Source: Nitrincola schmidtii (lineage in GTDB: Bacteria; Pseudomonadota; Gammaproteobacteria; Pseudomonadales; Balneatricaceae). From it: a stretch of DNA of 50,584 bases. The translations under genes and the position numbers were made by a program. Numbering within the stretch: position 1 is the stretch's first letter; every line of letters begins with the position of its first letter. This document shows positions 1 through 50,584 of the stretch, piece after piece. Location: assembly GCF_008973715.1 (NCBI RefSeq), contig NZ_WBOL01000018.1:1-50584 (forward strand), in the 5' to 3' direction. The notes beneath the pieces are model-generated. The model searched no databases. It was given only the letters and a program-made list of their open reading frames with translations, and was not told the DNA's origin.

Positions 1-101
1 CGCCGCTCTCAAAAGTAGCAAGCTACTTTCTACCGCTCGACTTGCATGTGTTAGGCCTGCCGCCAGCGTTCAATCTGAGCCATGATCAAACTCTTCAGTT
101 T
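1..101 (-). rRNA. rrs: 16S ribosomal RNA, 5' end (partial)
   Basis: Read on the minus strand, this begins AAACTGAAGAGTTTGATC and continues into the universal 5' 16S sequence with the 27F priming region and the start of variable region V1, whose hairpin has a GCTTGC loop. Only the first hundred or so bases are inside the window; the gene runs off the left edge. The mature 5' end is placed by comparison with the E. coli 16S start and may be off by a base or two. Confidence 0.97.
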
Positions 102-330
102 AAAAAACTGTCGATAACAACTCATCAGCCTAAGCCAACAAGCGTCATCTAATTCATGCTCAAGAACTTACATCTACATCTAAATGAATTCACATATAGG
201 TTGCTTATTCTCGATTAAGCTTTAATGCCTAACCTGAACAAGCGCCCACACGCATTACCTGATTAATTTGTTAAAGAGCGGCTTGAGATCTCTGTGCAAC
301 CCGATGTGTTGGGTTGTTGTCTCAAGCGAG
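102..330 (-). promoter_or_regulatory. rrn leader with boxA antitermination site
   Basis: This is the transcribed leader between the rrn promoters and 16S. On the minus strand, 269-280 reads CGCTCTTTAACA, a near-exact boxA, followed by AATTAATCAGG as in E. coli rrn leaders. BoxA recruits the Nus antitermination factors, which keep RNA polymerase from stopping early in the untranslated rRNA operon. nusA itself lies in this window at about 37 kb. I see no gene in this stretch. Confidence 0.85.
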
Positions 331-336
331 GTGCGT

Positions 337-364
337 ATCTTAAAGGTTTTAATTTTATTGTCAA
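337..364 (-). promoter_or_regulatory. rrn promoter P2 (proximal)
   Basis: On the minus strand there is a perfect -35 TTGACA (359-364), a 16-base spacer and a -10 TAAGAT (337-342). A G+C-rich discriminator, ACGCACC, follows, as is usual for stringently controlled rRNA promoters. An A+T-rich run upstream of -35 (about 367-405) could act as an UP element. The expected start site is near 330. Confidence 0.75.
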
Positions 365-498
365 GCATTTTGTTTAAAAAATTTCTTAACAATTTTTCCA
401 AAACCTTTGTTTAAGTAATTTACAATCAATAACTTAAACTAATACTACCTCGCTGATTAATCTAGGCATTTGCCTTTGATCTCTCAAGCGAGGCGCGA

Positions 499-527
499 AT
501 ATTACAGATGAAATTTTAAAAGATCAA
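499..527 (-). promoter_or_regulatory. rrn promoter P1 (distal)
   Basis: On the minus strand there is a -35 TTGATC (522-527), a 17-base spacer and a -10 TAATAT (499-504). The bases after the -10, including GCGCCTCGCTTGAG, repeat those after P2 (321-338 compared with 483-500), so the two promoters look like a tandem pair carrying the same downstream element. P1 begins only about 40 bases beyond the tyrS stop. Confidence 0.65.
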
Positions 528-568
528 CATACACAACCAATCTTTTTTAATTTTTTACGCTTTTCTAA

Positions 569-1867
569 CTAGACGTAGAAAAGATGATGTTTTTTCTTAC
601 CCAATTTGACTAAGAAAAATCTTCCATAACGAGCATTTTCCGCAGCAAATAGACTCTTCGTGTCCATGTTTTGCGCCATACCACACTCTGTCTCATTAAT
701 AATGACTGCTTGGCGCTGTAATGCATCCTTAACTTGCTTGCCATTACTGGCTACGCCAGCATCTACTAACAAACTTGTTAATGGCATTTCTGTCAGATCA
801 TTCAGCAATTGAGTTGCTGGAAGTCCATCCAATTGCAATTGCTCGAAATCTGTCTCCGACAAAGACTGTGCATCTCCTAAAAACAAAGCTTCTGTAATTC
901 TGCGAGCACCTTCTAAAGCTTGATCGCCATGCACTAACCGCGTCACTTCTTCCGCAAGGATACGCTGCGCTTCAGGACGCCCTTCTGCAGCCTTGTCTCT
1001 TGCCTCAATCTCATCCACTTCCGCCACATCTAAAAACGTAAAAAACTTTAGGAAGCGATAAACGTCAGCATCAGGCGTTTGTAACCAAAACTGGTAAAAG
1101 GCATAAGGAGACGTTTTATTGGGTGACAGCCAGACAGCTCCCCCTTCTGTTTTGCCAAACTTAGTACCATCTGATTTTGTTATCAACGGCAAGGTTAATC
1201 CATGCGCCTGTTTGCCATTCATACGACGAGTCAGATCAATACCACTGGTGATATTACCCCACTGATCCGAGCCTCCAATTTGCAACGAGCATCCAAAACG
1301 CTCATTTAGCACTTGAAAATCGTAGGATTGAAGAATCTGATAAGTAAATTCTGTGAACGAAATACCAGAATCTTCACGCTCAATGCGTTGACGGACAGAC
1401 TCTTTGGCAATCATTTTATTGACTGTAAAGTGCTTTCCAATGTCGCGGAGAAAACTAAGCACATCAACGCCAGCTGTCCAATCATAGTTATTAGCCAGAA
1501 TGGCACCATCCTCACCCGCATCAAAACGTATGAATTGACTGATTTGCTGCTTTAGTTTTTCGCTCCATTGCTGAACCACTTCAGTAGAGTTCAACTGACG
1601 CTCTTGAGCTTTAAAACTGGGGTCACCAATCATACCCGTCGCACCACCTACCAATGCGATGGGCCGATGCCCGTAATCTTGAAATCGCTTCAGCATCAAT
1701 AGTGGAACGAGATGGCCAAGATGAAGACTGTCTGCGGTCGGATCGAAGCCACAATAAAGCGTCACGACCTGCTCATTTAAGTGAGCCACCAGTGCAGCTT
1801 CATCTGTCATTTGTGCAATTAGGCCACGTGCTTTTAAATCTTCGATCAAAGGTTGCTTAGTCATCAT
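569..1867 (-). CDS. tyrS: tyrosyl-tRNA synthetase
   Basis: This class I aminoacyl-tRNA synthetase charges tRNA-Tyr in the cytoplasm. The 432-residue product has the [14 protein letters not shown] entry segment with the HIGH-type motif HLGH at 49-52. The KMSKS-type loop, KFGKT, is at 236-240, and SGSDQWGNI-like tyrosine-pocket residues lie near 198-206 (here GGSDQWGNI). A C-terminal S4-like RNA-binding region runs from about residue 365, and the length fits the long bacterial TyrS family. The protein starts MMTK, so either of two adjacent ATG codons could be used. The gene is read toward the rrn operon, as in Pseudomonas, where tyrS also abuts a 16S gene. No terminator is evident between tyrS and rrn P1. 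Confidence 0.96.
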
Positions 1868-2015
1868 CCATCTGTCCGGAAAAGTTATTCAGAGCCGCGC
1901 ATTCTAACGCCTCTAAGGCCATAAAGCCAAATCCCACTGTTTGTTTTCACTATTTCTGTTAGCATCAATCAATTAGCAGTATTGATAGATACGTTCTCTT
2001 AGTTAAGGACTCTTC

Positions 2016-3140
2016 ATGAACACTTCTGAGTTTTTTATTGGCTTGATGTCAGGAACCAGTCTCGACTCGATAGACGTTGTATTGGTTAATTTTCCGCAAG
2101 GCAAACCAAAGCTGGTAGGAAGCTTAAGCAGTGAATTACCCAATCATATTCGCAAACAGATACTGCAATTGAATTCATCTGGCGATCATGAAATTGAGGT
2201 TTTAGCTGACCTAGATCCATTACTTGGAAAACTGTTTGCAAATAGCTGCCTTGCTCTTTTAGACAAATTTTCTATTGATCCTAGTGTCGTTTGCGCGATT
2301 GGTAGTCATGGACAGACCATCCGACATCGCCCTCACAAAGGATACACGTTGCAAATTGGTGATCCTAATGTGATTGCTGAGTTAACCGGAATTACTACCG
2401 TTGCCGACTTTCGTCGTCGCGATCTTGCGGCTGGTGGTCAAGGCGCTCCGCTAGTTCCTGCGTTTCATTATCAATGCTTTCATTCTTGTGGACGCAACCG
2501 CGTAATAGTCAATATTGGCGGCATGGCCAATATTACCCTTTTACCTGCCAGCTTAGATGAAGTGGTCGTGGGTTATGACACGGGGCCTGGCAATGTATTA
2601 CTGGATTCATGGATAGCCCAACAACGAGGCCTGTCTTATGATGCCGATGGTGATTGGGCTGCTAGCGGCAGTATCCATACGGCTTTACTTGAGCAGTTTA
2701 TGTCTGAGCCCTACTTTAATGAACCGTTTCCAAAAAGTACCGGAAGAGAACTATTCAATGCGAAGTGGATACAGCAGCAACTTGCGCAAACTCTCTCAGA
2801 TAATCATCAGAAGCCTATGACAGATGCAGATATTCAAGCCACGCTCACGGAAGTTACGGCTAAATCCATTACTCATGCCATTCTTAGTCATTCACTGACT
2901 GAGCCAGAAATCTATATTTGCGGTGGCGGTAGTCATAACAAGTTTCTGCTAGATAGACTTAGCCTTCATCTCAACACTCAAGTTCAATCAACAGATGTCC
3001 TAGGCCTACATCCAGATTGGGTCGAAGCTTGTGCCTTTGCTTGGTTAGCCTATAGAACGTTAAACCATCAAAGCGGTAACCTTGCCGAAGTGACTGGCGC
3101 AAAAGGAGAAAGAATTTTGGGGGGAATCTATCTAGCTTGA
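2016..3140 (+). CDS. anmK: anhydro-N-acetylmuramic acid kinase
   Basis: It phosphorylates and opens 1,6-anhydro-N-acetylmuramic acid released from peptidoglycan turnover, giving MurNAc-6-phosphate for recycling. The 374-residue protein shows the ASKHA-type phosphate loop GLMSGTSLDSID at 9-20, GSHGQTIRHRP at 96-106, VNIGGMANIT at 165-174 and DTGPGN at 188-193, whose Asp corresponds to the catalytic residue in E. coli AnmK. The ATG is preceded by a TAAGGA ribosome site. The gene is divergent from tyrS across 148 bases and convergent with erpA, with a perfect hairpin at the junction. Confidence 0.95.
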   Translation: MNTSEFFIGLMSGTSLDSIDVVLVNFPQGKPKLVGSLSSELPNHIRKQILQLNSSGDHEIEVLADLDPLLGKLFANSCLALLDKFSIDPSVVCAIGSHGQTIRHRPHKGYTLQIGDPNVIAELTGITTVADFRRRDLAAGGQGAPLVPAFHYQCFHSCGRNRVIVNIGGMANITLLPASLDEVVVGYDTGPGNVLLDSWIAQQRGLSYDADGDWAASGSIHTALLEQFMSEPYFNEPFPKSTGRELFNAKWIQQQLAQTLSDNHQKPMTDADIQATLTEVTAKSITHAILSHSLTEPEIYICGGGSHNKFLLDRLSLHLNTQVQSTDVLGLHPDWVEACAFAWLAYRTLNHQSGNLAEVTGAKGERILGGIYLA

Positions 3141-3163
3141 GCAGTAAAGTTCAAGCTAGATAG
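3128..3163. terminator. 13-bp hairpin between anmK and erpA
   Basis: There is a perfect 13-base inverted repeat: CTATCTAGCTTGA at 3128-3140, including the anmK stop codon, and its complement at 3151-3163, with a 10-base loop. Neither side has a good T-run, so it may work with Rho or as an RNA 3'-end protector rather than as a classical intrinsic terminator. Its position between convergent genes suggests a role in both directions. Confidence 0.6.
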
Positions 3164-3183
3164 AAGATCATCATGTGCTAGAG

Positions 3184-3531
3184 CTAGATGGAAAATGAAG
3201 AGCCACAACCGCAAGTGGTCGCTGCATTTGGATTTCTGACAGAGAACTGCGCCCCTTGCAGACCTTCCTTATAGTCGACTTCTGCACCTACAAGGTACTG
3301 ATAACTCATCGGGTCTACCAATAAAGTAACGCCTTCAGTGACAATGGCAGTGTCATCTTCGGCTTGTTCTTCATCAAAAGTGAAGCCGTAAGAAAACCCT
3401 GCACAACCACCACCTGTGATATACACACGCAACTTTAAATTATCGTTTTCCTCTTCATCCATCAAGGATCTAACTTTAGTTGCCGCTGACACCGTGAAGG
3501 TTAAATCGGCTTGTTGCATTGTCTGTGACAT
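3184..3531 (-). CDS. erpA: iron-sulfur insertion protein ErpA (A-type carrier)
   Basis: A-type carrier that receives Fe-S clusters from the assembly machinery and passes them to apoproteins such as isoprenoid-synthesis enzymes. With the start at the internal ATG ([10 protein letters not shown]), the product is 115 residues, matching the family. The three cluster cysteines are Cys43 in GGGCAGF, and Cys107 and Cys109 in the C-terminal CGCG. A longer reading frame begins 30 bases upstream (3561), but those ten residues are not family-like, and a GTAGGG site precedes the chosen ATG. It is followed on the same strand by argC upstream, with a 93-base gap. Confidence 0.92.
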
Positions 3532-3624
3532 AACCCTACCACTCCAGAAACAGGCTTGCATTCTGCCTTAACCAACTAAATTGGTCAACTATTACCATCT
3601 TTCTAAATGCAGTAGATATTGTCA

Positions 3625-4659
3625 TTAAGGCATTAATGCTACTTGCTGCAAGCCTTCTGTTTCAGGACGCTCAAACATGATATTCATGATTTGAATTGCT
3701 TGACCGGCTGCACCCTTAACCAGATTATCGATCACTGATAACACAATCACAGTATCATCATCTTGAGGACGATGAACACTTATACGACAGAAGTTAGACC
3801 CTTTTACACTACGCGTTTCTGGGCAACTTCCCGCTGGCATGACATCCACAAAAGGCTCATTAGCAAAACGTTCTTCGAACAACTGTTGCAGACCTGGATC
3901 AACAGGCTCACGCAAAACAGAATAGAGCGTCGTGTGAATGCCACGAATCATTGGCATTAAATGAGGTACGAAGGTTAAACCTACGGGTTTTCCTGCCATA
4001 GCGGTTAGCCCTTGACGTATTTCAGGAAGATGGCGATGTCCTGCCACACCATAGGCCTTTACGCTTTCACTGGCTTCACAAAGCAACGTACCGACACTCG
4101 CGCCACGACCTGCACCACTCACACCTGATTTACAGTCAGCAATCAAACGACGAGTATCGACAAGATTATTTTCCAGCAAAGGTAAATAACCCAGTTGTGC
4201 AGCAGTCGGATAACAGCCGGCACAACCAATTAGCTCTGCACCTTTGATCGCTTCTCGATTCACTTCTGGTAGTCCATAGACTGCCTTTTCAACCAAATCA
4301 GGACACGTGTGAGTGTGGTTGTACCATTTCTCCCACATCGGCACATCTTTAATACGGAAGTCTGCACCTAGGTCAATAACTTTGACACCTCGCGCCAGTA
4401 ACTCTGGCGTCATATTCATAGCAACACCATGAGGCGTGGCAAAAAACACCACATCACATTGTGCCAACGTATCTAAATCTGGAACACTGAAGGCCAAATC
4501 TAAGTGCCCACGAAGACTGGGATACATATCTGCGACCGGCATACCATCTTCTGATCGAGAGGTAATTGCCTTAATGCTGACTGAGGGGTGAGCCGACAGG
4601 ATTCTTAATAGCTCAACCCCTGTATAACCCGTTCCACCTACGATACCTACTTTAATCAC
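3625..4659 (-). CDS. argC: N-acetyl-gamma-glutamyl-phosphate reductase
   Basis: NADPH-dependent reduction of N-acetylglutamyl-phosphate, the third step of arginine synthesis. The 344-residue product starts [14 protein letters not shown] with the nucleotide-binding glycines. The catalytic Cys149 is in [11 protein letters not shown] and a HRHLPEI histidine segment follows. I chose the GTG at 4659 because GGAGG lies five bases before it. The reading frame can be extended to another GTG at 4671, but that would place the ribosome site inside the gene. It is divergent from hemL across a gap holding a 17-base palindrome. carAB, which supplies carbamoyl phosphate to the same pathway, is at the other end of the window. 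Confidence 0.95.
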
Positions 4660-4723
4660 CCTAACCTCCACCTATACAAGACTGTCAAGCCGACGGACGC
4701 GACTCCAGTGTCAGATTATTTAA

Positions 4724-4740
4724 AGTGCTATGATAGCACT
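4724..4740. promoter_or_regulatory. 17-bp palindrome between argC and hemL
   Basis: AGTGCTATGATAGCACT consists of two perfect 8-base arms around one central base. It lies about 65 bases upstream of the argC start and 150 upstream of hemL. The symmetry and position suggest an operator for a dimeric regulator. It does not match the ArgR box I know (TGAATA-rich arms), and I cannot name a protein. Confidence 0.4.
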
Positions 4741-4886
4741 CTCTTTACGTATAACTATCACTGCTGATGATAGATTTCAAATTCAAAGCCTCGAACTGAT
4801 TAAAGCGCAATAAGATTTCACGTATACTCAAGACCACTGCAGCATTTACTGCCATTTTGTTTTTATTCCATTAAAGGATAGGTGAC

Positions 4887-6170
4887 ATGTCCAGATCAGA
4901 GACTCTTTTTCAAGCAGCCCAAGTTCACATCCCAGGTGGCGTTAACTCACCCGTTAGGGCGTTTAAAGGTGTCGGCGGCACACCCGTTTTTTTTAAAAGC
5001 GGCAAAGGTGCGTATATTTTTGATGAGGACGACCGTCGTTACATTGACTACATTGGCTCATGGGGTCCGATGATTCTTGGCCATGCCTTTCCACCTGTGA
5101 TAGACGCTGTTAGAAAAACACTCGATAACGGCTTAGGATTTGGAGCACCAACTGCTATCGAAACCACCATGGCAGACAAGGTTTGCGAACTCGTTCCGTC
5201 GATGGAAATGGTTCGCATGGTCAGCTCTGGAACAGAAGCCACCATGAGCGCCATACGTTTGGCACGAGGCTTTACGGGCAGAGATAAAATTGTCAAATTC
5301 GAAGGCTGCTATCATGGCCATTCAGACTCACTCTTGGTAAAAACCGGATCGGGTGCACTGACGTTGGGCGAGCCTAATTCTCCTGGGGTACCAGAGTCTT
5401 TGGCTACACATACCATCACACTGACCTTCAACGATATTGAATCAGTTAAGCAAGCCTTTGCAGAAGTCGGCGATCAGGTGGCCTGCATTATAGTAGAACC
5501 TGTTGCCGGCAATATGAACTGTATTCCACCAGCACCCGGTTTCCTTGAAGGCTTGCGAGAAGTGTGTGATCAATATGGTAGCGTATTGATTTTCGATGAA
5601 GTGATGACAGGTTTCCGTGTTGCTTTAGGTGGTGCTCAGGCTCATTACGGTGTAACACCTGATTTGACTACCCTTGGAAAAGTAATCGGCGGCGGCTTAC
5701 CCGTCGGAGCTTTTGGTGGGAAAAAAGAGATCATGTCCCACATAGCGCCACTAGGCCCTGTGTACCAAGCAGGAACATTATCTGGTAATCCTTTAGCAAT
5801 GGCAGCAGGTTTGGCGATGCTCAATGCTTTGTGCGAGCCAGGTATTCATGAGCAATTATCTGCAAAGTCAGAATACCTAACAGAAGGGATGCAAGCCTTG
5901 GCTGATAAACATCATATTCCGTTTACCACCACCTGTGTCGGCGGAATGTTCGGACTTTTCTTCAGTGAAGCAGCGGAAATTAAAGGTTTCGCTGATGCAA
6001 CAGCCTGTGATACCGCCAGATTTGGTCGTTTCTTCCATGGCATGTTGGCAGAAGGTGTCTATCTTGCACCCTCAGCATTTGAAGCTGGCTTTATTTCCAA
6101 TGCACATAGCGAGGCAGATTTAGATGCTACCTTAGCTGCCGCTGATCGAGTTTTCGCTAAATTGAGCTGA
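4887..6170 (+). CDS. hemL: glutamate-1-semialdehyde 2,1-aminomutase
   Basis: PLP enzyme converting glutamate-1-semialdehyde to 5-aminolevulinate, the first committed tetrapyrrole precursor in the C5 pathway. At 427 residues it has the typical family length. The PLP lysine is Lys265 in [10 protein letters not shown], matching the known Lys265 of the E. coli enzyme. The SSGTEA phosphate-binding segment is at 113-118, and FDEVMTGFR at 236-244 holds the Asp that contacts the pyridine nitrogen. A GGATAGGTGAC stretch precedes the ATG. A membrane protein gene follows only ten bases later, probably in the same transcript. Confidence 0.97.
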
Positions 6171-6180
6171 GTGTCAAAAC

Positions 6181-6816
6181 ATGCAAGAAGTCATTGCTAG
6201 CGTCATTTTATTAATCAGTAGCCTAGCCTCAGCGCTATGGCTACTGCATTACAACAAACAAGCGCAGGAAGAACATCACTTTCGTATTCGCGTGTTTGCC
6301 CTGAGTAGTCTTTTCATTAGCGGCTATGCGCTAAGCCATCTCTTTTTAAGAGATCCAAACAGCCATACAAGTACGCTATTGCAAATGACCGAGAATTTGA
6401 CTCTTTATGTTTCATTACCCTTTATAGCAACAGTATTTATTGCTATGAGTAAGGGATGGCATTGGTCAATGGCAGGATGGGGACGCTGGCTACTAGGACT
6501 GATAGCATTTTTTGAGCTAACTCGACGTACTGATTTTGGCGCCAGCTACAGCTACACTCTGTCTTTGCTAGTGATTGCCGCATTGCTACTTAGCAGTATC
6601 GCCAATCAGTCTAATATGACACGACTACTACTCTTAGCTGGAACCGTTATGACTGCCATCGGCAGTTTAGTATTTAGCCCTATTCCGCTATTAATGGATG
6701 AGGGCAACACCGCACTCTTCATGCTGACGATGGCTCTTAGCATTCCATTATTGATGACCAGTCTGCATTTTCGCGTGCAAGAAGCAGGAGGCTCGCCTCC
6801 TGCTTCTCGACAGTAA
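6181..6816 (+). CDS. small multi-pass membrane protein, unknown function
   Basis: This 211-residue protein is not recognised as a named family. Hydrophobic stretches at roughly 4-22, 38-58, 72-90, 96-115, 124-141, 147-168 and 176-195 suggest about seven membrane helices, with a short polar C-terminus (EAGGSPPASRQ). It starts ten bases after hemL and is read the same way, so it is likely cotranscribed; a link with tetrapyrrole metabolism is only guilt by position. The last codons overlap a strong hairpin that probably ends the transcript. It could be a 7TM-type sensor fragment or simply a lineage-specific integral membrane protein. Confidence 0.7.
   Translation: MQEVIASVILLISSLASALWLLHYNKQAQEEHHFRIRVFALSSLFISGYALSHLFLRDPNSHTSTLLQMTENLTLYVSLPFIATVFIAMSKGWHWSMAGWGRWLLGLIAFFELTRRTDFGASYSYTLSLLVIAALLLSSIANQSNMTRLLLLAGTVMTAIGSLVFSPIPLLMDEGNTALFMLTMALSIPLLMTSLHFRVQEAGGSPPASRQ
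6781..6806. terminator. 12-bp hairpin at end of hemL operon
   Basis: GAAGCAGGAGGC (6781-6792) and its exact complement (6795-6806) are separated by two bases, inside the last codons of the membrane protein gene. The hairpin is very stable, but there is no immediate T-run on the plus strand; TTTTT comes 20 bases later. It probably separates this transcript from the convergent lipoprotein gene at 6828. Confidence 0.55.
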
Positions 6817-6827
6817 CCAAAAGGTTT

Positions 6828-7511
6828 TTAGTGACGTGACGCTTCTTCGCGAGCGTCATTTGCTCCAGCCAGATCCCCTACTTCTGTGCGAATTTGGCTT
6901 ACCAGCGCCCAAAGTCTTCGTAACTGAGCCGACTGCCCAGAAGCCACATCAACACCGCGCAACGCTACCTGCTCTGCATCCATGAACTGGCCTAACTGAC
7001 GTTTAACATCGGCTAGCTGAAAATAAACCTCTGGCTCTCTCGGTGCAATACGCTGAGCACGCTCAAGACGTGTTTGCGCTGCTCGCAAATCACCCTGGGA
7101 AGTCTCTTGCCTAGCCGTATCTAGTAGAGCCACAACAGCTGCATTATCGACTGACCCTGGTTGACTTGCCGAAGGCTGTGTTGAAGGGGACTGTGTTGCA
7201 GGAGAAGATGGTTGCCACACCTCATCAGCTGGCGGCATCGCGGGTTGCCACACTTCATCAGCAGGAGGCAACACTGATCTCTGCTCTCTAAAAATTGGCT
7301 CAGCCTCAAGTGGACGAACGCCCAAACCGGGATCCATCGGCGTTACAATAACACCTGAGGGTGCTTCAGGCACCTGAACTGGCTGTGATGGCTGACCAGA
7401 TCTAACCGTTGAGCGGTCTTCGACTGGAATGTTACTAAACGGGTTTGACGTCGCACACCCTGTCAGCAACAGACCACCGGCGATAACAACCATTAATTTT
7501 CCGGTATCCAT
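6828..7511 (-). CDS. TPR-like outer-membrane lipoprotein next to PBP1b
   Basis: The 227-residue product has a lipoprotein signal peptide with lipobox LLTG-Cys19. A proline- and serine-rich linker (about 25-120) contains the nine-residue unit PPADEVWQP twice. A C-terminal helical region (about 122-225) contains TPR-like segments such as GDLRAAQTRLERAQRIAPREPEVYFQLA. The gene lies ten bases downstream of mrcB on the same strand. A TPR lipoprotein, LpoP, is the known activator of PBP1b in Pseudomonas aeruginosa. The lipobox, flexible linker, TPR region and operon position all fit an LpoP-like role, but the assignment is inference. The reach of the linker would let an outer-membrane anchor contact an inner-membrane synthase. 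Confidence 0.8.
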   Translation of the reverse strand: MDTGKLMVVIAGGLLLTGCATSNPFSNIPVEDRSTVRSGQPSQPVQVPEAPSGVIVTPMDPGLGVRPLEAEPIFREQRSVLPPADEVWQPAMPPADEVWQPSSPATQSPSTQPSASQPGSVDNAAVVALLDTARQETSQGDLRAAQTRLERAQRIAPREPEVYFQLADVKRQLGQFMDAEQVALRGVDVASGQSAQLRRLWALVSQIRTEVGDLAGANDAREEASRH

Positions 7512-7521
7512 TTAAGACTCC

Positions 7522-9879
7522 TTAACGAAATATATTTCTAAACCAACCGCCCGAGTCACTTTCTGAGGGCGAAGGCTGAAGGGCTGGAACAAATTGCCCA
7601 CAGTCTACACTGGCACGCGGTTCAGTTCCTTGAATAAATGGCAACTGCCTTGAACCTTCACAAATGGGATCGGACAAACGTCCCGATGACTCATCGATCC
7701 ACTGTAACGATATATTAGCAGGCCGCCTAGATACCAAGGGTTCTGACCTTTCTTGATGCATAAATTCTGTCCAAATCGGAAGCGCACCCCCCGTAGAGGT
7801 AAACGGCAAGGGTCGATTATCGTCTCGACCAACCCAAACTATCGCTAAACGACTTCCGGTAAATCCAGCAAACCAGCTGTCTCGTTGATCATTACTGGTG
7901 CCTGTTTTACCTGCGAAGTTTAGATCTGCTGGTAACTTTTGATAAGCACTTCTTGCTGTCCCTGTTTTCCCAACCTCTTGCATTGCATAACGAATTAGGT
8001 AGGTAGGCTCTGCTGCGACCTGTTGACGTAACTGGAATGGATAACGCGATAACTCCTGTCCATCTGCCGTGGTCACCATTCGAATTGAACGCAGAGGCAT
8101 ACGAAAACCATCCGCCGCAAACGTTTGGTAGACCTCTGCCATTTCCAATGGCGTCATCTCCTGAGCACCCAGCATCAAAGACGGTAACGCTTGAATGTTA
8201 CGCTCTACTCCTAAACGTCTTAGAACATCAATCACTCTGGACAAGCCAATTTCTAATCCTAAGTTCACTGCGGACTGATTAAATGATCTTGCCAGCGCGG
8301 TGATCAACAGCACATCACCGTGACTTTGTCGGTCAAAGTTTTGTGGTGACCAGATATCGCCATTGGGCAAACGCAACTCGACTGGAGTATCGTTAAGCAC
8401 ACTTGCTAGCGTATAGCCCTGCTCAATGGCTGCCAAGTAAATAGCCGGTTTAATCAGAGAGCCTACCGCACGTCTAGCATCCAGAGCACGATTAAAGCCC
8501 TCGAATCGAGTATCTTTTCCACCGACCATGGCTAGCACTTCACCTGTACGTGGATCAGTAACCACCATCGCACCTTCAAGCTCACCCGCTCTTTCACCAT
8601 GCCGTTTTTGCAGATCGGCAAGCATTTCAGACATAGCTGCATCAGCATGTGCCTGAGAAATCGGGTCTAAGGCCGTGAAAATCAACAAACCTTCCGTACT
8701 TAAATCCTCATCACGATACTCTTTCAACAATTGTCGCTTAACCAAATCCATGTAGGCAGGAAAATTACCTGACTGCATACGACGACTTTCGCGCACGCCT
8801 AGAGGCTCAGCTATGGCAAGATCTCTTTCTTCAGTAGAGATAGAGTTATGATCAGCCAGTAAGTTAATGACTAGATCTCGCCGGGCTTTAGCTCGCTCAG
8901 GATTTCGGCGCGGATCATAAAAAGAAGGGCCTTTAACTAAAGCAACCAGTAAAGCTACTTGATGCAGTTCAAGCTCAGAAATGGGACGGCCAAAATAAAA
9001 TTGACTGGCCAAACCAAATCCATGAATAGCACGCACACCTGACTGACCCAGGTAAACCTCATTCAAATAAGCCTCAAGAATCTCATCTTTTTCATATCGG
9101 AAGTCCATTGCCAAAGCCATGGGTAGCTCTAATAACTTTCTCGACAAGGTCCTATCAGACGTTAGATAAAAGTTCTTAATCAACTGCTGTGTCAGCGTGC
9201 TCCCACCCTGAACAAAACGCCCTGCGCGAGCATTAACGATAGCTGCACGCATCATGCCTTTGGGTGATATTCCATAGTGATCATAAAACTCTCGATCCTC
9301 TACCACCAATAAAGCTTCTTTCAGTAACGGAGGCGAATCTTGCAAGCGAATCAGATGCCTATCCTCGTTCGATCTAGGATAGATACCGCCAATCAGTGAC
9401 GGCTCAAGGCGAACTAAGGCAACTTGCTGCTGAGAGCTCTCATCGACAATGCGCTGAACTTTTCCTTGAGCAAAGTCGATTAATAACCGACGAGATGGTT
9501 CTATTTCATCAGGAAATACAAATCCTCGCGTGAACACTCGAACGCGACTACTGGCAAACTCTGCGGTACCTGGCCCCGAAGCAGAACTGACCACTCGATA
9601 CCCAAGCTGACTGAGTTCTTTACGCAAATGATCTTGTGGTAACGATTGACCCACAAAGATTTCTAATGGACGAGCGTAAACCTTCGCAGGCAGCTCCCAG
9701 CGTTTGCCTTCGAATTTTTCTCGAACCTGTCCATCGACATAAACCAACAACACAGCACAAAATACAACACCCAAAATACTCAGCTTTAATAGCAAGCTGA
9801 GGATATATCCTAGTATTGAACGGCGTTTTTTTGCTTTACGACCGGACGACTGACTTTTTTTGACTCTCTTTTTTTGCAT
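7522..9879 (-). CDS. mrcB: penicillin-binding protein 1B, bifunctional glycosyltransferase/transpeptidase
   Basis: Polymerises lipid II into glycan strands and cross-links them in the periplasm. The 785-residue protein has a basic cytoplasmic tail (1-20), one membrane helix (about 23-48) and a UB2H-like region (about 60-150). The GT51 domain has catalytic Glu194 in EDREFYDHYG and the QGGSTLTQQ segment at 224-232. The transpeptidase motifs are SLIK (nucleophile Ser474, Lys477), SFN at 532-534 and KTG at 658-660. All catalytic residues are present. A TPR lipoprotein gene follows ten bases downstream. It is divergent from the ATPase gene at 9926 across only 46 bases, so the promoters must overlap. 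Confidence 0.95.
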   Translation of the reverse strand: MQKKRVKKSQSSGRKAKKRRSILGYILSLLLKLSILGVVFCAVLLVYVDGQVREKFEGKRWELPAKVYARPLEIFVGQSLPQDHLRKELSQLGYRVVSSASGPGTAEFASSRVRVFTRGFVFPDEIEPSRRLLIDFAQGKVQRIVDESSQQQVALVRLEPSLIGGIYPRSNEDRHLIRLQDSPPLLKEALLVVEDREFYDHYGISPKGMMRAAIVNARAGRFVQGGSTLTQQLIKNFYLTSDRTLSRKLLELPMALAMDFRYEKDEILEAYLNEVYLGQSGVRAIHGFGLASQFYFGRPISELELHQVALLVALVKGPSFYDPRRNPERAKARRDLVINLLADHNSISTEERDLAIAEPLGVRESRRMQSGNFPAYMDLVKRQLLKEYRDEDLSTEGLLIFTALDPISQAHADAAMSEMLADLQKRHGERAGELEGAMVVTDPRTGEVLAMVGGKDTRFEGFNRALDARRAVGSLIKPAIYLAAIEQGYTLASVLNDTPVELRLPNGDIWSPQNFDRQSHGDVLLITALARSFNQSAVNLGLEIGLSRVIDVLRRLGVERNIQALPSLMLGAQEMTPLEMAEVYQTFAADGFRMPLRSIRMVTTADGQELSRYPFQLRQQVAAEPTYLIRYAMQEVGKTGTARSAYQKLPADLNFAGKTGTSNDQRDSWFAGFTGSRLAIVWVGRDDNRPLPFTSTGGALPIWTEFMHQERSEPLVSRRPANISLQWIDESSGRLSDPICEGSRQLPFIQGTEPRASVDCGQFVPALQPSPSESDSGGWFRNIFR

Positions 9880-9925
9880 CGGGCAAGTATAATCCCTGAT
9901 AACTTAGTGCAACAGCAGAATTGTA

Positions 9926-11455
9926 ATGTTTTATAAACTGATCAGCACTCTAAGGGACTCAGAGTACTTTCCACATCCTTGCCGGACAATTGAAGTCATA
10001 GAAACCCCGATTTCATGGGTTGTTTTAACAGGCGACTATGCCTATAAATTCAAAAAGCCCGTGAATTTTGGTTTTTTAGACTTCAGCACGCTTGAACAAC
10101 GACGCACGTATTGTGAGGAAGAACTTCGTCTAAATCAGCGTTTAGCGCCCGACATTTACATTGATGTCGTCCCCGTCAGTGGCACAGAGGACTCTCCAAA
10201 ATTAGGAGATCCCTCAGAGCCCTTTGAATATGCAGTTCGCATGGCTCAATTTGATCCAGAACAGCGACTCGATCGACAGCTCGCTCGTCAATTATTTGAA
10301 GCAGATTGGATCGATATGCTGGCCGAACAGATTGCGGAATTCCATCAACGTATCCCCATTGTTGCACAAGACAGCCCTTGGGGAGAACCAGAAACGCTTT
10401 GGGAGTTTATAGCGGACAATTACCGAACCTGCGCTGAACGAGTTGAAAAATTAGAAGACTCATCCAAGCTTCATAAACTCTTAAACCTAACAGCAGCCAG
10501 TTTCAGAGAAAAAGAAAGAAATCTCCGTAATCGAAAAAAACTTGGCTATATCCGTGAATGCCATGGTGACTTACATTTAGGCAACATTACCCTTTTCAAG
10601 CAAGAGCTGCGCCTTTTTGATTGCATTGAGTTTAATCTTCAATTCCGCTGGATAGATACGCTTTCTGATCTAGCCTTCTTATTGATGGACCTAGAAGCGA
10701 ATGGTCAACCACGATGGGCAAATCGCTGTTTAAACTATTACTTGGAATTAACAGGTGACTATAAGGGAGTGCCTTTGATCAACCTTTATAAGGCCTACCG
10801 TTCCATGGTACGCGCCAAGGTAGCCCTTATTGGCGAGCACCCAAACTGGGATAGTTTTTATCACTACCTTGAGCTAACGGATAGCTATTGCCAAGAAAAT
10901 CAACCCGTGCTTTACCTGATGCATGGCGTCTCGGGCAGTGGCAAAAGCTATTTAAGTGGTCAGTTAGTTGAAGCGATTGGAGGTATTCGCATACGTTCCG
11001 ATTGTGAGCGCAAACGCATTCATAAAGAGATGAGTCGCAAAGGTGAAAGTCTAGATCTGTATGGCGCAGAAATGAACATGCGTACCTTTCACCATACACT
11101 CGACCTTGCCAAACGATTGCTTAAGGCTGGTCATACGGTCGTCGTTGATGCGACGTTGATACGCAAACGGACTCGAAGCAACTACATCGACATGGCGGAA
11201 AGCTTAGGCATTCCCGTCAGAATCATTAGTTGTAGCTGCAAATTACATCTGATTGAAGCACGCCTTGCACGGCGTATCGAAGAAGGCAAAGATCCTTCAG
11301 ATGCCGACATATCGGTTATGCATCAACAACTCACCAGTGGACAGCCACTAACCCCTGAAGAGCAGATGATCACGCTTCCGGTCGATACAGAAAATGATGA
11401 AGCCATCGAACAGCTGTTAGCACAACTAAGAGCTCAAAACTTGCTGACATCATAA
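9926..11455 (+). CDS. fusion of aminoglycoside-phosphotransferase-like kinase and P-loop ATPase
   Basis: A 509-residue two-domain protein. Residues about 1-310 resemble the protein-kinase-like/APH fold, with the CHGDLHLGN catalytic loop (near 212-220) and an FDCIEFN metal-binding segment. Residues about 325-505 form a zeta-toxin/AAA_33-type P-loop kinase with Walker A GVSGSGKS at 334-341 and an RSDCERKRI segment after it. Both halves keep key residues, so both may be active. This architecture recurs in bacteria (the COG2187 plus COG0645 arrangement), but substrates are not known to me. A small Rieske protein gene follows after 19 bases and is probably cotranscribed. No antibiotic-resistance role should be assumed from the APH-like half. 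Confidence 0.85.
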   Translation: MFYKLISTLRDSEYFPHPCRTIEVIETPISWVVLTGDYAYKFKKPVNFGFLDFSTLEQRRTYCEEELRLNQRLAPDIYIDVVPVSGTEDSPKLGDPSEPFEYAVRMAQFDPEQRLDRQLARQLFEADWIDMLAEQIAEFHQRIPIVAQDSPWGEPETLWEFIADNYRTCAERVEKLEDSSKLHKLLNLTAASFREKERNLRNRKKLGYIRECHGDLHLGNITLFKQELRLFDCIEFNLQFRWIDTLSDLAFLLMDLEANGQPRWANRCLNYYLELTGDYKGVPLINLYKAYRSMVRAKVALIGEHPNWDSFYHYLELTDSYCQENQPVLYLMHGVSGSGKSYLSGQLVEAIGGIRIRSDCERKRIHKEMSRKGESLDLYGAEMNMRTFHHTLDLAKRLLKAGHTVVVDATLIRKRTRSNYIDMAESLGIPVRIISCSCKLHLIEARLARRIEEGKDPSDADISVMHQQLTSGQPLTPEEQMITLPVDTENDEAIEQLLAQLRAQNLLTS

Positions 11456-11474
11456 AATCAGGATACTTAACACT

Positions 11475-11792
11475 ATGATTCTGTTGGGCAACGTCGACGA
11501 GTTTGATGAAGGTGAATCGTATGGGATAGATTTAGACACTATCTCAATCGTTTTGCTTCGCCAACAAAACCGTTTTTTTGTTTATGAAAATCGTTGCCCA
11601 CATCGCGGCATTCGCCTTGAGTGGCAGCCGAACCAATTTCTTGATTATGAACGGCAATTTATTCAATGCGCCATGCACGGCGCATTGTTCCGTATAGAAG
11701 ATGGCGAATGTATCGCCGGCCCATGCCCTGGCGAAATGCTTAAAGCTCTTTCCTATCGCATTGAAGAAGGTAAACTTTTTCTTACTGAATAA
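11475..11792 (+). CDS. small Rieske [2Fe-2S] protein
   Basis: A 105-residue stand-alone Rieske domain. The cluster ligands are Cys41 and His43 (CPHRG) and Cys65 and His68 (CAMHG). The final GPCPGEML proline loop is typical of ferredoxin-like Rieske proteins that pass electrons to an oxygenase or reductase. The partner is not evident here, since the neighbour upstream is the kinase/ATPase fusion. The 3' end overlaps the convergent aminotransferase gene by 11 bases, so the two transcripts are antisense to each other at their ends. Confidence 0.88.
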   Translation: MILLGNVDEFDEGESYGIDLDTISIVLLRQQNRFFVYENRCPHRGIRLEWQPNQFLDYERQFIQCAMHGALFRIEDGECIAGPCPGEMLKALSYRIEEGKLFLTE

Positions 11793-12945
11793 GTCGCTTT
11801 GCCATTCTGGACAAGGCTTTTTCTATCTGCTCAAGACTGGTGGTATAAGAAAACCTTACATAACGAGAAGCATTCACATGACCAAAATCGGCGCCAGGCG
11901 TAACGGCAATATGATTTTCTTCTAGTAATGACCAGCAAAACGCGAAACTGTCATCAGTAAAACGTGAGGCATCTGCATAAACATAAAAAGCACCTTCCGG
12001 CTGAGCTGGAATAATAAACCCTAGTTCAAGCAACCCCTTTACTAAATAATCTCGGCGAACTCTAAACTCCTCTCGACGCTGTTCAAAAATCTGGATCGAC
12101 TCAGGCTCAAAAGCGGCCAAGGCAGCATACTGGGCAATCGTAGATGGAGAAATGAATAGATTTTGAGCCATTTTCTCCATCTCTTTGACTGCCGCCTCTG
12201 GCGCAACCAACCAACCGAGGCGCCAGCCAGTCATACCAAAATATTTCGAAAAACTATTAATAACAAAAGCATCCGGATCTATCTGCAAAGCTGTCATGGC
12301 ATCCATTCCATAAGTTAAGCCATGATACAGCTCATCAACGATCAACTGACCTCCCAACTGTTTTAGCTGTTGAGCTATCGCTTGCATCTCAGCAGGGGGA
12401 ACCAAGGTACCGGTAGGATTAGAAGGTGATGCCAATAAAACACCCACGGTATCGGATTGCCAATGCTCAGCAATCAAAGACCGAGTCAGCTGAAAGTTTT
12501 GCTCTGGGCCTGTCGGAATCAGTTGTGCTGATGCTTCCAGAAAATGTAAAAAGTGACGATTACAGGGATAGCTTGGGTCACTCATCATGATACGTTGACC
12601 AGCATCCACTAACAAAGCAAAGGCTAACAATAACGCTCCAGATGCTCCAGGAGTCACTAATACCTGCTCAGGTTTAACAGAAACCCCATAACGCTGAAAA
12701 TAAAAAGTAGCAATTTTTTGTCGAAGTTCAGGTATGCCCGCTGCGGGTGTATATTGAGTATGGCCTGCTTGAATAGCCAAAATAGCAGCATCTGCAATAG
12801 GTTTAGCAGTTTTAAAATCAGGCTCTCCTACCTCCAGATGAACCACATCAAATCCCTGAGCCTCCAACGCACGCGCTCGCTTTAATAAGTCCATCACCTT
12901 AAAAGATTCAATGGTGGCTGCACGCTGAGAGCTTTTTTTGTACAT
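11782..12945 (-). CDS. class I/II pyridoxal-phosphate aminotransferase
   Basis: A 387-residue fold-type I aminotransferase of the AspC/AlaA type. The PLP lysine is Lys234 in SFSKYFGMTGWRLGW. The SPSNPTG motif is at 173-179, Asp204 and Tyr207 in VDELYHG contact the cofactor, and a C-terminal RFSY segment supplies the carboxylate-binding Arg. The exact amino-acid substrate cannot be read from sequence; aspartate or alanine are the usual candidates. The gene is single, convergent with the Rieske gene, and divergent from dksA across 242 bases. A comparable aminotransferase sits near dksA in related genomes. Confidence 0.9.
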   Translation of the reverse strand: MYKKSSQRAATIESFKVMDLLKRARALEAQGFDVVHLEVGEPDFKTAKPIADAAILAIQAGHTQYTPAAGIPELRQKIATFYFQRYGVSVKPEQVLVTPGASGALLLAFALLVDAGQRIMMSDPSYPCNRHFLHFLEASAQLIPTGPEQNFQLTRSLIAEHWQSDTVGVLLASPSNPTGTLVPPAEMQAIAQQLKQLGGQLIVDELYHGLTYGMDAMTALQIDPDAFVINSFSKYFGMTGWRLGWLVAPEAAVKEMEKMAQNLFISPSTIAQYAALAAFEPESIQIFEQRREEFRVRRDYLVKGLLELGFIIPAQPEGAFYVYADASRFTDDSFAFCWSLLEENHIAVTPGADFGHVNASRYVRFSYTTSLEQIEKALSRMAKRLIQ

Positions 12946-13133
12946 CTTAATCTTCCTGCTTTAGCACTTGAAAAAACACATAATTATACAATAGTTAGTG
13001 GTATCTAGGCGTCTTAAGAATGGAATTCAATAAAGAATCTGATGTCAAAGACTGGTGTATTGAGTCATCATCTGGTAATTTCAGCGCCTTTTAAAATCTC
13101 CGAAAAGTGGAACGTAAGATCAACAGGCGTTAA

Positions 13134-13147
13134 AACCAGATCTGGTT
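13134..13147. repeat. 14-bp perfect palindrome upstream of dksA
   Basis: AACCAGATCTGGTT is a perfect palindrome centred about 47 bases before the dksA ATG. It could be an operator or simply a chance palindrome; no known regulator consensus is recognised. The rest of the 242-base gap between the aminotransferase and dksA has no gene I would support. Confidence 0.35.
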
Positions 13148-13187
13148 CACCGGAGTTTTCACCCTTAGTCTGATGTGAGGCTACGTC

Positions 13188-13619
13188 ATGCCAGCGAACA
13201 ACGAAGCTCAGATTACTCATCCAGCACCTTATCAATCAAGTGATGGTGAAGAGTACATGAACGATGCGCAGAAAGAGCATTTCCGCGAAATCCTGCTAGC
13301 CTGGAAACAGGAGTTGATGGAAGAAGTTGATAGCACCATCACGCATCTTAAAGAAGAAGCCACGAACTTCGCCGATCCTACTGATCGTGCAAGCCAAGAA
13401 GAAGAGTTCAGTCTTGAACTGCGCACACGCGACCGTGAACGTAAGTTAATCCGTAAAATTGATGAAGCACTGGATCGCATCGATGATGATGACTACGGCT
13501 ATTGCGAGGCCTGCGGAGTTGATATAGGGATACGTCGCCTAGAGGCCAGACCCACGGCCACGCTTTGCATCGACTGCAAAACTCTGGCTGAAATTAAGGA
13601 AAAGCAACTCGGCGGTTAA
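13188..13619 (+). CDS. dksA: RNA polymerase-binding transcription factor DksA
   Basis: Binds the RNA polymerase secondary channel and, with ppGpp, tunes rRNA and amino-acid promoters; two rrn operons flank this very window. The 143-residue protein has a coiled coil with the tip motif DPTDRA (Asp63, Asp66, Ala68), equivalent to E. coli D71/D74/A76. The C-terminal zinc finger uses Cys106, Cys109, Cys127 and Cys130. A GTGAGG site precedes the ATG. A second ATG at 13257 would remove the N-terminal helix region, so I keep the longer form, which matches family length. gluQ follows 15 bases after the stop. Confidence 0.96.
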   Translation: MPANNEAQITHPAPYQSSDGEEYMNDAQKEHFREILLAWKQELMEEVDSTITHLKEEATNFADPTDRASQEEEFSLELRTRDRERKLIRKIDEALDRIDDDDYGYCEACGVDIGIRRLEARPTATLCIDCKTLAEIKEKQLGG

Positions 13620-13634
13620 CTTGGCATTAACGCT

Positions 13635-14528
13635 TTGAGTTATACGGGTCGCTTTGCACCTTCACCGACCGGCCCCCTGCACTTCGGATCATTGCTGGCT
13701 GCTTTAGCCAGCTATCTGGACGCGAGACATCAGCAGGGGCGCTGGCTAGTTCGTATAGAAAACCTAGATCCTCCACGAGAGGTTCCTGGTGCCGCAGACG
13801 CCATCTTAAGAACGTTAGACAAGTTTGGTTTACATTGGGATGACTCGGTTCTTTACCAATCCGAGCGGAATGACTATTACCATTCGATAATTAGCCAGCT
13901 TAGACGCAATGATCTAGCCTACCCATGCAGCTGCTCCCGATCAGCCCTAAAACAGCGCCACGCGCTTGAGCACTATGATCGTTACTGTGTTAGTCACCCT
14001 CCTAAACCCGATGCACCTCATGCGATTCGTGCCCGCTTTCTCAGCGAACAGCATTGCTTTACTGATCGAATACAAGGAATAAAAACAAGCCATTCCTCCA
14101 ACCATGGGGACTTTATTGTATTCAGACGTGACCAGCTATTTGCCTATCAGCTGGCAGTGGTTGCGGATGACGAAGCACAGGGGGTTAGCCACATCGTTCG
14201 TGGAGCCGATCTACTGCAAGAAACTTTTGCACAGCTGGAATTACAAAAGCATCTAGGTTTTACCAGTCCTCAATACGCTCATATCCCCTTAGCCATTACA
14301 GCCCAAGGACAAAAACTGAGCAAACAGAATTTAGCGCCTTCTATCGAACACTTGCCGGTTATAGCAACCTTAGTATCTGCTCTTACATTTTTAGGGCAAG
14401 ACTTACCCCCTGAGCCGCTCAGCTTATCAGCTCAAAGCCTGCTAAACTGGGCTAGTCAGCACTGGCAAATAAAACAGATTCCTATCCACTCTATAATGAT
14501 TAATACAGCCACTCAAACAGGATCTTAA
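13635..14528 (+). CDS. gluQ: glutamyl-Q tRNA(Asp) synthetase
   Basis: A GluRS catalytic-core paralogue that lacks the anticodon-binding domain and attaches glutamate to queuosine in tRNA-Asp. The 297 residues contain the GRFAPSPTGPLHFGS entry motif (HIGH equivalent), a zinc-binding cluster CSCS...YDRYC near 98-119, and the KMSKS-type GQKLSKQN. The first plausible start is a TTG; there is no ATG between the dksA stop and the conserved GRFAPSPTG. The frame is the same as dksA, separated only by the TAA and 15 bases, so translation is probably coupled. The dksA-gluQ pairing is conserved in gammaproteobacteria. Confidence 0.92.
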   Translation: MSYTGRFAPSPTGPLHFGSLLAALASYLDARHQQGRWLVRIENLDPPREVPGAADAILRTLDKFGLHWDDSVLYQSERNDYYHSIISQLRRNDLAYPCSCSRSALKQRHALEHYDRYCVSHPPKPDAPHAIRARFLSEQHCFTDRIQGIKTSHSSNHGDFIVFRRDQLFAYQLAVVADDEAQGVSHIVRGADLLQETFAQLELQKHLGFTSPQYAHIPLAITAQGQKLSKQNLAPSIEHLPVIATLVSALTFLGQDLPPEPLSLSAQSLLNWASQHWQIKQIPIHSIMINTATQTGS

Positions 14529-14529
14529 G

Positions 14530-14697
14530 ATGCACCAACATCGAATCCTTATATTATTGGTTTTACTTTGCCTTACCTTAGCACCACCACTGATACATGC
14601 AGGTTTATTTACCGGCCCTGTTTGGTTGCCTTTTTTTCTCTGGGCAATGCTTATCTTCATTGCAGCGCTACTTAATCTGTCAGGAAAAAATTCATGA
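14530..14697 (+). CDS. cbrX: CbrX-like small membrane protein
   Basis: A 55-residue protein with two hydrophobic segments (about 6-24 and 29-50) around a GLFTGPVWLP turn. It starts one base after the gluQ stop, and its TGA overlaps the cbrA start (ATGA), a classic translational-coupling arrangement. In Pseudomonas a small membrane protein, CbrX, occupies the same place before cbrA; I assign this by position, size and topology rather than by detailed alignment. It is probably cotranslated with cbrA and may set CbrA levels or sit beside its transporter domain. Confidence 0.72.
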   Translation: MHQHRILILLVLLCLTLAPPLIHAGLFTGPVWLPFFLWAMLIFIAALLNLSGKNS

Positions 14698-17624
14698 CTC
14701 TTGATTTATCTGCGCTGTTACTCATCGGCATTGGCTACCTAATACTGCTTTTTGTAACGGCCTATTTAACTGAAAGAGGTGTATTACCCAACAAGGTTAT
14801 CCGTCACCCACTGACACATGTACTTTCGTTGGCTGTTTATGCAAGCGCTTGGACTTTTTACGGCGCGTTTAGTATTGCCTCGGATGCTGGTTTTGCGTTT
14901 TTAGCCTCTTATCTAGGTGCAACTGTCACATTTATGCTGGCACCGATTATTCTGATGCCACTACTTCGCATTGCCCGCAGCCATCAGCTTAGCTCCCTAG
15001 CTGACCTTTTTGCCTTTCGCTATCGCAGCGCACGAGTCGGTAGTTTTATCACCCTATTAGTCTTAGTCATTAGCATGCCGCTCATTGCGCTTCAAATTCA
15101 GGCATTCTCTGATAGTCTCAGTCATTTCGATTCACGGGTATCCGGACAACATGTAGCTTTAGTTTTCTGCTTAATCATGTCACTGTTTTCCATGCTATTC
15201 GGGGCAAGACAACTATCTATCCGAAGTCGGCATGATGGTCTAATGGTCGCTATTGCCTTGGAATCAATTGTGAAAATAGTGGCGCTTTTAGCGATGGCTG
15301 CGGTGATTTTGTTTGGTTTATTTAGCGGTCCGGTAGGATTACTCGAATGGCTAGAGCAGAATCCTGAGCAACTGCAAAGGTTGCAAACCCATCCTTCAGG
15401 TAATAACTGGCAAATTTTACTGCTGGCGTTTTTCGCTGCTGCATTCATTACGCCACACATGTTTCACTTACTGTTTAGTGAAAACGCCTCAGAAAGCAGC
15501 TTAAAACTGGCCAGCTGGTTTATGCCATTAATGCTTTTTCTAATGGCCATCTGTATTCCGCTTTTACTCTGGGGTTCAGTCATTTTGCAGGTGGATACAC
15601 CCAAAGACTTTTTATTAATTCGCCTGGGACAGGCACTAGAGCAAGATTGGTTCGTCATCGCTGCTTACTTAGGAGGTCTCTCAGCATCCAGCGGTGTTAT
15701 CATAGTTGCTAATGTTGCTCTGGCTTCAATGGTACAAAATCATTTACTGCTTCCTGTCATCAAACTGCCCGATACGGAACGATTTTATAGCTGGTTACTG
15801 TGGATGCGACGCAGCTTAATACTGCTAGTAATGGCTGGCAGTTATCTGGTTTACCTTTTCGTCGGTAATCGATTTCCTTTAGCGCAGCTGGGATTAATCA
15901 CTTTTATCGGTTTCTTACAATTCCTTCCCGGACTTTTAGCCACACTCTATTGGCAAAAAGCGAGTCGAATCGGTTTTCTGGCAGGATTATGCGCTGGCAT
16001 CACGATCTGGCTATTGGCAATTGTGTTACCTGCTCTGACTCACCCTACCAACCCCTCATCTTTGAACTTACTTGATCAATGGTATGGCTGGGCAATCGCC
16101 TCGATTCTTATTAATTCCATCCTAATCATGGTTATCTCTTGGTTATTTAAGCCTTCGGCTGAAGAAGAAGAAATGGCGGTTGCGTGTGTACTCAACGCCT
16201 TACCGAGGTCACAATCCAGCTTTACCTTTGAAAATGACACATTAGAAGATCTTCAACTTCGCCTAGGTGCTCGTCTTGGGACAACCTCAGCACAAAGAGA
16301 AATTGAACGCGCTCTAGAATCACTTAATCTACCGCCCACCAATAAACTTCGCCCACTCGACTTATTGCGTCTTCGTAACATTTTGGAAAACAATCTTTCG
16401 GGTATTTTAGGTCCCGCAGAAGCAACCGCACTACTCAGGCCTCAGAGCCTTTCTGGCAACAATGCTTTCAGAGGACGAGAAATACATCTTCTAGAAGAAC
16501 AGCTCGAAAGTTATAGTGAACGCCTATCAGGACTTGCCGCAGAACTCGATAAAATTCGTCGCTACCATCGCTCAACACTGCAGCATCTTCCCATTGGAGT
16601 TTGCACTCTAAACGAGCGCCAGCACATTTTGTTTTGGAATCAAGCAATGGTCGATTATACCGGCATAGCACCCGATGCAGTGCTCGGTCTAAAACCTGAA
16701 GAGCTCCCTTCACCTTGGTCAGATCTGTTAAGCAACTTTTGCCAACAGCAAGTCACTTATCAGCCAGCCACTATGCTGGATAATGGCAAACAGCAAACAT
16801 GGTTTAGCTTGCACAAAACAGATATCGATGAAGGCCTACAAGGCTGCGTTATACTGATTGAAGATGAAACCGAACATAAGCTATTAGCCAATCGATTGGC
16901 GCATAGTGAAAGACTCACTTCCATTGGTCGCTTTGCTGCAGGGGTAGCTCATGAGATTGGCAACCCCGTTACCGGAATCGCTTGCCTTGCACAAAACCTG
17001 AAACTGGAAACAGATCAGCCTGAGGTTCTTGAAACAGGTGAGGCTATTGTTGAACAAACACAACGAATCAGCCGTATTGTACAATCGCTAATTCGTTTTG
17101 CGCATACAGGTCAAACGGAAAATCTTGACCATTCTAAGTCCGTCTCTCTTAATAACTGTATTGAAGAGGCCGTAGACTTAATGCGATTTGACGAATCACG
17201 TCGAAAAGTAAAGATTCATATGGATATCGAACCAAAACTGTATTCTTCAGGCGACTATCAACAACTCCTGCAAATGCTAGTGAATCTTTTGAATAACGCC
17301 AGTGATGCATCGCCCGAGCAGTCAACCATCTGGATTCAAGCTTACTCAGTTGAAAACTGGGTTGAGATTGAGATCATCGATCAAGGAACAGGGATTAGCG
17401 CAGAACACCAAGGCCGCATCTTCGAACCTTTTTTTACCACAAAAGAGCCAGGCAAAGGCACAGGCTTAGGTCTGGCACTGGTATACAATATTATTACAGA
17501 ACATTGTGGTAATATTGAATTTATTAGTCCTGCCGACAAAAAACAGAACAAAGGCACTCAGGTAATTATTCAGCTTCCCGCCTGGACGGAACAGGATTCT
17601 CTGTCAGTTGCGGGGTTAGAGTAA
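14694..17624 (+). CDS. cbrA: CbrA-type sensor kinase with Na+/solute symporter domain
   Basis: A 976-residue hybrid of a sodium/solute symporter (SSSF) domain and a histidine kinase. About 13 membrane helices span residues 1-490, followed by a linker and a PAS-type domain (about 625-725). The dimerisation helix has the phospho-accepting His753 in VAHEIGNP. The catalytic ATPase has an N box (NLLNNASDAS), DQGTGIS and GKGTGLGL. In Pseudomonas, CbrA controls carbon/nitrogen balance and histidine and proline use through CbrB. The gene overlaps cbrX by four bases, and cbrB follows 11 bases later. All kinase motifs are intact. Confidence 0.93.
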   Translation: MTLDLSALLLIGIGYLILLFVTAYLTERGVLPNKVIRHPLTHVLSLAVYASAWTFYGAFSIASDAGFAFLASYLGATVTFMLAPIILMPLLRIARSHQLSSLADLFAFRYRSARVGSFITLLVLVISMPLIALQIQAFSDSLSHFDSRVSGQHVALVFCLIMSLFSMLFGARQLSIRSRHDGLMVAIALESIVKIVALLAMAAVILFGLFSGPVGLLEWLEQNPEQLQRLQTHPSGNNWQILLLAFFAAAFITPHMFHLLFSENASESSLKLASWFMPLMLFLMAICIPLLLWGSVILQVDTPKDFLLIRLGQALEQDWFVIAAYLGGLSASSGVIIVANVALASMVQNHLLLPVIKLPDTERFYSWLLWMRRSLILLVMAGSYLVYLFVGNRFPLAQLGLITFIGFLQFLPGLLATLYWQKASRIGFLAGLCAGITIWLLAIVLPALTHPTNPSSLNLLDQWYGWAIASILINSILIMVISWLFKPSAEEEEMAVACVLNALPRSQSSFTFENDTLEDLQLRLGARLGTTSAQREIERALESLNLPPTNKLRPLDLLRLRNILENNLSGILGPAEATALLRPQSLSGNNAFRGREIHLLEEQLESYSERLSGLAAELDKIRRYHRSTLQHLPIGVCTLNERQHILFWNQAMVDYTGIAPDAVLGLKPEELPSPWSDLLSNFCQQQVTYQPATMLDNGKQQTWFSLHKTDIDEGLQGCVILIEDETEHKLLANRLAHSERLTSIGRFAAGVAHEIGNPVTGIACLAQNLKLETDQPEVLETGEAIVEQTQRISRIVQSLIRFAHTGQTENLDHSKSVSLNNCIEEAVDLMRFDESRRKVKIHMDIEPKLYSSGDYQQLLQMLVNLLNNASDASPEQSTIWIQAYSVENWVEIEIIDQGTGISAEHQGRIFEPFFTTKEPGKGTGLGLALVYNIITEHCGNIEFISPADKKQNKGTQVIIQLPAWTEQDSLSVAGLE

Positions 17625-17635
17625 CAGGTCCCAAC

Positions 17636-19015
17636 ATGAGCCGAATTCTGATCGTAGAGGATGAAAAAGTCATCCGAACAGCCTTAAAACGTCTTTTAAT
17701 CAAGCATGATTACGAGATAGATGATGTCGATAGTGTCACAGCAGCTATCCCTCATTTGCAACAAAACCAGTATCAACTGGTGATTAGTGATCTTCGCCTA
17801 CCCGGAGGTGAAGGAACAGAGCTGATCCCACATGCCCGCAGTACACCCGTGCTCATCATGACGAGCTATGCCAGCATGCGCTCTGCGATCGATGCCATTA
17901 AGCTTGGTGCAGCAGACTATATTGCCAAGCCATTTGACCATGATGAAATGCTTAACGTCATCAGTAAACTAATTCAACCAACCATTTCCGAACCGACGAC
18001 TAGCAAGGCTGAAGAAGTCTCCGGAACGACACTTCTAAACGGTTCATGCCCCGCCATCCAAGAATTAAATAAACGCATTCATAAAGTAGCTCAAACGGAA
18101 GCAACCGTATTGATTCTTGGTGAATCTGGAACAGGTAAAGAACTCGTAGCGAAAAGTATTCACCAGCTCAGTCATCGCTCACATGCACCCATGATCTGTG
18201 TGAACTGTGCAGCTATACCTGAAACACTGATTGAATCGGAACTCTTTGGCCATGAAAAAGGGGCATTTACTGGCGCTGATACGACCCGTAACGGTCTTAT
18301 TGAAGCGGCTGATGGGGGAACCTTATTTCTAGACGAAATAGGTGAGTTACCCCTTGAAGCCCAAGCACGCTTACTTCGATTTTTACAAGAAGGTGAGATT
18401 CGCAAAGTGGGGTCGGTATACTCCAAACAAGTCAATGTACGGCTGATTGCAGCAACCCACCGAGATCTTAAAACCCTAGCTCAACAAGGCAAGTTTCGTG
18501 AAGACTTATATTACCGACTCTATGTGATGGAATTGCGCACGCCTTCTTTACGTGAACGGGGCTGTGATATTATTGAGTTAGCAGAGGTGTTTTTATCTGA
18601 ACAGTGCCAGAAGCACCATGTTGACATCACCTTTAGTGATGCAGCTTATCAAACCATGCGCCAACATCACTGGCCGGGTAACGTTCGAGAACTTCAAAAC
18701 GCCATTGAACGCGCTGTCATTCTTGCTGATACAGAGCAAATCACACCAGAGCTGTTAGGCTTGGACTTATCGGTAAAACCACCAATAGCAAATGCCTCTG
18801 CGACTGCGACTGCGACTGCGAGCGCCATTGAAGAGCCTATAAAATCTGAACACAGTTTAGATGATTACTTCGTGAAATTTGTATTAGAGAACCAACACAA
18901 AATGAACGAAACCGATCTAGCGAAAAGCTTAGGTGTCAGTCGAAAATGCTTGTGGGAAAAACGTCAAAAATTAGGCATCCCCAGGAAAAGCAAAAGTGTT
19001 ACCCTTGATCAGTAA
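17636..19015 (+). CDS. cbrB: CbrB, NtrC-family sigma-54 response regulator
   Basis: A 459-residue response regulator. The receiver domain has phospho-accepting Asp52. The AAA+ domain has Walker A GESGTGKE at 162-169 and the sigma-54-contacting GAFTGA at 209-214. A Fis-type helix-turn-helix lies at the C-terminus (about 415-450, ETDLAKSLGVSRKCLW). A low-complexity Ala/Thr linker encoded by repeated TGCGAC units (about 18799-18816) joins the last two domains. It is the partner of CbrA. The gene end carries the first of the GTTAC/GTAAC half-sites that precede the sigma-54 promoter for the downstream small RNA. Confidence 0.94.
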   Translation: MSRILIVEDEKVIRTALKRLLIKHDYEIDDVDSVTAAIPHLQQNQYQLVISDLRLPGGEGTELIPHARSTPVLIMTSYASMRSAIDAIKLGAADYIAKPFDHDEMLNVISKLIQPTISEPTTSKAEEVSGTTLLNGSCPAIQELNKRIHKVAQTEATVLILGESGTGKELVAKSIHQLSHRSHAPMICVNCAAIPETLIESELFGHEKGAFTGADTTRNGLIEAADGGTLFLDEIGELPLEAQARLLRFLQEGEIRKVGSVYSKQVNVRLIAATHRDLKTLAQQGKFREDLYYRLYVMELRTPSLRERGCDIIELAEVFLSEQCQKHHVDITFSDAAYQTMRQHHWPGNVRELQNAIERAVILADTEQITPELLGLDLSVKPPIANASATATATASAIEEPIKSEHSLDDYFVKFVLENQHKMNETDLAKSLGVSRKCLWEKRQKLGIPRKSKSVTLDQ

Positions 19016-19086
19016 CAAAAAATCCACAGAGAAAAAGTGTTACTTATCTACACAACAAGGTAACACTTAGTGGGCACATAGGTAAC
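18998..19086 (+). promoter_or_regulatory. candidate CbrB upstream activating sites
   Basis: Five half-sites lie 75-165 bases upstream of a sigma-54 promoter: GTTAC at 18998-19002, GTAAC at 19012-19016, GTTAC at 19039-19043, GTAAC at 19060-19064 and GTAAC at 19082-19086. The central pair extends to a 9-base perfect inverted repeat (AAGTGTTAC / GTAACACTT). CbrB targets in Pseudomonas crcZ promoters carry inverted half-sites of this type. The assignment is inference from that resemblance and from the position. Confidence 0.7.
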
Positions 19087-19160
19087 AAACATAATGTTCA
19101 ATGGCACGGATACAAAGCATCCAAAGCATGAATCCATTTAAAAACAATCACTTAAAAAGT

Positions 19161-19176
19161 TGGCACGGGATATGCT
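19161..19176 (+). promoter_or_regulatory. sigma-54 promoter (-24/-12) of CrcZ-like RNA
   Basis: TGGCACGGGATATGCT matches the sigma-54 consensus TGGCACG-N4-TTGCW except for one T to A change. The invariant GG (19162-19163) and GC (19174-19175) have the required spacing. Transcription would start near 19187. The site directly follows the half-sites expected for CbrB and precedes the CA-motif RNA. Confidence 0.85.
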
Positions 19177-19186
19177 CTATTATGAG

Positions 19187-19357
19187 CAAGAAAAATAAAA
19201 ATAATTTCATAACGACACCAAAAAAAATAACAACGTCGTGAGAAAACCTAACAAAGTGCCTTGAATAAAAATAACAACAAGGCTTCGCTGATAGCGGAGT
19301 GACAACAACACTCAGGACAGTGCTCAAACAACAACAAGCTTTGTTGCACTCCGTTTT
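19187..19357 (+). ncRNA. crcZ: CrcZ-like Hfq/Crc-sequestering small RNA
   Basis: The transcript predicted from the sigma-54 start to the T-run at 19354-19357 is about 170 bases, with no credible reading frame. It contains repeated AAnAAnAA motifs, the RNA signature bound by Hfq with Crc in Pseudomonas: AATAACAAC at 19226-19234, AATAACAACAA at 19270-19280, CAACAAC at 19303-19309 and AACAACAACAA at 19327-19337. Its place between cbrB and pcnB is that of crcZ in Pseudomonas. It is shorter than the roughly 400-base Pseudomonas CrcZ. Crc and Hfq are not in this window, so the sequestering role is inferred. Confidence 0.75.
19295..19357 (+). terminator. probable 3' stem of CrcZ-like RNA
   Basis: CGGAGTG (19295-19301) pairs with CACTCCG (19347-19353), and CAAC (19303-19306) pairs with GTTG (19343-19346), with one bulged A, followed by TTTT. 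The loop would display the last AACAACAACAA motif. A smaller alternative hairpin, CAACAA-GCT-TTGTTG (19332-19346), could form inside it. Confidence 0.55.
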
Positions 19358-19427
19358 CAGCCCCCACTCACTTTTATCTTCAAAATACCCTATCTAGCCA
19401 ATTTCTTTTCATCTAACCACTTCTCTT

Positions 19428-19455
19428 TTGTTTTAAGCAATTGTGCTATTAATAT
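19428..19455 (+). promoter_or_regulatory. candidate sigma-70 promoter of pcnB
   Basis: TTGTTT (19428-19433), a 16-base spacer and TAATAT (19450-19455) lie about 80 bases before the pcnB start and after the end of the CrcZ-like RNA. This is a plausible separate promoter for pcnB-folK-panBC. The remaining sequence from 19358 to 19535 holds no gene I can see. Confidence 0.4.
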
Positions 19456-19535
19456 GGAAACTAACACTCATTGCCACTTAACTGGTATCATTCACACAAT
19501 TTTTTGATGCTACCATTTAGGAAGAAAAACACTCG

Positions 19536-21011
19536 ATGCAAGAGTTACTTATCATACTGCTGCTAATTGTTTGTGCTGTACTTATTTACAAAATAAGAGT
19601 CGGTCGACACAGCGCAACGGCTACTAGCGTGACATCTAGCACAGAGAAGCTAACCAACACTGCCACTGCGCCAGAATCACTGACTGCAGAATATCTTCCA
19701 TTAGGTCAGAAGCGCATCATTCCCGAAAGTGAACACCAGATTCCTCGCCAACGCCTTGATGACAACGCTATGAAAGTCGTCTATCGCTTGCATGATGCGG
19801 GGTATGACAGTTTTTTAGTAGGCGGATGCATACGTGATTTATTATTGGGCGAAAAACCTAAAGACTTTGATGTAGCCACTTCCGCCCACCCAGAAGAAGC
19901 GGTCGAACTTTTTCATCGTGGCCGACTCATTGGAAGACGCTTTAAATTATTACATGTGCGATTTGGTCGAGAACTGATCGAAGTCGCCACCTTCCGAGCT
20001 GGTCATGACAGCGAGGATAATGATGATGGTGAACAAGGTCGACAAGCCGCTAGCGGACTTATATTACGGGACAACGTTTACGGAACCATTGAAGAGGATG
20101 CGCTTCGTCGCGACTTCACCGTCAATGCACTTTACTACTGCGCAAAAGATTACAGCATTTACGATTTTGCCAACGGCTATCCTGATCTGCAGAAAAAAAT
20201 TATTCGCATGATAGGGGACCCTGAACAGCGATTCAGAGAAGACCCTGTTCGCATGCTGCGTGCGGCTCGCTTTGCTGCCAAGTTGGGATTTGAGATAGAC
20301 GCTGAAACAGCTAAACCTATTCACCAGCTCTCTTCACTGCTCGCTCGTATCGCACCTGCTCGCCTGTTTGATGAGTCACTCAAATTACTGCAAAGTGGTT
20401 ATGGAGCTGCAGCCTTTCGTCAAATGCAGCGTTTCGATCTGTTTCGTTACCTTTTCCCCTTAACACACGCTCAATTAGACGACTCAGAATGGCCAACCGC
20501 CACCCTTGTGCAGCACGTATTAAAAAATACTGATCGTCGTCTAGAGCAAGGCAAGAGTGTAACGCCAGCCTTTATGTTTGCAGCACTGCTGTGGTATCCC
20601 TTGTATGAGCGTTACCTTCAATTACTTGATGATGAAGACATGCCGCCACTGCAAGCATTACATGAAGCTGCAAACCAAGTTTTATCCGCACAGGTAAAAG
20701 CCACAGCCATTCCAAGACGCTTCTCTGCGCCTATGCGTGAGATATGGGAGCTACAGTTACGCCTTCCGCGCTATCATGGTAAACGTGCTGAACAACTCAT
20801 TACCCACCCTCGCTTTAGAGCAGCCTATGACCTGATTCTACTCAGAGAATCCTCTGGGGAAGACTTAAAAGGCTTAGGCAAATGGTGGACGGACTACCAG
20901 CAGGCCAACGATAGCCAACGCCACGGGATGCAGCGCAACTCAGCCACGGATGAACAACCGCAAAAACGTCGACGCAAACGTCGCAAACCTATTACGAGAA
21001 GCCATGACTGA
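19536..21011 (+). CDS. pcnB: poly(A) polymerase I with N-terminal membrane segment
   Basis: Adds 3' poly(A) tails that promote RNA decay, working with PNPase, which is also encoded here. In the 491-residue protein the nucleotidyltransferase core begins near residue 60 (IIPESEH) with GGCIRD at 96-101 and the catalytic DFD at 110-112, followed by RRDFTVNALYY. The C-terminus is highly basic (QKRRRKRRKP), as in bacterial PAP. Unusually, residues 2-18 are a continuous hydrophobic run (LLIILLLIVCAVLIY), followed by a basic residue and a Ser/Thr-rich linker, as in a single-pass membrane anchor. folK overlaps the 3' end. Confidence 0.93.
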   Translation: MQELLIILLLIVCAVLIYKIRVGRHSATATSVTSSTEKLTNTATAPESLTAEYLPLGQKRIIPESEHQIPRQRLDDNAMKVVYRLHDAGYDSFLVGGCIRDLLLGEKPKDFDVATSAHPEEAVELFHRGRLIGRRFKLLHVRFGRELIEVATFRAGHDSEDNDDGEQGRQAASGLILRDNVYGTIEEDALRRDFTVNALYYCAKDYSIYDFANGYPDLQKKIIRMIGDPEQRFREDPVRMLRAARFAAKLGFEIDAETAKPIHQLSSLLARIAPARLFDESLKLLQSGYGAAAFRQMQRFDLFRYLFPLTHAQLDDSEWPTATLVQHVLKNTDRRLEQGKSVTPAFMFAALLWYPLYERYLQLLDDEDMPPLQALHEAANQVLSAQVKATAIPRRFSAPMREIWELQLRLPRYHGKRAEQLITHPRFRAAYDLILLRESSGEDLKGLGKWWTDYQQANDSQRHGMQRNSATDEQPQKRRRKRRKPITRSHD

Positions 21012-21519
21012 GGCCATTTCTAAAGACTCTACTCAGGCTGTACGCTGTTTCATCGGCTTAGGTAGTAACCTTAACGACCCGATCAAGCAAGTTCAAAGTG
21101 CCTTGATAGAACTAGCAGAACATCCTTATATCACGCTGATTGGTCAGTCGCGCCTGTACCGATCAGAACCGGTGGGCCCTGAGGGTCAACCCGATTACAT
21201 CAATGCTGTGGCTGAGATATATACTCAACTCGAGCCTCTACCGCTTCTTGATGCTTTACAACAGATTGAGAACGCCCATCAGCGCCTTCGCCTGCAACAC
21301 TGGGGCCCAAGAACGCTGGACTTAGACCTACTTTTATACGGAGAGATCACGCTTAATACAGAAAGATTAATCGTGCCCCACCCATTTATCACAGAGCGTA
21401 ACTTCGTTCTGCGTCCCTTAGCCGACCTAGATAGCGAGTTATCGCTTCCGGATGGCCAAAAAATTATAAACTGTCTAGCAAATTGTCCAATGGGCACTCT
21501 TGCTCAGTTGCCGCTATAA
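21004..21519 (+). CDS. folK: 2-amino-4-hydroxy-6-hydroxymethyldihydropteridine pyrophosphokinase
   Basis: Transfers pyrophosphate from ATP to the pterin, giving the substrate of dihydropteroate synthase (folP, at about 42 kb). The 171-residue product contains FIGLGSNL near the N-terminus, the SRLYRSEPVG pterin-binding segment and the HWGPRTLDLDLLLYG signature with the metal-binding aspartates. I chose the ATG at 21004, which overlaps the pcnB stop; a frame extension to 20950 adds residues encoded inside pcnB that are not family-like. The gene continues the pcnB-folK-panB-panC order. Confidence 0.93.
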   Translation: MTEAISKDSTQAVRCFIGLGSNLNDPIKQVQSALIELAEHPYITLIGQSRLYRSEPVGPEGQPDYINAVAEIYTQLEPLPLLDALQQIENAHQRLRLQHWGPRTLDLDLLLYGEITLNTERLIVPHPFITERNFVLRPLADLDSELSLPDGQKIINCLANCPMGTLAQLPL

Positions 21520-21561
21520 TATAGCGCTTACTGACAGATAGAATGAGTCTGGAACCCCTCT

Positions 21562-22353
21562 ATGAGTAACATCACACTTCACACACTAACAAAACTTAAG
21601 CAATCAGGTGAAAAATTTTCTGTCCTGACAGCCTATGATGCAACCTTTGCGCACATCATCAGTTCGGTTGGTGTCGAAATGATTCTTGTCGGCGACTCTC
21701 TCGGCATGGTTCTTCAAGGTCATGACAGCACTTTGCCCGTCACCTTAGATGAGATGGTTTACCATACCACCGCCGTTGCCCGAGGCAACAAAGGCTCCAT
21801 GATCATGGCTGACCTTCCGTTTATGAGTTATGCAACCGATGAACAGTGTATGCACAGCGCAGGCAAACTGATGCAAGCAGGCGCCCACATCATTAAAATT
21901 GAGGGTGGTGCTTGGTTAGATCGAAGCATTCGTCTTTTGGCAGATCGTGGTGTACCCGTCTGTGCTCACCTAGGACTCACGCCTCAAGCGGTTAATAAAC
22001 TGGGCGGTTACCGTGTTCAGGGTAAAGATAGCGCCAGCGCTCAACAGATGATTGAAGATGCTCGTCATCTAGAGCAAGCCGGAGCCAGTATGATTCTATT
22101 AGAATGTGTTCCCAGTATTCTAGGTGCTGAGATTTCGCGTAATGTAGATATTCCCGTCATCGGTATTGGCGCGGGCCCAGATACGGATGCACAAGTGCTC
22201 GTCATGCACGATATGCTGGGCATCACACCCGGTCGAAGACCTCGCTTCTCCAGAAACTTTATGGAAGGTGCTAGCAGCATTGAAGATGCCTTTCGCCAAT
22301 ATCATGCAGCCGTTAAAGATGGCAGTTTTCCGAATCAATCTGAAGGTTTTTAA
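21562..22353 (+). CDS. panB: 3-methyl-2-oxobutanoate hydroxymethyltransferase
   Basis: Uses methylenetetrahydrofolate to convert 2-oxoisovalerate to ketopantoate, the first step of pantothenate synthesis. The 263-residue TIM-barrel enzyme has LTAYDATFA near 22-30, [12 protein letters not shown] with the Mg-binding Asp, and [19 protein letters not shown], and ends in a [16 protein letters not shown] segment. panC starts five bases after it, so the pair is translated together. The folate link to the adjacent folK is metabolic as well as positional. Confidence 0.96.
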
Positions 22354-22358
22354 TCAGG

Positions 22359-23207
22359 ATGCTTACCCTTGCTACGATCGCAAGTTTACGAAATGAGCTA
22401 AAAGCTCACCGTCAAGCCGGTCGAACCATTGCATTTGTACCCACCATGGGCAATCTTCATGCGGGTCACATTCAACTTGTCGATAAAGCCGTCCAATCGG
22501 CAGATATTGTTGTCGCGAGTATTTTTGTCAACCCGCTACAGTTTGGAAAAAACGAAGATCTGAGTAGTTATCCACGTACACTGCAAGAAGATCAGCGCAA
22601 GTTAACAGATGCAGGCTGTCATTACCTATTCGCGCCCAATGAGGATGAAGTCTATCCTAATGGCCGAGACAGCCAGACCCGCGTCGAGGTGCCCGTTCTT
22701 TCTGACTTGTATTGTGGGGAAGCGCGTCCAGGTCACTTTTCCGGTGTCACGACGGTCGTGTGCAAGCTGTTTAATATCGTCCAGCCTGACATTGCCGTAT
22801 TTGGTGAAAAAGATTATCAGCAGCTACGCATTGTCAGAAAAATGGTCGGCGACCTGTGCATCGCTACTGAGATTATTTCAGTGCCCGTCGTCCGTGCAGA
22901 ATCTGGATTAGCCCTGAGTTCTCGCAATGGTTATTTGTCAGCCACTGAATTACAGCAAGCGCCCGCTTTGCGTCAGGTTATTCGCCAGACTGCTGAGCAA
23001 ATAACATCAGGACGCAGTGACTATAGCCAACTCGAGCACGAAGCCACCTTAGCGCTTGAAGCATCGGGTTTTAGACGGGATTATTTCCGTATCGTACGCA
23101 GAACTGATCTTGCACCTGCAGACGCAGAGGATAAAAAGCTGGTCATTCTTGCCGCTGCCTGGATGGGCCCCTCGCGCTTAATTGATAATCAAGAGCTGGA
23201 TCTGTGA
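22359..23207 (+). CDS. panC: pantoate-beta-alanine ligase
   Basis: ATP-dependent condensation of pantoate with beta-alanine to pantothenate. The 282-residue protein has the nucleotidyltransferase TMGNLHAGH motif (His34, His37), FGEKDYQQL and the LALSSRNGYL segment (KMSKS equivalent SSRN). It is the second gene of panBC. panD is not in the window, so beta-alanine must come from a gene elsewhere. The stop codon lies within a hairpin that probably ends the transcript. Confidence 0.96.
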   Translation: MLTLATIASLRNELKAHRQAGRTIAFVPTMGNLHAGHIQLVDKAVQSADIVVASIFVNPLQFGKNEDLSSYPRTLQEDQRKLTDAGCHYLFAPNEDEVYPNGRDSQTRVEVPVLSDLYCGEARPGHFSGVTTVVCKLFNIVQPDIAVFGEKDYQQLRIVRKMVGDLCIATEIISVPVVRAESGLALSSRNGYLSATELQQAPALRQVIRQTAEQITSGRSDYSQLEHEATLALEASGFRRDYFRIVRRTDLAPADAEDKKLVILAAAWMGPSRLIDNQELDL

Positions 23208-23216
23208 TCCAGCTTT
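23194..23216 (+). terminator. panC terminator hairpin
   Basis: AGCTGGATC (23194-23202), loop TGT, and GATCCAGCT (23206-23214) form a perfect 9-base stem, extendable by a G-T and an A-T pair, with a weak TTT tail. It overlaps the panC stop codon and marks the likely end of the pcnB-folK-panBC transcript. Confidence 0.6.
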
Positions 23217-23358
23217 GCAACACAGCTAACGCAATATACCCTACCGACAATAGTCTATAACGTGAAGCTTGACAGCTACCGCAGGTTTCACGCAGACTCA
23301 GAAATATTTTTTGCTCCAACCTTCATTTGAATTAGTTAACACCCAATGAGGAATTCCT

Positions 23359-24540
23359 ATGCGTGAAGTTGTTATTGTTGCTGCAGGACGTACAGCGGTC
23401 GGTGCTTTTAATGGTTCGCTCGCGTCTCAATCAGCGGCCATGTTAGGCGCTACCGTAATTAAAGGTTTATTAGAAAAACACGCCATTGCACCCGAAAACA
23501 TCGACGAAGTCATCATGGGTCAAGTCCTGACAGCAGGCTGTGGACAAAACCCTGCTCGCCAAGCATTGATCCATGCAGGCATTCCAAAAGAAGTACCTGC
23601 ACTAACCATCAACAAAGTGTGCGGCTCTGGTCTTAAAGCGATTCAAATGGCTGTCCAAGCAATTCGTTGTGGTGATGCAGAAATGATCGTTGCGGGCGGT
23701 CAAGAGAACATGTCATCTTCTCCTCACATCCTGCCAAATTCACGTAATGGTGCACGCATGGGCGACTGGAAGATGGTCGACACCATGATCACTGATGGTT
23801 TATGGGATGCCTTCAATAACTACCACATGGGCATCACAACCGAAAACATCGTCGAGAAATATGGTTTTACCCGTGAAGAGCAAGATGCCTTTGCTGTTGC
23901 TTCACAGAATAAAGCGGAAGCGGCTGTTACCTCGGGTCGTTTCAAAGATGAAATCATTCCTGTCGTTATTCCACAGCGCAAAGGCGATCCAGTGGTCTTT
24001 GATACTGACGAGCAACCACGTCTGGGCTGTACTCTCGATGCACTCGCCAAATTGCGTCCAGCATTCAAAAAAGATGGCACCGTCACCGCAGGAAACAGCT
24101 CTACCATTAACGATGGTGCTGCTGCAGTGATCGTTTGCTCTGCAGAAAAAGCTGCCGAACTCGGCTTGAAGCCCTTAGCGCGTATCAAGTCTTATGCATC
24201 TGCAGGTGTCGATCCTGCAATCATGGGCACCGGCCCTATCTGCGCTACTCAAAAAGCATTAGAGAAAGCGGGTTGGACGGTAGATGATCTAGAGCTTGTT
24301 GAAGCCAACGAAGCCTTTGCTGCTCAAGCCATGTCTGTTAACAAGGATCTAGGCTGGAACACCGATATAGTCAATGTTAACGGCGGTGCTATTGCACTGG
24401 GCCACCCTATCGGTGCATCCGGTTGCCGTGTATTCGTCAGCTTATTGCACGAAATGAACAAGCGTGACGCTAAGAAAGGCCTAGCCACTCTGTGTATCGG
24501 TGGTGGTATGGGAACTGCACTGGCTGTAGAGCGCGACTAA
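23359..24540 (+). CDS. phaA: acetyl-CoA acetyltransferase (beta-ketothiolase)
   Basis: Condenses two acetyl-CoA to acetoacetyl-CoA or runs in reverse. The 393-residue protein has the acylated Cys88 in [10 protein letters not shown], the catalytic His in GHPIGASG (near 349) and the second cysteine, Cys379, in CIGGGMG. Family members are named atoB, phaA or phbA, and sequence alone does not separate the roles. A PHB-depolymerase relic 4 kb downstream makes a polyhydroxyalkanoate role possible but unproven. GAGGA precedes the ATG. It is a single gene flanked by terminators on both sides. Confidence 0.93.
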
Positions 24541-24582
24541 CCGTCAAACCTTTAGCGGTAAAGCACAGTCAGTAAAACTCGT

Positions 24583-24613
24583 AAAGCCAGTAGATTTTTA
24601 TCTACTGGCTTTT
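24583..24613. terminator. intrinsic terminator after thiolase gene
   Basis: AAAGCCAGTAGA (24583-24594) pairs perfectly with 24601-24612 around a 6-base loop, with T-rich sequence following on the plus strand. It ends the thiolase transcript; the convergent gene at 24624 stops beside it, so it may serve both. Confidence 0.85.
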
Positions 24614-24623
24614 TTATGGGCGG

Positions 24624-25463
24624 TTAGAGATAACAAACAATAGCCCCTTTACCGACTCCTTCGTATGCTCGAACTTCAACCTGAGAATCTGGAAACTCTT
24701 CACGCACCTGATCTGCAAGATGCTGTGCAATTTGCTCGACCGTCGTTTCAGTCTCCATCATATAGCAGCACTGCTTAGGCAAGGTCAGTTCAAATTGACC
24801 TTGAGGAGCTTCATAACGAAAGGTTAAGTGATCCTTGTCATCCTGAACCAAATGATCACGGGTTCCTAAATAGATATCAGCAAACTGTTGTGCCCAGTAT
24901 TGCTCTATATCTTGTCGACGCTTTTGATCTATGCGTATCTGCACACGTGATCTGTGTCCATGCGCGATTCGCTGACAATTGCCTTTGTGTTGCTGCAATC
25001 CATGACTGTAATGGTAAAAGGCACCTTCAATAGGTTCAGCCACAAAACGTAACTCTAAAGACTCTACTTGCTCTGGAAACAACGCCAGCAGCTGATCTTC
25101 ACACCAACGTGCAACGGTTTGCTGTTGTATTTCAGCAATGGGAATTAACGCAATTGCCTGATCTGGCGCTTTACAAAAAAAGTGTTTGCCATTCGGATAG
25201 CGCCAACCAACTTCTGTTTGACCGTCATACTGCTCAACGCTCAAATCTGCCATACCGGTAGCGACCACCAGCATATGATCAAGGTTGGCGTCTAACCAGG
25301 TTTTGATGCGTTTTTTCACCACACCAAAATCGCAAATCATACCCTGCTGATCAAGCTTCCCTTCAAGAACTAACTGTGCTTCCCAAGACTCTCCCATTAA
25401 TCCTCTCTGCGGATGCAGGTAGGAAAAATCCACATGGGTAAGGTTATCAACAAATAGTTTCAC
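24624..25463 (-). CDS. duplicated 6-pyruvoyl-tetrahydropterin synthase-like protein
   Basis: A 279-residue protein made of two halves of the PTPS/QueD fold. The second half keeps the histidine cluster expected for zinc (His154, then HGH at 168-170, in an H-G-N-C...HGHRS context). The first half has the framework (VDFSYLHPQRG, a GESWEAQLVLEG strand, CDFGVVKKRIKTWLD, LDH) but lacks the HxH pair, so it may be structural only. True QueD proteins are about 120 residues. A role in pterin or 7-deazaguanine chemistry is possible, but the exact reaction cannot be stated. It is a single gene between terminator and rsuA. Confidence 0.8.
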   Translation of the reverse strand: MKLFVDNLTHVDFSYLHPQRGLMGESWEAQLVLEGKLDQQGMICDFGVVKKRIKTWLDANLDHMLVVATGMADLSVEQYDGQTEVGWRYPNGKHFFCKAPDQAIALIPIAEIQQQTVARWCEDQLLALFPEQVESLELRFVAEPIEGAFYHYSHGLQQHKGNCQRIAHGHRSRVQIRIDQKRRQDIEQYWAQQFADIYLGTRDHLVQDDKDHLTFRYEAPQGQFELTLPKQCCYMMETETTVEQIAQHLADQVREEFPDSQVEVRAYEGVGKGAIVCYL

Positions 25464-25594
25464 ACAGGCCTCTTGAAATCATCTAAACAGACCATCATTT
25501 TAGCCTAAAGGGAAAGGCTTTTCATGATACAAACTGTAAGGGAAAGCTATCGATACCCTTTTATGTCTCGATAGGCATGACTATTTTCGTTCTG

Positions 25595-25614
25595 ATGCCA
25601 TTTTGTCATGGCAT
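25595..25614. repeat. short inverted repeat upstream of rsuA
   Basis: ATGCCAT (25595-25601) and ATGGCAT (25608-25614) are separated by six bases, about 55 bases before the rsuA start. A second inverted pair, CTATCGA and TCGATAG, lies just upstream in the same gap. A TATAAT box is visible at about 25635. These may be operators, but I do not recognise a regulator. Confidence 0.3.
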
Positions 25615-25668
25615 ACCTTTGATCCAGCTTACGTTATAATTCTTCTTTTTTTCAACGTTGGAAAACCC

Positions 25669-26379
25669 ATGCGACTGGACAAATACCTTGCACAAACCAC
25701 CGGACTTTCACGCAAAGACGTTAAGAAACGCTTGCATGCTGGATTGGTCAAGGTGAATGATCAAGAAGAGAAAGACAGTGGACGCCATGTGAGTAGCGAA
25801 GACGTCATCATCCTGGATGGTGAACGACTGTCAGAGCCTCGTGCTCGTTATCTGATGCTGCATAAACCTGATGGCTATGTTTGCTCAAACGATGACCCTA
25901 CGCATGTCACCGCATTGACGCTGATTGACTTACCTGCTGCTGAGAAGCTGATTATCGCGGGACGGTTAGATTTAGACACCACGGGATTATTGTTACTCAC
26001 TGATGATGGTCAATGGTCACACCGCATCACCTCACCCCGTCACAAACTGCCTAAGCGCTACCGGGTATTTCTAGATGAACCCCTTTGCCCTGATGCAGAA
26101 ACCTTGCTGCAGCAAGGCATTATTTTACGCAGTGAAGCCAAGCGAACTAAACCCTCTCAACTGCAACGCATAAGCGATACCGAAGTACTGCTAACCTTGA
26201 CGGAAGGCCGCTATCATCAAGTAAAGCGTATGTTTGCTGCACTGGATAACCGTGTCGTCGCACTGCATCGCGAACAGATCGGAGAGATCGTCCTTGATCC
26301 AGAGTTAGCAGCTGGTGAATACCGTGACTTGACGGAAGAGGAGATCGCGTCAGTGTTTAAAGAGAAAGATAACACATGA
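25669..26379 (+). CDS. rsuA: 16S rRNA pseudouridine(516) synthase
   Basis: Isomerises U516 of 16S rRNA. The 236-residue protein has an N-terminal S4 domain (MRLDKYLAQTTGLSRKDV) and the RsuA-family catalytic segment GRLDLDTTGLL with the nucleophile Asp101. The frame runs 66 bases further upstream, but the conserved N-terminus begins at this ATG and the length then matches E. coli RsuA. The 3' end overlaps rsmC by four bases (ATGA), pairing two 16S-modifying enzymes in one transcript. Confidence 0.93.
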   Translation: MRLDKYLAQTTGLSRKDVKKRLHAGLVKVNDQEEKDSGRHVSSEDVIILDGERLSEPRARYLMLHKPDGYVCSNDDPTHVTALTLIDLPAAEKLIIAGRLDLDTTGLLLLTDDGQWSHRITSPRHKLPKRYRVFLDEPLCPDAETLLQQGIILRSEAKRTKPSQLQRISDTEVLLTLTEGRYHQVKRMFAALDNRVVALHREQIGEIVLDPELAAGEYRDLTEEEIASVFKEKDNT

Positions 26380-27464
26380 GCGTCATTGATCCAGCCAACC
26401 AGTATTTACTGCAACTTTTACGCGAAGCACCCAGTGAAACCTTGTGGTGGGTTGATGAAAATATTCTGACCTTACCTACCACCATTAAAGGGATTAGCGC
26501 GATCACTAATCGCTACGACCTGTATCAGCAACTTAAGCAACATCACTGGCCAGCAAATTTTAGTGACTTTGACGCTAGCCATATTGCAGAATCAAGCCTC
26601 TCTTGCGTATTACTGCGACTGCCAAAAGAAAAATCCTTAGTACACTTTTTGATTAACCAAACCGCCAGACTACTGAAACCCGGTGGAGAACTCTGCCTCA
26701 TTGGCGACAAAAGTGAAGGCATACGTGGCTTTAATAAGCGTGCAGCCACACGTCTTGGCGGTAACTTAGAAGAGAAAAAGATCAGCGGAGGCCTGTGGTT
26801 TGGTAAAATAACTTCCAACCCTGGTAAAGCAGGAGAGCCCTTGGATGATCACAACTATCCCCAGCTTCGAGAAGTATTGGATTCGTTCGACACAGGCTTT
26901 CAGTTTATCAGTAAACCAGGGGTCTATGGCTGGCAAAAGATCGACTCAGGGAGCCACTTTCTGATAGAACATTTACCTGGGATGCTAGACCAGCCTCTTC
27001 CCTTGAGCGGTAAAGTCTTAGATTTAGGCTGTGGATACGGTTATCTCAGCCTTAAAGCCGCCGGACCGCAAACGCACTTGACGTGTACTGATAATAATGC
27101 GGCTGCACTGATGTGTTGTGAAGCGAATTTGGCTGCGCGGCATTTATCAGGTCACGTCATAGCCTCTAATGCGGGTGACCTAGTTAGCGATCAATATGAC
27201 ACCATTCTGTGTAACCCACCCTTTCACAGTGGGTTTGCAACCAATACCGAACTCACCGAACGGTTTGTTGCTGCAGCGGCACGCTGCCTAAAATCGAACG
27301 GAAACGCCTGCTTTGTGGTCAATAAACATATTGCAATAGAACAGAAGGCCAGTAAATATTTTGCTAACATATCCGTATACACAGAAAATAATCATTTTAA
27401 GCTGATACACCTAAGACAGCCTAAAGCGAGTAAAACCAAATATTTGCACACCAGCGATCAATAG
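26376..27464 (+). CDS. rsmC: 16S rRNA (guanine-1207-N2)-methyltransferase
   Basis: SAM-dependent methylation of G1207 in 16S rRNA. The 362-residue protein has a degenerate N-terminal methyltransferase-like half (1-170) and a catalytic C-terminal half with the SAM-binding DLGCGYGYLSL (about 216-226) and the catalytic NPPFHSGF (about 282-289). The duplicated layout is that of RsmC/RsmD-like enzymes; RlmG is a close relative and cannot be fully excluded. Translation is coupled to rsuA by the ATGA overlap. A membrane protein gene follows after eight bases. Confidence 0.88.
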   Translation: MSVIDPANQYLLQLLREAPSETLWWVDENILTLPTTIKGISAITNRYDLYQQLKQHHWPANFSDFDASHIAESSLSCVLLRLPKEKSLVHFLINQTARLLKPGGELCLIGDKSEGIRGFNKRAATRLGGNLEEKKISGGLWFGKITSNPGKAGEPLDDHNYPQLREVLDSFDTGFQFISKPGVYGWQKIDSGSHFLIEHLPGMLDQPLPLSGKVLDLGCGYGYLSLKAAGPQTHLTCTDNNAAALMCCEANLAARHLSGHVIASNAGDLVSDQYDTILCNPPFHSGFATNTELTERFVAAAARCLKSNGNACFVVNKHIAIEQKASKYFANISVYTENNHFKLIHLRQPKASKTKYLHTSDQ

Positions 27465-27472
27465 GAACCTCA

Positions 27473-28129
27473 ATGACATTCGAATACTTACGTCAGTCTT
27501 TATTCTTTTTTAGACAGCATTTTATCACCCTGGCAGCGATACAGTTACCCTTCTTAGCACTCATCGGGGTGCTGGGTTTTATTATGCAAGGCAACATGGG
27601 TGTCAGTGAGGGCGAAGGCGCCGGCGGCTTTCTACTACTTGGATTACTTCAACTGGGTTTACTACCACTTTACTGGGGTGCCACCATTTTCTATATGCAA
27701 TCTGTGCTTGATGGAAAACCCTTATCACCGATGAATGCGATCAGTTTAGGTATGACCAGCTGGGGACGCTTATTGATTACCTATCTTCTAAATGGACTGG
27801 CGGTCATGCTGGGATTAATAGCGCTGATTGTCCCCGGTGTCGTGGTAGGCGTTCGTCTAGCTTTCGCGGACTATATTTGTGTATTAGAAAACAAGTCTGC
27901 TACAGAATCGTTAAAGCAAAGCTGGTCGCAAACACAACCCTATTTTTGGATGATGCTGCAAGGTTTTATCCTCATTTTCCTATCCTTGTTTCTTCTAGAA
28001 ATGCTGATTCAACAGATCGTAGGTGCCAATGTTGTTGGCATGTTATTTTCTTTGGTCGTCGACTTTTGCGGCGTCATTCTGACAGTATTTGGCTTTCGCG
28101 TATTTAGCGCGATGAGAGACGCTCGGTAG
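27473..28129 (+). CDS. YciC-like integral membrane protein
   Basis: A 218-residue protein with about five or six membrane helices (near 17-36, 51-75, 101-128, 148-170, 182-205) and a characteristic LIVPGVVVGVRLAFADYICVLE segment around 118-140 with SLKQSW after it. That layout resembles the UPF0259/YciC and related membrane families; the function is unknown. It lies eight bases downstream of rsmC on the same strand. Its last codons run into a short tandem repeat. Confidence 0.75.
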   Translation: MTFEYLRQSLFFFRQHFITLAAIQLPFLALIGVLGFIMQGNMGVSEGEGAGGFLLLGLLQLGLLPLYWGATIFYMQSVLDGKPLSPMNAISLGMTSWGRLLITYLLNGLAVMLGLIALIVPGVVVGVRLAFADYICVLENKSATESLKQSWSQTQPYFWMMLQGFILIFLSLFLLEMLIQQIVGANVVGMLFSLVVDFCGVILTVFGFRVFSAMRDAR

Positions 28130-28159
28130 GAGACGCCCAGTAAGGGACGCTCAGTAAAA
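28116..28159 (+). repeat. three tandem ~15-bp repeats
   Basis: Imperfect tandem units GAGACGCTCGGTAG (28116-28129), GAGACGCCCAGTAAG (28130-28144) and GGACGCTCAGTAAAA (28145-28159). The first covers the last codons and stop of the YciC-like gene, and each copy ends in a TA(A/G) stop-like triplet. It probably arose by slippage. Confidence 0.7.
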
Positions 28160-28163
28160 TACG

Positions 28164-28199
28164 ACTAGTAACTGACTATCAACGATGATTAGTTACTAG
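28164..28199. repeat. 9-bp inverted repeat after YciC-like gene
   Basis: CTAGTAACT (28165-28173) pairs with AGTTACTAG (28191-28199), and two more pairs are possible inside. The loop is 17 bases and there is no T-run. It could be a weak or Rho-linked terminator of the rsuA-rsmC transcript. Confidence 0.4.
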
Positions 28200-28214
28200 C
28201 AATTACTCCATATG

Positions 28215-28266
28215 TGCAATAGTAAACAGACACGTTTACGTCTGTAGCTTACCCTCGGGTATTGCA
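28215..28266 (+). other. nested 17-bp stem-loop in the gap before the PHB depolymerase relic
   Basis: Three arms nest around one loop: TGCAATA/TATTGCA (28215-28221 with 28260-28266), GTAA/TTAC (28222-28225 with 28249-28252) and ACAGAC/GTCTGT (28226-28231 with 28240-28245). Internal loops AGC and CCTCGGG lie on the 3' side. It is either a structured leader/small RNA or a set of binding sites. I see no gene in 28160-28384. Confidence 0.4.
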
Positions 28267-28384
28267 GACAGTTTGCGGTGTTATCCTCGATCGTAACGTC
28301 AGCAGTCAAGTTTTTAGTTTAAACGACTACTAAAGAGCGCGCATTAAGGCTCGTTCTGTTCGTTAAAGCACAGGAGCGCATAAC

Positions 28385-29422
28385 ATAGTCAAGCGTCGTC
28401 GCACGACCTCATGGAGTAATATCATCGCTCGCGGGCTGACAACGGCTACGCGAAAGGCGGTTCGTTCTGGATCTGGTAAAGTCAAACGTGCAGCGACCCT
28501 CGCCGTTACCAAGGCGAAGCAGGCCGCACACACATCACCACCAGGCAAGGGTCTCTGGTTTCCAGGGCTAGCTATTGGAGTGACCGGTGCTCGTAGCTTC
28601 CAAGTTTATCGACCTCTTAACATTCGCACGAATGAGCGTGTACCTCTGCTGGTCATGCTGCATGGGTGCGGTCAAGACGCACAAAGCTTTGCGATGAGCA
28701 CGCGCATGAACCGGGTTGCAGATCGTGAACGCTTTATAGTCCTCTACCCTGAACAAGATCGTCTATCCAATGCGCAGGGCTGCTGGAACTGGTTTGATAC
28801 GACAGCGGGTCGAGCGTTCGGGGAAGCTGAGCTGATCATGAATGCGATCGATCAGGCTTGCCTCCTTTATCCGATCGATACTGAACGGGTAGCGGTAGCA
28901 GGACTCTCTGCAGGTGCCAGCATGGCCGTATTGTTAGTCTCGCGTCATCCAGAGCGTTTTCAAGCGGTAGTGATGCACTCCGGAATTCCACCCGGCACTG
29001 CGTATTCGACTCTATCAGCGATTGCTGCTATGCATGGTTTTCGTGAAGCGGGAAGTTTGAATGCTACACCTGCAACCATGGCCAAGTCTTGGCCAGCATT
29101 GCTAGTGATTCACGGAGATAGGGATAACGTGGTGGCCGCCAGTAATGGGCTCTCTGCGGTAAACGCTTGGGCAGAAGCAGCCGGTGCACGCAAGTGTGCT
29201 GCACGTAAAATACAACGGGGTAAACGCTACCCAATGACCATCACGGACTTCAAGTGCGGCGCGAAAACCGTAGCCAGCCTGGTTGGAATTGAGTCTCTTT
29301 GACATGCATGGAGTGGTGGTGCAACCAGTGGCAGCGAGTTTAGCGACCCGCGCGGCCCTGATGCCTCACGCATGGTCTGGGCGTTTGTAGCGCGACAGTA
29401 CAAACTGCTTCCATCTCACTGA
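28385..29422 (+). pseudogene. PHB depolymerase family esterase, broken at start and near active-site His
   Basis: The translated frame matches the LpqC/PhaZ-like PHB depolymerase family: a basic N-terminal tail, FQVYRPLNI, VMLHGCGQDA, the lipase box GLSAGAS, IHGDRD (catalytic Asp) and, after an in-frame TGA at 29300-29302, HAWSGG (catalytic His) and FSDPRGPDASRMVW up to a TGA at 29420. Two lesions are visible. The expected start, eight bases after AGGAG, is ATA (28385) instead of ATG. The Gly codon before HAWSGG (GGA in the family pattern GHAWSGG) is TGA. The only canonical internal start is GTG at 28580, which would give a 240-residue product lacking the catalytic His. Readthrough of the TGA cannot be excluded. 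Confidence 0.85.
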
Positions 29423-29538
29423 TAAAGCGGATTATCGCCACTAAGCACATAAAAATCTGATGTCACGGATTCCGTTTCCAACACTATTTGTTAGTATTTG
29501 TCGCCCAAAACCTTGTCAAACAGTCATGCTCTTTGCAA

Positions 29539-29577
29539 TAAAAAAGCGCCAAGAATAAAATTCAAGGCGCTTTTTTA
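29539..29577 (-). terminator. intrinsic terminator of pnp
   Basis: On the minus strand, AAAAAAGCGCC and GGCGCTTTTTT pair around a loop that itself contains GAAT/ATTC. It lies about 30 bases beyond the pnp stop. The A-run and T-run on the two sides make it potentially bidirectional. The bases from 29423 to 29538 hold no gene I can see. Confidence 0.9.
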
Positions 29578-29604
29578 AGTTTAGATGCAGGGAAAGCCTT
29601 AGCC

Positions 29605-31713
29605 TTAGTTGCTAACGGACTCGTCTTCTTCCAGATCTTTCATGGATAGTTTGATGCGTCCACGCACATCAACATCGAGTACCTTAACCTTCACGATGTC
29701 ATCCATCTTGATATAGTCAGTGACGGCTTTCACTCGCTCGTTGGCGATTTGAGAGATATGAACTAAGCCATCTTTACCTGGCAGAATGTTCACAAACGCA
29801 CCAAATTCTTCTAGACGAACGACTTTACCTTCGTAGATTTTGCCCACTTCGGCTTCAGCGGTAATCGCAAGAATACGATCGACTGCTTTTTTAGCATTCT
29901 CTTTGTTATCTGCATACACACGAACGGTACCGTCATCTTCGATATCGATCGCAGCACCCGTTTCTTCAGTCAGGGCACGAATGGTCGCACCACCTTTACC
30001 GATCACATCACGGATCTTTTCAGGATTCACTTTTAGCTGAGTCATTGCAGGTGCATTATCAGGCAGCTCTGGACGGCTATAGCCAATCACTTTCGCCATT
30101 TCGCGAAGAATGTGCTTACGCGCGTGCATCGCCTGGTCTAAAGCGATCTCCATGATCTCTTCAGTGATACCGGTAATTTTGATATCCATCTGCAAAGCGG
30201 TAATACCGCTCTCAGTACCCGCTACTTTGAAGTCCATATCACCTAGGTGATCTTCGTCACCTAAAATATCAGTCAGGACAGCAAAACGATCACCTTCTTT
30301 GACCAGACCCATCGCAATACCAGCAACTGGAGCTTTCAACGGCACACCCGCATCCATCAGTGCAAGCGATGCACCACATACTGATGCCATCGAACTTGAA
30401 CCGTTAGACTCAGTGATCTCTGATACGACACGAATGGTGTATGGGAACTCATCTAGTGAAGGCAGCATCGCTTGAACGCCACGACGCGCCAAACGTCCAT
30501 GACCAATCTCACGACGCCCAGGGCCTGCCATACGACCGGCTTCACCGACAGAGTAAGATGGGAAGTTATACTGCAGCATAAAGTTATCTTTACGCTCACC
30601 TTCAATCGCATCAATAATCTGCATATCGCGTGCTGTACCGAGAGTACAGGTAACGATAGCTTGCGTTTCACCACGCGTAAATAATGAAGAACCATGTACA
30701 CTGTGTAGTGTATTGATTTCCACATTGATAGGGCGAACCGTTTTGGTGTCGCGGCCATCGATACGTGGAAGACCATCAACAATACGTCCACGTACGGTAT
30801 CTTTTTCGATACTGCCAAAGACTTTTTTAACGGCTTCCGCTGAAGGCGCATTTTCTTCGCCGGTTGCCAAGGCAGAAACCACTTCGTCACGTAGTGCGCG
30901 AACGTTATCTTGGCGCTGAACCTTGTCAGCAACTTGGTAAGCATCACTTAAACGACTACCTAACAGACCTTGTACCTTAGCGGTTAAGTCTTCATCTTTC
31001 GCTGCAGGTGTCCAATCCCACGTTGGCTTAGCAGCTTCAGCTGCAAACTCGTTAATCGCGGTAATGACGACTTGCATCTCTTGATGAGCATACAGGACAG
31101 CACCTAGCATCTCATCTTCGGTTAATTCTTTCGCTTCTGACTCAACCATCAGCACTGCGTCAGAAGTACCCGCTACTACCATGTCTAGCTCAGAAACGGC
31201 TAACTTGGCATAACTAGGGTTAAGGATATAACCTTCTTCTTCAGTAAAGCCAACGCGTGCCGCACCGATAGGTCCTTGGAAAGGAATACCAGAGATTGCC
31301 AACGCTGCTGACGTACCGATCATGGCGGCCATATCTGGATCGGTCGCTTTATCAGAAGACATCACCTGACACACGACCTGTACTTCATTCATGAAGCCTT
31401 TCGGGAAAAGCGGACGAATAGGACGGTCGATTAGACGCGACGTCAAGGTTTCTTTTTCAGTAGGGCGTGCTTCACGCTTGAAGAAACCACCAGGAATACG
31501 ACCGACTGCGTAGTATTTTTCTTGGTAATGAACTGAAAGAGGGAAGAAATCCTGACCTTCTTTCGCTTCTTTAACACCCACAACGGTACAGAGTACTTGT
31601 GTTTTTTCATTCACAGTAACCATGACGGCACCGGTGGCTTGACGCGCAATTTTACCTGTTTCTAAGGTAACGGTTTGCTCACCGTATTGGAACGTTTTGG
31701 TAATCGCTTGCAC
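29605..31713 (-). CDS. pnp: polyribonucleotide nucleotidyltransferase (PNPase)
   Basis: Trimeric 3'-5' phosphorolytic exonuclease and degradosome component. The 702-residue product has two RNase PH domains, with [16 protein letters not shown] and the [14 protein letters not shown] segment in the second, then a KH domain (about 555-615) and an S1 domain (about 620-690, [19 protein letters not shown]). The start is a GTG (31711-31713) with AAGGAG upstream. It follows rpsO after a 180-base gap holding the rpsO terminator and a long leader hairpin, an arrangement like E. coli, where PNPase and RNase III autoregulate pnp. Confidence 0.97.
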
Positions 31714-31773
31714 GATAAACTCCTTGTTTCAATTAGAGTATCAGCAACCAAAACCAACCATGCTATTCTTTGA

Positions 31774-31821
31774 GCCAGTACTCAGCTATAGGCTGTTAGC
31801 AACCTACACCTGAGTACAGGC
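31774..31821 (-). promoter_or_regulatory. long hairpin in pnp leader
   Basis: In the untranslated region before pnp, GCC-A-GTACTCAG (31774-31785) can pair with CTGAGTAC-A-GGC (31810-31821), and inside it TAGG (31789-31792) with CCTA (31803-31806). It lies about 60 bases upstream of the pnp start. E. coli pnp mRNA carries leader hairpins cut by RNase III that let PNPase repress its own synthesis. This is a candidate equivalent, by position and shape only. Confidence 0.55.
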
Positions 31822-31848
31822 CAGATGATTGTCAATGTTTTAGTGCTG

Positions 31849-31879
31849 AAAAAAACAGGGCCATACGAATATGGCCCTG
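31849..31879 (-). terminator. rpsO intrinsic terminator with UUCG loop
   Basis: On the minus strand, CAGGGCCATA-TTCG-TATGGCCCTG is a perfect 10-base stem closed by a UUCG loop and followed by seven T. It lies 15 bases after the rpsO stop and before pnp, so pnp is expressed by readthrough, by a promoter in the 180-base gap, or both. Confidence 0.92.
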
Positions 31880-31893
31880 GGTATTACAAAAGC

Positions 31894-32163
31894 TTAGCGG
31901 CGCAGACCTAAACGAGCGATCAATTCGAGGTAACGGTCAGCATCTTTACGCTTCAAGTAGTCTAGAAGCTTACGACGCTGGTTAACCATACGAATCAAAC
32001 CACGACGTGAATGGTGGTCTTGCTTGTTAGCTTTGAAGTGATCCTGTAAACCAACAATGTTTGCAGTTAACAGTGCAACTTGTACTTCTGGTGAACCAGT
32101 ATCGCCAGGACCACGACCAAATTCAGCAACGATTTCGGCCTTCTTCTCAGTAGCTAATGCCAT
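31894..32163 (-). CDS. rpsO: 30S ribosomal protein S15
   Basis: Primary 16S-binding protein of the small subunit. The product is 89 residues starting [15 protein letters not shown], with the conserved [20 protein letters not shown] and [10 protein letters not shown] segments. I chose this ATG because AAAGGAG lies six bases upstream and the length is that of the family; the open frame continues upstream without meaning. A small CAACC/GGTTG hairpin (32190-32203) sits about 25 bases before the start and might take part in S15 autoregulation, which is known in several bacteria. Confidence 0.97.
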
Positions 32164-32289
32164 TTCTTTCTCCTTTAACAATATGCTCACAACCCTTAGG
32201 TTGCTGGTTAGTAGACGCGCAGGGCCGGGCATATTTCCAGTACTGCGTCAGTAAACACAGATCTTTTGACCTATGTTTGTTTTAAAAAT

Positions 32290-33246
32290 TCATTCTGAAG
32301 TATCGGTACGAATCAGACGTTTGCCTTTAAGGCATCCGTTAGCATCCGTTTCTGCGAGTCCAAGAAATTGTCCATTGGGCTCTGCAAACACTCGCCAAAC
32401 AGCATCGGTTGCCAGACCTAAATTAGCCAGTCTTTTACCTTGACGTAAGGCAATCGATTGCTCTTCTGTGAGCTCACATAAGGGCAAACTTTCAATCGCA
32501 CTCCAGGGTGGCAATAATAACCCATCTAGATAGTTTTGTATGCACTCGCTAGTGCTTTCGGGCAATGCCTGGATGTTTGCGTGTAGTTGATCAAAGTCGA
32601 GCATTTGCGCAGCGTTATAGCCGCCGACATGTGTACGCCGTAAACGACTGACATGCGCCCCACAGCCTAATAGTTCACCCAGATCCTGCACAATACTGCG
32701 TATATAGGTGCCTTTAGAGCAAAAGACTTCGAGATCGAGTTCTTGTTCTCTGATTGCCAGTAAACGTATCGAGTGAATGGTCACCTGTCGAGACTTAACC
32801 TCAACCTCTATCCCTTTACGGGCCAGTTTATACAGAGGCTGCCCTTGAACTTTCAAGGCGGAATAGATAGGCGGAACTTGATCAATTTGACCTGAAAAGT
32901 GCGTTTTTAACAGCGTTTCAATCTGATCTTTATCCAGTAAAGCAGGTACCGGACGTGTTTCTATCACGACTCCATCAGCATCGGCAGTATCTGTTTTTTC
33001 ACCCAATCGGGCGGTGGTCAGATAGGCTTTATCCGAATCAAGGAGGTATTGGGAAAACTTGGTGGCTTCACCCAGACAGATAGGTAACAAGCCGGTGGCT
33101 AGAGGGTCTAGCGCACCAGTATGTCCTGCTTTTGCCGCACCATATAGATGCTTAATCTGCTGAAGCGCCTTATTGGAACTCATGCCAGCAGGCTTATCGA
33201 GCAAAAAAATGCCATCGATGGCACGGCCCTTAGGTTTACGTGCCAA
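32290..33246 (-). CDS. truB: tRNA pseudouridine(55) synthase
   Basis: Makes the universal pseudouridine 55 in the T loop of tRNAs. The 318-residue protein has the catalytic GALDPLATG motif with Asp47, a KAYLTTARLG segment and a C-terminal region like the TruB second domain. The start is TTG (33244-33246). Its ribosome site, GAGGAG, lies in the last two codons of rbfA, so translation is coupled. It belongs to the rimP-nusA-infB-rbfA-truB transcript. Confidence 0.96.
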   Translation of the reverse strand: MARKPKGRAIDGIFLLDKPAGMSSNKALQQIKHLYGAAKAGHTGALDPLATGLLPICLGEATKFSQYLLDSDKAYLTTARLGEKTDTADADGVVIETRPVPALLDKDQIETLLKTHFSGQIDQVPPIYSALKVQGQPLYKLARKGIEVEVKSRQVTIHSIRLLAIREQELDLEVFCSKGTYIRSIVQDLGELLGCGAHVSRLRRTHVGGYNAAQMLDFDQLHANIQALPESTSECIQNYLDGLLLPPWSAIESLPLCELTEEQSIALRQGKRLANLGLATDAVWRVFAEPNGQFLGLAETDANGCLKGKRLIRTDTSE

Positions 33247-33249
33247 AGA

Positions 33250-33642
33250 TTACTCCTCAGAATCGGAGCGTTTCTGCTCCTGCTGGTAAGCTTGCTCAAT
33301 CAAACTATGCAATCGTCTGCCACGGTCCACGCTTTCGTCGTAATGAAAGCGTAGCTGTGGCATCACGCGTAACTTAATTCCACGAGCTAATTCCTTACGC
33401 AAGAAGCCAGCAGCATTATTAAGCACGGCCAAAGACTCAGGTGTGACGGTTGCCTCATCCTGATTTCCTAGCGGCATCACGGTGACATAGGTATCAGCGT
33501 AGCCAAGATCTTTACTGACCTTGACATAGCTGAGGGTCACCATACCCAAACGAGGGTCTTTGATTTCGCGTTGGATCAGCATCGCCAGATCCCGTTGGAT
33601 CTGGTCTGCTACCCGGTCTGTACGTTTAAACTCGCGAGCCAT
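33250..33642 (-). CDS. rbfA: 30S ribosome-binding factor A
   Basis: KH-fold assembly factor that helps mature the 5' end of 16S rRNA and is needed in the cold. The 130-residue protein starts MAREFKRTDRVADQIQRDLA and contains the IKDPRLGMVT segment and VMPQLRFHYDESVDRG, all conserved. A GGAG site precedes the ATG. It lies nine bases after infB and runs directly into truB. Confidence 0.96.
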   Translation of the reverse strand: MAREFKRTDRVADQIQRDLAMLIQREIKDPRLGMVTLSYVKVSKDLGYADTYVTVMPLGNQDEATVTPESLAVLNNAAGFLRKELARGIKLRVMPQLRFHYDESVDRGRRLHSLIEQAYQQEQKRSDSEE

Positions 33643-33651
33643 AGTTCTCCG

Positions 33652-36210
33652 TTACAGCGTGCGCTGTACTTCAATGGTGTCAAAGACTTCGATCTGATCG
33701 CCGACTTTAACATCGTTATAGTTTTTCACCCCGATACCACACTCCATGCCGTTTCTAACTTCAGCAACAGCATCTTTGAAGCGACGCAGGGATTCTAACT
33801 CACCTTCGTAGATAACCACGTTATCACGAAGAACACGAATGCGTTTGTTACGGTGAACAGTCCCTTCGATAACCATACAACCCGCAATGAGACCGAGTTT
33901 CGGCGAACGGAACACATCACGTACTTCAGCGATACCAACAATGTCTTCACGATATTCAGGTGATAACAAACCACCCATTGCTTGTTTCACATCGTTAATA
34001 ATGTCATAGATAACACTGTAGTAACGTAACTCAAGCTCTTCACGCTCGACGATCGCTTTCGCTTGGTTATCCGCACGAACGTTGAAGCCGATCATGATAG
34101 CTGAAGATGCTAGCGCTAAGTTGGCGTCTGTTTCACCAAAGCCACCAATACCACTGGAAACGATATTAACCTTCACTTCATCTGTAGAGAGATCTTCAAG
34201 TGAATTGGTCAGCGCTTCCAACGAGCCACGAACGTCTGCTTTTAGAACAATATTTAGCGACTTAACATCACCGGCTTGCATGTTTTCAAACAGATTTTCC
34301 AGCTTAGCTTTCTGCTGACGCGCCAGTTTAATCTCACGGAACTTACCTTGACGGAAGAGTGCCACTTCACGGGCTTTCTTCTCAGAAGACACCACCGTGA
34401 ACTCATCACCTGCATCGGGTGTTCCATCGAGACCTAGAATCTCAACTGGAATTGCTGGTCCTGCAGATTCGACAGGGCGCCCAGCTTCATCAAGCATGGC
34501 GCGCACTTTACCGTAATGAAGTCCGGCCAGTACGATGTCGCCTTTTTTCAACGTCCCGTTTTGTACTAACAGGGTGGACACTGAACCACGGCCTTTATCA
34601 AGACGCGATTCCACGACCACACCGCTCGCAGGCATATCGCTGACGGCTGTTAATTCTAGAACTTCAGCTTGCAGTAGGACTGCATCAATCAATGCATCGA
34701 TGCCTTCACCTGTTTTCGCTGAAACATGGACGAACTGAACATCACCGCCCCACTCTTCAGAGATAACATCACGCTGAGATAACTCATTGCGCACACGATC
34801 AGGATCAGCCTCAGGCTTATCGATCTTGTTGACGGCAACTACGATAGGCACATTACCGGCTTTGGCGTGTTGAATCGCCTCTTCTGTTTGTGGCATCACG
34901 CCATCATCAGCGGCAACGACTAAGATAACAATATCGGTTAACTTAGCACCACGAGCACGCATGGCTGTAAAGGCCGCGTGTCCTGGGGTATCGAGGAAGG
35001 TAACCATGCCGTTATCGGTTTCAACATGGTAGGCACCGATATGCTGGGTAATACCACCTGACTCACCCGCAGCGACTTTGGCTTCACGAATATAGTCAAG
35101 CAAAGACGTTTTACCATGGTCAACGTGACCCATAACGGTCACGACAGGTGCACGGGTTGAGGCTTCGCCACCATGCTGTTTTAGACCTTCAAGTAATGCA
35201 TCTTCAATCGCATTTTCTTGTAATGGAACCGCTTTATGGCCCATTTCTTCAACAACCAGAACAGCGGTATCTTGATCAAGCACTTGGTTGATGGTTGCCA
35301 TGGCGCCCATCTTGAACATGACTTTGATCACTTCAGCCGCTTTAATTGACATTTTCTTAGCCAATTCTGCGACCGTGATACTCTCAGGAACGCTCACTTC
35401 ATGAACGACGGGTGCTGTCGGCTTTTCAAAAGCGTGTTGATTTTGATTGGGTCGACCACGACCCATGGCACGCTTAGGACTCTTGCCAGGGCGACGAGTA
35501 GAGTTACGCTGATTATCTTCGTTAAGAGCGGGTGCGCCTTTACGAGCTGCAGCAGGCTTACCACGACGCGGCGTTTCATCTTCATCGCGACCACGACCTT
35601 TAACACGTGATTCCTTCACTTTGCTACGAGGTGCGCCTTTCTTATCTTCCGCGACATCAACTTCAGCTGCGACAACAACAGGCTGATCAATAGCGACAGC
35701 AGGCTCGATAACGTCTGCAACCAGTGTTTCCACTTGTTTAACTTCAGGCGTTTCAACCGCAGGCTGAACAGCTGCTGGCTCAACTTTAGCGTCAGTTTGC
35801 TGGGTGACGTTTGCTTCAACAGCAGCAGGAGCTGCAACGGCTGGAGACGCTACCGATGCTTCAACTGACTCTACAACATCGTCAGCTTTAGGCGCTTCTT
35901 CTAACTCTTCACGCTTAACATAGGTACGTTTTTTGCGCACTTCAACGTTAACGGTTTTACGCTTGCCAGCAGCGCCTACCTTCAATTGAGAGGTAGTCTT
36001 ACGCTTTAAGGTGATTCGGCTCGGCTCTGCCGCCGCACCTTCTTCACCATGGGATTTTTTTAAATGCGTCAGTAATGTTTGACGCTCTGATTCTGACACC
36101 ATTGATGTGTCTGACTTACCTTTGATACCGGCATCTTGCATCTGATTGAGCAAACGCTCAACGGATACACCAACCACATCGGCAAGTTGTTTAACGGTTA
36201 CTTCTGCCAT
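33652..36210 (-). CDS. infB: translation initiation factor IF-2
   Basis: GTPase that delivers initiator tRNA to the ribosome; a tRNA-fMet gene lies 2.5 kb upstream. The 852-residue protein has an N-terminal IF2N domain (1-55, [16 protein letters not shown]), then a long charged and Ala/Val-rich linker (about 60-270). A second IF2N-type domain follows, then the G domain with GHVDHGKT near 358-365, DTPGH and NKID, and domains II-IV. The low-complexity linker is usual for the family. It is preceded by nusA after 27 bases. Confidence 0.97.
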
Positions 36211-36237
36211 AAATGGGTTCCTCTTCTCCGTTGACTG

Positions 36238-37728
36238 TTACTGACTTTCTGAAAACCAAGGTGCACGCGCTGTCATAATGAGTTCAGCGGCCCTTTCTTC
36301 ATCAAGTCCCTCAATTTCAATTAATTCATCAACTGATTGCTCAGCTAAATCTTCCATAGTGATGACACCTTTCGCTGCTAGTTGATAAGCAAGCGCACGG
36401 TCCATTCCTTCCATCTCAAGAAGGTCATCAGCAGGCTCAGAAGACTCCAACTGCTCTTCACTGGCAATGGCCAGATTCAGTAATACGTCTTTAGCACGTG
36501 CTCTTAAAGCTTCAACGATATCTTCATCAAAACCGTCTATCTCCAGCATTTCATCAACTGGAACATAAGCAACTTCTTCAAGCGACGTGAATCCTTCATC
36601 AACCAACACTTGCGCCAATTCTTGGTCAACATCTAAGTGATTAATGAACAATTGCAGTACACGACCAACTTCAGATTGATGCTTTTCTTGAGCGACAGCT
36701 TCGCTCATGACATTCAGCTTCCAACCCGTCATTTCACTAGCAAGACGAACGTTTTGACCGTTTCGGCCGATAGCCATGGCTAGCGCTTCTTCGGCAACCG
36801 CGACATCCATCGAGTGACTGTCTTCATCAATGACTATCGAAGCAACTTCAGCAGGTGCCATTGCATTGATAACTAACTGCGCAGGATTGTCATCCCACAG
36901 CACGATATCAACACGCTCACCACCAAGCTCATTAGTTACTGCTTGAACACGAGAGCCGCGCATACCAACACAGGCACCCACGGGATCGATACGACCATCA
37001 TTAGTTTTTACCGCGATCTTGGCACGTGAACCCGGATCTCGTGCAGCGGCACGAATTTCAATAACTTCTTCCGCTATTTCAGGAACTTCCAAGCTAAACA
37101 GCTCAACCAACATGGCAGGAGCAGTACGACTTAAAATTAATTGAGGGCCACGACCTTCAGCACGAACTTCGTCAAGCACCGCACGAACACGATCGCCCAT
37201 ACGGAAGCTTTCTCGCGGAAGTAAGTGTTCACGTGGAAGCAAAGCTTCGGCGTTGTTACCCAGATCGATAATGACATTATCTCGGGTGACTTTCTTAACC
37301 GAACCAGCAATTAACTCACCTAAGCGGTCACGATACTGATCAACGACTTTCGCACGCTCAGCTTCGCGAACTTTCTGTACGATAACCTGTTTAGCCGTTT
37401 GTGCTGCAATACGTCCGAAGGCAACTGATTCAACCTGCTCTTCATACATATCACCAGGCTGTAATGCAGTATCTATCTCCATTGCTTCTTGGAGAGTCAG
37501 TTCAGTACCTAACGCAGGCACTGCAGTATTATCAACAACTAACCAGCGTCTAAAGGTTTCATAGTCACCTGTAGAGCGATCAATTTGAACGCGGATATCC
37601 GCTTCTTCGTCATAACGCTTTTTTGTCGCGGTTGCTAATGCCACTTCAATCGCTTCAAAGATGACAGCCTTTGGCACGTCTTTCTCATTTGAAACGGCTT
37701 CAGCAACCAGTAATATTTCTTTATTCAT
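36238..37728 (-). CDS. nusA: transcription termination/antitermination factor NusA
   Basis: Binds RNA polymerase and the boxA-directed antitermination complex on rrn leaders such as those flanking this window. The 496-residue product has an N-terminal polymerase-binding domain (1-130), S1 (about 135-200), two KH domains (about 200-345, [14 protein letters not shown] and [12 protein letters not shown]), and two C-terminal acidic repeats (about 360-490), each with an E-x-x-G-(F/L)-(D/E)-E motif. The two repeats match the long, gammaproteobacterial form. It sits between rimP and infB, as in most bacteria. Confidence 0.97.
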
Positions 37729-37758
37729 TTACCCAGCCTCACCTGAACCTTTAAACGC

Positions 37759-38214
37759 TTAAAATTGCGGTACCAATCGAGCACGATCAATATAATCAAT
37801 TGGCAACAAATACTCGTTATCATCTACGACCAACAGAATCTCATCACCTTCAAGACCATTTAAGATGCCTTTGAATCGACGACGACCTTCAAATGGAACT
37901 CTTAGCTTCACTTCCAACACATGCCCCACATAGGCTTGGTATTGCGCTAAGTGATATAAGGGACGGTCCATTCCTGGTGAAGACACTTCGAGTAAATACT
38001 GTTCTGTTATTGGATCTTCAACATCCAAAATACCGCTGACTTGATGACTGACTCGTGCACAGTCATCAACTGTGACACCTTCTGGCCCATCAATATAAAT
38101 GCGCAATGTGCTGCGCTTACCTGCAGATTGAAATTCAATACCCCAGAGCTCTAACCCCAGAGAGTCAACTGCAGGTTTAATCAATTCTTCCAGCTGTTTA
38201 ATTTTAGCTGACAC
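37759..38214 (-). CDS. rimP: ribosome maturation factor RimP
   Basis: 30S assembly factor. The 151-residue protein contains the conserved LGLELWGIEFQSAGKRSTLRIYID strand region, DDCARVSHQVSGILDVEDP and VSSPGMDRPL. The start is GTG with AGAGGA upstream. It is the first gene of the nusA-infB transcript. A short perfect hairpin lies between the ribosome site and the end of the leader. Confidence 0.95.
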   Translation of the reverse strand: MSAKIKQLEELIKPAVDSLGLELWGIEFQSAGKRSTLRIYIDGPEGVTVDDCARVSHQVSGILDVEDPITEQYLLEVSSPGMDRPLYHLAQYQAYVGHVLEVKLRVPFEGRRRFKGILNGLEGDEILLVVDDNEYLLPIDYIDRARLVPQF

Positions 38215-38229
38215 GCTACTTTCCTCTTA

Positions 38230-38244
38230 GGTGTACATTACACC
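38230..38244 (-). other. small hairpin just upstream of rimP
   Basis: GGTGTA and TACACC form a perfect 6-base stem with a 3-base loop, ending about six bases before the AGAGGA ribosome site of rimP. It could affect ribosome access. It is a minor feature and no regulator is implied. Confidence 0.35.
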
Positions 38245-38360
38245 GTTTACCTTTCATGAAACTTGTCAGTAAATAGCAATACTTGCTGACTAACATTTTT
38301 TTGCGGATTAACTAAACTCACAACACCATGGAGATTAGTCATAAACATATGTTCTTTAAC

Positions 38361-38388
38361 AAAAAATGGGTCACATTGGGACCCATTT
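38361..38388 (-). terminator. second tandem terminator downstream of tRNAs
   Basis: On the minus strand, AAATGGGTC pairs with GACCCATTT (38380-38388 with 38364-38372) around a 7-base loop and is followed by six T. It lies 31 bases beyond another terminator, giving a double stop between the tRNA genes and rimP. The rimP operon therefore needs its own promoter in about 38245-38360, though I could not pick out convincing boxes. Confidence 0.8.
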
Positions 38389-38418
38389 CTGCTGGCTATA
38401 CGCCCTATTTCACCTACG

Positions 38419-38446
38419 AAAAAGCCCCTAAAGAGGGGCTTTTTTC
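38419..38446 (-). terminator. first tandem terminator downstream of tRNAs
   Basis: AAAAAGCCCCT-CTTT-AGGGGCTTTTT on the minus strand is a perfect stem with A- and T-runs, so it can act in either direction. It is the first strong stop after tRNA-fMet. The sequence between it and the tRNA (38447-38685) holds nothing I can identify. Confidence 0.88.
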
Positions 38447-38685
38447 TTTTTTGATCTTCAAAATGGAGATCAAAATGAAACCTCAAAGAGCGCGCAGACA
38501 TAAAAACTCAAGTCCACATCATCTCGCCAGCTAACAAATCGTAGATACCAAGCAAAAAAACAATCAACGCAATTGGCAATCTATTTTCAAGCTGCAATAT
38601 TATAGCAATCACAGCCCTTTCTCACAACCACTCACGCTTCACATTGAGTAAGGTCGAAAAGAACTGAGAGGATTACTATAGAAAG

Positions 38686-38762
<77 letters not shown>

Positions 38763-38775
38763 TCAAAACATAAAA

Positions 38776-38861
38776 TGGTGCCGACGGCCGGACTCGAACC
38801 GGCACGAGCTAGGCTCACCACCCCCTCAAGATGGCGTGTCTACCAATTTCACCACGTCGGC
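38776..38861 (-). tRNA. tRNA-Leu (GAG)
   Basis: An 86-base class II tRNA with a long variable arm and encoded CCA. The anticodon loop CTTGAGG gives anticodon GAG, reading CUC and CUU. The acceptor stem is GCCGACG/CGTCGGC. It lies between secG and tRNA-fMet, 13 bases from the latter, matching the conserved secG-leuU arrangement; the two are almost certainly processed from one transcript with secG. Confidence 0.96.
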
Positions 38862-38893
38862 TAAACGTGAACAACTGCAATCAAATATAAAAC

Positions 38894-39280
38894 CTAATCA
38901 GCAGTTGGGATATCACTTGACGCTGCACCTGAACTAGTTGAGCGAGGAATCTCAAGAGCTGGAAGCTCCTGTGCACGCTCTGCAGCAGACTCAATGACTT
39001 GCAACGAAGGAATACCAACTTCACTCACACTCATAGCGCGCTCTTTGGCGAAATAAGCTAGAGCGAAGCTTGTCGCAAATAAAATAGCAGCGACCAAAGC
39101 GGTAATTTTTACCATAAAGCCAGTGTTACCAGTACTACCAAATACAGTTTGGGATGCACCAGCACCAAATGAAGCTCCGGCCTCTGCACCCTTACCCTGC
39201 TGAAGCAATACCAAACCGATAATCGCTGCGGCAAGTAATACATGTACAATCAGAACCAGTATTTCCATTTTCTCAACCAT
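38894..39280 (-). CDS. secG: preprotein translocase subunit SecG
   Basis: Small inner-membrane subunit of the SecYEG channel. The 128-residue frame has two helices (about 6-24 and 56-76) around the conserved LLQQGKGAEAGASFGAGASQTVFG loop and a polar C-terminal tail of about 45 residues. The first ATG overlaps the tpiA 3' end by eight bases. A second ATG four codons later (39268, MEILVLIV) fits the family N-terminus equally well. It is followed by tRNA-Leu. Confidence 0.92.
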   Translation of the reverse strand: MVEKMEILVLIVHVLLAAAIIGLVLLQQGKGAEAGASFGAGASQTVFGSTGNTGFMVKITALVAAILFATSFALAYFAKERAMSVSEVGIPSLQVIESAAERAQELPALEIPRSTSSGAASSDIPTAD

Positions 39281-40052
39281 TTTTAGGGCTAGTAGCCGCT
39301 GCGCGACAAATAGCCGTGAATTCTTCAGAAACTAAAGCTGCACCACCTATCAAACCGCCATCAATATCCGGCTGGCTAAACAACTGATCAGCATTGGCAG
39401 CTTTTACACTACCACCATATAAAATAGTGACTTGTTCAGAAAACTCGCTACCATAGCCTGAAGCAAGCATCTGACGAATGAAGGCATGCACTGCTTGAGC
39501 TTGTTCGGGGGAAGCCGTTTTACCGGTTCCTATCGCCCAAATTGGCTCATAAGCCAAAACCACATTCGATAATTCTTTAACACTTAGCCCTGAAAAAGCC
39601 GCCAAGATCTGATCCGCAATCACTTTTTCTACTAAGCCTGCATCACGCTGCTCTAAACTCTCTCCAACACACAAGATCGGCTTGATTCCTACTTGAAGAA
39701 GGTTTTTCAGCTTTAACGCGACAACTGCATCTGTCTCTTGATATTCAGAACGACGCTCAGAATGACCAACAAGGGCGTAACTGACACCCATATCTGCAAG
39801 CATTTCAGCTGAACAATCTCCGGTATGCGCTCCGTCTTTTTCAAAACGAGATACATCCTGCGCACCAACGTTAATACCGGTTCCACTTAGCAACCCACCT
39901 ACCTGATTTATGTAAACCAAAGGGGGGCAGACTAAAATGCTTACGCTCTCTTTTATCGGCGACAATTGCTCGACCAGATCACCAATCAGATTGATATTCT
40001 GATTGATTCTTCCATGCATTTTCCAGTTTCCTGCTACCAGCGCTTTACGCAT
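39273..40052 (-). CDS. tpiA: triose-phosphate isomerase
   Basis: Interconverts dihydroxyacetone phosphate and glyceraldehyde-3-phosphate. The 259-residue TIM barrel has Asn9 and Lys11 (GNWKMHG), catalytic His97 (VGHSERR) and Glu169 in AYEPIWAIGTGKTA, and the phosphate-binding LYGGSVK and GGLIGGAAL. It lies between glmM and secG, the usual gammaproteobacterial order, and overlaps secG by eight bases. Confidence 0.97.
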   Translation of the reverse strand: MRKALVAGNWKMHGRINQNINLIGDLVEQLSPIKESVSILVCPPLVYINQVGGLLSGTGINVGAQDVSRFEKDGAHTGDCSAEMLADMGVSYALVGHSERRSEYQETDAVVALKLKNLLQVGIKPILCVGESLEQRDAGLVEKVIADQILAAFSGLSVKELSNVVLAYEPIWAIGTGKTASPEQAQAVHAFIRQMLASGYGSEFSEQVTILYGGSVKAANADQLFSQPDIDGGLIGGAALVSEEFTAICRAAATSPKNG

Positions 40053-40099
40053 TGATATGTCTCCTTTTAAAAGAGGCGCAAATCTTAACTGAGTTGATA

Positions 40100-41449
40100 T
40101 CAGGATACAAGTCCAGCCAATGCTTTTTCTACTGATTCAGAAAGTGTTTTACACAGATCAATAACTAATTCAGCCTCTTCACCTTCAACCATGACACGAA
40201 CCAAAGGCTCTGTACCAGATGGACGTAAAAGCACTCGACCTGTATCACCTAGTTTTAGTTCAGCCGCAGCAACAGCCTCTTGAACGGCTTTAACGGAAAG
40301 TGGGTCTACACCCTTAGGCACTGCTACATTGATCATTTTCTGAGGCATTTTAGTGATTCCTTGCTTTAACTCTGCAAGGGTTTTTCCTGTATCTACCATC
40401 GCCTTCAAAACCAACAAGGCTGCTAAGGTTCCATCCCCGGTTGAACTGAACTGCTTACACACAATATGACCCGAACTTTCACCACCTAAATCCCATTGGT
40501 GAATTTGTAACTGCTCCATAACATAGCGATCGCCTACCTTAGCCCTAACAAACGGAATTTGCTCTCGTTTAAACGCCTGTTCCAAGCCAAAGTTGGACAT
40601 TAAGGTACCAACCACACCACCTGCCAGCATACCTTGCTGTTTCATCGACATAGCAATGATGTAAAGCAACTCATCACCATCAACGACTTCACCTTGATGA
40701 TCAACCATAATCACTCGGTCACCATCACCATCAAGAGCGACCCCTAAGCTAGCACCTTTCTCAAGAACCGCCTTGCTTAATGCCTTAACGTCCGTAGCAC
40801 CGCACTGCAAATTAATATTTAGACCATTGGGACTCGATGCAATTTCGTGAACCTTCGCACCTAATTCCTCGAATACATTAGGAGCCACGTGATAGGTAGC
40901 TCCGTTGGCACAATCAAGAACAAGGTTTAATCCTTTCAGCTTCAGGTTTCCGTTCACGACTCCCTTGCAGTATTCGATATAGCGACCCGCAGCATCATCA
41001 ATACGCCGCACTTTTCCTAACTCATTTGAAGCAACTGTGGACATAGCTAAATCCATTTGAGCCTCAATAGCCTGCTCTATCTCATCGGGCAACTTTGTAC
41101 CTTTTGCCGAGAAAAACTTAATCCCATTATCTTGATAGTGATTATGTGATGCACTGATCACTATCCCAGCATCTGCACGGAAGGTTCTGGTCAAATAGGC
41201 AATTGCAGGAGTGGGCATCGGGCCAGTCAGTAATACATCAACCCCAGCAGCCGACAAACCTGCTTCTAAGGCAGACTCGAACATGTATCCTGATATACGC
41301 GTATCTTTGCCGATCACAATTTTACTTCGACCTTCACGAGCAAACACACAACCTGCTGCCCAGCCCAACTTCAATACGAAATCAGGCGTAATTGGAAAAG
41401 TACCTACTTCTCCACGGATACCATCTGTTCCAAAATACTTGCGTGTCAA
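40100..41449 (-). CDS. glmM: phosphoglucosamine mutase
   Basis: Converts glucosamine-6-phosphate to glucosamine-1-phosphate for peptidoglycan and LPS precursors. The 449-residue protein has the phospho-accepting Ser101 in [12 protein letters not shown], the metal-binding DGDGDR, and the C-terminal [15 protein letters not shown] phosphate loop. It lies one base after folP and is cotranscribed with it. Confidence 0.97.
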
Positions 41450-41450
41450 T

Positions 41451-42317
41451 TTAACTCTCCCAATGTTCTTCGCAGGTTGCTTTCCATACGTTCAATGCAT
41501 CTACTGTCTCAGCAACATCATGCACTCGAATAATTGCCGCACCCTTTTGGGCTGCCATAATAGCACTTGAAAGACTTGCGGCGAGACGCTGACTAGACTC
41601 TCTTCCTGTAATCAATCCCAACATACTTTTGCGAGAACTACCACTGAGTACCGGATAGCCTAAAGCCACCAACTGATCCAATCTATTTAATAGAATTAAA
41701 TTATGCCTAAAGGTTTTACCAAATCCAAATCCTGGATCAAGTAGAATCTTACTTTTCTCGATACCAGCACTTGCGCAACGGTCAACCTGATCATTTAAGA
41801 ACGCTATGACTTCATCTACAACTGAAGCATAGCTTGGCTTATCCTGCATGGTTTGTGGCGAATCCCCTTGCATGTGCATAAGGCACACTGGCAACCCTGA
41901 GTTAGCCGCCACTTCAACAGCCCCCTCTTTCCTTAAGGCTCTCACGTCATTTATTAATCCGATACCTAATCCAACAGCTGCTTCAATTACTCGAGGATCA
42001 CTACTATCAAGTGAAAGAATGACATCTAGCTGACGAAGCTGCTCTATTACTGGCAATACTCGATCCATCTCCTCTTGAGTTGTGACTTGAGCAGCGCCTG
42101 GACGCGTTGACTCACCACCAACATCAAGTATTTTCGCACCATCCTTGATCATTTGCTCTGCTTTGCGCAATACAGAATCAATGGTTAATACATTGTGTTG
42201 ATAGAATTGACCGCCATCTGAAAAGGAATCGGGCGTAACATTAAGAATCCCCATAACGGACGGAACGGATAGATCGAGAAGGCGATCACCACATTGAAGC
42301 GTGGGTCTAGTCGACAT
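41451..42317 (-). CDS. folP: dihydropteroate synthase
   Basis: Joins p-aminobenzoate to the pterin pyrophosphate made by FolK (encoded at about 21 kb); the classic sulfonamide target. The 288-residue TIM-barrel protein has [14 protein letters not shown] near 24-37, the [10 protein letters not shown] loop, DVRAL, and the SRKSMLG phosphate-binding segment. It sits between ftsH and glmM, as in E. coli. A -10-like TATACT follows the ftsH terminator, so folP-glmM may have its own promoter. Confidence 0.96.
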
Positions 42318-42381
42318 AGTGTAAATTCCAATAACTTCTTAGCTTTTAAAGGGCTGCTATTTATAGTGGCGCAGTATACAC

Positions 42382-42405
42382 AAAAGCCGGCATTAGCCGG
42401 CTTTT
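42382..42405 (-). terminator. ftsH intrinsic terminator
   Basis: AAAAGCCGGC-TAAT-GCCGGCTTTT on the minus strand is a perfect 10-base stem with a short loop. It lies about 20 bases after the ftsH stop. The trailing T-run is short, so some readthrough into folP-glmM is likely. Confidence 0.85.
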
Positions 42406-42426
42406 ATTGAGACAAAATTGCAGAAT

Positions 42427-44520
42427 TTAGCTTCTACCAGATCCCCATGGATCATTGTTCTTAGGCTCATTCCATGGATTAGAATTCTTAGGCTCATCAT
42501 CCTTCGGCGTGCTATCAACATCCTCTTCTGCTGGACGCAAATCAGATGAATCAGGAGATGAATTGTCTGCATCATCGACGACAGGCATATCCTTATCTGG
42601 AGTTCTACCTATATCAGACTTTTCATCTTCATTGGCTTCAGCTGCTTTAGCTGCTTCTTCAGCCTTAGCTGCATCCTTAGCTGCATCATCCTGCCATCCT
42701 TCTGGAGCACTAACTTCTTGACGCGCCATTAATTCATCTAACTGTTTCGAACCAATGGTTTCATACTTCATTAGTGCTTCAGTCATGGAATCAAGAATAT
42801 CGCGATTATCTGTCAGGATTTTGTAAGCTCGCTGATAGCAATCATCAATAATTTGCTTCACTTCAGCATCAATTAAACGCTGAGTTTCTTCAGACTTAGG
42901 CTTAGAACCGCCGCCCATGCCACGACCAAATGGATCATCATCTTCTTCAGCATACAGAAGCGGACCTAATGATTCGCTTAAACCCCACTTAGTCACCATA
43001 TTACGTGCCAACATGGTTGCGCGCTGAATATCGTTAGAGGCACCGGTAGTCACACCATCCTTCCCTAAAGTCATCTCTTCTGCAATTCGACCACCATAAA
43101 GTGAACAAATTTGAGAAAGAATACCCTGACGACTGTGGCTGTAACGATCTTCCGCAGGCAGGAACATAGTCACACCCAGTGCACGACCACGAGGAATAAT
43201 GGAAACTTTGTAAACAGGGTCGTGATCTGGAACTAGACGTCCAACAATGGCATGACCAGATTCATGGTAAGCCGTATTCAAGCGCTCCTTGTAAGACATC
43301 ACCATAGAGCGGCGCTCAGCACCCATCATGATTTTGTCTTTCGCTTTCTCGAACTCGTCCATACCAACAGTTCGCTTACCAAATCTGGCAGCAAATAGAG
43401 CCGCTTCGTTTACCAGGTTAGCTAAATCTGCACCAGAGAAACCTGGGGTTCCACGAGCAATCAAATCAGATCTAACATCATCACCTAGCGGTACTTTGCG
43501 CATGTGAACTTTCAGAATTTGATCACGACCACGAATGTCAGGCAGACCTACGTGAACCTGTCTATCAAAGCGACCTGGACGAAGAAGAGCTGGGTCAAGA
43601 ACGTCTGGACGGTTAGTCGCTGCGATAACGATGATACCTTCTGTTCCTTCAAAACCATCCATTTCAACAAGCAACTGGTTCAGTGTTTGCTCACGCTCAT
43701 CATTACCACCACCAAGACCAACGCCACGGCTACGACCCACCGCATCAATCTCATCGATAAAAATAATACAGGGCGCATGTTTTTTAGCTTGATCAAACAT
43801 GTCACGTACACGGGATGCACCGACACCCACAAACATCTCTACGAAATCAGAACCAGAGATGCTAAAGAACGGAACCTTAGCTTCACCAGCAATGGCTTTC
43901 GCAAGCAGAGTTTTACCCGTACCAGGCGAACCCGCCATCAAAATACCGCGCGGTATGTGGCCACCTAAGCGCTGAAACTTCCCAGGATCACGAAGATAAT
44001 CGACCAGCTCAGCAACTTCTTCCTTAGCTTCCTCAACACCCGCTACATCGGCAAAGGTGGTTTTAATCTGATCTTCGCTCATCATGCGTGCCTTGGACTT
44101 ACCAAAGGACATGGGGCCACCCTTACCACCGGCACCACCTTGCATTTGACGCATAAAGAACATAAAGATCGCAATGATGATCAAGATCGGGAAGGCTGCA
44201 ACAAGCAACTGGGTCCAAATGCTTTGGCCTTCAGGCTGTTTACCTTCAATAGCTACATTATTAGCAAGCAGATCATCAATCAACTTGGGATCTTGGACAG
44301 CAGGGCGGATAGTCGTAAAGCTTTCACCTGTTTGGCGCTGACCTGTGATGGTGAACCCATCAATCAAGACGCTCGAGACACGACCTGCTTGAACTTCTTC
44401 AACAAACTCAGAATAGGTCAATTTACCTAATTGAGGTTCGCTACTGAAGTTATTAAATATTGTTAATAGTACGGCTGCTATGACTAGCCACAATACTAAA
44501 TTTTTTGCCATATCGTTCAA
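42427..44520 (-). CDS. ftsH: ATP-dependent zinc metalloprotease FtsH
   Basis: Membrane-anchored AAA+ protease that degrades LpxC, sigma-32 and damaged membrane proteins. The 697-residue product has two membrane helices (about 7-24 and 103-123), Walker A GSPGTGKT at 197-204, Walker B FIDE at 254-257, and the zinc motif HESGH (His419, Glu420, His423). The start is a TTG with GAGGAT seven bases before it; an ATG three codons later is the alternative. The C-terminal tail from about 612 is long, acidic and Pro/Asn-rich, ending with two related NPW/DPW units. rlmE, normally upstream, is absent. Confidence 0.96.
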
Positions 44521-44932
44521 AGGTACATCCTCAGCTTTACTTAACTTTATGACCGGTCGGTCATGATACCACAGCCACTACTTTCTGCTTGAATCTTTGT
44601 CTTGATAAAATTTATCGGATTAATAGCGGATGGCTAACTTAACCCTTATTAAAGACTACTTAGCTCAAAATATACTGAAATTCTGAGTGAGCTTACCTAT
44701 TCTTATACAAGGTATCTCTCTGACCCACAATTTCGTTTACAGTTCCTCTTACGCTAAGCACACCTCTAGAGATCAAGATTTTTTTTGTTTCGATCAATCC
44801 CACAAACCGCTATCTTTCTAAACGATACATGACTAACAGATCAGTTATCGCTACTAACAGCTTCAAGCCTCATGTAAAATCTAACTTATCTTACATATCG
44901 GCAAACTCTATAAACAAGGTAGCTATTTTAAT
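44521..44932. other. 412-bp gap between ftsH and yhbY; rlmE absent
   Basis: This divergent gap holds no reading frame of useful size. In E. coli and Pseudomonas the ftsH transcript begins with rlmE (ftsJ), about 620 bases, exactly here. I looked for its conserved segments (YRSRAAYKL, GAAPGGWSQ, DMAPN) in all frames of the gap and saw none, not even as a remnant. The region should hold the ftsH and yhbY promoters. Confidence 0.75.
44549..44569 (-). promoter_or_regulatory. candidate ftsH promoter with operator-like inverted repeat
   Basis: On the minus strand an extended -10, TGG-TATCAT (44563-44568), is followed by ATGACC-GACC-GGTCAT (44549-44564), an inverted repeat covering the likely start site. 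The arms resemble operators of TetR-family regulators in general shape, but no specific regulator is recognised. No clear -35 is seen. Confidence 0.35.
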
Positions 44933-45241
44933 ATGAGCTTAACCCCTGAGCAAAAAAAGCGCTTTCGTACGCTAGGCCACCATCTTAACCCAATCATCAT
45001 GGTTGCGGGTAATGGCTTAAGCGAAAACATTCAACTCGAAACCGACAGAGCTCTCGCAGATCACGAACTTATCAAAGTTAAGTTTTCAGTGGGTGACCGT
45101 GAATTAAAGCGAGAACTGATTAAAGAACTGTGCCAAATCGTTGAAGCAACATTGGTTCAGGAGATCGGCAACATTGCTTTACTCTATCGTAAAAGTGACA
45201 ACCCAGATCCAAAATTATCGAACCTACTCCGCCTTAAATAA
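44933..45241 (+). CDS. yhbY: YhbY, CRM-domain ribosome-assembly RNA-binding protein
   Basis: A 102-residue single CRS1/YhbY (CRM) domain protein associated with pre-50S particles. It starts MSLTPEQKKRFRTLGHHL and has the AGNGLSENI loop (the GxxG-type RNA contact) and IGNIALLYRKS. It is divergent from ftsH and convergent with greA, the conserved order. The two convergent genes share a strong bidirectional terminator. Confidence 0.93.
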   Translation: MSLTPEQKKRFRTLGHHLNPIIMVAGNGLSENIQLETDRALADHELIKVKFSVGDRELKRELIKELCQIVEATLVQEIGNIALLYRKSDNPDPKLSNLLRLK

Positions 45242-45272
45242 ATCATTTATCGTCTTCGCGGCCCTTATAACG

Positions 45273-45310
45273 AAAAACCACCGACTGAAAGATTGTCAGT
45301 CGGTGGCTTT
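45273..45310. terminator. bidirectional terminator between yhbY and greA
   Basis: CCACCGACTGA (45278-45288) pairs with TCAGTCGGTGG (45296-45306) around a 7-base loop. On the minus strand it is followed by TTTTT (for carAB-greA), and on the plus strand by CTTT (for yhbY). Confidence 0.9.
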
Positions 45311-45338
45311 AAGCGCCAATGCAATAAATGCACTACTC

Positions 45339-45812
45339 TTAATGCTGTACTTCAGTAATCTCGTACTCGGCAACACCACTAGGCGTGTTAACCGTAGCGA
45401 TGTCACCCTCTTCTTTTCCTATCAGACTACGAGCAATGGGTGAGTTGACCGATATTTTGCGTGCCTTAATATCTGCTTCATCATCTCCCACTATCTGATA
45501 GCGTACAGTTTCATCCGTATCTAAGTTGATCAACTCAACTGTGACGCCAAAGATAACTTTGCCCGTGTGAGGAATTTTGCTCACATCAATGACTTGTGCC
45601 TGAGATAATTTGTACTCAAGTTCGCGAATACGACCTTCGATAAAGCCTTGCTGCTCGCGCGCTGCATGATATTCCGCATTTTCTTTTAGGTCACCATGCG
45701 CTCGCGCTTCAGCTATATCAGCGATAACTTTAGGGCGGTCCTTTGTTTTAAGCCGCTCTAATTCCTGTCTCAGACTTGCCTCACCAGCAACCGTCATGGG
45801 AACTCGACTCAT
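45339..45812 (-). CDS. greA: transcription elongation factor GreA
   Basis: Rescues backtracked RNA polymerase by stimulating transcript cleavage through the secondary channel, the site DksA also uses. The 157-residue protein has a coiled coil with the tip acidic pair in [18 protein letters not shown] and a C-terminal FKBP-like domain ending [14 protein letters not shown]. It overlaps carB by four bases, so it is translated as the third gene of carA-carB-greA. Confidence 0.97.
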
Positions 45813-48800
45813 GAAAACACTCCTTTATGCAAGTCCTGCAAGCGGCGTACTATTTTTTCTTCGCCAAACTTCAACGCTTCAGTAATCGCAACTGCACCCG
45901 CTAGAGTAGTGGTATACGGTACTTTATGCTGCAGCGCTGTACGACGAATAGCCGCTGAATCGGCAATGGCTTTACGACCTTCGGTCGTATTAATGACATA
46001 AGCCACTTCACCGTTCTTCATCACGTCAACAATATTAGGACGACCTTCCATCACTTTGTTAACACGCTCAACCTTTATGCCGTTGCTTTCAAGTAAGGTT
46101 GCCGTTCCTGATGTAGCAATCAGCGAGAAACCAAGCGCTGAGAGATCACGTGCAACTTCAACCGCACCGGCTTTATCAACATCACGAACTGATATAAAAG
46201 TTTTACCCTTGCTAGGCATCTTTTCACCTGCACCGAGCTGAGCTTTCATAAAGGCTTCACCGAAACTTTCACCGACACCCATCACTTCACCGGTAGATTT
46301 CATTTCTGGACCTAAAATTGGGTCAACGCCGGGGAACTTATTAAATGGGAACACCGCTTCCTTAACACTGAAGAAGGCAGGAATAATTTCTTTGGTGAAA
46401 CCTTGCTCTGTTAGCGATTTGCCAGTCATAACTAGTGCAGCAATCTTCGCTAGCGACACACCGATACACTTAGAAACAAAAGGCACGGTACGAGATGCAC
46501 GTGGATTCACCTCGATGACATAGATTTCACCATCTTGGTAGGCAAGCTGAACGTTCATTAGACCAACCACGCCTAACTCTAATGCCATTTTACGAACCAT
46601 CTCACGCATCGCATCTTGCACATCCGCCGCCAAACTATAGGGTGGCAAAGAACAAGCAGAGTCACCTGAGTGAACACCCGCTTGCTCGATATGCTGCATG
46701 ATAGCGCCGATCACTACAATTTCGCCGTCACACACTGCGTCGATATCTACTTCGACGGCGGCATTTAAGAAGTGATCCAGCAAAACGGGAGCATCGTTGG
46801 ATACCTTAACCGCATTTTGCATGTATTGACGCAGTTCAGATTCTTTATAGACGATCTCCATCGCTCTACCACCTAACACATAGGATGGACGAACGACGAG
46901 TGGATAGCCTATTTTACCTGCTTCGATAACGGCTTCTTCAAGACTGCGAACCGTCGCATTTTCAGGTTGCTTTAAACCCAAACGCTTAAGCATTTGCTGG
47001 AACTGTTCACGGTCTTCGGCACGATCGATCGACTCAGGCGAAGTGCCAATAATCGGAACACCGGCTTGCTCTAGTGCAACTGCCAACTTAAGCGGTGTTT
47101 GACCACCGTATTGAACTATGACGCCTTTAGGCTTTTCAACGTCAACGATTTCTAATACGTCTTCCAACGTAATCGGTTCGAAATAGAGTCGATCAGAGGT
47201 GTCGTAATCGGTTGAAACTGTCTCAGGGTTACAGTTAACCATGATCGTTTCAAAGCCATCTTCACGTGCCGCAAGTGCAGCATGAACACAACAGTAATCG
47301 AACTCAATACCTTGACCTATACGGTTTGGACCACCACCGATAACCATGATTTTTTCACGATCACTGGGGTTGGATTCGCACTCTTCTTCATAAGTAGAGT
47401 ACATATAAGCAGTATCAGTAGAGAACTCAGCCGCGCAAGTATCCACACGCTTAAAGACAGGGCGAATATTAAATGCATGACGCTGTTTGCGCAGTTGCTT
47501 TTCAGAGACACCCAGTAAAGTAGCAAGACGGGCATCCGAAAAACCTTTACGCTTTAGACGGAACATCTGTTCGGCAGTTAAATCAGACAACGCCATTTGA
47601 GAGACTTTATGCTCGTCTTTGATGATATCTTCGATTTGAACTAAGAACCAAGGATCAACACCAGAATAGCCATAAATCTCATCAACGCTCATACCTAAAC
47701 GGAAAGCATCACCGATGTACCAAATACGCTCACTGCCTGGTTGCTGTAGCTCACGGATAATGTCACTGCGTACATCTTCGGCATTAAGATCAATAATGGA
47801 ATCAAAACCTGTTGCGCCCACTTCTAGGCCACGAAGCGCTTTTTGCAACGACTCCTGCTGAGTACGGCCAATCGCCATCACTTCGCCAACAGACTTCATC
47901 TGAGTTGTCAGACGATCATTGGCCTGTGGGAACTTTTCAAACGTGAAACGAGGTATTTTCGTCACAACATAATCAATCGATGGCTCGAAAGAAGCGGGAG
48001 TTCGACCACCCGTAATCTCGTTCTGAAGCTCATCAAGGGTATAACCGACTGCCAGCTTTGCAGCAACTTTAGCGATAGGAAAGCCAGTCGCTTTAGAAGC
48101 CAGTGCGGATGAACGTGATACACGCGGGTTCATCTCAATAACGACCATACGACCGGTTTTCGGATCAACACCAAACTGGACGTTAGAACCACCCGTTTCT
48201 ACACCGATCTCACGCAAAACTGCCAAAGAAGCGTCACGCATGATCTGGTATTCTTTGTCAGTCAGAGTCTGAGCGGGTGCAACGGTGATACTGTCACCGG
48301 TATGAACACCCATGGCATCGAAGTTTTCAATAGAACAGATGATGATGCAGTTGTCCTTTTTATCACGGACAACTTCCATTTCGTATTCTTTCCAACCAAT
48401 CAAAGATTCGTCGATTAACAATTCTTTAGTTGGAGATAAATCTAAACCGCGTTCACAAATCTCAATGAACTCTTCACGGTTGTAGGCAATACCACCACCA
48501 GATCCACCCATGGTGAAAGACGGACGAATAATGGCCGGAAAACCGATAGAGTCAAGAACTTGTAACGCCTCTTCCATGCTATGAGCCATCGCTGAACGAG
48601 GACACTCAAGACCTATGTTTTTCATTGCTTTATCAAAGCGTTCACGGTCTTCAGCTTTATCAATCGCGTCTTGAGTCGCACCGATCATCTCAACACCGTA
48701 TTCGGCTAAGACGCCTTCACGGTCTAAATCTAATGCGCAGTTAAGGGCTGTTTGACCACCCATGGTTGGTAACAATGCATCAGGGCGCTCTTTTTCAATG

Positions 48801-49030
48801 ATTTTAGCAACTGTTTTCCACTGAATGGGCTCGATATAAGTTGCATCTGCCATCGATGGATCTGTCATAATCGTTGCTGGGTTAGAGTTAACAAGTATGA
48901 CTCTAAACCCTTCTTCTCTTAACGCTTTACATGCTTGAGCGCCAGAGTAATCAAACTCACATGCTTGCCCGATAACAATCGGACCGGCTCCTAGAATAAG
49001 GATACTTTTAATGTCTGTACGTTTTGGCAT
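45809..49030 (-). CDS. carB: carbamoyl-phosphate synthase large subunit
   Basis: Makes carbamoyl phosphate from bicarbonate, ammonia and two ATP, for pyrimidines and arginine. The 1073 residues match the E. coli length. The two ATP-grasp halves are visible ([19 protein letters not shown] and [18 protein letters not shown]), each with a FTMGGSGGG- or YVLGGRAM-type loop, and a C-terminal allosteric domain (about 935-1073, the site for UMP and ornithine effectors) follows. It lies 28 bases after carA and overlaps greA. Confidence 0.98.
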
Positions 49031-49058
49031 CAGTATTAACCAGTCTTAGTAATTCAGT

Positions 49059-50195
49059 TCAGGCTTGCTTACGGCTACGCATCATATCGATAAACTTATC
49101 GAACAACGGAGCTACGTCACGTGGACCTGGGCTAGCTTCAGGGTGCCCTTGGAAACTAAATGCCGGACAATCCGTGCGTTCAATTCCCTGTAAAGATCCA
49201 TCAAACAACGACTTATGCGTTGCTCTAAGAGTTGCAGGTAAGGTTATCTCTGCTACAGCGAAACCGTGGTTTTGGCTGGTAATCATCACTTGACCACTAT
49301 CAAGATCCTGTACCGGATGATTCGCACCATGATGTCCGAACTTCATCTTTTCTGTTTTAGCGCCGGAAGCCAATGCTAACAATTGATGTCCTAGGCAGAT
49401 ACCAAAAACAGGAATCTGTGTTTCAAGAATTGTTTTAATGGCACTAATTGCATAATCACAAGGCTCTGGATCACCTGGGCCATTAGAGAGAAACACACCA
49501 TCAGGTTGTAACGCCAATACGTCAGCAGCTGAAGTTTGCGCAGGCACAACCGTTAAACGGCAACCACGACTTGCTAGCATTCTTAAGATATTGTGCTTAA
49601 CACCAAAATCGTAAGCAACAACATGGAAAGATTGATCTTCATCTTCAAAAGTAGAAAAACCCTTACCGAGCGCCCACTCTCCCTGATTCCAAGCATACGT
49701 ATCTTCAGAAGTTGCTACTTTCGCGAGATCCATTCCTTTTAACCCAGGGAAGCCTTGTGCAAGTTCTACTGCTTTTTGCTCATCAATAGCGCCTGCCATA
49801 ATACAACCATTCTGCGCACCTTTTTCGCGAAGAATACGTGTTAAGCGACGTGTATCGATATCAGCAATACCAATAATGCCATTGCTAGCAAGATAAGTAT
49901 CAAGTGCTTGCTCAGAACGAAAGTTACTTGCCACTAATGGTAGATCTCGGATTACTAAACCAGCAGCCCAGATTTGATTCGACTCTTGGTCTTCGACGTT
50001 GACGCCGACATTACCTATATGTGGATAAGTTAATGTCACTATTTGACGACAGTAAGAAGGATCCGTAAGGATCTCTTGATAACCTGTCATAGACGTATTG
50101 AAAACAACCTCTCCGGTGGTTTCGCCGTCAGCGCCAATCGCAACCCCCTTGAATATTGTCCCATCTTCAAGGGCAAGAATGGCTGGTCGCGTCAA
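49059..50195 (-). CDS. carA: carbamoyl-phosphate synthase small subunit
   Basis: Glutaminase subunit that feeds ammonia to CarB. The 378-residue product starts [16 protein letters not shown] after the initiator and has the class I amidotransferase nucleophile in [10 protein letters not shown] (around residue 265) with the His-Glu pair in [11 protein letters not shown] place the start at the TTG (50193-50195) because GGGGAGG lies five bases upstream and the family begins here. An ATG at 50222 would put that ribosome site inside the gene. The leader carries a terminator that may be an attenuator. dapB, the usual upstream neighbour, is replaced by an rrn operon. Confidence 0.95.
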
Positions 50196-50257
50196 TGGAA
50201 CCTCCCCGCTTAAATGCTGCATGCTATTTGACTTTATCTGAAGTGATGATCAGTTGT

Positions 50258-50293
50258 AAAAAAGCGAGACACAGCCGAAGCCAGTCTCGCTTT
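50258..50293 (-). terminator. intrinsic terminator inside carA leader (candidate attenuator)
   Basis: On the minus strand, AAAGCGAGAC and GTCTCGCTTT form a perfect 10-base stem around a 13-base loop, followed by TTTTTT. It stands about 60 bases before the carA start and about 35 bases after the candidate promoter start. With no gene upstream except the already terminated rrn operon, it most likely cuts short carA transcripts. Pseudomonas carAB is reported to be controlled by leader attenuation. Confidence 0.75.
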
Positions 50294-50334
50294 CAAAATT
50301 ATGGATTTGCGGAAACTTCCGGCAAAACGACCTT

Positions 50335-50364
50335 ATTTTAGAGTAGAAGGACTCAATAGTCCAA
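50335..50364 (-). promoter_or_regulatory. candidate carAB promoter
   Basis: On the minus strand, TTGGAC (50359-50364), an 18-base spacer and TAAAAT (50335-50340). Transcription would begin near 50328 and run through the leader terminator. A 5-base-arm inverted repeat, GGACT-CAAT-AGTCC (50349-50362), overlaps the -35. No ArgR box is obvious. Confidence 0.5.
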
Positions 50365-50464
50365 TAGAGTTTTAACTGATAGGGATACTTGTGATTTAGA
50401 ACCGTTGCGCCTGATAAATAATAGGTGCTGTTTGAACAAACGCCTTTCCCATGCATTCACGCAT

Positions 50465-50495
50465 AAAAAAACCCCTGCCACGGAGTGACAAGGGT
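50465..50495 (-). terminator. rrn operon intrinsic terminator
   Basis: On the minus strand, ACCCTTGTCAC-TCC-GTGGCAGGGGT is an 11-base stem (two G-T pairs) with a 3-base loop followed by seven T. It starts about 15 bases past the 5S 3' end, the normal place for an rrn terminator. Confidence 0.93.
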
Positions 50496-50509
50496 TTCTT
50501 AGAATTAAG

Positions 50510-50584
50510 TGCCTGGCGATGACCTACTCTCACATGGGGAGACCCCACACTACCATCGGCGATGACGCGTTTCACTACTGAGTT
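50510..50584 (-). rRNA. rrf: 5S ribosomal RNA, 3' part (partial)
   Basis: Read on the minus strand, the sequence AACTCAGTAGTGAAACG...GATGGTAGTGTGGGG...AGAGTAGGTCATCGCCAGGCA is the 3' two-thirds of bacterial 5S rRNA. The gene runs off the right edge. It belongs to an rrn operon read leftward, the same direction as the 16S gene at the left edge. Confidence 0.95.

Follow-up and report, generated by a model that had tools for sequence, protein, structure and literature searches.

We identified a predicted regulatory RNA of the CrcZ type between the genes cbrB and pcnB of Nitrincola schmidtii, in a 50,584-nucleotide stretch of DNA that is here called the window. With a probability of roughly 85%, we consider it a CrcZ-type RNA that titrates Hfq and Crc; its transcription and its 3' end are predicted, and activation by CbrB, binding of Hfq and Crc and relief of catabolite repression are proposed by analogy with Pseudomonas. 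The promoter anatomy, the conservation, the covariation of the RNA and the presence of the protein partners were directly observed.

Locus and promoter of the predicted RNA

The gene order around the RNA is gluQRS-cbrA-cbrB-RNA-pcnB-folK, and panB-panC, named by reading of the open reading frames, lie beyond folK. From the stop of cbrB at 19015 to the ATG of pcnB at 19536 there are 520 bases. A first-pass annotation of the sequence had proposed that this gap is occupied and that the host may be other than Pseudomonas. CbrB sub-sites, a sigma-54 promoter and the predicted RNA were indeed found there, and the host is a Nitrincola with a genome of 3.14 Mb. The top PDB match of CbrA was 10ed (E 1.2e-143, residues 1-581), described as the SLC5-STAC structure of Pseudomonas CbrXA in the consulted part of PMC13022988. 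The features of the locus are as follows.

14694..17624, + strand: cbrA, histidine kinase; N-terminal part SLC5-STAC transporter-like
17636..19015, + strand: cbrB, sigma-54-activating response regulator with Response_reg and Sigma54_activat domains
18997..19002 (TGTTAC) and 19012..19017 (GTAACA), + strand: extra CbrB-type sub-sites overlapping the 3' end of cbrB
19038..19087, + strand: putative CbrB enhancer, with F1 TGTTAC (19038-19043), R1 GTAACA (19060-19065) and R2 GTAACA (19082-19087)
19142..19154, + strand: IHF-like site with one mismatch to WATCAANNNNTTR, which we take to be the IHF consensus
19160..19176, + strand: sigma-54 promoter, near-consensus, TTGGCACGGGATATGCT, GG-N10-GC exact
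19187..19361, + strand: predicted CrcZ-type RNA of about 175 nt; start predicted by distance from the promoter, 3' end placed approximately at the last conserved helix
19483..19491, + strand: TGGTATCAT, extended -10-like box, a candidate promoter of pcnB itself
19536..21011, + strand: pcnB, poly(A) polymerase (TIGR01942, 535.7 bits)

All five CbrB-type half-sites that had been proposed were present, with TGTTAC at 18997 and 19038 and GTAACA at 19012, 19060 and 19082. The half-site at 18997 is within the 3' end of cbrB and the one at 19012 overlaps its stop codon. The start of the feature was corrected from 18998 to 18997, because the first TGTTAC begins there. The sub-sites F1, R1 and R2 are spaced by 22 and 22 bp. 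The part of PMC6296734 that was available gives, for crcZ and crcY of P. putida, a single F sub-site (TGTTAC) and two R sub-sites (GTAACA) at distances of 20-25 bp. The window thus has the F1-R1-R2 arrangement of the CrcZ/CrcY/CrcX class at the 20-25 bp spacing, and it has the sigma-54 promoter of that class, which had rightly been called near-consensus.

Fold and covariation of the RNA

An RNA of about 170 bases with four A-rich motifs had been predicted earlier; the RNA as predicted here has approximately 175 nt and four A-R-N tracts. These tracts, of the type bound by Hfq, contain 6, 5, 6 and 4 triplets, and such A-rich (A-R-N) stretches are a mark of the CrcZ/CrcY/CrcX class. AAYAAYAA motifs begin at 19226, 19270, 19273, 19327 and 19330. 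The parts of the RNA are listed below.

19188..19205, + strand: A-R-N tract at the 5' end of the RNA, 6 triplets
19212..19239, + strand: hairpin 1, stem 19212-19216/19235-19239, loop with the 5-triplet A-R-N tract 19220-19234
19258..19283, + strand: hairpin 2, stem 19258-19263/19278-19283, loop with most of the 6-triplet A-R-N tract 19264-19281
19287..19361, + strand: 3' domain, outer helix GCTGA/TCAGC (19287-19291/19357-19361) around the inner helix CGGAGTG/CACTCCG (19295-19301/19347-19353)

The helices of the 3' domain enclose ACAACAACA, at 19302, and the 4-triplet A-R-N tract at 19327-19338. The region 19187-19370 folds at -43.2 kcal/mol (z -5.3), a value equalled by none of 200 shuffles. 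The first-pass annotation had the RNA ending in a stem plus T-run, and this was not borne out: CACTCCG is followed by only four Ts, and only beyond them is the conserved helix GCTGA/TCAGC completed. A scan of 18900-19700 was also negative for intrinsic terminators, and the 3' end is therefore given as approximate. The following 50 nt (19362-19411) are C-rich and G-poor, with C minus G = 16, a composition that would suit Rho-dependent termination.

Alignment A2 comprised eleven Nitrincola RNAs and 23 pairs in four helices, with 94.8% of cells paired. Both-sided changes were found in 12 of the 23 pairs (shuffled mean 5.8, reached in 0/500 shuffles), and the covariation score was 0.363 as compared to 0.162 in shuffles (0/500) and 0.024-0.116 in slid controls. 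The count of further pair types in these eleven RNAs was no better than in shuffles (18 vs 17.6; 276/500). A wider set of 47 matches, 46 of them distinct, showed both-sided changes in 22 of the 23 pairs and a score of 0.450 vs 0.190, in an alignment that leans to the structure because it was fitted to it. Among the individual helices, the stem of hairpin 1 had both-sided changes in four of five pairs in the eleven Nitrincola RNAs, and it was the weakest helix, with 76.1% of cells paired in the 46-sequence set. For the stem of hairpin 2 such changes were seen in 3/6 pairs (eleven Nitrincola) and 5/6 pairs (46 distinct sequences). The inner helix of the 3' domain changed on both sides in 5/7 pairs within Nitrincola; the outer helix was invariant there and changed in all five pairs among the 46 distinct sequences.

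That the region holds a small coding gene instead of an RNA gene is hardly credible. A 46-codon open reading frame (19101-19241) does extend over the start of the RNA and a 32-codon frame (19299-19397) over its end, but the longer one already begins before the sigma-54 site, the alignment gaps do not come in threes, and the compensatory changes track RNA pairing.

Conservation and spread across the order

We compared 80 named related loci, the best of at least 577 confirmed ones. They were picked by similarity to the CbrB tail of the window and are thus an uneven sample, which includes three Nitrincola-group loci and near-identical pairs. A sigma-54 site was found in 69 of these best 80 (expected 1.15). 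Upstream of it, in the same 69, GTAACA was present in 68 (expected 8.3), TGTTAC in 62 (expected 4.5) and a correctly spaced F-R pair in 52 (expected 0.1), and an IHF-like site was located at most 60 nt before the sigma-54 site in 27 (expected 7.6). The commonest distance of R sites from the sigma-54 17-mer in these 69 loci was 78 or 79 nt (46 sites), and R2 of the window sits 78 nt upstream.

A full cassette, defined as a sigma-54 site followed by at least two AAYAAYAA within 420 nt, was detected in 63 of the best 80 loci; dinucleotide shuffles expect 0.01 and the reverse strand gave 0. The positive loci include Nitrincola, Marinobacterium, Neptunomonas, Thalassolituus, Microbulbifer, Zhongshania and Halomonas. 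The other 17 of the best 80 failed the test. Six of them (L093, L098, L100, L120, L128, L143), the three Alcanivorax loci included, had at least five AAYAAYAA and no sigma-54 match at threshold; four (L086, L126, L137, L153) had neither; the other seven fell short of the full definition in other ways. At least two cassettes were present in 12 of the best 80, and Marinobacterium jannaschii (L109) had three matches to our RNA model R1. Conservation in relatives had been named beforehand as a check, and the sigma-54 box and the A-rich motifs are kept in close and distant relatives, with covariation of the RNA.

When 390 genomes of the order were searched with RNA model R2, 54 gave a match at E<=0.01, and of a set of 38 genomes 28 gave one at E<=0.05. 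Many family members were included in its training; the copies outside training were matched at 1.8e-11 (G013) and at 5e-15 to 1e-13 (three copies in G018). CbrB was found in 307 of the 390 genomes at E<=1e-115. This threshold was chosen to separate true CbrB from the paralogues in the 38 genomes, and some families are near it. Clear CbrB was present in 35/38 genomes, our own counted, and the remaining three (G011, G013, G019) had NtrC-type paralogues only. After cbrB, a sigma-54 site (score >=23) followed in 26 of 30 loci; among the other four, L031 ends at a contig end.

This spread is to be read beside what has been published. According to the available portion of a 2022 review (PMC8871633), Pseudomonas and Azotobacter are the only genera from which CbrAB together with the RNA has been described, and the system is "unique to Pseudomonadaceae"; the accessible text of PMC6296734 calls the CbrAB system exclusive to Pseudomonads. 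Transcripts of cbrAB have been reported from deep-sea metatranscriptomes, with no RNA named in the excerpt at hand (PMC5073097). In the open-licence PMC literature we found nothing on CrcZ with Marinobacter or Oceanospirillales. CrcZ does occur together with Halomonas in PMC9049629 and PMC13086519, and together with Rfam and Gammaproteobacteria in PMC8545117; an earlier mention in these papers or elsewhere is possible.

The conservation also bears on a very unlikely alternative, in which the RNA would be an sRNA that pairs with particular mRNAs, with Hfq as its chaperone, to silence or activate them, and would not act as a sponge. Hfq-binding A-rich tracts are known in targets and in some sRNAs as well, which counts for that reading. 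The A-R-N loops are, however, among the most conserved stretches in the eleven Nitrincola RNAs, whereas the sequence that links hairpins 1 and 2 is variable, and the tandem multiplication of copies is what a dosage effect predicts. Part of the 3' domain is also well conserved across the eleven, which qualifies the argument from the loops.

Copies away from cbrB and genomes without CbrAB

In G018 no cassette is present in the gap between cbrB and pcnB, where the first aligned pcnB residue follows after no more than 301 bases, and three copies of the RNA are on other contigs. Copies away from the cbrB locus were also found in G030 (several) and G022 (one). Thirteen matches of this distant kind were examined: 11 had GTAACA 95-130 nt upstream, six had a sigma-54 box by pattern and five more had a TGGC-bearing box outside the pattern. 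The distant matches in G011 and G015 had neither GTAACA nor a sigma-54 box upstream, and one of the thirteen, L223, adjoins pcnB.

These copies are relevant to the reading that the region is a long 5' leader of pcnB, in which the sigma-54 promoter would give an mRNA whose structured leader is bound by Hfq and controls poly(A) polymerase. The RNA and pcnB are neighbours on one strand, the RNA coming first, and no intrinsic terminator was found between them by the scan. Nevertheless, we judge such a leader quite improbable. The copies in G018, G030 and G022 have no pcnB match in stretches of 2.0-2.5 kb, and 12 of the best 80 of at least 577 loci carry two or more cassettes. Moreover, terminator-like stems close some of the short versions seen in other genera, where 14 of 82 cassettes have one no more than 450 nt after the predicted start and the shortest have it after about 80-150 nt, and the -10-like box of pcnB itself is identical in 8 of the 11 Nitrincola sequences.

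Three genomes without a true CbrB were looked at individually. G013 (2.2 Mb, 99% complete) has neither CbrB (best 302 bits vs at least 448 for true CbrB) nor CbrA (best 232 bits vs 570-645 in G018 and G016). It has retained the RNA between gluQRS and pcnB (L199:1501-1680), as well as RpoN and Crc (70% identity). There, TTGAAT-17-TATAGT, with 9/12 consensus matches, replaces the sigma-54 site and ends six bases before the first A-rich tract, so by consensus match the RNA may be placed behind a sigma-70-like promoter. G019 (96% complete) lacks a true CbrB, and at the thresholds used it gave no match to CbrA, Crc or the RNA. G011 is without CbrAB and retains Crc. Its weak match to RNA model R2 (L211, E 0.015) lies among other genes; it was not counted as a homologue, because it is weak and has no sigma-54 box or CbrB site upstream.

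Relation to Pseudomonas CrcZ

The covariance search with the Rfam CrcZ model (RF01675, cut-off 95 bits) gave no match to the window RNA, in line with the earlier expectation that sequence searches would miss it. Against all of Rfam, the window had nothing at gathering score and one unrelated match (E 4) at E<=5. The own genome gave eight weak matches to Rfam CrcZ elsewhere, the best with E 0.008 and none above the cut-off, and at the same laxity 9 of 14 control genomes were also matched. Across the 390 genomes of the order, the model scored above the cut-off in 19, of which 16 belong to family f21, presumably the Pseudomonadaceae, and three to f2; at E<=1e-3 it matched in 71.

Of the 16 f21 CrcZ loci, 15 sit between cbrB and pcnB, and the stretch of L154 contains neither of the two genes. 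Two loci above the cut-off, L158 and L165, have TGTTAC, GTAACA and GTAACG before a similar sigma-54 box, spaced by 20 and 22 bp and by 22 and 22 bp, respectively. RNA model R2 matched 10 of the 16 with E 0.007 to 0.6, which we regard as noise level, since a chance reverse-strand match of model R1 to the window reached E 0.0037. The intermediate f35 loci L174 and L176 matched both models, RF01675 at 4e-17 to 2e-16 and R2 at 2e-5 to 4e-5. Thirteen of the 14 intermediate-family loci (L170-L183) are between cbrB and pcnB; L170, near a contig end, has pcnB only.

Like CrcZ of Pseudomonas, the window RNA has the place between cbrB and pcnB, which is specific to CrcZ, the CbrB sub-sites F1-R1-R2, the sigma-54 promoter and A-rich tracts from the 5' end onward, with tracts in hairpin loops. 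The 5' parts of both follow a common plan, an A-rich tract and then A-rich loops. This is the order and content of crcZ that the first-pass annotation had recognized. Unlike CrcZ, the window RNA is about 175 instead of about 400 nt long, has its own covarying fold of two A-rich hairpins and a long-range 3' domain, is missed by the Rfam model, belongs to a Nitrincola host and has no clear intrinsic terminator. Of the proposal that it is a compact or divergent member of the class, the compactness and the escape from Rfam held. Position and promoter suggest that both descend from one RNA; the RNA models fall short of proving it.

An A-rich RNA of independent origin, with the same logic and place and another ancestor than Pseudomonas CrcZ, seems unlikely to us, though not negligibly so. 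It would agree with the missing Rfam match and with the near-noise matches of R1 and R2 to the f21 CrcZ loci, and A-rich loops could emerge repeatedly. On the other hand, place, enhancer and promoter type are common to the window and the f21 loci, the 5' parts share their plan, and intermediate families between cbrB and pcnB match both models, all of which speaks against an independent origin.

Other RNAs offer comparison. RsmY and RsmZ are likewise protein-sequestering RNAs under a two-component system, but have GGA motifs for RsmA/CsrA. Pseudomonas CrcY and CrcX and Azotobacter CrcY are sponges besides CrcZ in the available text of PMC8871633, and the tandem and distant copies in the relatives are alike in this. 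The window genome differs from CrcY/CrcX carriers in having one copy only, the window RNA being its single R2 match at E<=0.05.

Protein partners

The check for crc and rpoN that had been proposed found both in the own genome, and hfq too. Crc (L040) had Crc 4jg3/6o1k as its top PDB match (E 4.9e-80). In this protein the catalytic residues E34 and D151 are replaced, and its gene is between pyrE and rph, named by reading of the open reading frames. Exonuclease III (L039; top PDB match 1ako) is separate from it. Hfq aligns closely over 1-77 with PDB 1u1s, which we take to be P. aeruginosa Hfq, and the Y of "SIYLV" (Y25) is changed to F. The host thus has the CbrA, Hfq and non-catalytic Crc of the CrcZ/CrcY/CrcX class, non-catalytic being judged by residue comparison only.

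Crc matches were obtained in 36 of the 38 genomes, the exceptions being G019 and the 75% complete G026. At 30 Crc loci, both E34 and D151 were replaced in 27, and one partial sequence had D151 replaced; pyrE was present at 27 of the 30. L069 and L070, with intact catalytic residues and without pyrE, are probably the nuclease.

Proposed function and implications

P. aeruginosa CrcZ, as given in the portion of PMC4063720 at our disposal, has 407 nt and six A-rich stretches, binds Hfq on its distal face and titrates it; Hfq has six distal pockets for A-R-N triplets. The Nitrincola RNA carries tracts of this kind on less than half that length. By analogy with Pseudomonas, exhaustion of good carbon sources would lead CbrA to phosphorylate CbrB, which would bind F1-R1-R2. 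IHF would probably bend the DNA, and the sigma-54 promoter at 19160-19176 would be switched on. The RNA, from 19187 to about 19361, would then present its four A-R-N tracts at the 5' end, in the hairpin loops and in the 3' domain. These tracts would fit the distal face of Hfq, with Crc joining the complex, and Hfq and Crc would be drawn off catabolic mRNAs so that catabolite repression ends.

We lean towards a broader view, in which CbrAB, sigma-54, sponge RNA and Hfq-Crc form an old, order-wide switch in the Pseudomonadales broadly. The RNA would take forms of about 100-400 nt, single, tandem or dispersed and mostly below the Rfam cut-off. At least one reduced genome would have kept the RNA after the loss of CbrAB and moved it to a sigma-70-type promoter, so that an inducible Hfq sponge became a standing one. 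A new covariance model would expose such genes to annotation pipelines. The retention of the RNA without CbrAB in G013 makes it testable whether selection keeps the presence of the RNA and not its induction. The Nitrincola RNA would be a small, structure-defined sponge, suited to asking how many Hfq sites suffice. If this view is true, sponge-RNA control of Hfq/Crc extends to many marine and soda-lake genera.

Variants of the CrcZ-type cassette

At several loci, two or three CrcZ-type cassettes stand in tandem in the cbrB-pcnB gap (L018, L019, L076, L077, L087, L090, L095, L102, L108, L109, L136, L141, L142 and L149). Very short versions were also found:

L138:3800-3935, short CrcZ-type version, Zhongshania
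L142, short CrcZ-type version, BD1-7 clade
L108, short CrcZ-type version, Dasania

Each consists of a sigma-54 site followed by ~100 nt of AAY repeats and a terminator-like stem, with the repeats weakly matching the RNA model R1. In L199:1400-1700, from a relative's genome without cbrAB (G013), the proposed sponge RNA is kept between gluQRS and pcnB, downstream of a sigma-70-like sequence.

Other RNA matches and the crc locus

Rfam sRNA family P36 was matched at two loci exceeding the Rfam CrcZ cut-off:

L158:1345-1405, P36, between cbrB and crcZ
L165:1344-1406, P36, between cbrB and crcZ

Both matches coincide with the cbrB-crcZ stretch bearing CbrB sub-sites; that in L158 resembles a terminator hairpin with the second reverse sub-site (R2) inside its loop. 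P36 may be no sRNA of its own. The window also holds an ordinary leader, slightly above its cut-off:

32107-32227, reverse strand, S15 leader (RF00114)

The crc locus of the same genome has this order:

L040:295-2733, pyrE-crc-rph

Judged by sequence, Crc-like genes of relatives form two groups, non-catalytic ones adjoining pyrE and apparently catalytic ones elsewhere.
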